Source: Periplaneta americana
Lineage: Eukaryota > Arthropoda > Insecta > Blattodea > Blattidae
Assembly: GCF_040183065.1 (NCBI RefSeq)
Contig: NC_091117.1
Span: 102,877,001-102,941,000, forward strand
Direction: 5' to 3'
Length of the DNA stretch: 64,000 nucleotides
Part shown: positions 1-64,000 of the stretch, one piece after another
Layout of the letters: each line of letters begins with the position of its first letter
Position numbering within the stretch: the stretch's first letter is position 1
Position numbers and translations under genes: made by a program
Notes under the pieces: model-generated
What the model was told of the DNA's origin: nothing
Databases searched by the model: none
Seen by the model: only the letters and a program-made list of their open reading frames with translations

Positions 1-111
1 TCAGCCCGTGTCGTAGTGCGAAGGCGCGAACAAGAGAGTGTCGGTACCAGGCCGGTACATCCCCGCCAACACTGCAGTGCAGCAATCGATAGCGCTGCTA
101 CTGTAAGTCCC
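1..111 (+). other. Possible host exon edge with splice donor
   Basis: The first 111 bases are clearly richer in G+C than the following kilobases. They are open in frame 1 and end at a good-looking splice donor (GTAAGT at 112). This could be the tail of a 5' exon or untranslated exon of a host gene lying mostly left of the window. I do not recognise the encoded residues. It could equally be chance or part of a repeat. Confidence 0.22.
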
Positions 112-311
112 AAATTTATTCTGATAAGATTTGAATGCAAGTCTTCTCGTACTATTGCAGTTAATGCCAGCTGAGTAGGAAATGCACAGCCGCTTGTGTG
201 ACGTTGCGTGTTACAACAATTAGTTGCACGGCATTACTGACAAGAGCCTCGAAGTTTTGCTTAAAAGTTTTAAAGATTTTCTGTTGCTGTAGATTATTTT
301 TAATTATAATC

Positions 312-467
312 GGGTTAAGATTGAAGAGTGGTAAGGCGTGTATAGCAACTTTCAACAAGACAGACATATACTTGGAGAATACGGGCGGTAGTGAGATAGA
401 ACTTCCATCGTACTTTCTTGATCTCAGACGCGAAGATGAATTTAAGATCCAGTCCGGGAAAGGTTAA
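312..467 (+). other. Unrecognised short open stretch
   Basis: An open frame ending in TAA at 465-467 encodes about 50 residues with a protein-like acidic/basic composition (contains LENTGGSEIELP and LRREDEFKI). There is no recognisable domain and no clear start. It may be a degraded exon belonging with the GC-rich piece at 1-111, or noise. Confidence 0.15.
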
Positions 468-2380
468 ATCATAAATTTTATAGGAGGCTCATTGCACCCT
501 GAAAGTTATTTGTGACGACATAATGAAATCCCGCTTTCACCTGAACTTTAACATCTACAATCTCCCGTTTTATCGACAGAGGTAGCTCGTACTTAATATA
601 GATTCCCACCCTCCGTTCTTCCTCTGTCTTCTCTGTCTACCATCACATTTCAGTTAAATAGTTCTTCATGTTTTCCACGAAGAAAGGCGTTATCAATTAG
701 TAGTAAGTTAATTGGGTCAGTTCTGATGAATGTCAATTGTGGCGCCTGCTGTCGTTCATTTCATCTATGGGAATCAGATAACTTCACAACATTTGTTTCG
801 TTTTATAAATCACAAAGAAAGAAGAAATAGTGGGGAAGTATCAGAAAGAACATGAAAATCCGTATTTAGACCCTCGTCTCCGATATGGAAACTTATCAGT
901 GAATTTTAGGATAGAGTTATAAATATCTGAAAGGCTTCATATGCAAATATTACTTTTTGTTTAAACAAATTGTGACACCTTCACGTATTAAAATCCAGAT
1001 TTTTTCCTTTATTTTCTTTAGTAAAAACTGTAATTTTATAAAATTCTCTTGAATTTGAAATTCGCATGAAATTAACCCGAGACCGCCACTGTCACTTACA
1101 TCATAATATTGGGAGTTGTTAGTACTGGTCAATCAGCTTATTCCCTCCATTTTAGTAAACAGTTGTGGAGTTTGCTACAAGTGTGAAAAGGTTAAATCTA
1201 TTCCTTGAAAAAAAGTGAAAATGGGTAGAAATTCAGAAGTATGGATGTGAAGTGGCAGATTATTGGGATGTGAAAGAATGATTTGACATAATGTCTAACT
1301 CTATCCCAAAATTAATTGACTTAAATACATCCATTCTGGAGTAATTAATTTTTTTCCTACAAAGAATGTAATTTTTCAGTAAGTTTTCATAACAGAAAAA
1401 TTGAAGCGATGACGTCAATGACCATTCAATCCCACTTCTGGTCATTCATTTTTTGCAAATTTTAAGTAAAATTTTGGATATACTACTTTGTCTTGATCTC
1501 TAAAACAACCAGAAATATTACGTGCAAAAAAATATTAATTAGGTAAGAAATAAGAAAAAGTTTTTTTGCATTCTTCTCGAAATTGTGTAAATGGTTATTG
1601 ATCTCACAGCTTCAATTATTGTTATATAATCCACAGTTTGAAAGAGAGAGATGGGGTTTGTAGCAAAAAAAAAAAAAACTTCTTTTTTCACAGGCATTTG
1701 GTCCCCTTTATAAACATCAGAGGATTTCACATACTTAAGTATAAGGATAGGGATGACACATCTCTTTCGAAGGGGTGTCCTTAAACTTCTGGTAGAACCT
1801 GTATACTCAGACAGAAAATCTCGCCGACATTTGAACAGACTCTATAACTTGAAAATACAACAAGTTCACAACTTTTATTGTAATTATTTTCGCATTTAGG
1901 GTACAAGTATTAGTTAGAATCCAGTTGTATTTCTTCCATAACATTTATTGCTGTGTTGAACAGTACTGTCATGTCTAGACTTTCGTTTAATTTTATCGCC
2001 ATTACACTTAACGACTTTTTACATCTTACTTTAGGTCTTCCAGCATCCTCTCTTTCCTCTTAGCGAAGGTGTAGTTATCTACTCACAGAAAAATCATGGG
2101 GGATGTGTAGAGAGAATGCAACTAAAGTAATTTATACAATCTTAAGAAAAATTACAACAAATCCATTTTCATACATAAATTTCAAAAATAATCCGAATAC
2201 ATTATAAATGTGATTCTGTTCCACCTCCATCAAGTTATAAACTGCTCAATTCGCTTTGTCTGAATAATTCACATTTTTGTTTGTACTTTATAAGCCTTTG
2301 ATATGCAGGTACATTATCTTATATATTTATCATTCAATTTAGGAATCATAATTTATTAATTGTATTCTGGCATATAATAA
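468..2380. other. AT-rich DNA without recognised gene
   Basis: No protein motif, tRNA-like sequence, TIR pair or long tandem repeat was seen. The longest frames are about 60 codons and lack coding character. A short A-run lies near 1666-1678. Confidence 0.5.
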
Positions 2381-2381
2381 A

Positions 2382-2920
2382 GGGCGACAAGTAGCTCAGT
2401 TGGCAAAGCAATTAACTACGGACTGGGTCCAGTGTTTTCTAATTGTTATTTTACGATGTTGTATCAACTTCTATGGTTATTTAGCGTCTGAGTGAGATGA
2501 AGATGATAATACAGGCGAAATGAGTCCAGGATCCAGCGCCGAACGTTACCCAGCATTTGCTGTTAATGGATTGAGGGAAAACCCCCAGAAAAACGTCAAC
2601 CAGGTTACTTGTCGCAACCGGAATTTGAACTCGGATCCACTCGTTTCACGGTAATGCATGCTAACCGTTACTCCACAATTGTGGACGAAGTCCAGTGTTC
2701 AATTCTGGGTAGTGGCGTGATATTTTTTGTTGTCAAAACTTCCAGAACTTCTCTGAGGTTCACTCAACCTCCTCCAATGAAGAACCAGGTTTTTCCTAGG
2801 TTAAGAGACTGTCAGAGAGTGAGCTGAACACAACACCTCGTTCTAGTGCCGAGACCATGAAGGCATCTGTTCAACATCCAAGTCCCCATGCGCCTTCATG
2901 GCGTGTGAAGGAGGCACATT
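2382..2920 (+). repeat. tRNA-derived SINE, split by a second SINE
   Basis: An A-box-like sequence (GTAGCTCAGTTGG) lies at 2390-2405. The matching B-box-like sequence (GTTCAATTCTGG) is found only after 2690, because another SINE sits between them. Removing 2437-2699 restores a normal A-box to B-box spacing. The body continues with a CAACCTCC-containing stretch to about 2920, before an AT-rich tail and an (AT)n microsatellite. This is a pol III-type head with a family-specific body; the family name is unknown. Confidence 0.6.
2437..2689 (-). repeat. SINE family A copy, minus strand
   Basis: Read on the minus strand this has a tRNA-like head, then the central block with CCTGGTTGA and the GGGTTTTCCCTCAA stretch, then the tail containing GACGCTAAATAACC and TTGATA. 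It matches the copy at 43086-43332. A 10-bp direct repeat, GTCCAGTGTT, flanks it at 2427-2436 and 2690-2699, as expected for a LINE-mediated insertion. Confidence 0.8.
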
Positions 2921-2934
2921 ATAATAACAATAGA

Positions 2935-2936
<2 letters not shown>

Positions 2937-2975
<39 letters not shown>
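2937..2975. repeat. (AT)n microsatellite
   Basis: An uninterrupted run of AT dinucleotides of about 38 bases directly follows the AT-rich 3' side of the split SINE. Confidence 0.95.
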
Positions 2976-2979
<4 letters not shown>

Positions 2980-2981
<2 letters not shown>

Positions 2982-4150
2982 TACAGCTAAAACTAGACAA
3001 TGAGAAATGTTCAGTCAACTGTCCGAAACAGGTCTGAACCTTACAAATGATACCAACATAGCACCACTTAGTATGAGACAACTAGGCCAGAAGATAATGG
3101 AGTAGGATGGCTAGTTCCTTTCCCCCCTCCATTGCATACATCGCCGATTAGCTACATATTACACTAATCAGACTTCAGATTCATACAAACATTGTTTTTC
3201 CTCTGACATATCATCAAGTGAGATAATATACTGCCTGATAATAGATGTACTGTACATATCAGCCACAACCTCATCGGAGGTGAAAGAGAAATGAATATAA
3301 CTTATAATTATTCCAATTCATCACAGTATGAAAATCAGTTCATGAATCCAAAACTTGGTCTTTGTTTACAATTATATTAGATATGTTTTTGCTATTGTTG
3401 CTGCTGCTCCTTCTAGCCTATAGCCTTTATCACAACCAGTCATCACCACTAATTCTACAATTAGCCTACTACCATAACCACCATTATCACTATCTTCACA
3501 ATTACCACCACCAGTACTTTGACTTGGATTTTTCGTGGTTTCCAGGCAACTATTGGAATAGTACCAATTACAAGGGCCACAACCTGCTTCCTTCCCATTC
3601 TTACAAACCTATGTAATTTAATTTTTTTTTCACCTTCTCACCTTCCGCATCAGACCAGACATCTGTCCGACAAGAAGTATCGCAACTGAGTGTAGTCCCC
3701 TCTATCAAGAGGAAAAAACATTAGAGGCAACCGCTGAAAAGTGGAGACGCCTAATAAAGACAAAATACATTAATAGTAGCAGTGGTAATAGTAATAGCTC
3801 GAACTCCAGATCTAGGTAGGCATGTGATGAAGAACTGACTCGAGACGAAGGTAGTGACGAAATTATTAAAGATAAAGAGAATCCTTACCTAAGCCATAAA
3901 TACACATATGATTTGTGTGATGATGATGGTGATTATTATAATGGTGATATTGCTATTACAACAAGAAATTGAATATCAACTGGGAGCCCAGATTTAAATT
4001 GTTTGTTTAATTTTTGTTTCAACGTCAATAGTATTTTTTCAAAGTTTTATCTTTTGGAACACAGAACTGTAACCGGGTAATATTTCGTTTCATGCTTCAT
4101 TGGGATTTAAAATCTCTAGCGAAAATCGGTGTAGCTTATGGATAAGGAAT
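2980..4150. other. No recognised gene; low-complexity CAC/CTA stretch
   Basis: Around 3395-3515 there is imperfect low-complexity sequence (CTG and CCA/ACC-rich codons) that gives a spurious His/Tyr-rich frame. I see no domain, TIR pair or tRNA-like box. Confidence 0.5.
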
Positions 4151-4171
4151 TGGTCTCCTGGTCCAAAGCTT

Positions 4172-4340
4172 GCTCAGGATTGGTTATCTGGTTCAGATGT
4201 TTTTCAATATTCTTTCCAACTGTCGGGCGAATGTTAGATAATGCAAGACGAATTCTCGGTCTCATCTCGCTATCACCGATTCCACCGACGCTAGATAACA
4301 TTGCAATTGATACGTCGTTGTTAAACCGCTTAAAAAGAAA
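4172..4340 (+). repeat. SINE family B fragment
   Basis: A diverged copy of the family with the 3' half TCTCATCTCGC, CGACGCTAGATAAC and a TTGATACG..GTTAAA tail. The tRNA-like head is unrecognisable. It is similar to 16430-16690 and 62370-62630 but more mutated. Confidence 0.65.
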
Positions 4341-4344
4341 CAAC

Positions 4345-5205
4345 TGCTAGCCGAACAGATTGTAGTTCTCCTTCCTGAAGACTCGAGTTCATATTCCCGT
4401 GAGTTCAAGTGGAATTATTGATGGGCAAATATGATATTGAAGCAGATTCCTCGATTCCTCTGTCACGACTTCGCCCTTTTCCCATAATCAAAATTATACT
4501 TCCCGATGGTTTAGAAAGCAAAGAGAGTTTAGTATACGTACTGTAACATCTATTCAGGAGATGCTAGTACGACGAACGTTTTACGGAGTAGACCTATGTA
4601 TGTAATCATAGGACTAATCCAAGTTGACGGCGACACCTGAATCATCAGGTATAGCATCAAGAAGAAGGAAGTTCCTAAGAACGCTGTCCTCAATCTTACC
4701 TGAATGAAATAGTCTTAACAATACAATTAATTGGCATGCATAACATGGAGAACATTCAAGTTGGTTTCTCGTGTTCATTTACTGAAATGGTTATTAATAG
4801 TCACGCGATGGCATGCCTGTTGTGTACTGTGAAACATCGGGATTCATATTCAACTAAATTTTCTTGTGGATATTTTCATATCCAGCAGAAAAATTCAGGA
4901 CATCATCATCTTCTTGCTCATCTTATTTTCTATTGGTAACTCTGTAAAACAAATGAACAGATAAATAAATAATGTAGGAATTTAAAATTATATTGAAAGT
5001 ATTTTTATTTTTACAACTAATGGCAAAATCACGGGTTTCTTTTGATTTAAATATATATAATATAAGAGGCCTAGGATACAAAGAAATGAAGCAGAAAAAT
5101 AATTAGAAACGATGAAAATGAATATCGCATTGCTTTCAGAAACCAAACAGAATCTTAGGATTTGAAAGAAATAAAAGCATAGAATAGAATCTCACAATTT
5201 CGTTA
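4345..5205. other. AT-rich DNA without recognised gene
   Basis: Nothing recognisable apart from short palindromes such as CACCTGAATCATCAGGT near 4635. Confidence 0.45.
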
Positions 5206-5206
5206 A

Positions 5207-5417
5207 TGAATAATTTCGAGGGAAAAATTGTTCCGGAGCCGGGTATCGAACCCGGGACCTTTGGTTTAACGTACCAACGCTCTACCACTGAGCTACCCGG
5301 GAACTTTAACCGACACCGATCCAATTTTTCCCTCTATATCCACAGACCTCAAAGTGGGCTGACAACCGTCAAGCAACCAACTTCGAGTGCACACTAACTC
5401 CGTGTGACTTAAATTGT
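5207..5417 (-). repeat. tRNA-like cassette, left arm of inverted pair
   Basis: On the minus strand the unit has a leader of about 110 bases, a 71-nt tRNA-like moiety (5232-5302), and a trailer containing a T5 run within AATTTTTCCCTC. The whole unit is repeated in opposite orientation at 5540-5752, so the two units form an inverted repeat of about 210-base arms with about 120 bases between them. Leader and trailer are conserved along with the tRNA-like part. Confidence 0.75.
5232..5302 (-). tRNA. tRNA-like sequence, anticodon loop ACGTTAA
   Basis: The sequence folds as a cloverleaf. The acceptor TCCCGGG/CTCCGGA has one mismatch and one wobble. The D arm is GCTCAGTGGTAGAGC, the anticodon stem TTGGT/ACCAA, and the T arm CCGGG-TTCGATA-CCCGG. 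The loop reads ACGTTAA, so the nominal anticodon is GTT (Asn). Position 33 is C rather than the near-universal T, which argues against a working tRNA. A T5 run lies 4-5 nt past the 3' end and could act as a pol III terminator. It is probably a SINE or tRNA pseudogene cassette. Confidence 0.45.
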
Positions 5418-5539
5418 GGTTTTCTGTTAACGAACAGTGACGTGTATTATGCAAATCAAGATTTCAGGTATAACTCCCTGTAAAGTTGATTTGAATAATT
5501 TCGAGGGAAAAATTTTTCCGGAGCCGGGTATCGAACAAT
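5418..5539. repeat. Spacer with partial third cassette
   Basis: From 5452 the spacer repeats the trailer side of the same unit (GGTATAACTCCCTGTAAAG, then the T/A-run block, then the T-arm start) and stops abruptly at GGTATCGAA, inside the T arm. A truncated third copy therefore lies in the same orientation as the left arm, abutting the right arm. Confidence 0.65.
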
Positions 5540-5795
5540 TTAAGTCACACGGAGTTAGTGTGCACTCGAAGTTGGTTGCTTGACGGTTGTCAGCCCACTT
5601 TGAGGTCTGTGGATATAGAGAGAAAAATTGGATCGGTGTCGGTTAGAGTTCCCGGGTAGCTCAGTGGTAGAGCGTTGGTACCTTAAACCAAAGGTCCCGG
5701 GTTCGATACCCGGCTCCGGAACAATTTTTCCCTCGAAATTATTCAAATCAGCTTTACAGGGAGTTATACCTGAAATCTTGATTTGCAATTTCGTT
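5540..5795 (+). repeat. tRNA-like cassette, right arm of inverted pair
   Basis: A plus-strand copy of the unit: leader with GCCCACTTTGAGGTC, tRNA-like core at 5650-5720, T5-containing trailer, and a further about 40 bases (GGGAGTTATACCTGAAATC) shared with the spacer. Confidence 0.75.
5650..5720 (+). tRNA. tRNA-like sequence, anticodon loop ACCTTAA
   Basis: It is almost identical to the minus-strand copy at 5232-5302, but the loop is ACCTTAA (nominal CTT, Lys) with C at position 33. Stem pairing is kept, and a T5 run follows 4 nt downstream. This is more likely a repeat member than a functional tRNA gene. Confidence 0.45.
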
Positions 5796-5799
5796 AATG

Positions 5800-6380
5800 A
5801 CGGATTAAAATTCACGATGCTAACTACAAAAAGGAATAAGTTCTAACAATAATAGGAATAGGATACCATAGAAAAGGGAAAAATAATTTTCAAAATTCTG
5901 CGACGACTTTGATACCTTAAAAAAGAATGATTGCTTAATTACGGATTGTTAATGCAAAGCTTGAGTGGGAAAGCAACTCTTATTAAATGTAACTGGAAAG
6001 AATGGAGAAATAATTTTGCATAAAAATGACAAAACTCTAAGAAATTCTAGTTAATTTAATGCTTTAAGGGATAAACAATACTTTCTTCAGTCATAAGTAA
6101 AGGTAGGAATTTATACCATAACATGAGGATATTAGGTTAGTTGTGCTTAGACCATCGTTACGTCATGAATGACGTGAATCCTGAAGTATGGTAAATTCTT
6201 TAGTGATATAAATAATATTCAAGTTATCATTTATATTCTGTTATCGTTCTTTAGCGATATAAGTAATACAATTTAATGTTAGATTTGAAACAATACATTT
6301 GCATAATACTAGTGTTAGTTTTTTCTTCTTATGTTATTACATTATACTATCTTGTAATAGAATAAATTGAAAAGAATTGA
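5800..6380. other. AT-rich DNA without recognised gene
   Basis: No motif or repeat pair was recognised. Confidence 0.45.
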
Positions 6381-6384
6381 CGAA

Positions 6385-6446
6385 GATTTGAACATGAGAC
6401 GTTGATATCCAAATGCCGACTTCTTTCGACTGAGCTACGGGGGCAC
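6385..6446 (-). repeat. Degenerate tRNA-like sequence
   Basis: On the minus strand it starts with CCCCGTAGCTCAGTCGAAAG (A-box-like) and ends with GTTCAAATCTTCGTC (B-box-like), with tRNA-like spacing. It is probably an old SINE head or tRNA pseudogene. Confidence 0.45.
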
Positions 6447-6449
6447 AAA

Positions 6450-8070
6450 TAAAGAAGCATATGCGGAAAATTTGGTCCAATCCCCCTCCAAGACGTCCTG
6501 ATGATTTGTGGAACCTCGTCGAGGATACCTGAAATCCCGTGACTGAGAACTGAAAATTCTAGTCGATTCGATACTCATTCGACTGCAAGAGATGGAAAGA
6601 AGATAGACTATATATATTGAATCGTGGCTTTTTGTTTTGTTTTTAAACTTTTAATTGTTTGAATTTTCTAAGACACGCGTCAGTAAGTTTGTTTTGTTTA
6701 AGCCACGAAAGACAGTTTTGCTGAGAAAATAATATTTCTTTCTTTCCACTTGCAGCTGTTGTGCCCAAGGATTATGATAAGCAAACATAACTTTGGTACG
6801 ACCATAAGCAATATATTTTCACTTTATTTGAAAGTAATGAAATCGTACTTATTAAAATATTCAGTTGAAGACATGCTTTGACATACGACAGAGATCGCTT
6901 CGTGTTTCGACAGATTACCGTACAGTTTACCGATGTCAGCAGTAGCAGAGTCCAGTCCTTGAACAAGACCAGAAATGCGTACGCTTGCATTTTTAGCACG
7001 AAGTCAGTCTTAGAAACAGCTGACATATAACGAAAGATACATAGATTATGCAGCGTTTCTCGCGAGACATTTAATTGGCGAATCATTTCGAAGTCTCAAT
7101 TTCTATTGGTTACCGGTAAATCAAAAACAGAGATTCAATCGTGAGAGTTCCTTAATTCTGTATTGTTCCAAGTGACAACAGGAAATGCCGATCTAAAATG
7201 ATGGTTAAGAATCAAAAGCGTGGTTTTTAGTGAATGCAATACCGTCTTTTTAGAAGATTCGCGGGTAAAATAGCGTCACTCTGTTACGTCACAAAGGACG
7301 CGTTTCGAGAATTTGACATGAAACGTCCAAATCGCAGTCATTAGTTATTGTTAAAGACAGCGGTCATGCAGTAGCGGTCGTAACTTCCCAACGTCCAGGA
7401 AGAAGTTCAGAAAAGGCATCATCTGCGAACAGCACTAGGGTTCGCCCTACTATCAACTGTAAGTAAAATCATCAGTTCAATTTTTTCACTTTATATTTAA
7501 CTAGTTCATTTTGATACTTTAAAATTAACAGCAACTTTGATTCTTCTTAAATCGTTCAATTTCAATATTCACTATTCTATCTGTAATAAATTGATATCTT
7601 ATTAATAAACTTAGTATTAGTGAATTTCTACACTTGTGATTATTTCGAAAACCTGAGATCACATTCTAAGTATGAATCCCTTCTATCCATAAGCAAGTAC
7701 AGTTTATAAATCATATCAGAGAGTTAGGAAGTATAACGCAGTGTCTAATTTGTTGTGTTGCCTTGATAGTAAATTATAACTCGCGATTATCTCAAAGATA
7801 AGCCATCCGCCCTTGTCGTGGCAAGTAGCACGACAAAATATTGGTGTCAGATATGATAGGGCACAACAATAAATTTTGGTGTCATATGGTATAATAAATA
7901 TTGGTGTCAAATGTGGTACAACACAGCCACAATGTCGTAATAAATAATGACAAAGTCATGGCATAATATATTCATGAATCTGATGTTAATTACTAAATCA
8001 ATCATGAAAGAGACAAAAGCAATTATATTTTCTCTCTCTCTCTCTTAAAAAATAAAACACAAAAAGCATC
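6450..8070. other. No recognised gene; small tandem repeat at 7838-7925
   Basis: About 7838-7925 holds three imperfect copies of a roughly 26-30 bp unit around ATTGGTGTCAxAT. Near 7370-7463 a GC-richer stretch is open in one frame and runs into a donor-like GTAAGTAAAA, but no protein family is recognised. A short (TC)n lies at 8030-8045. Confidence 0.4.
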
Positions 8071-8077
8071 AGGTTGT

Positions 8078-8140
8078 GTTCGAACGCACGATCTAACGAA
8101 TACCAGTCCGAAAAGCTACCATTACGTTACAACATTAATA
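8078..8140 (-). repeat. Degenerate tRNA-like sequence
   Basis: The minus strand has GTAATGGTAGCTTTTCGGAC, then GCGTTCGAACACAACC, which are A- and B-box-like at tRNA spacing. A SINE head or tRNA pseudogene is likely. Confidence 0.4.
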
Positions 8141-8241
8141 TGGAAAACGATTTAATTATAACTGTAGATATCAGGCAACGTGGTCCAACAGCATATAACA
8201 TCGCCTGTCTCGGAATTATAGCGGGATACCCGAAGGGAACT

Positions 8242-8291
8242 TAGTTTCTGGAGATCGGCCATTTTTTAGTTTCTGGAGATCGGCCATTTTT
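8242..8291. repeat. Tandem duplication of a 25-bp unit
   Basis: Two exact adjacent copies of a 25-base unit beginning TAGTTTCTGGAGATCGGCC occur at 8242-8266 and 8267-8291. Confidence 0.9.
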
Positions 8292-9199
8292 TTTTCTTTT
8301 GACATCTGTAGCCTATATATCAGTCAGAAACTCAGAGGCAAATTCTAGGTTGCTGCTTCAATTTGTAACTTGCTTGCCGAATGGATTACAGGTCTGTGAC
8401 TTTTTGAATGAACATTTTGAAGGGTGGATAGAAAGGTGATGGAAAATTGGCCGCCGAGATCACTGAACCTCACGCCATGTGATTTTCCAATGTGACTGTT
8501 TTACTTATAACTAGGGAAGAAGGGTTGCAAATTTGCCTACGTGACAATCTCTACTGGCCGACCGACCGACTCGGTGTTTGATACTTCTCCGCCATTCACA
8601 AAGCTTCTGTAGACAGCTTCACGTAACAGAAAATGCTCACCATACACGGATAGCATTTCTTTATTAATATCCTTTGCTGCCAGACTTTTTACCCAGAAAA
8701 ATCGTATAACGGACCGCTTCTCAACAATGTATACTTAACGGTAAAAAGAATGGGCCGACTCTTGGTCGATAGAAATGCTAAGTTCTTTCGCGCGGTTCAC
8801 TCGTGTAGGGGAAACCCGGGAAAAGCGGATAAGCTAAGAATAAACAATGCGACAGGCTATATTTTGGTGCTCCCGAAATAAAAACTTAGTGACTTTGGTT
8901 GTGACACATGTTGTCCACATATCTACGAAACAGCAATTCGTTTCTCGTACCTACGGACAGTGATATGATTTGAGAAAGAAAATATAGTTAATTATTCGAA
9001 TAATTAACTCGGGCAAGGTGAATATCCCTATAACATTTTTACCTTTCTATTTAATTTCTATTCACTGATAATAAAATTTAATCAACACATAAACACGATG
9101 TTAATGAGGCATATGAGACTATAAGAAATGTTATTACAGCCCTTTACAGCACGTTAGATTAGTACAAAATACAAATTTGAACAAGTCGACGTTTCACTG

Positions 9200-9750
9200 G
9201 CACTGAAGACTTGGATTTCTTCTACTTTTCCTCCTGCCCATAAGTTACTTCTCTTTCAACGTTTTTAATCTGTATAGATGTAAGAGCTTCAGAGCGCTGA
9301 CATTTCCTTCGTTTAATTCGTATCTTTCAAGCATCCACTTTTGGCACTGGTTAAATCAAAAGAACTGACTTGGGTTCTCCTGCTGACGATGTTGAGGGTT
9401 TTGGTGTAACCGGAACAGAAAATCTGAGTGTAATTGATGTATTGAATATTTCGTCAATCTCTGAAGATGCCAACATCACAGAGATGTGGTTGATTCTGAG
9501 TGAGCATTAACTGTTTCTTCAGCCGCTGAAGAAGCTGGCACCACAGAATTTGCTAAATCTGAGCCAGCTGTCATTTCGCTGATTTCTGTCTCAAGTGGGC
9601 GATCTGTAAGTTCATCTGGAGCAAAATCTTCATCAACAAACACATTATGGTTGTATGGCCAGATAGCAGAACCACTGATTGGAACATTTTATTTCTTCAA
9701 GTTCTTTGTTCATGGCTTCTTCAGACCATTTGGCTTACTCCGTCTTCCTC
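9200..9750 (-). pseudogene. Pogo/Tigger-type transposase C-terminal remnant
   Basis: The minus-strand translation gives IWPYNHNVFVDEDFAP followed by DELTDRPLE, then a Ser/Thr/Pro-rich stretch with PVTPKPSTSSAGEP and a Lys/Arg-rich end (IRIKRRKC). This is the order I know from the C-terminus of pogo/Tigger/jerky-like transposases after the DDE domain. The catalytic part is missing and at least one frameshift and several stops occur. The context, inside TA-flanked TIRs, fits the call. Confidence 0.6.
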
Positions 9751-10344
9751 TTTAAAAATTAAACTATCTGAAAACACATTACGACCTTTTTAAGTAAAAA
9801 TTAAGATCAGTGTTGCTGATTTATAATTTAATTAGTGTGACTTAATGCCTCCACTATGTAAAACGATCTAACACGCTTTATTAGAATAGACAAATACATA
9901 GAAAAATACAGCTGACACTTACATAGTCAAACAAAGATGACAGGGCAAAGCGGATAAGTTATCCACTTTACCCTATTCACTTTGCCCGCAGACGCCATTT
10001 CGCTTTTCATTTAAGGTTATACCAACATAAACGTCAATAATCTTCTTCGTAAGTACGGCATTTTAGAACTAATTCTATCGCCTATATATTACTATCACAT
10101 AACAAAGAGTTTCTGCAGTACTGTATTTTGTAAATATGTTTCTGTTACCTTGAAATATTTTAAGAAAACAGTCAATTTTCTTCAAATACACGCTGATTTC
10201 TTCTCTTACCAGCTAGAATGACAAGTCAATTCCAGCAGCAAAATCTGGTAGGGATTCTTCCCCAACATAGCAGAAAGCGCTACCTGTTGGCGTTTCTAAG
10301 AAATAGGCATTATTCTCTTTGCCCGGGTTATTTGTTTTGCCCAG

Positions 10345-11897
10345 GGGCTTGTTTCACAATGTTTACAAGCTTTGTAATTTGTAAACTTTGCTTGTAGATT
10401 GTAAACTTCTGTTTCACAATCTTTGTTTGTAATGTTGAACTTTACAAAGGAAATAAAATCTTTACAAATTAAATTTTGCTCACTTTACAAGCATTCTGTT
10501 TCGCAATGAAGGGTAATTTTACAAACGTGTCAACTTTACTTGTAAAGTTAGCACATTTTTCTACAATAGCTCTGAGATGTGTAAAGTTTGATATTGTAAC
10601 AAATTATGAATAAATACAATAAAGATATATTTACTAAATTAATTTTTGAGTAACTGGGTAATATTAAGAATTAAACTAGAGCAGTTTTGATGTTATTAAG
10701 AAGTTCTAATGACTCAGACGAAGATATTGAATTTAGGCCTAATCAAACGAAGACGTATACGTAAAATTCTCCGGGCAAGAATTATTAATATCACGTTCGT
10801 ATCATTGTATAAATTTAATTAAAGGTTTCGAATGAGTTCCGCGCTATACTTCAGAATACCGCGTAAATACTTATATACGAAGACTGTATTTAATAAATAC
10901 TCGCACTTAATAAAAAAGTTCCCTGCACCAAAAATAAATAATTCAATAATGCAATAGCGACATTACTTACGCGGTATTCTGAAGTCGTTTCGAGTCCCGT
11001 TTCGCTGGAATCTCTCCTACAAGATATGGGACATCATATCCAACACCCAAAAGAGAAAAGTGATGCCCTAGCCCCTAACCTCAAAGCGAGAATTGTATTG
11101 TTTTCCATTGGATGCATACTAGCTGTCAGTTCCGTGGGTTAGCAGATAAGCACGGAATTTCTTAGATATCAGTGTGCAGAAGTGCCCACAGGGTAGTTGA
11201 TGTTGTTAAAAGAGTTAAATTCGGGGCAGGTTTTTGATCACCAAAATGTTATTTACTATAGCACAGTTTTTTTATGCTGCTGATGGGATCACTAGTGTTT
11301 GTGAGGTTATGGATGCAACATTAATAAATACTGATGGATCAACACAAAAAATTAACCTGATTTTGTGGTTAGATATCGTAATTATTTTATTAATTGCATA
11401 TTTGTACGTGGACCAAATCTGTTATTTACTTATTTGACTCAATCTTGTGCTAATTTTGCTTATTTAAGTAATACTATAGACGTATTGGTATTCTCGACCA
11501 ATCACAAAAAGATGAAACTCCATTGTCGCCAATATATAAAAATCTAAATACTTTTAATTATTTTTAACAATACTTTATATTTTCTGTTGTTGAAATATGA
11601 ATCAGCAAGCTTAGAATAATCTATTTTAGTACAAAATATAAACATTATTTATCGACAGAAGTAAAAATACAGCGATTTTAGCTCTGCTCCTTAGCGATTT
11701 TAGTAAACTGTCGTTGGCGATATTGTGTAACCAATAATGCGTATTTGTAAATTTCTTTAGTTGATTTTGTAAAGTTCGTCAGACTTTACAAACTAATAAA
11801 ATAGCATTGTGAAACACAATTTACAAGCATTTGTAATCTTTTACTTGTTATTTGTAAATTGTTAATTTGTAATTTGTAAGGATTGTGAAACGGGCCC
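10345..11897 (+). mobile_element. PIF/Harbinger-type transposon nested in pogo element
   Basis: Termini GGGCTTGTTTCACAAT (left) and its near-complement ATTGTGAAACGGGCCC (right) are flanked by the 3-bp direct repeat CAG (10342-10344 and 11898-11900); CWG target duplications are known for Harbinger elements. Both subterminal regions are full of TTTGTAAA/TTTACAA motifs. The coding remnant at 10960-11230 matches the start of a PIF nuclease. The element is 1553 bp, so only part of the usual gene set is present. Confidence 0.8.
10960..11235 (+). pseudogene. PIF/Harbinger transposase N-terminal remnant
   Basis: Across frameshifts the plus strand reads a KSFRVPF-like start, then a middle with SDALAPNLKARIVL, then FRGLADKHGIS and SVCRSAHRVVDVVKRV. 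This reproduces the conserved N-terminal pattern of PIF/Harbinger transposases (regulated by the GxSxxxV..R.HRVVDAV helix). The DDE catalytic part downstream is not recognisable. Several frameshifts and stops show it is dead. Confidence 0.65.
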
Positions 11898-11966
11898 CAG
11901 GTCTCCCCTAAACGTACTGCATTGCAAGTCGTTGCTGTGGTGTCTCTTCATTGAAAGTCATCCATC

Positions 11967-11970
11967 TACA

Positions 11971-12054
<84 letters not shown>
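11967..12054. repeat. (AAT)n microsatellite
   Basis: An uninterrupted run of about 29 ATA/AAT trinucleotides. Confidence 0.97.
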
Positions 12055-12056
<2 letters not shown>

Positions 12057-12104
12057 GTTTATTTTAACTGGCAGAGTTAATATAGGCAACTTCATGAGCT
12101 GTGT

Positions 12105-12178
12105 GTGGCCCAGTGGCAAGATGTCTGACATCCAACGTGGCGGTTCTAAGTTCGTTTCCCGGTACGGTGAAATTATTT
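12105..12178 (+). repeat. Degenerate tRNA-like sequence
   Basis: The plus strand has TGGCCCAGTGGCAAGATG (A-box-like) and TTCGTTTCCCGG (B-box-like) with tRNA spacing, following the (AAT)n tract. It is probably a SINE head. Confidence 0.4.
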
Positions 12179-12434
12179 TCTTTATTTTAGTTTTTAATTA
12201 ATTTATTAGTTTATATGTGAAATGGAATTTGATTATAAATTTCGTTATATCTGCCTTATAAAATTACTCGTATTATTGCACATTACCTGTGGGCTATTAA
12301 AAGGCGAGACCTGGTCTGCATAAACAAAAACACTTGTTTCACATTCTAAAAAACATGAACGCATATCATATATAAATAAATAATTAAATAAACAAAGAAT
12401 AAATAAATTGTTAATATATAAACAAAAAAGGCCT

Positions 12435-13480
12435 GTGGTGGGGAATAGTATCTCGTCCACAAACAACCTGCGTCAACGACTGCCCTCATTCTGCGCGGCA
12501 TGGAGTCCACAAGATTATGGAACAGGTCTAAATTCATGACTACCTCCTCCCACGCATCTAGAACTCTGTCCCACAATTCGTCAGCTGTCAGAACGGGTGG
12601 TCGTAGGATCCGTTTGACTTCAGCCCACAAATTTTCAATCGGATTCATATCTGGTGATTTTGAAGACCAGTCGATCAGGTCGACATCACGCCTATTTGAA
12701 TCCGGTTGCCGGTGTGTACCGGGTGATTATCCTGCTGGAAGAAAAGTGTTCCATCTGGATATCGTTCTCGGGCGGAAGGGATCATTACATTTGCCAAAAT
12801 GTGTTCGTAGACTTTTGCCGTAAACCGACCATGGATGCGTTCCAGAAGTCCTGCCCCATCATGTGACATCCATCACCAACACGCGACGCTCACGCGACCC
12901 GACCTGTTAAGTCGTATCCTGAAGCGTTCATCGTATTGGTGGCCATTCATACGATAAACTAGGGCAGGACCATCGTTGCTACTGGAGACAATTACCTCGT
13001 CGGAGAAAATGACATTTCTCCAATCGAAGTCCTGTCGGAGAGTAGCATACGCTAGACGGTCCACGGCATGCTCCTTCGTCAAATTTTCTCTTCCCACAGC
13101 TGGACGACACCGTATGCCACGCTCTCTAAAACGTCTCCTCGCGGTATGTGGGGAATCTGGAAAGTTGGACGCCATCTTGAGTTAAGAGGCAGTTCTAAAG
13201 GGGTGATTCTCGACTTCACTCAATAACATGGCATCCTCTTCCCTTGTAGAGATGCGCGGCGGACCAGGAATGGGATGATTCACGACTTCACCATCGATAA
13301 AAAAAATTTAGCCCACTGCTTAGCAGTTGACAATGAGACTCCAATCTCTCTGGTCGCCACTTCTTTCTGCCATCTTCAAGATAATGACGAGACAAACGTT
13401 TTATTAACAGACCCGAGTATTGCTTGGAAGAGAGAGAGAAGTTTATTATTTTTTAGAGTTTGGGCATAGTCTAATAGATC
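12435..13480 (-). pseudogene. Tc1-like transposase, frameshifted
   Basis: This transposase of the IS630/Tc1 superfamily excises and integrates DNA at TA. On the minus strand the visible order is an HTH-region remnant (about 13300-13400), a central segment with VIFSDEV (first catalytic D, near 13010), LFFQQDNHPVH (second D, near 12730), and DMNPIENLWAEVKR (third residue E, near 12620). The three parts lie in different frames and need at least two frameshifts to join, so no enzyme is made. I could not locate TIRs with certainty. Confidence 0.8.
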
Positions 13481-13545
13481 TCGCCACATAAATATAGCTT
13501 TGTGAGACATATATGATGGCAAATTCGTAGTTACAAAAAAGATTT

Positions 13546-13617
13546 TGGGAGATTCGAACCTTCAGCTACTATTGTTACCTCGTTTAACAGACCAATGCCG
13601 TAACGACTTACGCTACA
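13546..13617 (-). repeat. Degenerate tRNA-like sequence
   Basis: The minus strand begins CACTGTAGCGTAAGTCG and ends GAAGGTTCGAATCTCCC, an A-box/B-box arrangement about 72 nt long. It lies directly beside the hAT insertion, and its head overlaps the hAT target duplication, so it was the target. Confidence 0.45.
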
Positions 13618-14379
13618 GTGACTGTCAGGAGCGGCTTTCGAAAGGGGACTGCGCAGCTGCAGCAACCCCAGACATTTGTAGCTCTTGTCTCGTTTTATGT
13701 TGTGAAAAACATTTATTATACAGCCTCTATTTAGCGGCTCGAATTTTAAAAAAATTTCGCTCTCATTGACATGAACGCAATCGTTAGTGAAGTCACTTCC
13801 TCCCCTGATGCTGCCAGAGCGAAACGAGAGACTAGGACGGATTGGTGAAGCCACTTCCTCCCCTAGAGCTACCAGTCTCGTCTCGGATGCTTTGAGCGTT
13901 AGTTTTACCCCTCCCCCTGCTCCCCTCGCCGTGAATCCAGAGTTTCCAGGCGCTGCAAAATTTGCAGCAGTTTGTAAGTAGCGAGCAGTTTTAAATACAT
14001 TTTCTTTAATGTTGTGAGTACAACAAGTGCAACAATGTTTAATTCTGTACAATATTTACAGTCTATTCAGTTCAGTATCTTAACAATTCAGGAGAAATGT
14101 GAAATTAAGTACCCATCAGTTGAATCTCATAATGGAAAGAGCCGCTAAACAAAATAGCCTACAAAGCTCTCATATTTTTTGCTAATTTATTCCTGCTTTC
14201 TTCTCTCGATCTACACACAGTCTGTATTATGTAGATTAATGTGTTTCAAAGACAATTCCATCAGCTGGGGCAACAAGATGGAGTTTTAAAATAAGAACAG
14301 TAAATGTTGTTCATGAGAAGAATGTTTTCAAACCATAATGGAACTTGAAACATCTAACATCACAATAAATGAGGCAAGC

Positions 14380-15330
14380 GCCATGGTGCGTACTCTTGAA
14401 GATCCTGAATTCAATTTTTGGCTCAGTTTTTGTTCATTTATTGATGTATCATGTAGATATATTATACAACCAACTACAACATCGCCAGTTTATATCTAAG
14501 GTTAAAATCTGCATACAAAAAATTAAATTATGGTTTATTTCACGACACTCGCAACTGCAGGGGTTATATCAGCGTCGCCGGTGTGCCGAAATTTTGTCCC
14601 GAAGGATTCTTTTAAATTCCAGTAAATCTACTGACATGAGCCTGTCTCGTTTAAACACATTTAAATGCTATCGACCTGGGCCGGTATCGAAGCTGCAACC
14701 GACTATGCTACCGAGGTCGACTCTGCATATCAAGCTTTGTTAATGCCATACAGACAATACGGAACAGTGCACAGTTGAGCAGCGAGATCTGTGAAAATGA
14801 AAACCCTAAAAAGCGTCGTAAGGTCGAAGGGATTCAGACAAGGGTTGCGGCAGCCAAGGAAGTGTGTGACCTCATTTTCGCACAAGCTAACACCTGATTC
14901 CAGTTCATAGATCATCTGATATTATCTTCTCCTCTGTGTCAAGAAAAATTTGAATGCTACAAAACCTCATTTCCTGAAAATGACCTAAATGTATGTGTGA
15001 AGCTTTTCCCAATGTTCGATAAAGACAAACTAAAAACGGAACTCACTGTATTGTATCAGAGACAAGAATTCAGAAATATCAGTGACGCAGTCAAGCTCTT
15101 GCAGTTTCTTCTATCTGAGAACTTGCAGGCCTCTTTTTAAAAGTTGTGAAACTACTACGCATAGCTATCACCATACCAATGACAACTTCCGAACCAGAAC
15201 GTTGCTTTTCTTGTTTGAAGAGAGTAAAATCCTATCTCAGAAATACGATGAGAGAAGAGAGACTGATCGAATTAGCTGTTTTCCATTGTAAAGACTATGT
15301 TAAACGACATATCGGATTTTAATAAGAAGA
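14380..15330 (+). pseudogene. hAT (ZMYM1-like) transposase remnant
   Basis: Plus-strand pieces in order: EDPEFNFWLSF and MYHVDILYNQLQHR (14395-14500), then the SINE, then NAIQTIRNSAQLSSE and AAAKEVCDLIFAQANT (14740-14900), FPMFDKDKLKTELTVLYQRQ (about 15005-15065), and the C-terminal dimerisation domain with TTSEPERCFS and LKRVKSYLRNTMREERL (15150-15280). This is the order of the ZMYM1-type hAT transposases found in many animals. Frameshifts lie near 14430 and 15140 and a stop near 14895. The N-terminal zinc finger and most of the DDE core are missing. Confidence 0.8.
14516..14721 (-). repeat. SINE family C copy inside hAT coding region
   Basis: The minus strand carries the tRNA-like head followed by ATTTAAATGTGTTTAAAC, TGTCAGTAGATTTACTGG, the ACCGGCGACGC block and a GAGTGTCGTGAAATAAACC tail. 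It matches 31642-31880. TCTGCATA flanks it at 14508-14515 and 14722-14729. The head has an internal deletion between the A and B boxes. Confidence 0.75.
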
Positions 15331-15459
15331 TGATTCAAAAGTTTGCAACCTACAAGACAAGGCGTATGGAACTAATCTTTAAATAAGGTAAGATGCATGG
15401 TTTATTTTTGTATGCAGCCCCTCTGAATTCAATACTCACGAGCCGCCACTGGTGACTGT

Positions 15460-15949
15460 TAATGTTGTTTCGGCATAATACGTGGTTTTCCTGCTCATAT
15501 TCGCTTCGGTTGATTTTGTATTTATAAATTTTATTATTATTTCACTCTTCAAAGCTCCTGATGTATCTAGAATCAACCCTCCTTTCGATTTTATAACATA
15601 TTTTAGACTCTTGAACAAAATACAGCACATTTATTGCCCGTGCCTCACTTCCTGAGCTGTTTCTTTGCGGGGCGAGACGCAGAGGGACAGGGTAGGAGGA
15701 GCTGCGTACCGCATGTGCCTACTACCCTACGTTCAACACATCGACCTTTTCAGAATTCCTTTCGTCAGCTATGGAGCAAGATCAGCCATTGACAAGCGAA
15801 TGTATAGCTGTCCCCTCACGAAACATATTATGTCCCCATCAATTCCTGTAACTAAACACTAATAACAGTTGTAGACTACAGTCTCTACAAGACATTATAG
15901 ACCTAATCGCGATTACGGTTATCACGTGTACACATCCGTAAACTCTTTC
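15460..15949. other. No recognised gene
   Basis: A GC-rich patch at 15660-15780 with a 65-codon open frame shows no recognisable domain. Confidence 0.4.
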
Positions 15950-16298
15950 CTCAATGGCAGTGTTTCTCAAACTTTTTCCACCGCGAAACCCCTTTTAATC
16001 TAAAGTGTAACTGCTGAATCCCTGTAACATTTTATTAGTGTTTAAATTAACAGACAAGTGAAAGCTAGTATCTCAATAATTCTGTTCAGTGGGACGAATG
16101 TATTTGCTTTTTAAGCCTGCAATCTGGTTTTATGGCGGAAAGTTGTAGTCTCATTTCTATTGTACTTCTGCATTTTGTCTTTTCGATATTTTGTTTTAGT
16201 GAACAGATGCGCAGAGAATCCAGTGATGAAAGTGATAAATATTATGGGTATTTTCCGTTTTAGATGTTCATTAAACATATCATTACGCATATTCTTGG

Positions 16299-16352
16299 AT
16301 TATTATTATTATTATTATTATTATTATTGTTATTATTACTATTATTATTATC
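16299..16352. repeat. (ATT)n microsatellite
   Basis: An imperfect ATT/TTA run of about 50 bases gives a spurious poly-Tyr frame. Confidence 0.95.
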
Positions 16353-16429
16353 GGTGGTTTCATGTTATTATTGATTCATATTTCCGTAACATTTATATAT
16401 TTTTATAATATCCACTAAGTATAAAATAG

Positions 16430-16690
16430 CCACCGGAGCAGTCCAGTCGGCTAAGGCGTTTGCCTATCGATCCAGAGTTGCAATCGGGCGCGGGTCCGAT
16501 TCCCTCTTGGGCTGATTACCTGGTTTGGTTTTTCCCCGAGGTTTTCCCCAACTGTAAGGCGAATGTCATGTAATCTTTGGCGAATCCCCGACTTCATCTC
16601 GCCAAACACCATTTCGCTATCATCAATCCCATCGATGCAAAATAACCTAGTAGTTGATACAATGTCGTTAAATAACCAAGTAAAATCATA
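16430..16690 (+). repeat. SINE family B copy
   Basis: A tRNA-like head (CAGTCGGCTAAGGCGTTTGC, then a GGGTCCGATTCCC B box) is followed by GCTGATTACCTGG, CCGAGGTTTTCCCC, TCATCTCGCC and the tail TTGATACAATGTCGTTAAAT. It is nearly full length and lies inside the hAT element at 15958-16731. Confidence 0.8.
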
Positions 16691-16739
16691 TAAGGCTCAC
16701 GGAACCCCAGAACATACTTTGAGAAATGCTGCTGTATGG

Positions 16740-18100
16740 TAATTCAGCAGTTGTCCAGACTGAACGAAGAGTCGCCTAGTGTGTACTTACATTTTAGGAA
16801 ATCGCCATCAGAGATAATAGCGATAGTGGTAACCACGATTAGAGTATCCAGTATTATAACCAGTAAAGATCCCTGCGATGGCGTAGGATAATGTTTTCAG
16901 AACATGTAATATGCTGCCGTGCCGCCACGTTGCACCTCCCGTGACGTTCCGAGCAGACCTAAGAGGCGTGGTTATAAGCACTAGGGAACTCTCGGTTCAG
17001 GACGTGAGACACGGGTAGTAAATGGTTTACTTATGTGTTACCTGGTGAACTATGGCTTTGACAAGACGAGCATGCGCAATGTTATGTATCAGGAACTTAG
17101 AAATTATCGCGGTCATTCTTTTTACCATTAAGTGTACAATGATGCAGTGGCGCCACTATCTTGCAACTGCTGCTTCTTTGTTTTATTTGTACCACTTACG
17201 GGGATATCGATTACATTGAAACAAGGATAATACTGGAATATTTCCATATATCGGTGAAAGTTTCACCTGTCTCATTCGAAAATGTAGATCCCTACTTCGA
17301 TTTGTAACTTCCTTACTGATGCGCCTGTGTACTTACAAAAACCGTCATCTAAAAGTGACAGATGCATAAGTCCTTGTACCAATGAACTCACAAAATAAGA
17401 GATTAGATTAGATTAGAGACTTAAAGAGTGAATATCGATTAAAGAATAACGGCGTTGGAAGCTTGTGAAAATTTGTTGTAGCCCTAATTCCGTACAATTC
17501 CATTTGGTGTGACCAAGCTTACAGAGAGTAATACTATAGACGCTATTGTTTATATGTTATGAAAATCCACATGGAGTATACGTATATATTGATGATATAA
17601 TCGGAGAAAAGAGACTGAATACGATCGAAACTTAAATCGGTTTCTAGAAATAAAAACTAAAAACAGTTTAACTGTCAATAAAAATAAAAGCGTTTTCTGT
17701 CAGTTCTGTTAAATTCCTTGGATATTTAACAAGTAACAAAATTTGCTATTAGATCAGATCCGCAACATTCAGGTCCATTGTTGAAACTTCGCCTTCCCAG
17801 AAACGGAACAGAAATGCGTCGAATAACAGGAGTGTTCTTTCATTTTGCCCAGTGGAACTCTAATTTCTCTGATGAATTTCTATCTCAGGTAACAGAGCAT
17901 GTAGAAACAGCATTCAAAAGTTTGAAAGAAGAATTTTCTAAGTCATCTGTATCTGCAGTAGATAATGTCCGATTCACTATGATACCTGACGGATATGATT
18001 TTAAATTGCTGCCGTATTGACACAAGTCTGTAAGCCTGTTGCATTTTTTCTCTTGAACTGTATCCAATTGTGAAAAAAACGCTCTTCGGTGAAAAAAGGA
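16740..18100. other. Unassigned; one protein-like frame at 17778-18020
   Basis: Within this stretch an 80-codon frame ends TGA at 18018-18020 and includes FAQWNSNFSDEFLSQ, VETAFKSLKEEFSK and MIPDGYDFKLLPY. It looks more protein-like than neighbouring frames, and a donor-like CAG|GTAACA lies at about 17889, but I recognise no family. A short (GATTA)n lies near 17402. Confidence 0.25.
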
Positions 18101-18110
18101 GCGCTAACTA

Positions 18111-18499
18111 TAGTCCCGATGCTGTTATTTCCGGCGTGACTCCGCCTCTTTGCTTACGTCTTAGAAAGTGAAGGCTCTATAAAGTCTAGGTAGGTAGTAT
18201 CGTTCGCCATGTTTGTTCTTATGTTGCCGAGCTACCATACGAGGAATCTATTTGCCACACCGTTAAACATTATCATGTCGTAGCTCCTATGATAATAAAT
18301 CAAACGCAATGTAATTCAGCAAATAATTGAGCGGCAAATAACGTCTTCGTGTGCTTTCTGCGAACGCCAACGAAAGAGCTAAAATGGTTGGCGATTATAT
18401 TAAGTATTTATCGAGCCTTGAGAAATGAATCAGCGCACACGTTTAAATATAGCCGACCTGCAACGCGATTGGCTGCCGGAAATTAGAGCGACGGGACTA
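18111..18499. mobile_element. 389-bp MITE with TA target duplication
   Basis: Termini TAGTCCCGATGCTGTTATTT (left) and the complement of TAGTCCCGTCGCTCTAATTT (right) continue as TCCGGC. TA dinucleotides flank both ends (18109-18110, 18500-18501). There is no open reading frame. This is a Tc1/mariner- or PIF-type miniature element. Confidence 0.7.
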
Positions 18500-19273
18500 T
18501 ATACTGTTGAATCACTTCGTAAGTGAAAGGGTTCTCTTCTTTGTAAACATTTCAGTCTTTATTATTGATAAGAACAGTGTTGCCAACCAAGAAACAAGAA
18601 ATCCTTCTATATGATATTAAAAATCCCCTAACATTCAGAGAAACCCTCTAATTTCTTTTAATTTGTACTTGGAAAAACGCAACATAAAAATCAGAAAATA
18701 TGATTATACATACACAATTGAATAGAAAAAAAAATATTCACACAATATACACACTAACATGCAATAGAATAGAATACTCACAGTTCAATCCTGTATGTCC
18801 TTGCACTGGAAGGCGATCTCTTGAGAATTTGATTTTTAAGTGTTTGCGTTTGCATTAGTTGCATTGCACACTGTGTTCAAATATGGCATTCAAGGAAAAA
18901 AGGAAAATATTTTCAAAATATTCAAGGCTCTGGGAGACATCCATTGTTGAAAGGTAAGTTAATATTTTGTAACGACTTATGTTGCGGAGTTGTTTTCTCA
19001 TGTGCAAGGATTTTTAATTATTATAAGATATTTGTTTCAAAGGTACATATCCTTGAAATTGCTTTATAAATAAATTGATAGGCCTAAAAATGTTAATATA
19101 GAAACATACATTATTTTTAATTAATGATTAATTTCTTTGGATTTATCATAATTCGTCCTTGCATTACGAACTGGTTGACTCCTTATTCATCGGGACAACA
19201 ATGTGTTGAATTTTGCAACAGTAGGTACACTGAAAGTCCATAACACTTGCACCTTGCTGAGTGCCTACTTTTA

Positions 19274-22258
19274 GGCCGGTTACACACTATACCGAGAGAT
19301 GTGTAATGTGAAATGTGTGCCGAGAAATGCGCGAGCTAGGCGAGACAGCATTGTCCACACACAGCGCCGAGAAATGTGTAATCGAACCAAGAGTACTGAA
19401 TAGAAAATAGTTGCAGGTGTCGCGCGGTAGCCATCTTAATTTAACCTATCATTGTATTTTCATGGTGTAGTCGTGTTGTTTTAATTTTTTTTAGTAATAT
19501 TTTGATAAATTTAAATATGTCGATCCGGTGTGCTATATGGCAGAGGAAATAAAGTGTCCAAGAACTTACCTGGAATAACCTATCGTAAGTATGAGAGACT
19601 AATAACATTATATGTAAATATCCGGAGATTTGTCGTCTGTAGTTTATTAATATTTAAATTTAACGTGTGTTACAGCTTTCCATAGGATTCTGAGGATAAA
19701 GCTGTTCGGACACCTCATGTTGTCGCAGCAGAATTTGTTCCAGTCACTTCAGGGAGGAGGATATGGATCGCACGACCTCATATATGTATCAGAAAGGGGG
19801 CTGTGCTGTATATATTTGCACCCTGAAGCACCAAAGGTTAAGTAGATGAATATTACACTGATAGTTAACCATAATAATATTGGTATATCTATTCGCTGCT
19901 GTGTATAAAGTAGGCTCGTTATGTTGTATTAATTATTATTTTCAGGAAAGAAGAAGCGGAAGTTTGCTGAAATCTTTCTCTCCCTCTCTCTACTGTGACA
20001 GTTGTAGACGAAGTTGGGACCTCCATTGTGTCATTGGAAGCTGATACAGAAAATGAAATTCGGGTTCTGTCGAAGAAGAATAAGAAAGTTAGGGAAAGAA
20101 TAGTTTTGTGTACAAAAAGTGAATAAGACATTGCAACAGTATAAATGGCGAGTGGTGAAATCATTGGGTGATTTAAAAAATGTGTTGGAAACTGTGAAAC
20201 AGAAAATATTGTTTGAACACGAGTTTTGTGATATGTCACGTTTCATTTCAAAGACTTTTGTATCTCTTCTCAAGAGACATATGAAAAGTTAATGGTAAGA
20301 AGCAAAAGAAAAAGTGTGATGAAAACGTACCGGTAACAATTAATTTTCTTTCCCCTAACACATATAACTTTGTTAAAGAATTTGATACGGTACAGCTCTT
20401 CCTAATCCTCGGACTCTATACATATGGTATAGTATCGTAAATGCAGTTCATTGTAGGCTACAGATAAATGAAATATTAATATTCTCAGTATAATATAAAT
20501 AACATGTTAATATACAAATAATTGTGTTTTTCTATGTTCATTATGTTATAGCCTATAGTTTGAACCTTATAAATCATCCAACTTCTCAATAAAACTATAG
20601 CAGTGGATCAAACCAAGACTCAACAGTTTAATAATACTAAAAAGGTAAGTAGTTTACATAATTTCGTGATGCAAAACATGAATTAATGAAATATAACTTT
20701 TATTTTCTTTGAGAGAAGTTTGTTGCTCCATTAACTTACCATGAAAAGAAATAGATTTATATTGCATAAAACTGCAATAAGTGTATTTGATAGAATCTTC
20801 GATGCGAAACTGGTTCTGGAACTATGCGTTTTCAAATTTTTTCACGGCCTTCGGGAACTATGACAATGTGGACATAATATAGGAGGTGATGGAGCTTATT
20901 TCATGGCACTCAATTATATAAAATATTTGGCAAAATTATCAACATAAGACGCAATAGTTCCAACACGAATTACTAGGGAAATGACCAGTTTTCATAGTAT
21001 TGCAGCTTGGACCTAACGAGTGTTATATTTGTAACAAGTGAGTGAAGGGGGGCTACAACAATGCATTAAATACAGAAGAATCAAATTTGTATAATTTTAA
21101 CAAGTGTGGACTACAACATCATATTAGAATACACAAGTATCAAAAGATTTTTATGCTGAAAGTACAATATTCGTTGCTGCAAACCAAAACCATGTTTTTA
21201 CCACATTACACATCTCGCAGAAGCCAGTAAAACAAAAGAAAATTGTGCCTTCTTTGGTGAAATTTTTCTGGAGAAATACCATTATTCCCTCACTACATTC
21301 ATGCAGGAAATTGTATTTCACTTTATCGCGAATCAGAATGATATTGTTCACTTTTTCATGAACAGGAATAGCATTCTCTTCAGTCCAATAATGCAACCCC
21401 TGCATCACGAGTACAATGAAGACAACTGAATCCTTAATCATTTATCGTGTTGATTAGCAAGTAATTCATAGAGTAATATCTAATATAAAATCATATATTT
21501 TCATTGTTAAGTATTATGTGATAATAAAGTCATAATTTCATTTATAGCCAATCTTATGTTGATTGGCATTGCAAATCAGAAACATAACCTAATTAATGAC
21601 TGATTAAATCGGTTGATATCTACTTCCAGATTTCTTCTTTTATTTGAAGACCTCTCCGGAATAAGGACATAACCAACAAAACTGTAAATTCATGTTTCAG
21701 TAGAAAGGAAAATTATTTCAGGAGCATATTTCATTAGTGCAATATTTACTATCACAAACATTTCACTAAACAGGGATAAAAGTTCATTCAGTCATTGAGT
21801 TCAATTTATCGTTATAAATAAATGCTTTAAAATTTCTTTTCCTACCCACATCATATATTTTAATAATTTGATGTTGCATTCCTTTTACCGGGGAGGTTTT
21901 CAATTTAGTATTATTATAGTTATCGTCTCGTGTATCATACTTATTTGTATGACACCATAAACTTTCAATGGCCGGTCTGACATATTAGAACGATTTTGTC
22001 AAGTTTTCTGCATTTAAAACAGCTGAAAAATGTTTTCCCGATATCTGTGTGCAATCGTAATCGTTGACAGAGGTCGAATGTGTCTTGAAAAATTCGCTGG
22101 GCTAGCGATCAGAGCGAGAAATGTGTTTACCTCGCGCGAGGTGAGCGAGAAACTCGTTGTAGTGTGTGACGTTCCATTTAAAACAATACTTTCGATCTGA
22201 CGCATTTCTCGGCGCACATTTCACATTACACATCTCTCGGTATAGTGTGTAACCGGCC
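19274..22258 (+). mobile_element. 3-kb transposon with 58-bp TIRs and TTA duplication
   Basis: The first about 58 bases, starting GGCCGGTTACACACTATACC, recur inverted at 22201-22258 with a single visible mismatch. TTA is directly repeated at 19271-19273 and 22259-22261. The 3-bp TTA duplication fits the PIF/Harbinger group, whereas the THAP-coding remnant inside suggests a P/Kolobok/THAP-bearing transposon; I leave the superfamily open. The inner part at 20940-21270 is related to 50380-50680. Confidence 0.75.
19517..20280 (+). pseudogene. THAP-domain protein remnant with introns
   Basis: THAP domains are C2CH zinc-binding DNA-recognition modules found in P-type transposases and host proteins. 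From ATG 19517 the plus strand reads MSIRCAI and, after a probable deletion of two bases, GNKVSKNLPGITY. An intron with GTAAGT (about 19585) and a TTACAG acceptor (about 19675) follows. The next exon gives SSHFREEDMDRTTSYMY and GGCAVY, the usual THAP second half. A Lys-rich heptad-like segment (VLSKKNKKVRE, KNVLETVKQKILF) at 20050-20220 would be the coiled coil. Stops and frameshifts break the gene, and no catalytic domain was recognised. Confidence 0.6.
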
Positions 22259-22869
22259 TTATTCGGGCAAGCAGACAATTTAATTTGAAATTTAAAATAT
22301 TATTCATAACTCACGTGACTGGCAATTGTTGCGTATAATATTTAATATAAAACGAAATCTAATTAAGAAAACATAGATGTAGAATATAAAAGAAATGAAA
22401 TTCGGTTGTATCAAAAGCATAAATTTAGATTGGGGAAATTGTTTAATTGCATTTTACTGCAGACACCATTGTTGTGTAGGCCACGACTTAAAGCAAGACA
22501 AGGAGAACAAGACCACGTGTGCAACGCGACGACGGGCGGGAGAGAGCGTCATAATATAATACGAGTAATAAAGAGAGCAAGTAAAATATTCTTGCAATAT
22601 GCGATACCGGCCGAAGAGAATATTTATGATCATGATATTCATTTTTCAATTACGCAACGCAGTAGTTTCAATACAATTAATTTTAAAAATAAATCCTAAT
22701 CAGGTAGTTAGAAGAAACACCCCAGAAAACCCCCTCTAAAATTAATTTTTGCTCTGAAAATTCGTCTAACATTTTTATCCTCCCAAACCGCTCCCTAGAA
22801 AAATGTTTTCCCTCCAAATTGGGGGGGGGGGGGAACCCCAAGTTGTCAACACTGGATCAGAAGTTTATA

Positions 22870-24770
22870 GCTTTTATTTTCAATGCTAAAACAAGCAAAG
22901 AAGATAAAAAAATTGCTCGATAGCGACTATAATTATCTTGTTTTAAGTATGAAATAATATACATGTCAAGAGATAAGAATTTTGCAACCTATGCGTTTTC
23001 TAAAATTTCTTCCCCAACTCAAAATGTGAAGTTAGACATCCATGTACCACTCTACCCTAGAATTATCAGGCTGATACATTTTACAATTCCACGTAGGCAA
23101 CACAGCATTCCCTCAATCTCTGATCTACGTGCTATCATTAACTAATTCAAATTGTTTAGAGGCATGGACGTCTAATTAAACATATCTAATGTTACAATAA
23201 ACAAAAATGAGTACAAATGAGTGCAAATATTGTATAACTACATCATCTTCCTTATATGATATTGGACATTTACAACCAATGACAGAAAAACAACTGGAAT
23301 GTTTAAAATGCGTTCCCTACAATTCTGTGAAGGATAGGCTATAGGTAACATTCAAACGCGCAATCAAGAATAAAATCTCTAAATATGCCACAATTGTTAA
23401 CATGAATTATATAGTAAAATAAATTGTATAAGCATGTGTAAAATATGCAAGAAATTTTACTTATTGAAAAATAGCTATATTTAAATCCGAAGAATTCAGA
23501 AATAGAAGAAGATCTGTTCTTATGCGATATGAAGTTTTATTTAGGTACTAAAACAACTGCTGGACCTAATTCCTGAAGTGGATGATAATGATGATATTAT
23601 GACTGACTACGTACCTGGAACTCTAACCCATGCTTCTCACGGCAGTAATCCTTCAGTCTGGGGTAACACTGCGCCATCAGTGTGTTCCTCTCCATCGTTG
23701 TGTCTGAAAATTAAAACAACGCATCATTGTACCCTACACACAGGCCTCGTTTTATTAATTTTGTAGAATCTTCGAAGAGTTCATATTTTAGAGTTGATGA
23801 GATGAAGCAATGGTGAAAATCAGAAAGATGACGAAAACGGAATTATCGAACTGAATCTGTCCTCTTACAGCATTTCCACGTCAAATCGCATAATATTAAC
23901 CGGACGTCGAACTACAGTATAAACCCTGTTACTTGATCTACGGCTGAGTCGAGGAAATAGGTACTGCAGTGCTCAAGATTTTTTGTTTTTATATTTTCAG
24001 AGAAGTTCACGTCAGTGGTACCGAGAACGTAAACTCTGACATGTCGTTTCATATCTGCCATCCAGTAATTTCCTTTGGCTATCTTCTCTTGCCTGCTAGT
24101 CGGATTTTGCTCGTGTTACAGTATTCTTGAGTTAATTCGCACATTATGTTCTTGTGAACTGAAAAATAGTTGTAATAGAAGTCAGTAGCTTAAATGCAAG
24201 ACATGACCCAACTATTCATTATGTCGAAGATCTCAATTACTTAACCTGCTGACATTCTGTCTGTCGCCTTCCCAAACTCAAGCGTGGAAGTACAGAGCTG
24301 TCAGTTGGATTATAATACAACTTAATTTTAACGGTATTTTCTTTGATGTTCCTGAGTATAAATGACGCGAAATAGCGAGCTTCTCAAAATCGCTACAGAT
24401 AGTTAATTAACATACATATGCTACAAAGTGTTAACTTCTTCAAATAAATTTATCATACATCAAATATCCACACAAATTCGAAAAATCGGGATTACTAAAT
24501 AATACGATAAAACAACCAACTGATGACGAAACAAAGATGGCGACGGCGGCTAATATATTCCCGTCAACGAAACACACTATGGGACCAACGTGGTAAATAG
24601 GGGTTATGTGGGGACAATTGTGATGGAAAATTAACATAGTACTGTAAAATATTACAAGCTGTACGAACCAAGTATAGAATGCGATATGCAAAACATTTAT
24701 TTTTAACACATTCATTCAGTCATCGTAAAATAAACATTTGTTTCGTATTCTGTTATTCAACTTAGAGGTA
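22870..24770. other. No recognised repeat; possible exon at 23535-23670
   Basis: An acceptor-like TTTTATTTAG at about 23534-23543 is followed by an open frame VLKQLLDLIPEVDDNDD, then MTDYVPGTLTHASHG and NPSVWG, with a possible donor GGTAACA near 23662. It is unrecognised but protein-like. The rest is AT-rich DNA. Confidence 0.25.
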
Positions 24771-24835
24771 GATGCTGGTCTCTACTGTATTTTGCGATAC
24801 AGTGTTTTTAAAGTTCATAATTTTTCTTATTCTAA

Positions 24836-25565
24836 AATGTAGTAGAGCCCTTCCCGTTCAACTGTATAACACGACACGAAAAAATTATAATTTTAAAAGC
24901 ATAATGTCGTAAAGTACATTATATTCCTACCACTAAGCTCAAGAAAATGATACGAAGAAATTTAATTTTAATAACATAAATTTCATGTTGAAGATATACC
25001 GATAAGCTGTCACAATTTGACTATAATTATATGTATATTCACCGCCTTTGCTTATCATACAAAATGAATGAGTTAATTAGTCATATTTTCCTCATTAACG
25101 TTTTCGGTACGTAACATGTACCATCTTCAGATGTTTGTATATTATTTTAATTGTAAACCATGCCTGTGGGTGCATGTATCTGGACTGAAATGGTCAGTGT
25201 TTTTGTGTATGCTGTGCACAGCATACACAAAAACACTGACCATTTCAGTCCAGATACGTGCACCCACAGGCATGGTTTACAATTAAAATAATATACAAAC
25301 ATCTGAAGATGGTACATGTTACGTACCGAAAACGTTAATGAGGAAAATATGACTAATTAACTCATTCATTTTGTATGATAAGCAAAGGCGGTAAATATAC
25401 ATATAATTATAGTCAAATTTAATAACATAGTATCGTAAAATACAACAAAGAACTACAGCACAACTGTGGACTAGAATGTAAAAAAAAAGATAAATTTTAA
25501 AAATATAGTGTCGCAAAATACAGTAGAGACTTCCGCTGAACTGAAGAATACGATATGAAAAAAAT
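24836..25565. repeat. Diverged ~75-bp repeat units flanking a palindrome
   Basis: Similar blocks occur at about 24836-24912, 25432-25500 and 25505-25565. They share a TCG(C/T)AAA(A/G)TAC start, a GTAGAG(A/C)C..TTCC middle and an ACGAxACGAAAAAA-like stretch. Two lie on the right of the palindrome and one on the left. A further inverted match to 25509-25531 lies at 24779-24801. Confidence 0.45.
25014..25419. repeat. Near-perfect palindrome, 203-bp arms
   Basis: The left arm 25014-25216 and right arm 25217-25419 are reverse complements with only two mismatches seen, and no spacer (centre TGTG|CACA). It contains no coding sequence. It could be a foldback insertion, a recent inverted duplication, or an assembly or cloning artefact. 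Confidence 0.9.
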
Positions 25566-25574
25566 ATCGAAGTA

Positions 25575-25807
25575 CAGAGAGTTCCTATGCAGATCGGTCC
25601 CACTCCAACCTCTACCTAACAAAATCTCTTGTCGAGCGGCGAGCGGTCGTACGCCGGCGTACGGATAAGGCCGTGCACGCTTTCCTACTCAGACCGATCT
25701 CACTCCACCCCTTACCGTTTAGCCTTCTCGGGACAGGCTCTCCACACTAGCGTCATTAAGTCTACGGAACATTACTACCTGGGACCGGTCTACATAGGAA
25801 CTCTCTG
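25575..25807. mobile_element. 233-bp MITE with TA target duplication
   Basis: Ends CAGAGAGTTCCTATGCAGAT and the complement of CAGAGAGTTCCTATGTAGAC extend to GGTCCCA. They are flanked by TA at 25573-25574 and 25808-25809. The GC-rich interior holds no gene, and an internal near-repeat of the TIR core (AGACCGATCTCACTCCA) lies near 25696. Probably Tc1/mariner-derived. Confidence 0.8.
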
Positions 25808-25809
25808 TA

Positions 25810-28130
25810 TAAAATTCACACAGTCGTTTAGTGTTACGCCTATGATTTTTAAATGAACAAACATGTTTGACGTAATTTAATTTTGAGCATGAACTTGTGA
25901 TTGGCACATCACCAGTAACGCTATAATCTGAGTGAATGAGAAGATATGTTCACTTACAGTTCTATTCGAGGACTCACTGCTGGTTATTTCAGTTTCACTA
26001 TCATCTTGGTCTTTACACTAAAGAAGTTAGTTATTTTGTTGAGTTTATGTTTCTGACTCATCGTGACACAAACTTTTATTCACTGATTACTCAATTAAAA
26101 AATTAACGAAAACTGGATACATACTAATGGTAATAATCCTCCACGAATTCGCAATTTCACATTTTCACCAAATCTTCCAATAATTTATAAATCCAGTAAA
26201 AAATTATATGGGAGAGCAATAATTGATAAGTGATAATTGATAACATTTATTGTTACATAATCAGGGTGTTGCCAGATTATCTTTTCAGGAATTCAGAATA
26301 GGTGATGATACTGCGCTCCTACCTTAACATGACTACACATTTAAATTAATTCAATTTACAATACAACTGATTTTATTCGTTTTATGTACCTCAACTAATT
26401 ATATAGGGCCCATACTTTTAATTTTGTTACATTTCCTTTGAATTATTGATAAAGACTGGAAAAATATCATTACAGCCTGATGTGTACAGAAAAAAATGTA
26501 TGACACATTGTTTAAATCATACCAATAATAAATCAACTTCCAAAGAGAGTAAAGTATTAAGATACTGTATAATATCTAATACATACAACATTATAGTTTT
26601 TATTTCAATACAACCCGATAGAGATCTATTTCGAGAGATCTGCGTATTAGAAATGTCTCTTCCTTTACTAAAACGTGTATGGTATAAATCAATATACGTA
26701 GCCCTATAAATCAGTCCACCCGTGTATGTCTATTATATATTGCTTTAGCTGTTTTCAATCGTTACTAAAACGAAAATACAAGCGCTGCGAGTTAGAGAAT
26801 TTCAACGACGAAAAGTAGTGTGCAGGGTTGCCACACGTCATGGACTTCCCAGGATTATTCTGGATTTTAATGATGTATCCTGTGCCCTGGATAGAGTTAT
26901 ATTTGTACTGGAATGTCAAAAAAATGGGTAAAAATGCAATTTTTGCTCATTTCTATAAATTAGTTTTAACATTCTTTATTCAATTTCTCAAGCTCCTGTC
27001 CAACCTATGTTCAGCGTCGTCATCAACACAGTCTGACGCCTTCTACCTAGAGTAATGGGTTCGTATGAATGTTTCGATTGTCTGAAGGGTTCAGTCTCCA
27101 GTTTTTCCTTTGGTACGTTTAATTTCGAACTCCGGTTCCAGGTGATTATAGAATATTATATTTAATATTCATTTCATTCATTAATTTATTATATTCCATA
27201 GATCTTACATGAGCAATGAAGCTTTAAGATGTGGAACAAGTCAAAATTTTACAATATTACAATTACAATTTTTACAAATTTTTACAGTATTTTACCATTT
27301 TTACAGTTCTACAATTTTGTAATTTTCTACAATCTTTTTTTCTATTTTAAAACGTAAATACGCAATCAATTGAGTCATTTTAGATATCATAATGTTCCAC
27401 AATAGTAGCTATAAATGCTCGAATCCTGCAGTTGGTAATCATTCACGGTTCGAATCTCTGAAACTTGTGATTGCAAAAGTTAAACTAGCGACAGAATAAA
27501 ATGTTCCAGTAAGCAGAATCCGTAATTATTCACGGTTTGAATCTCTGAAACTTGTGATTACAAAATAAATTATTTTAAAAAGCAACCACTTCAACTAATT
27601 TTAAATACTGATTAGTATTCTAATAACTTTTATTTTATTTTATTATATTTTCATATTTGATAGTTTTCATTTTTTTATATTTCTCTCTTGCATTAAATTA
27701 AAAAATATATATTTATGTTATGAATCTTTCAAAATTCAATAAATAAAATAGAACTAAAATGTCATTATGTATGTAATATATTACTCCATTATATTATTGC
27801 AAAATATTTTGTATTTATTTTACAATTGTATTATTTAATACTTTTCATTTTACTTTATTATTTTTAGAGGGGCCATCGCCCCTTGTACTTTCTAGTTAAC
27901 CTACTCTTCTCTGTATTACCTGATATAATTTCATTGTATTTCTTGTATTATTATTTTGGTATTTTTCACTTTACTTTTGTTTACTTATACTTGATTAATT
28001 AAATTAAACAACTGAATAATTATTTTTAGTGTAGGCTTAAGCGTGCAATTTTACTTTTTAATTATTAAAAGGAAACTCCACTCCCGGCCACAAGCTTTCG
28101 CTTCATCGGCAGTGCCAAAAGTGTACTATT
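25810..28130. other. AT-rich DNA; duplicated 31-bp motif near 27.5 kb
   Basis: A motif starting ATTCACGGTTCGAATCTCTG occurs twice (27441-27471 and 27528-27559). A stretch with CTAGCGACAGAATAAAATG (27485-27520) recurs beyond the LINE at 29629-29664. A hAT-like end CAGGGTTGCCACAC lies at 26823 with no partner found. No gene was recognised. Confidence 0.4.
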
Positions 28131-28147
28131 ATTATCTTTCAAATAAA

Positions 28148-28179
28148 AAATATTATTATTATTATTATTATTATTATTT
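28148..28179. repeat. (ATT)n microsatellite, left of LINE
   Basis: An ATT run that merges with the CTTA-repeat tail of the LINE. Confidence 0.93.
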
Positions 28180-29557
28180 ACTTACTTACTTACAAATGGC
28201 TTTTAAGGAACCCGAAGGTTCATTGCCGTCCTCACATAAGCCCGCCATCGGTCCCTATCCTGTGCAAGATTAATCCAGTCTCTATCATCTTATCCCACCT
28301 CCCTCAAATCCATTTTAATATTATCCTCCCATCTATGTCTCGGCCTCCCTAAAGGTCTTTTTCCCTCCGGTCTCCCAACTAACACTCTACATGCATTTCT
28401 GCATTCGCCCATACGTGCTACATGCCCTGCCCATCTCAAACGTCTAGATTTAATGTTCCTAATTATGTCAGGTGAAGAATACAATGCGTGCAGTTCTGCG
28501 TTGTGTAACTTTCTCCATTCTCCTGTAACTTCATCCCGCTTAGCCCCAAATATTTTCTTAAGCACCTTATTCTCAAACACCCTTAACCTATGTTCCTCTC
28601 TCAGAGTGACAGTCCAAGTTTCACAACCATACAGAACAACCGGTAATATAACTGTTTTATAAATTCTAACTTTCAGATTTTTGGACAGCAGACTGGATGA
28701 TAAGAGCTTCTCAACCGAATAATAACACGCATTTCCCATATTTATTCTGTGTTTAATTTCCTCCCGAGTATCATTTATATTTGTTATTGTTGCTCCAAGA
28801 TATTTGAATGTTTCCACCTCTTCCAAGGATAAATCTCCAATTTTTATATTTCCATTTCGTACAATATTCTGGTCACGAGACATAATCATATACTTTGTCT
28901 TTTCGGGATTTATTTCCAAACCGATCGCTTTACTTGCTTCAAGTAAAATTTCCGTGTTTTCCCTAATCGTTTGTGTATTTTCTCCTAACATATTCACGTC
29001 ATCCGCATAGACAAGAAGCTGATGTAACCCGTTCAATTCCAAACCCTGCCTATTATCCTGAACTTTCCTAATGGCATATTCTAAAGCGAAGTTAAAAAGT
29101 AAAGGTGATAGTGCATCTTCCTGCTTTAGCCCGCAGTGAATTGGAAAAGCATCAGATAGAAACTGACCTATACGGACTTTGCTGTATGTTTCATTGAGAC
29201 ACATTTTAATTAATCGAACTAGTTTCTTGGGAATACCAAATTCAATAAGAATATCATATAATACTTCCCTCTTAACCGAGTCATATGCCTTTTTGAAGTC
29301 TATGAATAACTGATGTACTCTACCCTTATACCCTCATTTTTTCTCCATTATCTGTCGAATACAAAAAATCTTATCAATAGTCGATCTATTACGCCGAAAA
29401 CCGCACTGATGATCCCCAATAATTTCATCTACGTACGGAGTTAATCTTCTCAAAAGGATATTGGACAAAAGTGATATTCCTCGAAAGTTACCACAGTTGG
29501 TTTTGTCCCCCTTTTTAAAAATAGGTACAATTATGGACTCCTTCCATTGTTCTGGTA

Positions 29558-29561
<4 letters not shown>
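28180..29561 (-). mobile_element. 5'-truncated non-LTR retrotransposon (LINE)
   Basis: A reverse transcriptase-coding LINE on the minus strand, lying between two ATT microsatellites. The 3' end carries a short TAAG repeat tail (GTAAGTAAGTAAG on the minus strand). The 5' end is truncated where it meets (ATT)n at 29562. Related copies lie at 39327-40043 and 29817-29918. Confidence 0.9.
28290..29545 (-). pseudogene. LINE reverse transcriptase, C-terminal part
   Basis: The enzyme copies the LINE RNA into DNA at the insertion site. On the minus strand, residues upstream of the first Met at about 29204 include the fingers/palm motifs ([47 protein letters not shown]), followed by [15 protein letters not shown], the catalytic LVYADDVN (YADD complement at 28998-29009) and YLGATITN. 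The tail has [20 protein letters not shown] and [19 protein letters not shown] stop near 29335 breaks the frame. A stop at 28290 removes about 30 residues still present in the 39-kb copy. Full-length proteins of this type also have an N-terminal endonuclease, which is absent here. Confidence 0.9.

Positions 29562-29621
<60 letters not shown>
29562..29621. repeat. (ATT)n microsatellite, right of LINE
   Basis: Twenty uninterrupted ATT units directly abut the truncated 5' end of the LINE. Confidence 0.97.
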
Positions 29622-29816
29622 AAAATTAAGCTAGCGACAGAACAAAATGTTCCAGTAAGCAGAATATGTCGATATGGATCAGCTCCATGTGGGTTGTCAT
29701 CGATCTTGTAATGTCTTAGACCATATGGCTAGTCACAATCTACATCAAACACTTTTCTTTATCTACCAGGTTGTTACTTTCTCGTGGTAGTGTCATTCGG
29801 AGTAGGCCAGTAATGT

Positions 29817-29918
29817 AACTGTTTCATGAAATCTAACTTTCAGTTTTTTTTGTAAAACAGACTGGATGACATTAAGTTTCTGAATCGAATAATAGTAGAC
29901 ATTTCCCATATTTATTCT
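29817..29918 (-). mobile_element. Diverged fragment of the same LINE
   Basis: About 100 bases are collinear with 28650-28752 (shared TCTAACTTTCAG, ACAGACTGGATGA, and CATTTCCCATATTTATTCT). It is more mutated than the other copies and so is likely an older insertion. Confidence 0.7.
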
Positions 29919-29919
29919 T

Positions 29920-30823
29920 ACATGTTCAGAGCATCTTGAAAGAAATTAATTGAGTTTGTTAAAGCTATGCTAACTTTTTATTATGTCCGTTACTTACTCA
30001 AAATGAAACGAAACAAGTAAATTAATTCGAAGGACTAGAGATAACTTAGCCTAAGTATTAAGATATGATATTATCAAAACTTAAGAGAGCAAATGACTCG
30101 ATGAAACACTATTCAACGATAAACGTGACTAGAAGAAACGTTAGAAAGTTGAAAGAAAATAAATAATTAACATAACAGATTGACTGCACATGTTTAATAT
30201 AAAATTACCACACGAAAACTAAAATTCTTAATGTTCACGTGAAGATGTCAGTGAACGTTGCACTCACTCCTAATTCCGCCTGCGAAACCATTAAATACCT
30301 CTCACATGTCTCGACTGCTATTTGGGCTGTCTAAACAAAAAGTAATGGCTTAAGTCGGACAGTCTGTAAAACATTCCAGTTCTAACATCTAATATAGAAG
30401 TTTACAAACTGGTATAATACCTTAAAGTTTAATCTGAAAAAGTGTATAACTGCTTTCAAAGACACTATTTTGTAACCATTTATTTAAACTTAATAGCAAT
30501 ACTCATTAACATAAAACAGAGAATGCTAATAACATAACACTGCGAGCTATAATTTCTACTAAATGTTCTTTAAAATAATGTTTATCAAACTTAAAAAACT
30601 TTGATGATCTATCAGATGAAATCAAAGTAATTAAATGCCAAGATAACTTGAAAAAGAAAGCCAAAGAATACTTTATAAAGAAATATTACAGACTAAAGTT
30701 AAGTATCATGTTAAATAATAGTTAATGTATAATTTACTGTAGTGTGATGCAGCTGAAGTGTAGTTATATGTGCTGCCCCAAATGTGAGCTCAGGTTCAAG
30801 GAGTCTTTTATGTAGGGTCAAGT
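29920..30823. other. AT-rich DNA without recognised gene
   Basis: No motif, TIR or tRNA-like element was recognised. Confidence 0.45.
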
Positions 30824-30824
30824 A

Positions 30825-32236
30825 GGGCTATTATTAATATTTTGCTGTAATTTTTCTATCAAACTATATACAAATTTGAAAAAAAAAAATCATGTGTTAC
30901 TTTAGGCATATATGAAGGATTTGGAGCTACATTTATGTATTAATTGTAATAATGGATAAAACTGAAACAAAACCAGTGTATCATATTCTGTGTGGACTAT
31001 TGTGATACACCTACAGGGCTATTCTGATACAGTGTTATATATCTGGCCATTTTATACAGAGTAATGAAGTAAGGTTGCTTAATATACGACCTGTATAAAT
31101 TGATTGAAATCACATTAAAATTGACTAAGATTTAGCGATTTTTGTAATTACTTATTCTTTCTATTAAAATTTATACAATTTACTAAAACTTAACACTTAC
31201 TAGAAAATTGCTATATGTCCAAATAATTATTTTATGTGTAAGAAAATAGATTGAGAAAATTATGATACATTTTTTATGTTAAAATAAATTAAAATACATT
31301 TTTAAATAATGACGAATATATTTCCCAAAATTATGTTAAATTTTAGCAGTAAGAAAAAAGATCCTTAAGCTAAAATTTTTAGGGAAATAAGTAAAAATGT
31401 GTTTATATATTTAATTTTTTTTAACTTATTCTGTATTGTAGGTGCCATACGAACATGTCAATTCAAACATCCCTCAAGAGCTGAGAAATTATTAAATACT
31501 CTCAAGAGGTAATAAATTACTTTGTGTTAGAAAATTGTTACTTGGTCAATTTTTTTTCTAATTTTAAACATAATATCGTAATAGCCTTTCTAGCGTATCA
31601 TAATAGCCTTTCTCATTAACACACTAATTACTGCTAGACTGCTTAAGTCGGCCTGGGTAGCGCAGTCGATAGAGTACTGGCCTTCTGTGCCCGAGGTTGT
31701 GGATTCCATCCCGGCCCAGCTCGATGGCATTTGAGTGTGTTTAAATGCGTTAGACTCATGTCAGTAGATTTACTGGCATGTAAAAGAGCTCCTGCGGGAC
31801 AAAATTACAGCACACCGGCGACGCTGTTATAACCTCGGCAGTTACGAGTGTCGTTAAATAAAACATAATTTACAATTGTTTAGACTGATCAACATTCACG
31901 GTTTTTCTTTAGAGAAAAATAAAGCTGACGCTATTCTGAATAAAAGAAAAATGAAAAAAAATATTCTCTCTTTATTCATTCAAGAGCAATAACAAAAGTA
32001 ACCGAACATCACTTCATAGTTTTTTCAAGAAACAAAACTGCCTTTCTTTCAATACATTTATGAGGTTGATAATGATTTTTTTTTAAACTTTTTTCGATAT
32101 TGTTCCTTAAAGAGATAAAATGTAGTTCTATAATCACAGTTTTAAAATTCTCAAACTGCATTGGTACATTTTGAAGTCTGTATCAATTTAGCCTGATTTT
32201 TTTTTTTTACTGTATCACATTATCCCTAATTGATCC
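30825..32236. mobile_element. TA-flanked non-autonomous element with SINE inside
   Basis: The left end TA-GGGTCAAGTAGGGCTATT and the right end (complement of TA-GGATCAATTAGGGATAAT) form imperfect TIRs with TA on both outer sides (30823-30824, 32237-32238). GTATCA/TGATAC and AATAGCC/GGCTATT motifs recur inside both ends. No transposase was found. A pogo/Tigger- or mariner-type non-autonomous element is likely. The SINE C copy at 31642-31880 is nested inside. Confidence 0.6.
31642..31880 (+). repeat. SINE family C copy
   Basis: The head GGGTAGCGCAGTCGATAGAG and B box GTGGATTCCATCCC are followed by a GTGTTTAAATGCG region, TCAGTAGATTTACTGGC, CACCGGCGACGC and a GAGTGTCGTTAAATAAAAC tail. TAGACTG is directly repeated at 31635-31641 and 31881-31887. 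Confidence 0.8.
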
Positions 32237-32279
32237 TATCTATTAAAACAAACAAGGGGAACATTCTCACCTGTAAATG

Positions 32280-32610
32280 TAGAGCTCGTAAAGATACGAA
32301 CTATCTTGGAGCTGACAGGGGGCAGGCTCTCCAGAGAGCCCGCGAATATCAAGTCGATTGTTCTATCGTCCATGTCTGTCCGCGACGCGCCTCACGGTGC
32401 GACTGACTGAAGCACGCGACGCTTTACATCCAGCACAGGCGAACTGCTCCAATCATCCATCGTACAAGCTTTTGCAGAGATTCGGCTGTGTCAGTGGTAC
32501 GGAGTCTTGCGGCCGCTTCACTTCCTGTTGATATCAATTATCGCAGTAATCGATTTCGGTATTACGACTGCTTCTAACCCGCAGGAGTTACTTTTGGCTT
32601 GTCACATATC
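32280..32610. other. GC-rich unannotated stretch
   Basis: Distinctly GC-rich with several CpGs (for example GTCCGCGACGCGCC near 32378), and without a long open frame or recognised motif. It might be an untranslated exon or promoter-like region, or an unknown repeat body. Confidence 0.25.
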
Positions 32611-32616
32611 TTATTC

Positions 32617-33020
32617 TAGTCCGCCGAGTTAGCTCTGTGGTAGCGTGTCTGCCTCCAGACTAGCCGACGGGGTCAGAGATTTTCATGTAAAATTTCTACC
32701 TTGGGACTAGGAGAGATGGTGGTGCATAACTTCTAATCACTAAATTGTGCACCAATATGCCTGGATTAAGCCCCAAATCTCTCCGCAGTGCATGTGAAGA
32801 GAAGGCATTGTTGATAGTGATTCGCCCGTCGGATGGAGACATTAAGTCTGGCGGCCTCTTGGTGCTATTCGACAGGAGTAGGCTACGTGCCGGCACCGGG
32901 TTTCCCCTTCTCCCTTCCTCATCATCATAATCACTCATTCAATACACTACACTTACACATACACTCACTCTAGTACATGACATAACTCTCCACAGACACA
33001 CATCATGTACAACGTGGCCC
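32617..33020 (+). repeat. SINE family D, tRNA-like head
   Basis: The tRNA-like start GCCGAGTTAGCTCTGTGGTA is followed by GGGGTCAGAGATTTTCATG, a body with GCACCAATATGCCTGG, CGCCCGTCGGATGGAGAC and CCGGCACCGGGTTTCCCC, and a CA-rich tail. The short frames found in it are not genes. Confidence 0.6.
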
Positions 33021-33220
33021 GCCGGAGTGGTGTGCAACTAGAAAATGAGTCACAGTCCAGTCATCTATCCGCAACATGCGGAACCCGAATCACGTACAGT
33101 GAAGTGGGTAGGCATTGGATATACACCTACATATCTTATTATCTGCCGAATACACTCTTTCTGCTTACGGAAAGACATTGCACCATTCGATGTACAGAGT
33201 GTTCCAAAAATGTACTCACT

Positions 33221-33435
33221 CTTTTTTTAGTTGGTTATTTAACGACGCTGTATCAACAACTAGGTTATTTAGCGTCGATGAGATTGGTGATAGCGAGATG
33301 GTATTTGGCGAGATGAGGCCGCAGATTCGCCATAGATTACCTGACATTCACCTTACGGTTGGAGAAAACTTCGGAAAAACCCCAACTAGGTAATCAGCCC
33401 AAGCGGGGATCGAACCCACGCTTTGACTGACCATA
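33221..33435 (-). repeat. SINE family B copy, 5'-truncated
   Basis: The minus strand carries GGCTGATTACCTAG, GAAGTTTTCTCCAACCG, TCATCTCGCC, CGACGCTAAATAACC and the TTGATACAGCGTCGTTAAAT tail. ACTCACT flanks it at 33214-33220 and 33436-33442. The head is cut within the B box. Confidence 0.8.
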
Positions 33436-33464
33436 ACTCACTGAAATTGTTTTCATGGGTATAA

Positions 33465-34495
33465 CTAATCTAAAATAATGCAAGAAGTACGAGTAAGCTT
33501 TGAAGAAAGAACATTTGTCTTAAATTGATACTGGAAGTAGAAAAACATCACGAAAGTTAGAAGACAATTTAGAAGGGATTTTCGCAGAGACCTACCAACG
33601 CTACGCATCATTGTTTGCATCATAGATAGTTTAAAGCATATGGACTGTTCAAGATGTCCATAAGGAACGTTTCGGAAGACCACAGACACTCACAGGCCCC
33701 GCAAGAGAACAACTGCAGGAAATACTATTTCGATTCCTAAAGAAATCTGTACGATAAGCGACTCGTGAGACAGGATTCCCAAAACCGAGAGTCCATCGCA
33801 TTTCGAAGTGAGTCCATTGGAAAAGTTACATTCCAACATTAACCCACGAACTCAATAAAGGTGATTCAAATCTACAAATAGTTCCTGGAAAAATGTGCGA
33901 AAGATGCAGCATTTACAAATAAAATTGTCTGGAACGACGAGGCCACCTTTTAATAATTGATCGGTACAATTTTACCTACTGGTTCCTCAGAATACGTATG
34001 TTACTGTGAAACACGATGTAAACTTACCAGGGTTTAAAGTATGTTATGGAGTATCAGCATTGAGCATCGTAGAAATCTTCTTTTTTAACGAAACTAACAT
34101 TGGTGACGTTTATCTAATCTTACTGCAGGAAGACTTCAAAAGATATTCAGTGACGAAGAGGCTTATTTCCAGCAAGATGGAGCACCTTTTCCCCACTATT
34201 ACCGTGATGTAAGAGCCTGTCTCGATTCAACTCATCCGAACACATGGAATGGGCGAAAAGATAGCGTTGAATTTCCGGCACGTTTTTCCGACCTCACGCC
34301 AATGGGCTTTTTTTTTATGGGGATACCTAAAAAATAAGGTTTACGGCGCAAAACCAGCAACAATCGATAAGTTGGAAAAGAAAATTGAAAGGCAATGTCT
34401 CGCAATTCCAAATAAATGGTTCGTAACGTTTGCGAATCCATTGCTTCACATTATCAGCTGTTGTGTCTGGAAAATGAGGTCGTCAGTTTGAACTT
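33465..34495 (+). pseudogene. DUF4817/IS630-type transposase remnant
   Basis: Plus-strand pieces: an HTH part around 33470-33600 (VRVSFEERTFVLN, RRQFRRDFRRDLPTLR), a linker, then the DDE domain with GVSALSIVEIFFFNETNIGD (34050-34110), EEAYFQQDGAP (second catalytic D, near 34165), a degenerate RFSDLTPMGFFF block (third catalytic site, near 34290) and WGYLKNKVYGAKPATIDKL (to about 34375). Stops and frameshifts are frequent. Family identification rests on the FQQDGAP...DLTP.DFFLWGYLKNKVY order. Confidence 0.75.
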
Positions 34496-34811
34496 TGCGA
34501 ACACGCAAGGGGTAACTAGACATATATTTTCTTAATTTAATTTTCATTAATGTAAACTAGTAAACTTGTATCTCTGTTAATACACACTGCATTTATTGTC
34601 ATTCAAAGTTGAGTACGTTAGAGTCCGCTCCATAGTAGTGGAATAAACGAGAACCCACTAAAGACGAGGAGTGTAGTGGTAACCTTGGCTCTGTGTTAGC
34701 ATTAGCGTAAACAATCATTCGCGAATGATGACAAATCCCTTTTGGCATTGGCAGTGGCGGACTGGTTGAAGTGAATTTAGAGAAATAAATAAAAAGAAAG
34801 AATACAAATGA

Positions 34812-34837
34812 TGATTATGATGATGATGATGATGATG

Positions 34838-34898
<61 letters not shown>

Positions 34899-34902
34899 TA
34901 AT
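34812..34902. repeat. (GAT)n/(AAT)n microsatellite
   Basis: A GAT run passes into an AAT run of about 70 bases. Confidence 0.95.
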
Positions 34903-35049
34903 AAGTGACCTTCCTCCATCAAATAAGATGCTGAAAATGATCCCATTCTGTCGAAGGCGTAGATCCACACATTTTATTTTATTATGAACACTTTAATTAA
35001 AGATTATTTTGTCGCTGAATTTGTGTAATTTCTTATTGTCAATTTTAAG

Positions 35050-35170
35050 TAATCAATTTTTTAGGGTTGTCCTAAAATCGACCTATAGCCGGACTTAGCA
35101 GCATTCCAAAAGAAATAATCGGGTGGAGTGGGATTAGGGATCTTGGAGGCCATAGTACTTGCGAAATTAT
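35050..35170 (-). pseudogene. Fragment of DUF4817/IS630-type transposase
   Basis: The minus strand reads, across one frameshift, EERIISQVLWPPRS and PTPPDYFFWNAAKSGY. This corresponds to the conserved WPPRSPDLTPxDFFLWGxxK block of the same transposase type as at 33.5-34.5 kb. Only this block is visible. Confidence 0.5.
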
Positions 35171-35211
35171 TCTCTCTTCATAAACGCCTCCTAACAAATT
35201 CATAACCCATT

Positions 35212-35345
35212 AAGAGCAAATGCCGGTTAACTTTCGGTACTGGACCCTGGACTCATCTCGCTAACATTATCACCTTAATCTCATTTAGACGCTAGATAAT
35301 CACAGCAGTTGATAAAGCGTAGTTAAATAACTAATTAAAAAAACA
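35212..35345 (+). repeat. SINE family A 3' fragment
   Basis: It contains GACTCATCTCGCTAACATTA, TCATTTAGACGCTAGATAA and GTTGATAAAGCGTAGTTAAA, equivalent to the 3' half of 43086-43332. Confidence 0.65.
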
Positions 35346-35579
35346 AATTCATTGATGCTTGGCACGTATGAGCTGTAGCATTACAATTATTATCTTAAAT
35401 AAAAACATTTAGCAGCTATTCTTCATTAAATTAACTGTCTAATAAATGGAAACAGAGTATCGGAACAATAATTTCAGAACAACGGTTCTTTTAAAATAAA
35501 TAGGGTCAATAATTCAGAATTCACACCACGCACCTATTTCCTCTCCATTCACTTTCGTTTCTTTCACTATGTACGGATT

Positions 35580-35627
35580 TTGTCTTCTTCTTCTTCTTCT
35601 TCTTCTTCTTCTTCTTCTTCTTCTTCA
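35580..35627. repeat. (CTT)n microsatellite
   Basis: Fifteen CTT units. On the minus strand this is a (GAA)n tail to the LINE fragment next to it. Confidence 0.95.
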
Positions 35628-35800
35628 GTCCCTTCTGCTGCTAAGCGTCGGGTTCGCCTCTCTTCGTCCATTTCATCCATTTTTCCCGGTCTCTACACAT
35701 TCTCTTCATCTCTACCATTGTTTTTCCCTTCTGTTGGCCTATTTTTTTATTATATCCTCCCATTTAATCCTTGGTCTTCCTCTTCTCTATGTACGGATTT
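35628..35800 (-). mobile_element. LINE 3'-end fragment with (GAA)n tail
   Basis: The minus strand encodes RRGRPRIKWEDIIKK, then EMKRMCRDREKWMKWT and a stop, followed by the (GAA)n tract. The GRPR.KWEDII motif and an Arg/Lys-rich end are typical of the last residues of arthropod LINE ORF2. The fragment is about 170 bp. Confidence 0.6.
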
Positions 35801-36099
35801 TGAAATGACAAAATTTTGGTATTTTAAGAATTAGCGTAACACGACAGGTGAAACCAGTCTTCATCCGTAAAAAAAAGTAAAAATGTTCTAAGCAAGACTC
35901 CAACACCATGGCGCCGAACCTAAAATCATTCTCAGTAATGAATATGCTTCTCATGGTCGCAGAATTGATTGTTCTATCATAAACATTTTCAACTCTCTGT
36001 CACAACACACTTGCATACTGGAAGAGACAGTCCACCACTGACTGTTATTTGTAACCTTTATTACAAAGAGGGAGGGTAAAATTTTCTCGCTCTTGCTCC

Positions 36100-36580
36100 T
36101 CGGACTAGCGTCTCTTACCCGCGGATAATAGATGCGCTAGCGTGCATCCATGGCTGCTGGCGGGTATGCTTTCTCTTTCTCCCTTCTGCACGATGGTGCA
36201 TATTCCGATACACTCCTTACCCGTTACCTAGACCAAATATATATATATAGGCTATATAATGGTCTAGACCGTTACCCATTTCAGCGAGTGTTGACGACCA
36301 CTGGTCTAAAGGAAGGTACCAACTTCCCTGCGGATGTACTGACCGCCATACTACTAAATACCTTAAGGCAGTGGTCGTCAGCACTTGCTGAAATGGGTAG
36401 AGTGCATGGAGGGTAAGGAACTCTGCTCCGTCGTGCACAAGAGATAGAGAGACAGCAGACCCGCCAGTAGCGATGATTGCACGCTAGGGCTGTGTCTTGT
36501 CCGCGGGTAAAAGACGTTAGCCCGAGCGTGCAGTGTTTTGATGACCGCTGTCTTAAGGTATTTAATACTGGGCTACTTGC
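36100..36580. repeat. Foldback/inverted-repeat element
   Basis: The left arm (GACTAGCGTCTCTTACCCGC; TTTCAGCGAGTGTTGACGAC) and right arm (GCGGGTAAAAGACGTTAGCC; GTCGTCAGCACTTGCTGAAA) pair around a centre near 36325-36335. A third partial copy, GATGACCGCTGTCTTAAGGT, follows at 36540. Inside lies a smaller inverted pair ACCATTATA/CTAGACC near 36230-36270. There is no gene and no clear target duplication. Confidence 0.7.
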
Positions 36581-36679
36581 TGTAGTGTGAAGGGACTAAA
36601 AGATCAAATGTGTATTTTGGACACACAGTTTATTGTTAATGCTATCAGTATTGTCTGTTTTAACCATCTGCTTCTTCGA

Positions 36680-37150
36680 CCCAAGCGCTAGCGCGGTGTT
36701 CCTCCATCCAGGCGGCCCAGGTTCGATTCGCAATGGAATTTGTGGTGGATAAAGCAGATGTTGCAGAAGATTTCTCGGGGTACTTCCGCTTTCCTTTACC
36801 ATTCCACCAACGCTCTCCACCTCCCCCTCACTTCATCTGTCATCTGCAATAGTAAAAATAGGCTGGGGTGAAGTCTTGGGGTAGTACAGGTTTCCGATGC
36901 TGATATAGGAAGGGCTTGGGGATCCAAACTCCTGGAGTATATCAGGATTGGACCTGGCTTTATCAGGGACTGAGGCAGGATGACCCACCTGTCAGTGTCG
37001 GCTGATCAAGAAGGGCTTGGAGCTCCGTGCTCCTAGGGTAAATCAGGCTCCTCGTCAGCGAAATGGTACCTGGCTCTATAAAGAGCTGAGGCAGTATGAC
37101 CCACCTGTCAGCGTCGATTTCACGAATGCCACACAGGCTACCTGTCGGAC
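36680..37150 (+). repeat. Putative tRNA-derived SINE with internal duplication
   Basis: A tRNA-like start AAGCGCTAGCGCGGTGTTCC and B box CCCAGGTTCGATTCG (36715-36730) precede a body in which a block of about 115 bases occurs twice (36908-37000 and 37010-37125). The copies share GAAGGGCTTGG, TGAGGCAG(G/T)ATGACCCACC and TGTCAGxGTCG. The structure suggests a SINE with a duplicated body segment. Confidence 0.5.
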
Positions 37151-37299
37151 TTAAGACAATCATTGTATATATGAATAGGGTGCACAGTAGACCAAAGCTT
37201 GCCTAAGTGTACTACCTTTCCTGGATCCACTCCTCGAAAAGCCAAGCCATACTCCTCTACCACCTTCTCTCGTCCCTACATCGCCAGGCTTCCTCAGCA

Positions 37300-37800
37300 C
37301 CAGTGTAACCAGAACAGCGGAATTTCCGCCAGATCTAGAGGATTTCGACATTAATCTAGCTGGAATATTTTTCATCTAGCGGATAGCAGATTTTCTAGCG
37401 ATTTTCAGTTTCATTTTAACTTTATGGTGGCGGTTTTACATTTCGCTATCGTACAGCAATTTTTTTTTAATATTGCCACACTTGTGCGTGTAAAATTGTC
37501 AGTTTTCAGATTTTATAGTAGGCTACAGGTACAGCACATAATTATAGATTTGAATTCTGAATATTTTTTCTGTCAGATTTTCCCACCAATTTAACAGATT
37601 CTAGAGGCCAAGTTAGCTGGAAACTATCTGACAGAGTTGACAACACTGGACGAGGAATGAAAAATCAAGTCGAAGTGTTGCCAAAACAAAGGAATTTCCG
37701 CCAGATCTAGCAGATTGTATTTTCGCCAGCCAATTAAAAGCGGTATCATGCCGTAATTTTCGCCAGCCTATTAGAATTATTAGATTTAATGAGTCGAATG
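37300..37800. repeat. Diverged repeats with hAT-like ends
   Basis: A motif GGAATTTCCGCCAGATCTAG occurs at 37319 and 37692. GTTGACAACACTGG near 37638 and GTGTTGCCAAAACAAAGG near 37675 resemble hAT termini. No consistent target duplication was found, so the boundaries are open. Confidence 0.35.
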
Positions 37801-37884
37801 TCGAACATTTAGATGTTTCAAACGTTCTTATTTAAAAGTGTCCAATAATAAGTTTAATTCGAATAATTTCGAAGGAAAAATTGT

Positions 37885-37956
37885 TGCGGGGCCGGGCATC
37901 GCACCCGGGACCTTTGGTTAAAAGTACCAACGCTCTACCAACTGAGCTACCCGGGA
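37885..37956 (-). tRNA. tRNA-like sequence, anticodon loop ACTTTTA
   Basis: The minus-strand cloverleaf has D arm GCTCAGTTGGTAGAGC, anticodon stem TTGGT/ACCAA, loop ACTTTTA (nominal TTT, Lys) and C at position 33. The T arm has a GTGCGAT loop. Leader (ACTTTGAGGTCCGTGG) and trailer (AATTTTTCCTTC) are the same as in the 5.2-5.8 kb cassettes, so it is one more family member rather than an isolated tRNA gene. Confidence 0.45.
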
Positions 37957-37959
37957 ATT

Positions 37960-38927
37960 CTACCCGACAGCGACACAAATTTTCCCTTTGTATCCACGGA
38001 CCTCAAAGTGGGCTGACGACCTTGACGTGTATTTACTTTTTATGTGAATTGAAGTATTCGATTTTATGTAATGGCGTTTTTTTAAATATATTTTTGAATT
38101 TCTCTAAATACAATTTTCAGAGCTGCACTGAATTACAGTACCTTAATAACCTATTTTGTAAGCTATCTAATGATATTTTTTAAAAAATATTTGTAATTAT
38201 TCTTATGGTCAGAAAACAAATTGAAAATAGAACTATATGTTCAAATAAAAATATTTTAACTGCCCATTACATTTAAACGGTAGATGTCGCAAACATAATT
38301 TTGTACATCATTAATATATACGACATAAAGAGTTGAATGTACAATTTTTAACAAATTTGGAGATATGAATGTTTTTCGTCATACTCTTTTGCATGGAATT
38401 ACCCCAGTGCTAATTATCAAATATTGGAATACACTGAAACAGCAGAAAAAAATTCAGAACAATATGTCATTAAATGTGGTAGTAGATAGATTTTGACCAA
38501 GTACTCTACCCTACCAATTACGTTTACATTGGTAGAATTCAAAGGGTAGTTAGTATTTGCCCAAGTTATTCTACTGCTAACTCTACTAATGAAAACTAGG
38601 CTTTAACTCGTAAGCAACGACCAGAAGACGTCGTGCAAATAATTAGGACACAGGAATCGTAGGTACGCTTTACAAGAGTCGCAGTCTTTCTCAAAAAATG
38701 CCACAGATAGCTACAGGACAACCATAAAATGTCGACGAGGAAACCGATTTTTAAAGAAAAGGAATAAGTAGTAATGAAGATTTAAAAAATCGAAGTGCAT
38801 TTTTTATTGTCTGGTGCTTTTCTGGTTTTGAATCTAGCGCCTTGTTAATTCTGGCATTGGCAGCACTGGCGACGATATAGAACAATATATCCAGCGTTGC
38901 CAACACGGTGGTTTTCCCACTAAATCT

Positions 38928-38991
<64 letters not shown>

Positions 38992-39200
38992 GTGAAAAAT
39001 TATTGAACGATTGGCAGTGGGAAATCTAGTCCCCCCCCCCCCGCGCTGAGATCATTGGGAATTTCTTTTTTCTTTAAATAACTAAACTCGACTTTGGCTT
39101 GTGTTAACATTCCTCTCGTCTGTAGTGAAGGGGAAGACCCGAATCATACATAACGCGTGGCGACACCACACCATGTTTTAACAGCGGTTTTTGGTATGAA
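37960..39200. other. AT-rich DNA with (CT)n and C-run
   Basis: No gene was recognised. A (CT)n microsatellite spans about 38928-38986 and a C12 run lies near 39029. Sequences on both sides of the microsatellite (CCACTAAATCTAG, GTGGGAAATCTAG) resemble each other. Confidence 0.5.
38928..38986. repeat. (CT)n microsatellite
   Basis: About 29 uninterrupted CT units. Confidence 0.97.
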
Positions 39201-39224
39201 GTTTTTCAGTACAAAGGTGCTTAA

Positions 39225-40110
39225 GATATGAACCCATTCAAAGGATTAGCTGAGTTCGCATTTTCTAGGCTGTCTTCCCTGGTCAAATGCAGAAGTAGAA
39301 AGGCTATTTAGCCAGATGAATGCAATACTTACTTACTTACGAATGGCTTTTAAGGAACCCGAAGGTTCATTGCCGTCCTCACATAAGCCCGCCATCGGTC
39401 CCTATCCTGAGCAAGATTAATCCAGTCTCTATCATCATACCCCACCTCCCTCAAATCCATTTTAATATTATCCTCCCATCTACGTCTCGGCCTCCCCAAA
39501 GGTCTTTTTCCCTCTGGTCTCCCAACTAACACTCTATATGCATTTCTTGATTCGCCCATACGTGCTACATGCCCTGACCATCTCAAACGTCTGGATTTAA
39601 TGTTCCTAATTATGTCAGGTGAAGAATACAATGCGTGCAGTTCTGCGTTGTGTAACTTTCTCCATTCTCCTGTAACTTCATCCCGCTTAGCCCCAAATAT
39701 TTTCCTAAGCACCTTATTCTCAAACACCCTTAACCTATGTTCCTCTCAGAGTGAGAGTCCAAGTTTCACAACCATACAGAACAACCGGTAATATAACTGT
39801 TTTATAAATTCTAACTTTCAGATTTTTTGACAGCAGACTAGATGATAAAAGCTTCTCAACCGAATAATAACACGCATTTCCCATATTTATTCTGCGTTTA
39901 ATTTCCTCCGGAGTGTCATTTATATTTGTTACTGTTGCTCCAAGATATTTGAATTTTTCCACCCCTTCGAAGGATAAATCTCCAATTTTTATATTTCCAT
40001 TTCGTACAATATTCTGGTCACGAGACATAATCATATACTTTGTAGATGAATGCAATTAAAACCAAAATTAAAAATAGAATAGGGACAAAATATCACGGTC
40101 AATTTGACAG
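39225..40110 (+). pseudogene. hAT-type dimerisation domain split by a LINE
   Basis: The plus strand before the LINE encodes LPWSNAEVERLFSQMN (39270-39322). After the LINE the same frame resumes with AIKTKIKNRIGTKYHG (40051-40100). SNAEVERLFSxMN..K.KxRN is the signature of the hAT C-terminal dimerisation domain. Removing the LINE and one copy of its 13-bp target duplication restores the frame. The upstream part (NPFKGLAEFAF) is in another frame, so the gene was probably already decaying. Confidence 0.7.
39327..40043 (-). mobile_element. LINE copy with 13-bp target duplication
   Basis: A second copy of the YADD-type LINE, about 717 bp and 5'-truncated upstream of [29 protein letters not shown] is directly repeated at 39314-39326 and 40044-40056. 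The 3' end has the CTTA-repeat tail. A 2-bp deletion near 39745 shifts the frame between LTLR and the [18 protein letters not shown] part. The C-terminus is complete here (to a stop after MNLRVP at 39350). Confidence 0.92.
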
Positions 40111-40225
40111 TTAAGGCTGCACTAACACCACAGTCTAATGTATACAGTCGCTCAACTTCAACACTTTTTTTGCCAACATTCGCGACACTAGCGCCCAAGC
40201 GGCAGGCAAGGCACTGGTCATAGGG
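40080..40225 (-). repeat. Interspersed repeat shared with 45.53-45.66 kb
   Basis: The minus strand shares CTTGCCTGCCGCT, TAGTGTCGCGAATGTTGGCA and GCGACTGTATACATTAGACT with the plus strand at 45533-45640, allowing for substitutions. It overlaps the end of the hAT-like coding remnant. Confidence 0.55.
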
Positions 40226-40284
40226 TTGATACACCCAGCACGTGCTTTAAAGGGATGCGAGATGTTATAATAACGTTTTAATCA

Positions 40285-40430
40285 TGCGTCGGAATAAAGG
40301 CAATGTGTGCAATGACGAAAATTGCAGTAACTACAAGTTTAAATCTCCGAATTTGTCGTTCTTCAGATTCCCTTAAAGACCAAGAGAAAATCATAACCCA
40401 GTCATAACCAATAATCCACATTGTAGGTAG
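40285..40430 (+). pseudogene. THAP-domain N-terminal remnant
   Basis: ATG 40285 opens MRRNKGNVCNDENCSN, then PNLSFFRFP, followed directly by a stop and RPRENHN. The C-x4-C spacing and the SFFRFP motif are the usual first half of a THAP zinc finger; the CxxH second half is absent. It may be a transposon 5' exon. It is independent of the THAP remnant at 19.5 kb. Confidence 0.45.
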
Positions 40431-40936
40431 CCTACGTATTGTGTTCTACAAAACATTTATTACCTTATCAGTTACCTATTTGTATGTAAGGAAGGACAGT
40501 TTAAATAAAAACAAAGTAAATACCTGTTACAGTATATTGTTTTTTTGCAGAGATCATATGTGTAAATGTGTAACCATTCCGATTTTGGATAATATATCTA
40601 CAGTTTTTAATGCAAGTAATTCCATAATTTTTGTATTCGTGTTTTTTTCTTTATATTTTTCAAGAATGTTATATAGCATTCAAGTAGGTACCATGGTGTT
40701 AATTTTGCAAGAATTCATGGAGTATTGTAATCCTTTTGCAAAATATTCACTTCTTGAATAAATCCAGACTGTGTCGATAAATTTATTATGTGTTTGGTGT
40801 AGATTCATGTGGCAGACGTATTAAGTTCTCAAGAAATAAAAGAGCCTTTTTAAATTTAATATAAAAAGCAATCTTTTCTGTAATAATTTGCATGACTGTT
40901 ATTGGTGTCGATTTTACATTCCCAGTGATTATTTGA

Positions 40937-41160
40937 GCCGTTCAGTGCAGAAGTGCTGTAAGTCAAAATCAGGTAATGAGGTTTAAAGTAAAAATTCTGT
41001 AAAATACAGCGCAAAGTAGCAATTAATATATCCTTCGTGCTATTCACTGACTATTAATAGTTTAAATACATTCAATATTAACTGCCACTTTACGCTCTAT
41101 TTTACAGAATATTTACTTTAACCTCATTACCCATTTTTGACTTACACCACTTCTGCTCTG
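40937..41160. mobile_element. Hairpin MITE-like inverted repeat
   Basis: Arms 40937-41020 and about 41073-41158 are imperfect reverse complements (GCAGAAGTG, TAAGTCAAAA, GTAATGAGGTTTAAAGTAAA, and TTCTGTAAAATA in one arm), with about 50 bases between. No coding sequence. No clear target duplication beyond TTCAG/CTGAA at the edges. Confidence 0.65.
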
Positions 41161-41169
41161 AAAATAAAA

Positions 41170-41742
41170 TTAGGCCTACATTTTCTGAGTTAATTGAAGT
41201 TACAATTTTTTCAACAAAATTGTGTTCATTTATTTGTTCTCACCTACGTCATATTAACAGTAAGTGCATGTAAATTACGTATTATATAGGTAGGATAAAT
41301 TAAAATTAGGCATTATGTGTGAAAAATGTAAATGTAATGTAAAATGCGGTAAACTTGCCATGAAAATTTAAACCATAACATCAGCACTATTTGTGACTCA
41401 AATTAATAAAGGAAATACCGGTTCTTAAGAAATGGAAAAATAATGAACTTCATATTAATGTTTAAATTCTCCCTTTTCTTTATTTTCAAGTTTACCTCAG
41501 CGCACAGTGTTTCCTAGAGGCATAAAAGCTGGCCAAAAATACTAAAAGTCACTTTAACACCTTTTTTTTACCAATTTTTGGTACCAACTGAAAGATACTA
41601 TCATATTAACAATATATCAGGTCTACTTGCTTATCTTAGGACAGTGTTTCTCAACTGATGGCTCGCGTTCCGCTGGGTATATTTGAACAGTGAAGTGATA
41701 GACCCAGTTTTTTTCGTCCATAATAAAGGCGCTTAATTTAAC

Positions 41743-41818
<76 letters not shown>

Positions 41819-42030
41819 TATTCACTGAATTAATCTGTGCATTAAGTATTACAAACATTTTACGATTATGTTCATGACTGTTTAATAGTAACTTTTTAAT
41901 GGTTGTTACACGTTAAAGTAACTACACTGTTTATTATATTTATTACGGAGGCACTTAATAAATAATAAATTCTAAGTGAGCACGTACACAATACAGATTC
42001 AGAAACACTTTAGCACTTTAGTAGGGTAAA
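41170..42030. other. AT-rich; (AT)n at 41748-41816 and a hAT-like end
   Basis: A 70-base AT run lies at 41748-41816. CAGTGTTTCTCAACTGATGG at 41642 looks like a hAT terminus, but no partner end was found. It may be the downstream boundary of the minus-strand transposon gene at 42.0-44.4 kb. Confidence 0.45.
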
Positions 42031-42361
42031 GAATGTTCATTGATCACTGTTACTAGTATTGGTACTGTCCTCCCCTCCAAAAGTTGTGACTGCGCTTGCA
42101 GTAGGCCTGAGCCGTCCCTTATTTGTTTCAGAACTCAATAGGTTTATGACTTCCACATGTGGTATCCTTTTCTTGTATTTTGTTTGGTTCTCTTGGCGGA
42201 AGGATGTTATAAAAGGATCAGAGGTGGCAAGGAGTCGATTGAATACATCCCGATTAGTGGCCTCGCTTGAAATCTTTCTGGCATACTGTTCACGAAATTG
42301 CTTAAGGTGTTTATACCTTGCTTCTTGTGCTTCTTCCGACATTTGTCCAATTGAATGGTAA

Positions 42362-43763
42362 ATTTGCAAAACGACTTAAGTCCACATTTTGGGGGTTCTG
42401 AGTTGAGAGCATGATTATGTCACTATGTGCAAGGGTCATCGTTTAGTAACAGAGTGACTTTAATCCACGACTTTTGTATAGTTTTCCTTAGCAGCAGAAT
42501 GTTTGGTTAAGGGGTAAAACGAATTTAGTCCTGTAAGTTGTTTTGCCTGTCAAGTACTGAAGAAACTTACATAACTTAATATGTAATTTTAATTATACAA
42601 TCAGCTGACAAAATGTTTTTAGTCTGTTGTCATTGGTAATTCTTCAGTTGAGAAAATTTATTACGTTTGAAAAACAGAGCATGAAAATGAAAAGCGATAT
42701 GTTCAGTAATCGTGCTAAACTTGTAGCTGAAGTAGAAAGTATTGCAAATGGAGCCAAGTTAAGTATCTAGAGAGAGAGGATTTTCTTGCTGTCACATTTG
42801 ACTACATGAAAAATGTATGCTTGCCTAACACCAGTTCAGGATATATACTACTATCGCCAGCTTACCGTTTCAGTTTTCTCTGTGCACAGCATGAAAACTA
42901 GTGAAATGTCCTTTTGTGTCTAGCATGAGGGACAGGCCAAGAAACGTCTTAATGAGGTATGTAATTTTCTCCTGGACACTACTTCGATAACTATGTCACA
43001 TCCAGTATATTAAAGAACTGTGGTTGTTTTGCAACAGTTGTCCGGGACAAAATAAGAACAACACACTAATCAAATTCTTAATGGCGTCCACACCTGTGGA
43101 GTAACGGTTAGCAAGTCTGGCCGTGAAACCAGGTGGCCCGGGTTCGATTCCCGGTCGGGGCAAGTTACCTGGTTGAGGTTTTTTCCGGGGTTTTCCCTCA
43201 ACCCAATATGAGCAAATGCTGGGTTGGAGCCCAGACTCCTTTCACCGGCATTATCACCTTCATCTCATTCAGACGCTAAATAACCTAAGCTGTTGATAAA
43301 GCGTCGTAAAATAACCTACTGAAATAAAAAAAAAATTCTTAATGGCAATAAGTGCTCAGAAACATTTCTTCAACATCATACTTTTCTCCATCAGAGGTCT
43401 GTGCTCGTGTGTTTAAAAAATTGTTCAAAATAATGTTGTTCAACAAATATTACAATAAGGTTATTTTATGATTTTGGTATAGGCTAAATACTTTTAGTTA
43501 AACATGTTTATGTGTCAATAACCTAATAATTGTGATGCAGAATTGAAGTTAATTTGCAGAACAACGTAAGTCCTGAAGATAATTAAATTTTTTACAATCT
43601 GAAGAAGAGTACAAAAGTATTAATTTTTATACTAAAAATTTTTCTCTTACATGTAAAAAATTATATTGTAACAATATATGGTTCAGCGAAGTCAAAAACA
43701 GTTTTCTTTAATTTTCTCAAAACTACTTCTAGGGACATAAGTCGTTTTGTAAATTCACCATTC
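42362..43763. mobile_element. Non-autonomous TIR element inside transposon gene
   Basis: The ends are inverted: AATGGTAAATTTGCAAAACG on the left, and on the right the complement of AATGGTGAATTTACAAAACG. Both continue with ACTTAAGTCC/ACTTATGTCC. CAATTG lies outside both ends (target duplication, though CAATTG is itself palindromic so the exact boundary is uncertain). Motifs like AACGACTTAAGTCC recur subterminally near 42513 and 43560. No coding sequence. It splits a protein frame between LLPI and GQMSEE and contains a SINE A copy. Confidence 0.7.
43086..43332 (+). repeat. SINE family A copy, full length
   Basis: The tRNA-like head (GTGGAGTAACGGTTAGC, GGGTTCGATTCCCGG) is followed by TTACCTGGTTGAGG, CCGGGGTTTTCCC, AGCAAATGCTGGG, TCATTCAGACGCTAAATAAC and GTTGATAAAGCGTCGTAAAA, then an A-rich end. 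AAATTCTTAATGGC (14 bp) is directly repeated at 43072-43085 and 43333-43346. This is the best-preserved SINE A in the window. Confidence 0.92.
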
Positions 43764-44409
43764 AATTGGAAGTAATGCCTCGGAAATAATAGTCGAACCA
43801 TGAATGTGTATTTTATGTACAGTGACAGGCATGGGATACCAAGAGTACAGTGAGACAAATAATCTGGCAGTCTCAGTTGCAAATTTTTCAAATTCATTTG
43901 TGTTTATTTCAGATCCACAGGATATGGTTTTAAGTATAATTGCACATCTGTGGATGAGATTCCTGTCAATGCCGGTTATTTCTGCATTTACTTTATTTTT
44001 GCAGCGAATGTTAAATTTTTTGCAATCTCTGCAGATTTTCTTAAATTTTGAGTTTTTCTACGTTTAGACCTACTACTGCTCCTTCCCAAACTTTGCCTGT
44101 GGTCCTCCTCTTTTCTGTAGAGTAGGTTTTATAGCATTTAAATCATATATGAACTCTTTATCTAACCACTGCTCGTTGTTTTTTTTTAAATCTATCACTC
44201 ATCCTGTTAGATTTATCGATTCTGCGAAACAAATTAATGCAAAAACGAGAAACATGTCTTTCTAACAATTTAATTTGATCATGGGAGACTTCTAAACCGA
44301 TTTTTGTAATAAGAAACTGCAATACTACGTCTTTCTGTTTCTTACGACCACTTTTTTCCTTCTGTAAAGCATCAAACAATTCCTTCCTTTTGCAACGGTA
44401 CTCCATTCT

Positions 44410-46740
44410 GAAACCAAAATAAATGACTAAAAATTTGTTATTTTTTACTTTTATAACTATTTGATAGCCAAATTGAACATAGTTTTGCTGTAGAGAAGAA
44501 ATTAACTGATACTGAGAATATTCGTATTTTAGACGATTAATTTGAAATATGCCAATACATATATTTAACTAAATTTTATCAAAAGGGGCAAATATGGGCA
44601 ATTTTACCTTTCAAGATCATCAAGTAAACATGTCAGGCTACAGGTTGGTCAAGGAAATAACACGGGGCAACGTGAGGCAATTTTTGCTGGTCTGCATAAA
44701 TACCGAACATAAGGAATCACAAAATTAAATTTTACATAATATGATTATGATTCCTCAGCGAAGCATAATATACTTAATCATTATAATAATAACGTATTCT
44801 TAATTCAGAAACATAACTCTAACAAGCCATAATAACATTTACCTGAAAATCAACCACAGAAGTACAAAAAATAGTAATTGAAATTCTAATTGAAAAACAC
44901 ACAATCGCAACACAGCAAAAACGACACTTCATGCACTATTTTCAAAGGTTCGAATACAACTGCGTAGAAATAGACTTGCTACGAGGGTGGCTGTTTTATG
45001 ACCGCCAGACCTTGGAGATAGTTAGGGTATATTGCAAACACCATAAAATTAAAAGTGAAAAAATCATTTTTGGCCAGCTTTTGAGTCTCTTGGAAACACT
45101 GTGCAGCGGTCGAGTTTACCCCAATTTGCGGTATGCAAAATCGTTAATTTCTCAGGAAATAGGGAGAGGAGTTCACCACGCTATGTACCCTACGAGATAT
45201 GCCCTACAATTTTGAAGCTACTAATTTTTACTCTTCTCACAGGAAATACAAAGTTCCAATGATTCATAAATATGTTTAGGAATGAATTGAATTAACCGAC
45301 CACGCACGAACAATTATATTATACGTGATCAGGGTCATGATTCAGTTGTAAGGAGCAGAAAGAATTACATTTATTCCCAGCTTCTGAAACTTGTAGATTA
45401 ACTGCGTGTGAAATTCTTCCAGGGTTCTAAAGTAGAATTAATAAGAACCATATACACTTATTGTATAGCATAAACATATAAAATAAATTACGCAAAACCC
45501 GTTTTCTGATGTGTTATCATAGTGCACACTTTTAACTTGCCTGCCGCTAGAGGGCTACTGTCGCGTCAGCTGTCAAATGTTGGCATATTTTATACGTATG
45601 AGTTGCGTGACTGTATCTATTAGACTGTGCTAACACGGTGTGGTAAATGTTGCCATAATTTTGACTTGCCTGAACACATTGTTAAAAAATCGGAACAATG
45701 AAAACATACTGACCAGAAACTGCAGCTGCTTCAACTTTCAAAACTATAGCTGCAATTGAAGGAGGAGGAGAAGAAGAAGAAGAAGAAGAAGAAGAAGAGA
45801 AGAAGAAGAAGAATATAATGATTATGTAGAATCTCTTCTTTTGTAGTTTTGGTAAGTGTTTAATAATTATTTATAACCTATTACTACTATTTTTAAATAT
45901 GTAATATACATCCCTGAGCATGAGTTTTTACTCCTTCAGGGAAGAATTATGCCTGTATTTTTGTACATGTTATTTTACTAACAATAAACAATAATAATAA
46001 ACATCTAAAAATCTAGTGGCATATTTAGCGGCCCGCTAAAAAATAGCGGGTTTTTTAAGCGTTGAGTGTATTTCTGCAAACTGGAGTTGGCTACTCTGGA
46101 TATATCGAAGAGTGAATGCGCCAGTGAAGACAATGTCTAGTTTGTTTGGATATTGGAGTTGTGTTTCGCTGTATACGAAATGTATTCCAAAAAGTAATGT
46201 TTTAGTATGGAATGATATGAGGAAAGTGTAAAGAACGCACTTGTTCATGTAGTTTGTAGAATCGATACTGCAATATTTGAGATCTAAATAGGTATGTAGT
46301 ATTTTCTTTTGCAATATTGCTGCAGGTTGGAATGTATGTTAGCATAGTCGTAATTTGATGGATTTGGTTTGGAAATATGTTCACCTTAATTAGTTTGGGT
46401 GGTCTTTAGTTTGTAATATATTCACATTAATTGGTATATTTACCTTAATAGTTGGTATTATACTGAGGCCTTGGTGATAGAACTAATTGTCACATGTTAT
46501 TCTTAACCTCACTTGTTCCTCTGAAGGCACGTTCTGTAAAACATTCTTAATGCCGAAGATCGTCGCTCACAGTTATAGAAAGAGTTGTAAGATTCCGCTT
46601 AAATGGAGAGATAAATAGTTTGTGAACTTATTAATAATATAATAATTTGTAACGTGCATTTTCAGTAGAAGTTATTGTGAACTCAGGGGGTAACTTCAGG
46701 ATTAATCATAATGAGATCAAGCATTAGAGTGATGAATTTA
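44410..46740. other. AT-rich DNA; (GAA)n and shared repeat
   Basis: 45533-45660 shares sequence with 40080-40225. A (GAA)n-rich tract runs 45765-45815. A frame of 94 codons at 44931-45215 shows no domain. No gene was recognised. Confidence 0.4.
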
Positions 46741-46749
46741 TTAAGTTAT

Positions 46750-49700
46750 GGGTCATTCCATGTCAAAGGACCCTGAATACAAAAAAATTAAAATATTTCA
46801 AAGTAATTGTAATATTCATATTTCTAGAGTAAATGAACCTTTATACCAGATAAACAGTTAATGTCATGAAAATATTCAATTATTTAATGTCTATGCATAT
46901 TTTACTTTAGTATTAATAGTATTGCCGACAAAAGGAAAAATACATCTCATATGTTGCCTGCTCTGATCATCTTTGCTTGTCTTCTGATTTGTTGTTGCGT
47001 GAGAAACTTGCTGTGTAGATGTTCCACAATCTACTGTGCAATTTTGAAGCAAATCAGATGAGTTTTTCAATTACATGGGACTAACTCAAAATATTATTGT
47101 GTTGTGGGTGTGACATTTGATAATATGAGGCTAATGTCACACCCGCAACACAAAACATGATTTTATTTATGCCCATAAGAAAGTAATTAACTTATCAAAG
47201 TGAAACTTTCTGAAAGTGAGGTTATCCACAAGATATAAATTTTAACATATAACAACTTTTTTGTAGCATGACTATTTTGCACTCAAAATTGCGTTGCGTG
47301 TGTGTGACATTAGCCTCATATTATCAAATAGCACACCCACAACACAAAACATGAAAAAAACAGGGAAAGACAAAAACAAGCTCTTCAAACTGACAAAATA
47401 AAGTTAAACCGCAAGCAAGATAGAATAAGATAGAGGCGGCACAGAGAAAAACTAAAGTAGGCCTAAGTACCTGAGATAAGTAATGCATCTCCAACAAGGG
47501 GTTCATATAGGAGTAACAGATCACTAGGGAAAGCAGTTTTTAAAGTGAACAGAGGTTTACCAAACAGCCTAAGGAAAAGGAAATTTATATTTGAGGAATT
47601 GCCGGAATTTGCAAAAAGACTGAATCTGCTACAAAAATTAAAAAAAAGAAGGTACCGTAAAAGGTTGAATGATGAAACAAAAGATAACATGGTGCAATTT
47701 TATCTCCGTGGTGACATAAGCAGGACTGAGCTAGGTAAAAAAGACAAAGTCACCATAAAGGATATTCAAACCGGCAAGAAAGGAGTGGTACAGAAACGTA
47801 CTATGATGATGACCATTGCTGAAGCCTATGAAGAGTCTGTGAAGGAATATCCTGATTGTGTGATAAAGAAATTCAAGTTTTTCGAGCTTCGCCCACCATT
47901 TGTATTTCCCGTTTCCTCTATGACCCATAACACATGTATATCATTACCATGGGAACATGCAGTTTTTGATGGAAAGTGTAGGAAAAGAAACTGGTATATT
48001 TCCACGTAGTAAACAAGATTTATTAGCCATCCTTGTATGTGACCTTGAACTCTTTGAATGCAAGTGAGAAATGCAAGCCGGCCTGCAATTCTGTTCAAAA
48101 TATCATTAGTGATGAAGAAACAATTAGCCTAATAATGAAATGAAATGGCCTCAGTGTAGAGACGTGGAAGGACATCCTCAAATCGTCCTGGAAACTGGAA
48201 TTGTATCTGACTAGGCCTATATAAAGAAAATACAAATGCAGATGAACGGCATTCAAGCTCCATAGTTACGTGAAAAGAAAACAGTCCAAACACTTTGAAG
48301 AGGTGAAGAAAAAATTTCTAATTCATGATGAAGTCATGCAAATTGATTTTGCAGAAAACTACATATCTTTGAGGCAAGATAAAATTCAAAGTGCTGACTG
48401 GAGTCAGTGACAAACCACCATTTTCACTGCTGCTGTTTGGTTGAAATGTGGGAAGAACTATAATTAAGTTATGTCATTATAAGTGATGATTTGTCACACA
48501 GCAAATATTCTATTTGGACATTCCTTAAAACCCTTCTCTAAGACTTGAAACTGAAACAAGTTCCGAATATTCAACATGTGAAAATATTCTCTGATGGCTG
48601 TGCTGCACAGTTCAAGAATTGCATCGCAGTGTCGAACCTCACACATTTTCTGTCTGACTTTAATATTTCTGCAGACTGGAATTTTTTTTTTGCCACTTTC
48701 CATGGCAAAGGAGCAGTTGATGATGTCGGGAGAACTTTGAAAAGAACTGTTTGGCAAATGGTGAAATCACGCCAAGTGATTATAAATTCGCCTTACGAAT
48801 TCTACGACTGTACCAAACAGAGTGTAAAAGGTGTAACAACACTATTTACATCTGCAGAAGAAGTGAATTCATTATCATCATTCCTGGATAATCGTGAAAA
48901 ATGTACAGCCAATTTCAAGCCTACATAAAGTTCACTTTGTGTCTCCTATTAAAGAAGGTGTGGTGAAGGTTTCTGTAAGCTCTCAACAAGAAGAATTAGC
49001 AACAGTCCAATTATTACATCTTGAAGAAGAAGAAGAAGAAGTCTAGATCTTCATGCAACAACTTGTACTTGTACCTTTAACTGCAAGAGGAAAGTTTAAC
49101 AGGAAATAAGACAAGACATCTTCTTTGCTATTGTGATGGAGTATGAGGAAGAGACTAATCAAGTTTTGTTCAAGTATATGCAATGTGGGAAGTGTTCAGT
49201 GTGGCCAGTAAATGAGGACAAATCTTGGGAGGACTTGTCAGTGATCCTGAAGAAAGTTAAATCTCCTAATTTGCCTTTTGTGACAATGCTTGCATTTTAG
49301 CCTACATGAATGTTTGTAAAAAATGTTTAAATTTGTATGTGTTTTTTAATTAATTTCAATAGCAGTGGTATTTTTTTTTTGTTTTCTTTGTAAATAAAAA
49401 ATATCTGTCACATTGCTGCTGATAAAAATATGTAAACTTAACATGTCTTCAAGTGTCACACACGCAACGGTCACATACGCAACATTTTCAAATTAGAATT
49501 TACGTGGAATGTTAATGTTCCTCAGCAACTTCTATTATATCATCTCAAAAGTATACATTTTATTTATATCACCAACAAGTTACAATCATATTCATAATCC
49601 AAGAGAACAGAATTGTAATAAAATCTTCACTAGCATGAGAAGGAGTTGTATCATTTTGTCACACAAGCAACAAAGATTGACATTTTATTTTTGTTAAGTG

Positions 49701-49863
49701 TATTCTTCTTAGCCAACTCAAAACTTCATAACTGAATTAAGTAATTGATGGTTAATATAATATATAAAAATAAAAATGTTAGCTCTTAAAACATTTAATC
49801 TACAGCGTCTTTTGTTAGTGAATCTGCTGTTAAAATGTCACACACGCAACCATGGAATGACCC
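46750..49863 (+). mobile_element. 3.1-kb transposon with GGGTCATTCCATG termini
   Basis: GGGTCATTCCATG at 46750-46762 is matched by its reverse complement CATGGAATGACCC ending at 49863. TTAT is directly repeated at 46746-46749 and 49864-49867. Subterminal motifs of the form GTCACACxCGCAAC occur at about 47101 and 47293 (inverted), 47136 and 47331, then 49455, 49470, 49658 and 49837, the last touching the right TIR. One gene remnant with a DDE-like arrangement spans 47545-49300. A related shorter element is at 61409-62244. The 4-bp duplication suggests a Sola-like group, but I cannot confirm that. Confidence 0.85.
47545..49300 (+). pseudogene. DDE-type transposase-like gene, broken
   Basis: Probable transposase. 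Part 1 (47545-48009) is basic: FEELPEFAKRLNLLQKLKKR, then RGDISRTELGKKDKVT and FKFFELRPPFVFPVSSMTHN. Part 2 (48270-48410) has HDEVMQIDFAENYISLRQDK and IQSADW, with a candidate catalytic D in IDFAENY. Part 3 (48545-48928) has VKIFSDGCAAQFKNC (second D), FHGKGAVDDVGRTLKR and SRQVIINSPYEFYD. Part 4 (49138-49300) is the C-terminal VMEYEEETNQVLFKYMQ and SPNLPFVTML. Stops or frameshifts separate the parts. FSDGxxxQFKN...HGKGxVDxxGxxxKR is a motif I know from unclassified transposases of arthropods and cnidarians. An AATAAA-like signal lies near 49394. Confidence 0.7.
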
Positions 49864-49869
49864 TTATAT

Positions 49870-50035
49870 TGATACGCAGGCAGTAAACTCTAGAATACAG
49901 TAGCGTTCCAACATTCCAACATTAATGACCATGTCGTGTCGAGAGCCTCAGACGGAAGGCGAGGAGAAACCGGTGAAGATGACTATGCGTTGTAAGTATT
50001 CCGAGTAATTATTCCTGGATCAAAGCACTTGGTAT
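49870..50035. other. No recognised feature
   Basis: A short spacer between the 3.1-kb transposon and the next tRNA-like repeat. Confidence 0.4.
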
Positions 50036-50100
50036 TAATAGAGAAAAATTCGCTCCGTCGCCGGGGATCGAACCCGGGACCCCGAGTTCTGCGCACTGGG
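50036..50100 (-). repeat. tRNA-like cassette fragment
   Basis: The minus strand carries GGGTCCCGGGTTCGATCCCC (B box) followed by the conserved trailer GAATTTTTCTCT. The D-arm half is missing. It belongs to the tRNA-like cassette class of 5.2, 37.9 and 58.2 kb. Confidence 0.55.
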
Positions 50101-50339
50101 ATAATTATACAGATAATTCTATAGGACCAAAAATTAAGCTTTATGTAGATTAGTAAATATTGTGTTAAAGGTAGAGTGTCCACACGCCACTGTAAACGAA
50201 TATTGCACAGTTGGTAATTCTCCAGAAAAGTTGCACCAAAGGAGGTACAATTTTGATAGTTACCTATATATTCTAATGCAGTTTCAAACCCCCCTCCCCC
50301 CGCCTTACTTGTTATATAACTTATGTACATATAACTAGC

Positions 50340-50690
50340 TATCACTCGAGAGGTCCAGGGCAAAATACTAGGGAAACTGACCATTTCCCTAGTAATTCAT
50401 CCTGGACCTCTCGGATGTTATATTGATAGGCCTAATTAATAACAAATGGGGGGGGGGGGGGAATACAACAGTGTATCAGATTTAGGCCTACAGGTAAGTA
50501 GGGCTATCAAATGATTTTTATGTTAAACATATTTGTGGCTGCAAACCAAAGCCATGTGTTTATTGTTAGGGTATATAATCTCACAGAAGTCAGTGAGGCA
50601 TAAGGAAAATTATCTCCTTTGTTTTAGTTTTTCTGAAAAAAAAAAAGTTAGAGTACTGGTACTAAAAAGAAATCGGCAAATGAAAGAGAA
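50340..50690. repeat. Hairpin plus repeat shared with 20.95-21.27 kb
   Basis: GAGAGGTCCAGG and CTAGGGAAA pair with TTTCCCTAG and CCTGGACCTCTC (50348-50415). Downstream sequence (GGCTGCAAACCAAAGCCATG; CACAGAAGTCAGTGAGGC) is related to 21170-21230 in the THAP transposon. A G13 run is at about 50449. Confidence 0.55.
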
Positions 50691-50806
50691 CTAATTTATT
50701 TCACAAACTTCTTTGTACAGTTGGCCTGGATTTCTTGAAATGTAAATATATGGTTTTTACCTACTTACCTATATTCTAGGGTTGCCAACTGTCCGGAATT
50801 TGGGCG

Positions 50807-51007
50807 CGCTTCCGAACAGGGGCAGCGGCATTTTCCCTAAGGTTAAAGCCCAGTTTAGGTGTGTGTGTATTAATCGGAAAAAAATGTCATATAAACATGC
50901 GTCCTATTCTCAATATTTTCTAGCCTCTAATTTTCGATTAATATACACACACCTCAACTGGGCTCTAACCTTAGAGGAAATGCCGCTGCCCCTGTTCGGA
51001 AGCGTGC
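50807..51007. repeat. Hairpin of ~70-bp arms inside hAT left end
   Basis: The left arm (GCGCTTCCGAACAGGGGCAG ...) and right arm (... CTGCCCCTGTTCGGAAGCGT) are nearly perfect complements over about 70 bases, with about 60 bases between them. Both arms contain the TTAATxxACACACAC and CCTAAGGTT(A)AAGCCCAG-like blocks. It may be a nested foldback MITE or an inverted duplication of the hAT 5' region. Confidence 0.8.
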
Positions 51008-51499
51008 CCCGGAATTTTTCCGGATTGTCAGGAAATCAGTCCTCTATGCAGGAAAAAAGTTAAATTGTTTTCAGAACGCTTAATGTCCGGAATTTTGTTC
51101 ATTGCAATATTATATTCTGATATTTCATATTGATATTTCATTATTAGAGATCAAACGTAGTTTGCAATGGTTACCAAAGACATTTTGCAATTATACGATA
51201 TACTTTTTGATGAATAGAAGCAAAGAATTTGTAAGTATTAGAAGTTCTTTGGATAGAACACAGAAGTGAGTTTGTGGCGCTTGGTAATAAATTAGTATTT
51301 GAATAACTTGAGTGATTCTGATGTGCATCTCTTTAAGAAGGCGGCACTGAATGTGTATCAGAGGGCCATTGACTATTTGCAAAAATGATTTGATTACTAT
51401 TCTTCATTTTTAAGAAAATCACTTTTCTAAGCGTTAATAATACTTTCACAGTGTGTCCTTACTGAAATTGTGAATATATTGCATCTTAATATAAAACTG

Positions 51500-51830
51500 G
51501 ACTTTGAAAAGGTGATGCATTATACCAAAGTATTCCCTATTCAAAGAGATTATGCCGATACCGAAAGATCTATCAACTCCTCAAGAATGCTGGGACATGT
51601 TTTGAAGACAACGTAGCGTGCCAAACATAAAAAAATTGCTGGACACATAATGCTTTTCCAATTAACAATGCTCATGTTGAGCGACTTTTTTAAAAAATGA
51701 ATCTCTGAACTGATGAGAGGAACCGGATGAGGCAGAACTTGTAAAATCAGAACTCTTAGTAAAGACGAACTTTAATATGGCATGTAGAGAATTTTTTTTA
51801 TTATATTTCAACAAACAAAGAACTAATAAA
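51500..51830 (+). pseudogene. hAT transposase C-terminal domain remnant
   Basis: Plus-strand pieces across frameshifts: YTKVFPIQRDYADTE, then FPINNAHVERLF, KMNL and TDERNRMRQNL, ending with LLVKTNFNMACREFF. NAxVERxFSxMN..(T/K)..RNRM..xL is the hAT dimerisation signature. The stop codon in place of the residue after RLF, and several more, show it is dead. Confidence 0.7.
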
Positions 51831-52164
51831 CAAAAACAAAGGAAGCAACAAGCATTCTTTCAAACAATGTTAATGTAGTGAGTGTAGAGACATGTATACT
51901 TATCAACCCTTGTGCTTTTCAATGTGTAGGCTTACAGACCTATGGCATGTTCTTTAATATAGGGCTACCCTGCTGCAACCAATTAATAACACGAAGGCAA
52001 TTCTAATGATTAATTGAGCGTCAAAATACAAGTACATTTACACTGAAATTCATTATAAGTTTATGTGCTTTTTTATTTTTTTAATGTGTCCTGAATTTCC
52101 GTCCTCTAGAGTTGGCAACCCTACTGTATTCTAACTAGGAAAGTTTTGAGATACGCCAAAACTA

Positions 52165-52665
52165 TCACAAATAAATTCATTCTGATCACTAATTTTTCCT
52201 CAAAGTTTTCACCACCACACACTATACATTTTCGCAGTCTTGTAAACCAGTTTTCAAAGCACTCCTGTCACTTATTTTCTTCAGGGCCTGTAAACTGACT
52301 TTTGTATGTTGTACACTTCTTCAAGGCTGGAAAATTTTCTTCTGCGCATGCAATTTTTCACTGTTGGGAACACAGAACTGTATAATGACTTTGGGGCAAT
52401 GTGGGCATATGCTTTGTCATAGTGGAGGAGAATTCCTCGCAGTTTTATCCTTGGCCACTTTCTTGAAGTTTCGAAAACTTTCAGTAGGCAAACTGTGATG
52501 GACCACTGAGTAATAAGTCTTTCGCTCCTCGAAAGACATAGTTGTCACATGGCCTGTTTTGAACAAGAAAGTGACCACCATTTTCTTTGCAATATTTTTG
52601 GGGTTCTTCACTTTCGTTGATGGATTGTCGTCAGGAAAGATCCACACTACTGACTGATGTTTAGT
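52165..52665 (-). pseudogene. Mariner-like transposase with deleted catalytic centre
   Basis: The minus strand starts near 52665 with HQSVVWIFPDDNPSTKVKN, then KKMVVTFLFKTGHVTT and HHSLPTESFRNFKK. After KDKTARNSPPL it jumps to PTVKNCMRRRKFSSLEEV. In mariner proteins of this type the segment between, holding HDNAxxHT and SPDLAPxDFxLF (second and third catalytic Asp), lies exactly at the jump. It is therefore an internally deleted copy. Confidence 0.7.
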
Positions 52666-52669
52666 GTTG

Positions 52670-54055
52670 GGGTCAAACTGGTATTGTACCTTTCAACAGG
52701 AGTGCCTTTTTTTGCTCATGTGTCAAATTGTGAGTTACTCAGTGTTTTAGATGGAAAAGAATATTTTCAGGAACTCACCTTGTCAAATTACCAGTTGCCA
52801 AATGGATTTGTACGGGGTGTCAAGTTTTGCATCCTCATCTTCCTAACATGCATACATTTTTATTTCCTGGAACGGCATTCACAAAGGATGACACTACTCA
52901 GTGCTGGATTCCTTTTAAGTGGATCAGCTTTCACTCTCCCATATCTCAAAACTTCCATTGTTACCTTCGTATGTAGATAGAATGAATTTCAAATAACTTA
53001 GGATGCATAATGAAATCGAATACATGTGAAGAAGATAGGCTAAATTAAAATAAAACCGTGCACAGTTGATTTACTATTCAAAGAATCTAGTCATCAATCG
53101 CCCCAAAGGAGAGTAGATGTGTTTAAGCCAAGTCCTGTCAAGCAGTAGAGTAAAGAGGGCATTTATCCTATGCATAAGTAATGTGTGTAATGATAGAAAA
53201 GTTAGCAGTGTCTTTTAGAGAAGTAAAATGGTTGTCGATATAAATGTGTATAGATGTGTATTTTGGGTGAAACTTTTGTATGCGATCCCTGCTACCGAAC
53301 TGATAGGGTACTTAACCCCACAAATCTCTGCAAAATCGAAATGATTTTACTCACAATTAGTGGACACCACCCAAAGAACGACCAAAATAGAAGAATATAA
53401 TGCATTAATGACATACAATATTACTTGAATATCACTTCTAGTAGCCTGTATTGCTGGTAGTTTAGAACACTTAAGCATTTTGAATAGTACTTTGCAAGGC
53501 CAATATTATGTTAACATAAGTTAATAACAGCCATGGATAAAATCAAAGGATTTATAAAGAAGCTTGATTTCTGGTAGGCATCACTTGAGAAAAGGAATTT
53601 GGTACATTGCACTGTATTAAGGAACTCTTTGAAAATGTAGCAAAGTTTATGTAAGATACTGAGTTTGTTTTTGCGAACATGAAATTAAGTTTGCAAAATT
53701 GTAACAACAGCTTTTTGAGTATTTTCTGGAAGACACTCAAAACAATACGACTGTCACAGGTGGTTACTATTGTTAAGGCAATTAAGTTCAAGGAAAAAAT
53801 AACTTAAATACTGTATGTACGTACCTATGGATAGAATGTGGAAACCAGGCTTTTAGCAGAGTGGAGATCAGTTTGGATCAAAAGAATGCGTGAAGCAAAA
53901 GAAGCTCTTTTCATTTTTAATAACATTTGCAAACTCATATTATGCCAAATAAGCTTCTCATTATGATTGCTATCAAACCAAACACGAGGAATCTCATCAA
54001 ACTTGAAAGTGATATTACTATGTACGTATCGAATTATAGAGTCCATATTTGAGAG

Positions 54056-54097
<42 letters not shown>

Positions 54098-54410
54098 TTA
54101 TTTATTTATTATGTGTGTGTGCGTGTGTGTTTTTTTTTTGTGCCTGTAGCACTATACAGATCTATGAGAAAATAAATAACATAAAAATAAGTAAATAACA
54201 AGGAGGAGGTCAGTCAATTTATAGGTCCCTCTGTGACAGAAAAAGGAATGTTTGAAAACAATAAAATGTTCATTTAACACACAATATGTGTACCGGTATG
54301 TTAAAAAGAGGCATTTTTGTTTTAGTTTGTAAAAAATATCACGATCCCCCCCCCCCTCAGCTCTTTATACGACCACCAGTTTGGGAACCCCTGGTATAGA
54401 TCAAGGATTG
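52670..54410. other. AT-rich; (AT)n at 54058-54092 and a lone hAT end
   Basis: The complement of CAGGGGTTCCCAAACTGGTG ends at about 54394, a typical right terminus of hAT elements, preceded by a C10 run. The left partner was not found. The (AT)n tract is followed by GT-rich sequence. No gene was recognised. Confidence 0.45.
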
Positions 54411-54424
54411 AAGAATTCAATATG

Positions 54425-54740
54425 AGAATAAGTAAGGTAGTGACAAAACAAGAATTCCGTGTGAAGGAAGAATTAAAAAGGGTCTTAGGAGCAGATATAG
54501 TAATGCCAGGGTCTACTAAAGGAGGGTTTGAAACGAACCCAGGATCCGAGAATGAGCCAGGTGCGACTTTGAAGGAAGTGATTACAAAGTAAATGGAAGT
54601 AGGTTTTAGGAAAATTAACCGAGAAATAAAGAAAAATGTACAGGATTTCTTTCAGGCAAAGCAAGCATGAACTTAAACATGGAAGCAAACACCAAGAGTA
54701 TTGAAGAACTGCACCAGGAAAATAACAAAATGAAGAATAA
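54425..54740 (+). other. Unrecognised coiled-coil-like coding remnant
   Basis: The plus strand is open, with short interruptions, for KQEFRVKEELKRVLGAD, GGFETNPGSENEPGATLKE, FRKINREIKKNVQDFF and SIEELHQENNKMKNKI. It is rich in Lys/Glu, with heptad-like spacing, suggesting a structural or gag-like transposon protein. Family not recognised. Confidence 0.3.
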
Positions 54741-54759
54741 AATTAATACCGTAAAGTGA

Positions 54760-56890
54760 GGTTAAGTCAGATATTTTATGAGGTTTCTGTTAAAAATACT
54801 ACATATATATTTCTGGGTACTGAAGTATGAGATTTCAAATCTTCTTATATCCTTCTGTTTGATGGTTCTTATGGCCAAAATTATTGCAACAATAGAAGTA
54901 CCCTTTTTTCCACTTAGAAGCATGTCCGACTTTATCTCACTAACAGGGAAAGCTGGACACATGTGCAATGAAGCACAAGACCAGGTTTCAAATACGTGAT
55001 TAAGGGGTAAAGTTGGACATCTAAAATACATGTGAAAGGAGGAACTTTCTTTTTCCATCATAATATACAGTACTTACATTTTGTCTTAAAGAATGATATG
55101 AATATGGGCAGAGTTGACAGTTTCATGACTGTACAAAAAAGGGGGGGAGGAGAATAAAAATATCCCTCTATATACAGTTGAAGAAACTAATATGAATCTC
55201 AAAATTGAAATTTTAATAAAAAAAAACATATTGTAGATACATGTTTACAAATACAAAATAATATTTATCTTGCTGTAAGTTACATCACGTTTCTGTGGCA
55301 TCTTTCTAAAGGGCTTGTAGCAATAATATGTTACGCCTAATTATTAACTTAATGACAGTTGTCTCAGATTCCTCTCGCTGTTTTTTTTTTTTTTTTATTA
55401 ATTGTAAAGCACAAATTCTAAAAGATGGCACCAGATGTGACAAAATATTTAAATTTCAATGTTTATTAATTGATAACAATGACATAAAATTTACTGATAG
55501 CCTACCTAAATTCATATTTATTTTGTGCCTTATCATATTACTGCTCCAAACCAATAATTTAATATACTATACAGCAGGCTATACATTTTCACATATTTAT
55601 TACTGGACTTTAGCATTTTCAACAAGCTTTTTTCCATACTCTTTGCCATGCTTTTCTGATGACTGTCTCTTTTTAAATGTTTAGAAATATATTCACTACT
55701 GAATTAGCTATTACAAACCTTACATTTGCCAAAATATTCATCTTTTCCAATAGAGAGAAATAAATCGTCTGGCCTTAATTAAGGATGACCACAAAGATCC
55801 AGAAATTATGAGCAAATAAAATATAATGAATTAAATATGAATATTGTTATAACAATAACATTTAATAATTAAGCACCATTGATTAACAATTATAAAACAA
55901 AATCTTAGAAGATGACCTTAAAATTATACTTATAAATAAAATATTTTATTTAAATTAGCATATCCTTAATTAAGACCTTCTGAGTGGTATAAATGAAATT
56001 GTATAATCTGCAGGGAATCTTTAAGAATTTGCGAGATGATTTTTTTTATTTCAAAAGATGGTATTTATAATTCCAGACATCAAATAAGAAGACATGTATT
56101 GTTTTATTTCCACATTATTAATTATTTGTGTAGTTATGACTATTTGAAATTACGGAAATTATCCGCACAGTGTTCCATAAAGTCACTTGGAACTCAGTGT
56201 CTACATATAAGCCTATCACAGATAAATTTAAAATGTGGCCTAATTTTTTAATCATTTCTTTTTCAAAGTAAAATTACTACATTAGATGGCCAAGTTAAAA
56301 ATCTGAAAGAATATAGACTTGTTCCCTGATGTATTATCTGTAAACTACTGCATTTAAAAATGCGGGATCTGCATACATTGAATTGAATTGAATTTAAGAG
56401 GGGGAGGGCTTTAATAGCCCTAGCACTGTGATCTAAAAGATCTATTGCACATCCCTGTCATAATATTCTATCAGTCCAATAGTTTGATGTTCATCTGCGT
56501 ACATACATTTGCAACAATTTATTTTCCAGAGGCATGCATGTGCTCACAATCCCCAGCTAATGAACCATTTGCAGCTGTAGGCCTACACATACATGTGTGC
56601 TAGAAGGCTGCGCACGGAAAGTTTTACGGAATGCAAAGAAAATGTACAACCTGCAAATTACATAGTTATTCAGACTTTTCTGAAAGTTATTCTTTTGTAA
56701 TATAAGATTCAATACAAGGTGTGCATTGGAACAACTCCCAAGCCACAGAAAGAGAAAGATTTGGAAAAATCGGCTGCCCTCCACTGAGGGTGACCACAAG
56801 GATCCGGAAGGCAATAATACAATAATGAATTTACAAAGTTGAAGATCAAGATTAAAATTAATACAGTGTTAACCGTGAAAGAAAAATTAA
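54760..56890. other. AT-rich DNA without recognised gene
   Basis: TAAAGTTGGACAT-like motifs near 54755, 54955 and 55005 may belong to a degraded transposon end. A T17 run lies at about 55380. A small hairpin GGGCTTTAATAGCCC occurs near 56408. Confidence 0.4.
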
Positions 56891-56904
56891 TTTAACTTAA
56901 CATA

Positions 56905-58140
56905 CGAGGCGTGTTCTTAAAGTAAGTTCCGTTTTCAATTATAGCTGTCACATGACTGCAATCGTTATTTTGCACATGCGCGTTTTCTTCTTCAGTCCTC
57001 AGGTAAGCTGTGCATGCAGTTTCAGAGCTTCAGTCCGTGTGTGTGTGGTTAGTTGTGATGAGTTGAAATGTTTAAACTAATCGAGCACCCCGCCAACTGT
57101 GAGATGTGGTCTCTAACCCTTTTCTTGAATGCAAGAAACATCAAACCAGCTGACATTCGTCAACTTTGTGAGGTGTATGGTGATGATGCCATTAGTGATG
57201 GATTGGTCAGGAGATAGGTTAGGAAGTTCAACGAGGGCCGTGTCTCTGTGCATGATGAGCAGTGTACCGGTCGGCCATCTTTGATCAATAACGATTTGGT
57301 GTGTGCTGTCGATGAAAAAATTCATGAGGACAGGAGGTTCACAATTTCTTCGCTTTCCTTGAATTTTCCACAAATGTCGCAGAGTGTTCTCTACAAAATT
57401 GTGACAGATCAATTATGATATCGAAAATAGTGCTTATGATGGGGATCCAAGATGCCCACTGAGGAACACAAAACCAAACGAGCTTCCAGTGCATTGAGCT
57501 TTCTCACACGTTACAGTGAGCAAGGCGATGAGTTTCTTGACCATATCGTGACAGGTGACGAGACTTGGGTGTCTCACATGACACCTGAATCGAAGCAGCA
57601 GTCCATGGAATGGAGGCACATTGCATCGCCAAGGAAAAAGAAATTCAAACATACCATGTCAACATGCAAGATCATGTGCACTGTTTTTTGGGACAGAAAA
57701 GGAGTCCTACTCATCGAATTCTTGCCTTGGGGTGAAACCATTACTAGAGAAACCTATGTCAGACCTTGAAGTAGCTCTGTTGCACAATTCAGAACAAGAG
57801 ACGTGGGATGCTGACCGACAGAGTTGTGTTGCTTCATGACAACGCTCGGCCACACACAGCTCGTGACACCCAAAATCTCATCTTGAAATTTGGCTGGGAA
57901 CAAATTGACCATCCCCCCTACAGCCCAGATTTGGCTCCGAGTGACTTTCATCTCTTCCTGCACCTCAAGAATTTCCTCAGTGGTCAACGTTTTGAAGGCG
58001 ACGATGAAGTGAAAACAGCAGTGCGAGAGTGGTTCGCATCGTAGGCGGGCGAATTCTACAATGAGGGGATAGAAAGATTTGTGCCATGACTCGATAAATG
58101 CTTCAATAATGGTGGAGATTATGCTGAGAAGTAATTGAAG
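56905..58140 (+). mobile_element. Mariner element, 3' end lost
   Basis: The left end CGAGGCGTGTTCTTAAAGTA follows TA at 56903-56904. The transposase remnant fills 57068-58130. The expected right TIR is missing; tRNA-like cassettes begin about 58190. Confidence 0.75.
57068..58135 (+). pseudogene. Mariner transposase, all three Asp motifs visible
   Basis: A DD34D-type enzyme. Visible order: MFKLIEHPANCE start (57068), HTH part DIRQLCEVYGDDAIS and GRPSLINNDLVCAVD, linker GSKMPTEEHKTKRASS (57445), IVTGDETWVSH (first D), VFWDRKGVLLIEF, then after a frameshift VVLLHDNARPHTARDT (second D, about 57830) and YSPDLAPSDFHLF (third D, about 57945), NFLSGQRFEGDDEVKTAV. Breaks: stop near 57220, stops near 57417-57431, frameshift near 57770-57800, stop at about 58042. 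It cannot be functional but is among the best-preserved transposases here. Confidence 0.88.
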
Positions 58141-58189
58141 TGTGAGGAATACAATGCAACAAAAATGGTTTGTAAATATCTTCCCGTTT

Positions 58190-58437
58190 AATATTTGAGG
58201 AGAAAAATTCGATCCATAGCCGGGAATCGAACCCGGGTCCTTGGTTCTATGTACCAAGCGGTCTGACCACTGAGCTACGCCGAATTCTCCACAGCACCGG
58301 ACCGAACCTTCTTCCTTTAGTGTTTCCTTTTGTGGCCTGACTCCAAGTTAGGCTCATATGTTGACGTATATGTCTAGTGTCAACTGCCATTATACTAGAA
58401 GCGCACTCAGTTGAGTGACTTATTTGGCCGGGATTCC
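58190..58437 (-). repeat. tRNA-like cassette, type 2, copy 1
   Basis: On the minus strand it has a leader of about 150 bases (AGTCAGGCCAC; TCGGTCCGGTGCTGTGGA), then a tRNA-like core (58213-58284) and a GAATTTTTCTCCTC trailer. The same arrangement is repeated in the same orientation at 58519-58738. The leader and trailer resemble those of the 5-kb cassettes. Confidence 0.75.
58213..58284 (-). tRNA. tRNA-like sequence, anticodon loop ACATAGA
   Basis: The minus strand has GTAGCTCAGTGGTCAGACC, anticodon stem TTGGT/ACCAA with loop ACATAGA (nominal ATA; C at position 33) and T arm CCGGG-TTCGATT-CCCGG. The acceptor stem (TTCGGCG/CTATGGA) pairs poorly, so it is a repeat member rather than a tRNA gene. 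Confidence 0.45.
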
Positions 58438-58518
58438 GCAGTTATGATGCACTGCTAGCTATGAGAATATTATGGATTTTATTAATTTGTCCTACACAAT
58501 AATCGCTGTAATGTTGAC

Positions 58519-58738
58519 AATATTTGAGGAGAAAAATTCGATCCAGCTCTGGGGATCGAACCCAGGTCCTTGGTTCTACGTACCAAGTGCTCCGACCACT
58601 GAGCTATGCCGAATTCAATCCACAGCGCTGGACCGAACCTTCCTCCTTCAGTGTTTTCCTTTGTGGCCTGACTCCAAGTTAGGCTTATATGTTGACTTAT
58701 AGTGTCAACTGCCATTATACTAGGAGTGCATTGTATTG
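58519..58738 (-). repeat. tRNA-like cassette, type 2, copy 2
   Basis: The second tandem copy, with a similar leader, tRNA-like core and GAATTTTTCTCCTC trailer, separated from copy 1 by about 80 bases. Confidence 0.75.
58542..58613 (-). tRNA. tRNA-like sequence, anticodon loop ACGTAGA
   Basis: The minus strand has GCTCAGTGGTCGGAGC, anticodon stem TTGGT/ACCAA with loop ACGTAGA (nominal GTA, Tyr; C at position 33) and T arm CTGGG-TTCGATC-CCCAG. The D stem is better than in copy 1. It is followed by the T5 run of the trailer. Confidence 0.45.
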
Positions 58739-58819
58739 AATGATAAAACCGGTTGCTATGACAACATATGTTGTTATTATGTGTGGTTAAATGTGCACTA
58801 TTTTTAACTGCTCTAAAGC

Positions 58820-59820
58820 ATGTTTACTAAACTTGAGCAGCATTGTGGATAAAAATGGAGGTAGCTCCTGGTAGAAATGCACGCCAATGTCGTCAAGGGT
58901 TACTTAAAGTTTATGTCAACGATGCATTACCGTATCGGATGGTTGTAAGATGGGTCTCTGCATTTCGTATGGGTCGGAATGAGGTGGCACATGTGGGTCG
59001 CACAGGTCGCCCGTCCATTTGTGACGAACAAGTGAAGTTAGTGCGAAGTCTCTTTGCTGTTGACCATCAGTGGACTGTACGAGCATTACCTATCGAGATT
59101 GGACTCAGTCATCAAACTGTGTGGCACATTCTGAAGAATCTCCATATGAGAAAAAATTCAGCATGCTGGGTTCCTCATAACCTGACAGAAGCATAGAAGT
59201 GGCACAATACGCAATAGCTCAACTCCACCTACAGAAATACCACAATGAAGGAGACTCCATTGACGAGATGTGGACATGGACATACGAGCCTGAACTAATG
59301 AATGGCACCACAAAGAATCACCATGTACAAGAAAAGTGCGATATAAACCCTCTAGGGTGAAAGTCATGCTGATAGTGGCATACGACAATGAAGGTGTTAT
59401 CATTAGCCATCCGGTACCTCAAGACCAAAATATTAATGCAGCGTACTATCAACATTTTCTCGAACACAACCTATATCCAGCTATGCGGCGCAAACGTCCA
59501 CATTTTCTGAGAGACAATTCACCTTAGAACTTGCTTGATAATGCTCGTCATGTCGCAGGAGCAGTGGCTGAAGTTCTACAGAGATGAGATTGGGAAGTAT
59601 TCTGCTGATATGAATCCTTGTGACTACGATTTCTTTCCATGGATGAAAGAACCACTTAAAGGCAAGAGGTTTCCAGATATTGCATCAGTGCTTCATGCAG
59701 TAGGGTAGTCCATCAGAGAGATCAACAGAAACAACCTCATTAATGACATTCAGTGATTACTAGGGATTTGGCAAAAGATACAGGAACACGCTCTAGTGAT
59801 TATATTGAAGGGATCTTTAT
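58820..59820 (+). pseudogene. Second mariner-type transposase remnant
   Basis: The plus strand from ATG 58855 reads MEVAPGRNARQCRQGLLKVY, then GRTGRPSICDEQVKLV, IGLSHQTVWHILKNLHMRKN and WVPHNLTEA, where a stop occurs at 59194. Further pieces in other frames: SIDEMWTWTYEPEL (first D), PSRVKVMLIVAYDNEGVII, NAAYYQHFLEHNLYPAMRRK, DNARHVAGAVAEV (second D), NPCDYDFFPWMKEPLKGKRF (third D) and REINRNNLINDIQ. This mariner subfamily is distinct from the one at 57 kb. TIRs were not identified. Confidence 0.82.
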
Positions 59821-59829
59821 TTACAACTC

Positions 59830-60250
59830 TCATATGGTCTTCCAGTGGGGAGCAAAGGCCAATATTGGGATTTTTCAGTCCGGGCCAAAAATCCTGATAG
59901 AACTGATATTTAACCCTTGTGGTGAATTTTGGCGAAGTTGGGAGAACCGAATTAATCAAATCCACTCTCCTCATCTCCACGCTGGGACCCCTTGGGATCT
60001 TTTGAGATGCGAAAGAGAGAGTGGTGTGCGGAAAGCAACGGGAAGCTACTGCATTTACCTTTCCCAAGAAAAATTGCAATGGGAGAAGAGTTCAGGGCAG
60101 AAGAAGATATCAGATGATAGACGACATTAAACTGTATAGATCATATGCAGAGACTAAGAGGAAGGCAGAAAATAGGAAAGACTGGAGAATGCTGGGTTTG
60201 CAGTGAAAGACCTGCTCTTGGGTAGAACACTGTGAATGAATGAATTCTTC
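59830..60250 (+). mobile_element. LINE 3'-terminal fragment
   Basis: The plus strand encodes GRRRYQMIDDIKLYRSYAET and NRKDWRMLGLQ before a stop, followed by a TGAATGAATGAAT tail. The GRRR.Q..DDIK...Y.E.K..A.dR..WR pattern and the short tandem tail are typical of the last ORF2 residues and 3' end of arthropod LINEs. The sequence upstream (59830-60010) is repetitive-looking but not assigned. Confidence 0.55.
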
Positions 60251-60259
60251 CAGTTCTTG

Positions 60260-60900
60260 GGATCCCTTTAGTTTCTTTTTGGTTTCTGTTACTATTAATA
60301 TATTCATGCTCTTTTCTAGTTCAACTTCTTTTTGAGAGAGCCCTCTTACATTCCACGTTCCTATATTTAATATATTCGCAGTACCTAATCATTTATTTCT
60401 GTTTGCTATGCTGGTTGTCATCGCTGTAACTGTCCGGCTGTTTCCTTGGAAGATTTGAGTAAAGAGTTTTTCCCCTGATAGCGCTACCAATTCTATGCAG
60501 AATAGACCTTTGGTGGGGCTTCCACCTTCCAGCTTTAGGTCTAGTTCCTTGATGTATTAACTCCATCAAGAGAGTTGCCACTTCTGCCTACTGTTGATTC
60601 CGGTTGCCGTTGTGGTCTTTGCTCTTGTTACCCTGAACATGGATCTCCTGTCATCTCAGAGAAAGGACTTAACTTTCAATAAATGTTTTACACGGGTGGA
60701 GTGCTGGCCCATCCATAACCCTTTCTTTTTGACTGACTCGTCCCCTTCGACTTGGCTGGCAAGGGAAACCCTACCAGTAACTATGATACTGTTGGTATAG
60801 CTCTTATGATCAAAGGAGCACACAAACCATCCCATCACATTAAGGCAGAAAGGAATCAGGGGGTGTATATAGGAACAATGTTAATTTGTAATATAAATAC
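60260..60900. other. Unassigned, probably repeat-derived
   Basis: No protein motif could be fixed. It directly follows the LINE tail and may be another inserted repeat. Confidence 0.3.
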
Positions 60901-60949
60901 TAAAAGAGACTGATAAATGTTGCTTGATTCATCATTCACTGAATGAACA

Positions 60950-61220
60950 ACACATTCGATGTATTGTGGAGATGTTAAATTGAGAATCCAAAGGGAAAAT
61001 GTCCTACTACCTAGAATAAAGCTAGAACCAGCAGATCCTATAATGCCCTTTACAATAAAGCTACACCAGTTCTCAATTCAGGTGGCATTTGCGATGAATA
61101 TAAACAAATCAAAAGGCCAGACTTTCAGAAAAATGTAATTATATGTTCCTCAACCTGTGTTCACTTATGGTCAGCTGCATGTTGCATTTTCTAGAATTAG
61201 AAAATAGACAAAAGCTAATG
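60950..61220 (+). pseudogene. Helitron helicase C-terminal remnant
   Basis: The plus strand reads PRIKLEPADPIMPFTIKLHQ, then FSIQVAFAMNINKSKGQTF and, after a stop, VPQPVFTYGQLHVAFSRIRK. PF.IxRxQFPxxLAFAMTINKSQGQTF...PVFSHGQLYVAxSR is the conserved end of the Pif1-like helicase of Helitron Rep/helicase proteins. At least one stop lies between the blocks. No Helitron 3' hairpin-CTRR end was identified. Confidence 0.8.
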
Positions 61221-61408
61221 TAGAGAACACAAAACAGCAGAGAATGATGAATGATTACGAAGGAATTTTCACTTCCCTGAAATACTTAAGTTGGAGAAAT
61301 AGAATTTGTGGAACTTAAGAATTTATCAGCTATAATGGCTGGGAGGCATCATCGTGCTAACCATGCAATATCTCCATTCTGGTTGGATGATCGTCCACCT
61401 CTGCTTCA

Positions 61409-62244
61409 GGGTAATTCCATAATTATGTCAACCAAATTGCCATTTTCTCAAAGTGGTTCTAGACAATTCTTGAATGCTATACCAGAGACTTTAATGTCTA
61501 TATTTTATGAAATCAAAGATAATTGGCCGTATTTTTGCATAAATCATATGCTGGCAGCACTGTGAACTGAAGATGTTTGGAAGTGAAGACATATGATAAG
61601 GATGATACACTTCATGTAAAATTCCTTCGGCATGAGAGGAAGTCCAAGAAATTCTTTTCGCCTGCTATTGGTGATGAGGCTGATATTGACAAAGACCAGG
61701 TTATAAAAATTCTACCAGAGCCACAATTTGATAATAGGCTTAAACTAAATTTTCAACATATCTGTTTTGATAATGATGTTCTTTAACTTGCACATGCATG
61801 TAATTTTGTAAATCATATTTGGAATATGTAGTGTCTGTCACAGTTTGTATGTCGTGTCTGTCACGAGAATAGGGCTTAATATATACTTCATAAATGTTTC
61901 AAATGAAAAACTATCTGTAGCATATTAAGGAAGGATATTCTACCTTTCTATGATTATAGTACTAACAAAGGAAGTTGCTAATATTGGAAGATATAGTACA
62001 TTGTTGGACTTCCCTTTAATTTGTGTTCCTTTTTCTGTCGTGTCTGTCACAACATTACTTGTACTTAGATATCTGTAATAAATAGAGATTGATACTTGCT
62101 CCTTACATGAAAGTGTAGCTGTGTACATGCACTTTGTATCTGATATAGTTTAAAAGTCTGCTAATGTTATGTTGAAGTAGAAATAAATCTTTATATTTTT
62201 GTAGAGAGTCATTTGTCGTGTCTGTCACAAATGGAATTACCCTT
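61409..62244 (+). mobile_element. Short transposon with GGGTAATTCCAT termini
   Basis: GGGTAATTCCAT (61409-61420) is matched by ATGGAATTACCC (62233-62244). TTCA is directly repeated at 61405-61408 and 62245-62248. Motifs of the form GTCGTGTCTGTCAC occur at about 61831, 61851, 62037 and 62215, all in one orientation in the right half. The interior has a coding remnant at 61577-61786. The terminus and duplication type match the 3.1-kb element at 46750-49863 (GGGTCATTCCATG; TTAT). Confidence 0.82.
61577..61786 (+). pseudogene. C-terminal part of transposase-like protein
   Basis: An open frame MEVKTYDKDDTLHVKFLRHE, then KKFFSPAIGDEADIDKDQV and a stop after CFDNDVL. Position (last coding piece, about 460 bases before the right TIR) and style match the C-terminal piece VMEYEEETNQVLFKY of the 3.1-kb element. 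Everything upstream, including the catalytic region, is deleted. Whether the two proteins are homologous needs an alignment. Confidence 0.5.
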
Positions 62245-62312
62245 CAGCATGTGGACATGAGACTAGCAGCCGGCTGTTCATATATGGTCCTTCATGGGCT
62301 GTCGTGCCTCGG

Positions 62313-62354
<42 letters not shown>

Positions 62355-62369
62355 GTTATTATTATTATT
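62313..62369. repeat. (ATT)n microsatellite, left of SINE B
   Basis: An ATT run that abuts the 5' end of the SINE at 62370. Confidence 0.95.
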
Positions 62370-62632
62370 GCCACCTGTGTGGCTTAGTTGGTTAAAGTGG
62401 TTGCCTATCGATCTGAAGTTGCGCTCGGGCGCGGGTTCAATTCCTGCTTGGGCTGATTACCTGGTTATGTTTTTTCCGAGGTTTTCCCCAACCGTAAGGT
62501 GGATGCCAGGTAATCTATGGCGAATCCTCGGCCTCATCTCGCCAAATACTATCTTGCTATCAACAATTTCATCGACGCTAAATAACCTCGTAGTTGATAC
62601 AGCGTCATTAAATAACCAACTTAAAAAGTATA
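62370..62632 (+). repeat. SINE family B copy, full length
   Basis: The head (GTGGCTTAGTTGGTTAAAG, CGGGTTCAATTCC) is followed by GCTGATTACCTGG, TTCCGAGGTTTTCCCC, CTCATCTCGCC, CGACGCTAAATAACC and TTGATACAGCGTCATTAAAT. It is bounded on both sides by ATT microsatellites. Confidence 0.92.

Positions 62633-62699
<67 letters not shown>
62633..62699. repeat. (ATT)n microsatellite, right of SINE B
   Basis: An ATT run of about 65 bases directly after the SINE tail. Confidence 0.95.
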
Positions 62700-63214
62700 G
62701 AGTACATGCGACACAATGATGAAACTAAATTGAGGTTGATTAGGTAAGCAACTTGGCAAGTTTGTGTTTAAGCTGGTATGTGGTAGTCTTCATTGAAGTT
62801 ACGCAAACGTTTCTGCTGACAAGGAAATATTGTAAGAAATAAAGATTAACCTACATATAGAATGTATCGAGTCAGCCAATTCAGGTTCATGACTTGCAGT
62901 ATGTCGACATCTGATCACATTTTTGGAATAATAAGTTATTATGTAAAGTAAGACCTAAATAATTACAATTAAATTGTGAAAAGGAGCAGATAAATAAGGT
63001 TTAATGTCTTAATGGTTATCACGATTGGTTTAAACATGCACTAAAACCAGACGTAAGTGCAAGTTTGAACCAATAAATTATTGAGATTTGCGATAAAATA
63101 ATGAGTCTAGGAAATTGTATATTTAGTATGTAGAACTACATTTCTTTATAGATCTTTTGTTATATTATTAAGTTTTGTACTTGTGAACTATATCAATATA
63201 TTATTATGATTATG

Positions 63215-63269
<55 letters not shown>

Positions 63270-64000
63270 CATACCGGATGTGTAAGGAACTGCTTTTATT
63301 TTGTTGATTTGTGAAGTAATGCATTTAATATGCTAGTATAGTTTTCCTATTTTAAAAGGAGAATTCAGAAAGGTGAAAGTTGTAAATGACTGTGCATGGA
63401 CAATGTACGGCCACATTATTAAGTTAAATAGTTTTCCCTTCTGTCCAGATGTCTAATACACAATATAGAATGGAATACAAAAGCCTACACATAATGTAAC
63501 TTAATTTATAAAAGAAGTAATATTGGCATTTTGAGCTGTAATGGGAGCATTTGCTTATATTTTTAATTTCATAAAATGGCTAATTGCGAATTTCACTTTG
63601 GTTTTCAATGGTCACTGCTAATTAATTATAACCTTTATATACAGGGTGTTAGAGGTTTGAGTGCACAAATTTTAATAGGAGGTTCTTTGTATGAAATAGA
63701 ACCAATACTTCTACTGAAATATTTTTCTACAACGCATAGTTCAACCAATAAAAGTAAATTGTTTGGAAAGTTTCATTGCCAATGTTTTCATGTCTCTTTA
63801 AAATTGTAAGGTTTACTGTGAATGTCGTGATAGATATTAAAAGATGAAGAATTTATGTCTGTGTCTTTTTTGCATAAAGTGAACCATTTATTCACAAATT
63901 AATGCTGAAATTTTATTATCTGTACTTTCTGTGTAACTAAACCATTAGTATTGTACGTGACATTAATTTAACGTAAAATGTAGCTAGGAATCTGCTGAAA
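62700..64000. other. AT-rich DNA; (ATT)n at 63199-63268 and a Tc1-like end
   Basis: TACAGGGTGTTAGAGG at 63641 looks like an IS630/Tc1-type terminus, with no partner inside the window. No gene was recognised. Confidence 0.45.

Follow-up and report, generated by a model that had tools for sequence, protein, structure and literature searches.

What is new here is an array of four subterminal sites with fixed spacing at the right end of a transposon family in Periplaneta americana. We describe it from element 1 (3,114 bp, 46750-49863), which lies within a 64-kb window, the whole stretch of DNA that was analysed. Element 1 is very probably a decayed cut-and-paste DNA transposon, Sola-like by mechanism (a likely DDD transposase and a 4-bp target-site duplication, TSD), whose spaced subterminal sites would be bound by the transposase. 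Exact termini, a 4-bp duplication in the comparison of filled with empty site and many copies with the same ends were observed directly. A protein family that is abundant in one genome and carries no Pfam transposase label thereby gains ends, a target, proof of insertion and a likely fold, which allows genes of this kind to be labelled as mobile DNA.

Termini, copies and target-site duplications

The sequence-only reading had placed a transposon with GGGTCATTCCATG termini and a TTAT duplication at 46746 to 49867, and these boundaries turned out to be exact, duplications included (Table 1). The perfect 13-bp inverted termini are the sole two perfect matches to GGGTCATTCCATG in the window. With up to three mismatches the sequence occurs 11 times in the window against 12.4 occurrences expected from shuffles, so that inexact matches alone carry no meaning. 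Pairs of termini with up to three mismatches, 60 to 12,000 bp apart, were screened in the window by comparing their flanking 4-mers. Three pairs had identical flanking 4-mers, and two of these, element 1 and the pair 61409/62242 (element 2), had perfect 12-mers on both sides. A terminus-like 13-mer, GGGTAATTCCATG, at 38392-38404 on the reverse strand has neither a partner with matching flanks nor a site array and was set aside as a lost (perhaps left) end or a chance match.

Table 1. Coordinates in the window of the parts of elements 1 and 2.
Feature	Position	Strand	Remark
Element 1 left TSD TTAT	46746..46749	.	
Element 1 left terminal inverted repeat GGGTCATTCCATG	46750..46762	+	ends common to other copies
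Element 1 left-end subterminal site, +352	47101..47115	-	
Element 1 left-end subterminal site, +386	47135..47149	+	
Element 1 left-end subterminal site, +544	47293..47307	-	
Element 1 transposase remnant, part before catalytic domain	47467..48006	+	ORF; motif order as in intact relatives (by eye)
Element 1 transposase remnant with QIDFAENY (first Asp, codon 48345) and QSADW	48246..48407	+	by-eye comparison with alignment A1
Element 1 transposase remnant with FSDGCAAQFKN (second Asp, codon 48593) and HGKGAVDDVG (third Asp, codon 48719)	48542..48925	+	ORF; row of alignment A1
Element 1 C-terminal domain remnant (Tudor/BAH-like in the model of a relative)	49100..49297	+	ORF; correspondence by eye
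Element 1 right-end subterminal site, -410	49454..49468	+	
Element 1 right-end subterminal site, -395	49469..49483	+	
Element 1 right-end subterminal site, -207	49657..49671	+	
Element 1 right-end subterminal site, -28	49836..49850	+	abutting the terminus
Element 1 right terminal inverted repeat	49851..49863	-	
Element 1 right TSD TTAT	49864..49867	.	
Element 2 left TSD TTCA	61405..61408	.	
Element 2 left terminal repeat GGGTAATTCCAT	61409..61420	+	
Element 2 transposase C-terminus remnant	61571..61783	+	by-eye comparison with intact relatives
Element 2 right-end site, -416	61827..61841	+	
Element 2 right-end site, -393	61850..61864	+	
Element 2 right-end site, -207	62036..62050	+	
Element 2 right-end site, -29	62214..62228	+	
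Element 2 right terminal repeat	62231..62242	-	
Element 2 right TSD TTCA	62243..62246	.	

In its own genome (3.23 Gb, 91 contigs), element 1 has at least 110 matches, with 40 of the 89 candidates scored. Even the fuller copies are just 85-88% identical to it, indicating that element 1 is old. We inspected 20 places, together with the ends of 10 more, and found further copies that share the boundaries of element 1; the sequence-only reading held up against its own check for copies bounded elsewhere. For the counting of TSDs, copies with the same flanks were taken by eye as one site, and copies without one end were dropped; one recognisable end is missing in copies L013, L016-L018, and L020. Thirteen sites, the window copy included, have both ends, and 10 of them are flanked by an exact 4-bp duplication (TTAT, ATAG, ATAT, GTAT, AGGT, TTAA, ATAA, TACA, AAAA, and TTAC). 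The duplication is inexact at the other three (AATA/AATG, TTGA/TTTA, and TTAC/TATT). Since the TTAC/TATT site has the same left flank as the exact TTAC site, its right side is probably rearranged, and both TTAC sites may be one insertion.

Five copies of element 1 occupy one place in a dispersed repeat. With 40 of 63 candidates scored, the flanks joined by a single ATAG have at least 40 genomic matches that span the junction, at 91-96% identity. All four empty sites that were inspected have a single ATAG, whereas ATAG flanks the filled site on either side, and this shows that insertion duplicated 4 bp. Five copies of about 6.2 kb (L021-L025, on contigs C15 and C18) have the same flanks and extra internal DNA; they look like a single element that was multiplied together with its surroundings.

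Element 2 (834 bp, 61409-62242) has GGGTAATTCCAT termini and a TTCA duplication, and no significant DNA match to element 1 was found (best E 0.32). It is a member of a young, non-autonomous family: 40 of 44 candidates were scored, and at least 28 near-full-length genomic matches, element 2 among them, reach 95-100% identity. Of the other 27, 19 had their ends inspected, for the most part those with the highest scores, and each copy was counted; the duplication is exactly 4 bp in 18 of the 19 and 5 bp in none. Of these 18 TSDs, 16 have T at position 1 and 14 have A at position 4, a preference for TWWA. Five longer places match the first ~190 and the last ~645 bases of element 2, with 2.4 kb between them (6.3 kb in one case). 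In one of these places the interior codes for a protein of the same kind, split over two frames and with the third Asp replaced by Asn. Directly observed, too, are non-autonomous derivatives with internal deletions, near-identical copies, and relatives whose frames are open.

Exact 4-bp duplications also flank five of seven copies of other lineages; in L064 and L056/L062 no exact TSD is seen. Among all exact TSDs pooled (n = 34), 23 have T at position 1 and 21 have A at position 4.

Subterminal site array

The right end of element 1 carries TGTCACACACGCAAC or near copies of it four times, and that of element 2 carries TGTCGTGTCTGTCAC four times, at the offsets given in Table 1. In seven lineages, a ~15-bp motif occurs four times at the right end, near -28, -206, -395, and -415. 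L050, L063, L064, L065, and L066 each use their own version of the motif at nearly the same positions, and the four copies within an end are alike to within 0-2 mismatches; between lineages, 2 to 8 of the 15 positions differ. The steps between sites measure 178-180 bp (168 in L050 and L065), 185-189 bp, and 15-23 bp. In L051, a second copy of the L050 lineage, direct scanning found the sites at -29, -195, -376, and -399 (steps 166, 181, and 23); its automatic array score is 8, as one site falls beyond the allowed position range.

At the left end, all seven full-length elements, which represent six lineages, have a site that begins between +352 and +361. Six of the seven have another that begins between +513 and +544, which is absent in L050 at up to three mismatches. 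A 46-nt inverted repeat (96%) with arms 159 nt apart is found around the left-end sites of element 1, at 47097-47347.

The window has 141 GGAAT words, counting both strands, and when each was scored for the array, the true ends had 2 and 3 mismatches and all others at least 17; the position ranges were derived from the same lineages, which makes this scoring a check against chance and not an independent test. Only 2 of 5,000 random window positions scored 9 or less (minimum 3), and these were taken as the true ends. Among eight further sequences checked, L058 alone has a recognisable end with the array (2 mismatches), and it resembles the L050 lineage; the other seven have no end in the stretch examined. 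The spacing rule rests on the seven lineages that were recognised by their ends. The subterminal motifs are probably transposase-binding sites under a spacing constraint.

Transposase and predicted fold

The motifs DFAENY, FSDGCAAQFKN, and HGKGAVDDVG, from which the sequence-only reading had recognised a gene remnant, are present and spread over two reading frames; element 1 is a broken, worn-out copy. Relatives with frames of 700-780 amino acids encode the same protein as the remnant, and the protein family has at least 150 scored matches in the genome, from 2,621 first-look candidates. An AlphaFold model had been proposed as a check for an RNase H fold, and such a fold is indeed predicted in the single model obtained, that of the relative L063, which is of moderate quality (mean pLDDT 67.8, pTM 0.50). 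In this model, D356, D446, and D487 take strand, strand, and helix positions and are likely the catalytic Asp-Asp-Asp triad. With three acidic residues placed in a predicted RNase H fold, the protein agrees with DDE/D transposases. By eye, L067 has Ala for the first Asp, alone among the 13 aligned rows that include this position, and L057 has Glu for the second, alone among 15; both are truncated copies. The C-terminal barrel, compared alone, matches Tudor/BAH domains, and we tentatively regard it as Tudor/BAH-like.

The predicted RNase H fold, the placement of the three Asp, and a C-terminal SH3-like barrel in the model resemble the cores of retroviral integrase, IstA, and Mos1; a PDB sequence search showed no significant similarity and gave chance matches only (best E 1.2, unrelated). 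An NCBIfam search returned nothing convincing, and collections of viral, phage, plasmid, and prokaryote sequences held no real relative. A match of 24 residues in IMG/VR runs antisense to a phage tail gene and was judged to be due to chance. In L060 and L050 (C4:140693600-140698310), GTAAGT and a pyrimidine-rich CAG precede the start codon, which suggests that the gene of the L050 lineage has an intron in its 5' leader.

Affinity and mode of action

Element 1 works like a Sola-type, 4-bp-TSD cut-and-paste transposon, a likeness of mechanism. By what Bao et al. are said to have set out in 2009, Sola transposases are DDD, and Sola is defined by DDD together with a 4-bp TSD. Such a duplication is found here in 18 of 19 copies of element 2, 10 of 13 sites of element 1, and five of seven copies of other lineages. 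Sola2 above all is alike, by description only, in its AT-rich 4-bp TSD, its 12-13-bp terminal inverted repeats (TIRs) and the likely third catalytic Asp. The parts of PMC3627910 that were consulted give AT-rich 4-bp TSDs and TIRs of 12-13 bp, as in Dictyostelium fasciculatum, or of 21 bp (imperfect) for Sola2 of amoebae, and elements 1 and 2 have TIRs of 12-13 bp and AT-rich TSDs. In the consulted part of PMC6875170, a choanoflagellate Sola1 element likewise has a 4-bp TSD, with a 32-bp TIR. The sequence-only reading was right about a real element with these ends, this duplication, and the remnant of a DDE/D-type protein, whereas its suggestion of a poorly described superfamily finds no clear support; the duplication and the termini agree with Sola2 (PMC3627910, as far as consulted), and the likely third Asp with Sola. 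The site array, present in element 1, goes unmentioned in the consulted parts of that paper.

The chances are about even that the family is already curated in Repbase as a Sola2, or other Sola-group, family and is new only in its genome. The TSD, the TIRs, and the DDD attributed to Sola transposases speak for this, while the Pfam scans speak against it, as no family named a transposase was found for the proteins of the relatives (E up to 0.1) or for the window fragments (E up to 1). Searching the open-licence literature with the terminal sequences and motif strings gave nothing on this transposon family among the papers listed, those for the terminal sequences being on other subjects by title; further searches of that literature did not name it among the entries listed, and it is not named in the consulted parts of PMC3627910, PMC4455052, PMC5199201, PMC6875170, PMC10294476, PMC3985635, and PMC8634313.

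A separate superfamily with its own ends, sister to elements with Pfam DUF7869 (PF25273), appears rather doubtful. No library family but DUF7869 gives a response in more than two members; for it, five of the 15 in the alignment fall below E 0.1 (best 5.8e-5) without reaching its cut-off. When seven members were scanned singly, L050 alone responded, with 18.3 bits against a gathering score of 26; the near-identical copies of L050 may therefore form most of the five responders. DUF7869 proper, over the cut-off, is abundant in the same genome (at least 150 scored of 2,969 candidates) and occurs in none of 14 control genomes, and no mention of it was found in the open-licence literature. A single profile comparison with four DUF7869 proteins, two of them near-identical, gave a probability of 90.6 (E 1.3e-6) over 117 columns, and the likeness is confined to the core around the second and third catalytic Asp (SDNCxGQxKN, GHSxxxxD). 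The two families are thus probably distant relatives. This confinement favours a separate superfamily, as does a DUF7869 element of the same genome (two near-identical copies, L097 and L098) with unrelated ends, namely an inverted TCGTGGGCTGCAATAGTG region. However, the accepted groups inside Sola reportedly also differ in their ends, according to the 2009 Sola abstract, so that ends alone make no superfamily.

For the Sola-like transposon that we favour, we envisage that a basic N-terminal region of the transposase attaches to the ~15-bp subterminal sites, of which the right end has four and the left at least two, and that the protomers would then synapse both ends in an asymmetric transpososome. 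The transposase would cut at the termini and join the ends, by a 4-bp stagger, to an AT-rich target (TWWA). The Tudor/BAH-like barrel may contact chromatin or DNA, by analogy with retroviral integrases, whose SH3-like C-terminal domain contacts DNA. In hAT elements, the protein is a different one and the TSD is 8 bp, whereas element 1 has a 4-bp TSD and sites ~180 bp apart. Subterminal repeats are found in hAT (Hermes) and others too, with asymmetric DNA binding named in the title of a hAT (Hermes) paper.

Site spacing is probably under selection, imposed by transpososome geometry or by packaging between the sites. That it reflects common descent alone, without selection, from an ancestor whose array layout all lineages share, is improbable. 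In 21 lineage pairs, the one spacer compared, from the first to the second right-end site, does not align clearly better than shuffles do (z -1.4 to 2.3, highest for L050/L065); there was time enough for indels, yet the steps agree within a few bases, so that the spacing outlived the sequence. The sole exception is a shift of ~11 bp common to L050 and L065. Fixed spacing of diverged sites in otherwise dissimilar DNA points to a constraint on the assembly of the transposase at the ends.

On a sober reading, this spacing reflects a geometric constraint in the transpososome; the bold reading puts nucleosomes between the sites. Steps of 168, 179, 188, and 21 bp correspond to 16.0, 17.0, 17.9, and 2.0 turns of 10.5 bp, while the last step of element 1 (15 bp) is not a whole-turn step; the ~180-bp steps are also close to a nucleosome repeat. 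On the bold reading, one linker after another would hold the sites at -28, -206, and -395/-415, which would be spaced by roughly a nucleosome repeat and face almost the same side of the helix; the nucleosome in between would be read by the Tudor/BAH-like domain, and the transpososome would form on chromatinised ends. Such a nucleosome-length ruler, combined with a superfamily whose ends and target are first defined here, strikes us as quite unlikely. Together, the spacing and the chromatin-reader-like domain make recognition of nucleosome-scale geometry by a transposase directly testable.

Lastly, the comparison of TIRs and duplication type with Sola, Kolobok, and PIF/Harbinger-ISL2EU-Spy (PHIS) groups, which had been proposed along with the sequence-only reading, agrees with Sola in the 4-bp TSD, and element 1 can hardly belong to the other two: for all their similar size and short TIRs, Kolobok requires a TTAA duplication, found in 3 of the 34 pooled exact TSDs, the PHIS groups (PIF/Harbinger, ISL2EU, Spy) leave a 3-bp, a 2-bp or no duplication against the 4 bp here, present as a single copy at the empty site, and no Pfam family named a transposase responded at E up to 0.1.

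Elsewhere in the window, the only open frame of at least 220 amino acids (347 amino acids, 28290-29333, reverse strand) looks by eye like one for a non-LTR reverse transcriptase, with a YADD motif. At 5230-5302, 5650-5722, and 58540-58613, three tRNA genes, or repeats derived from tRNA, are predicted (Asn, Lys, and Tyr).
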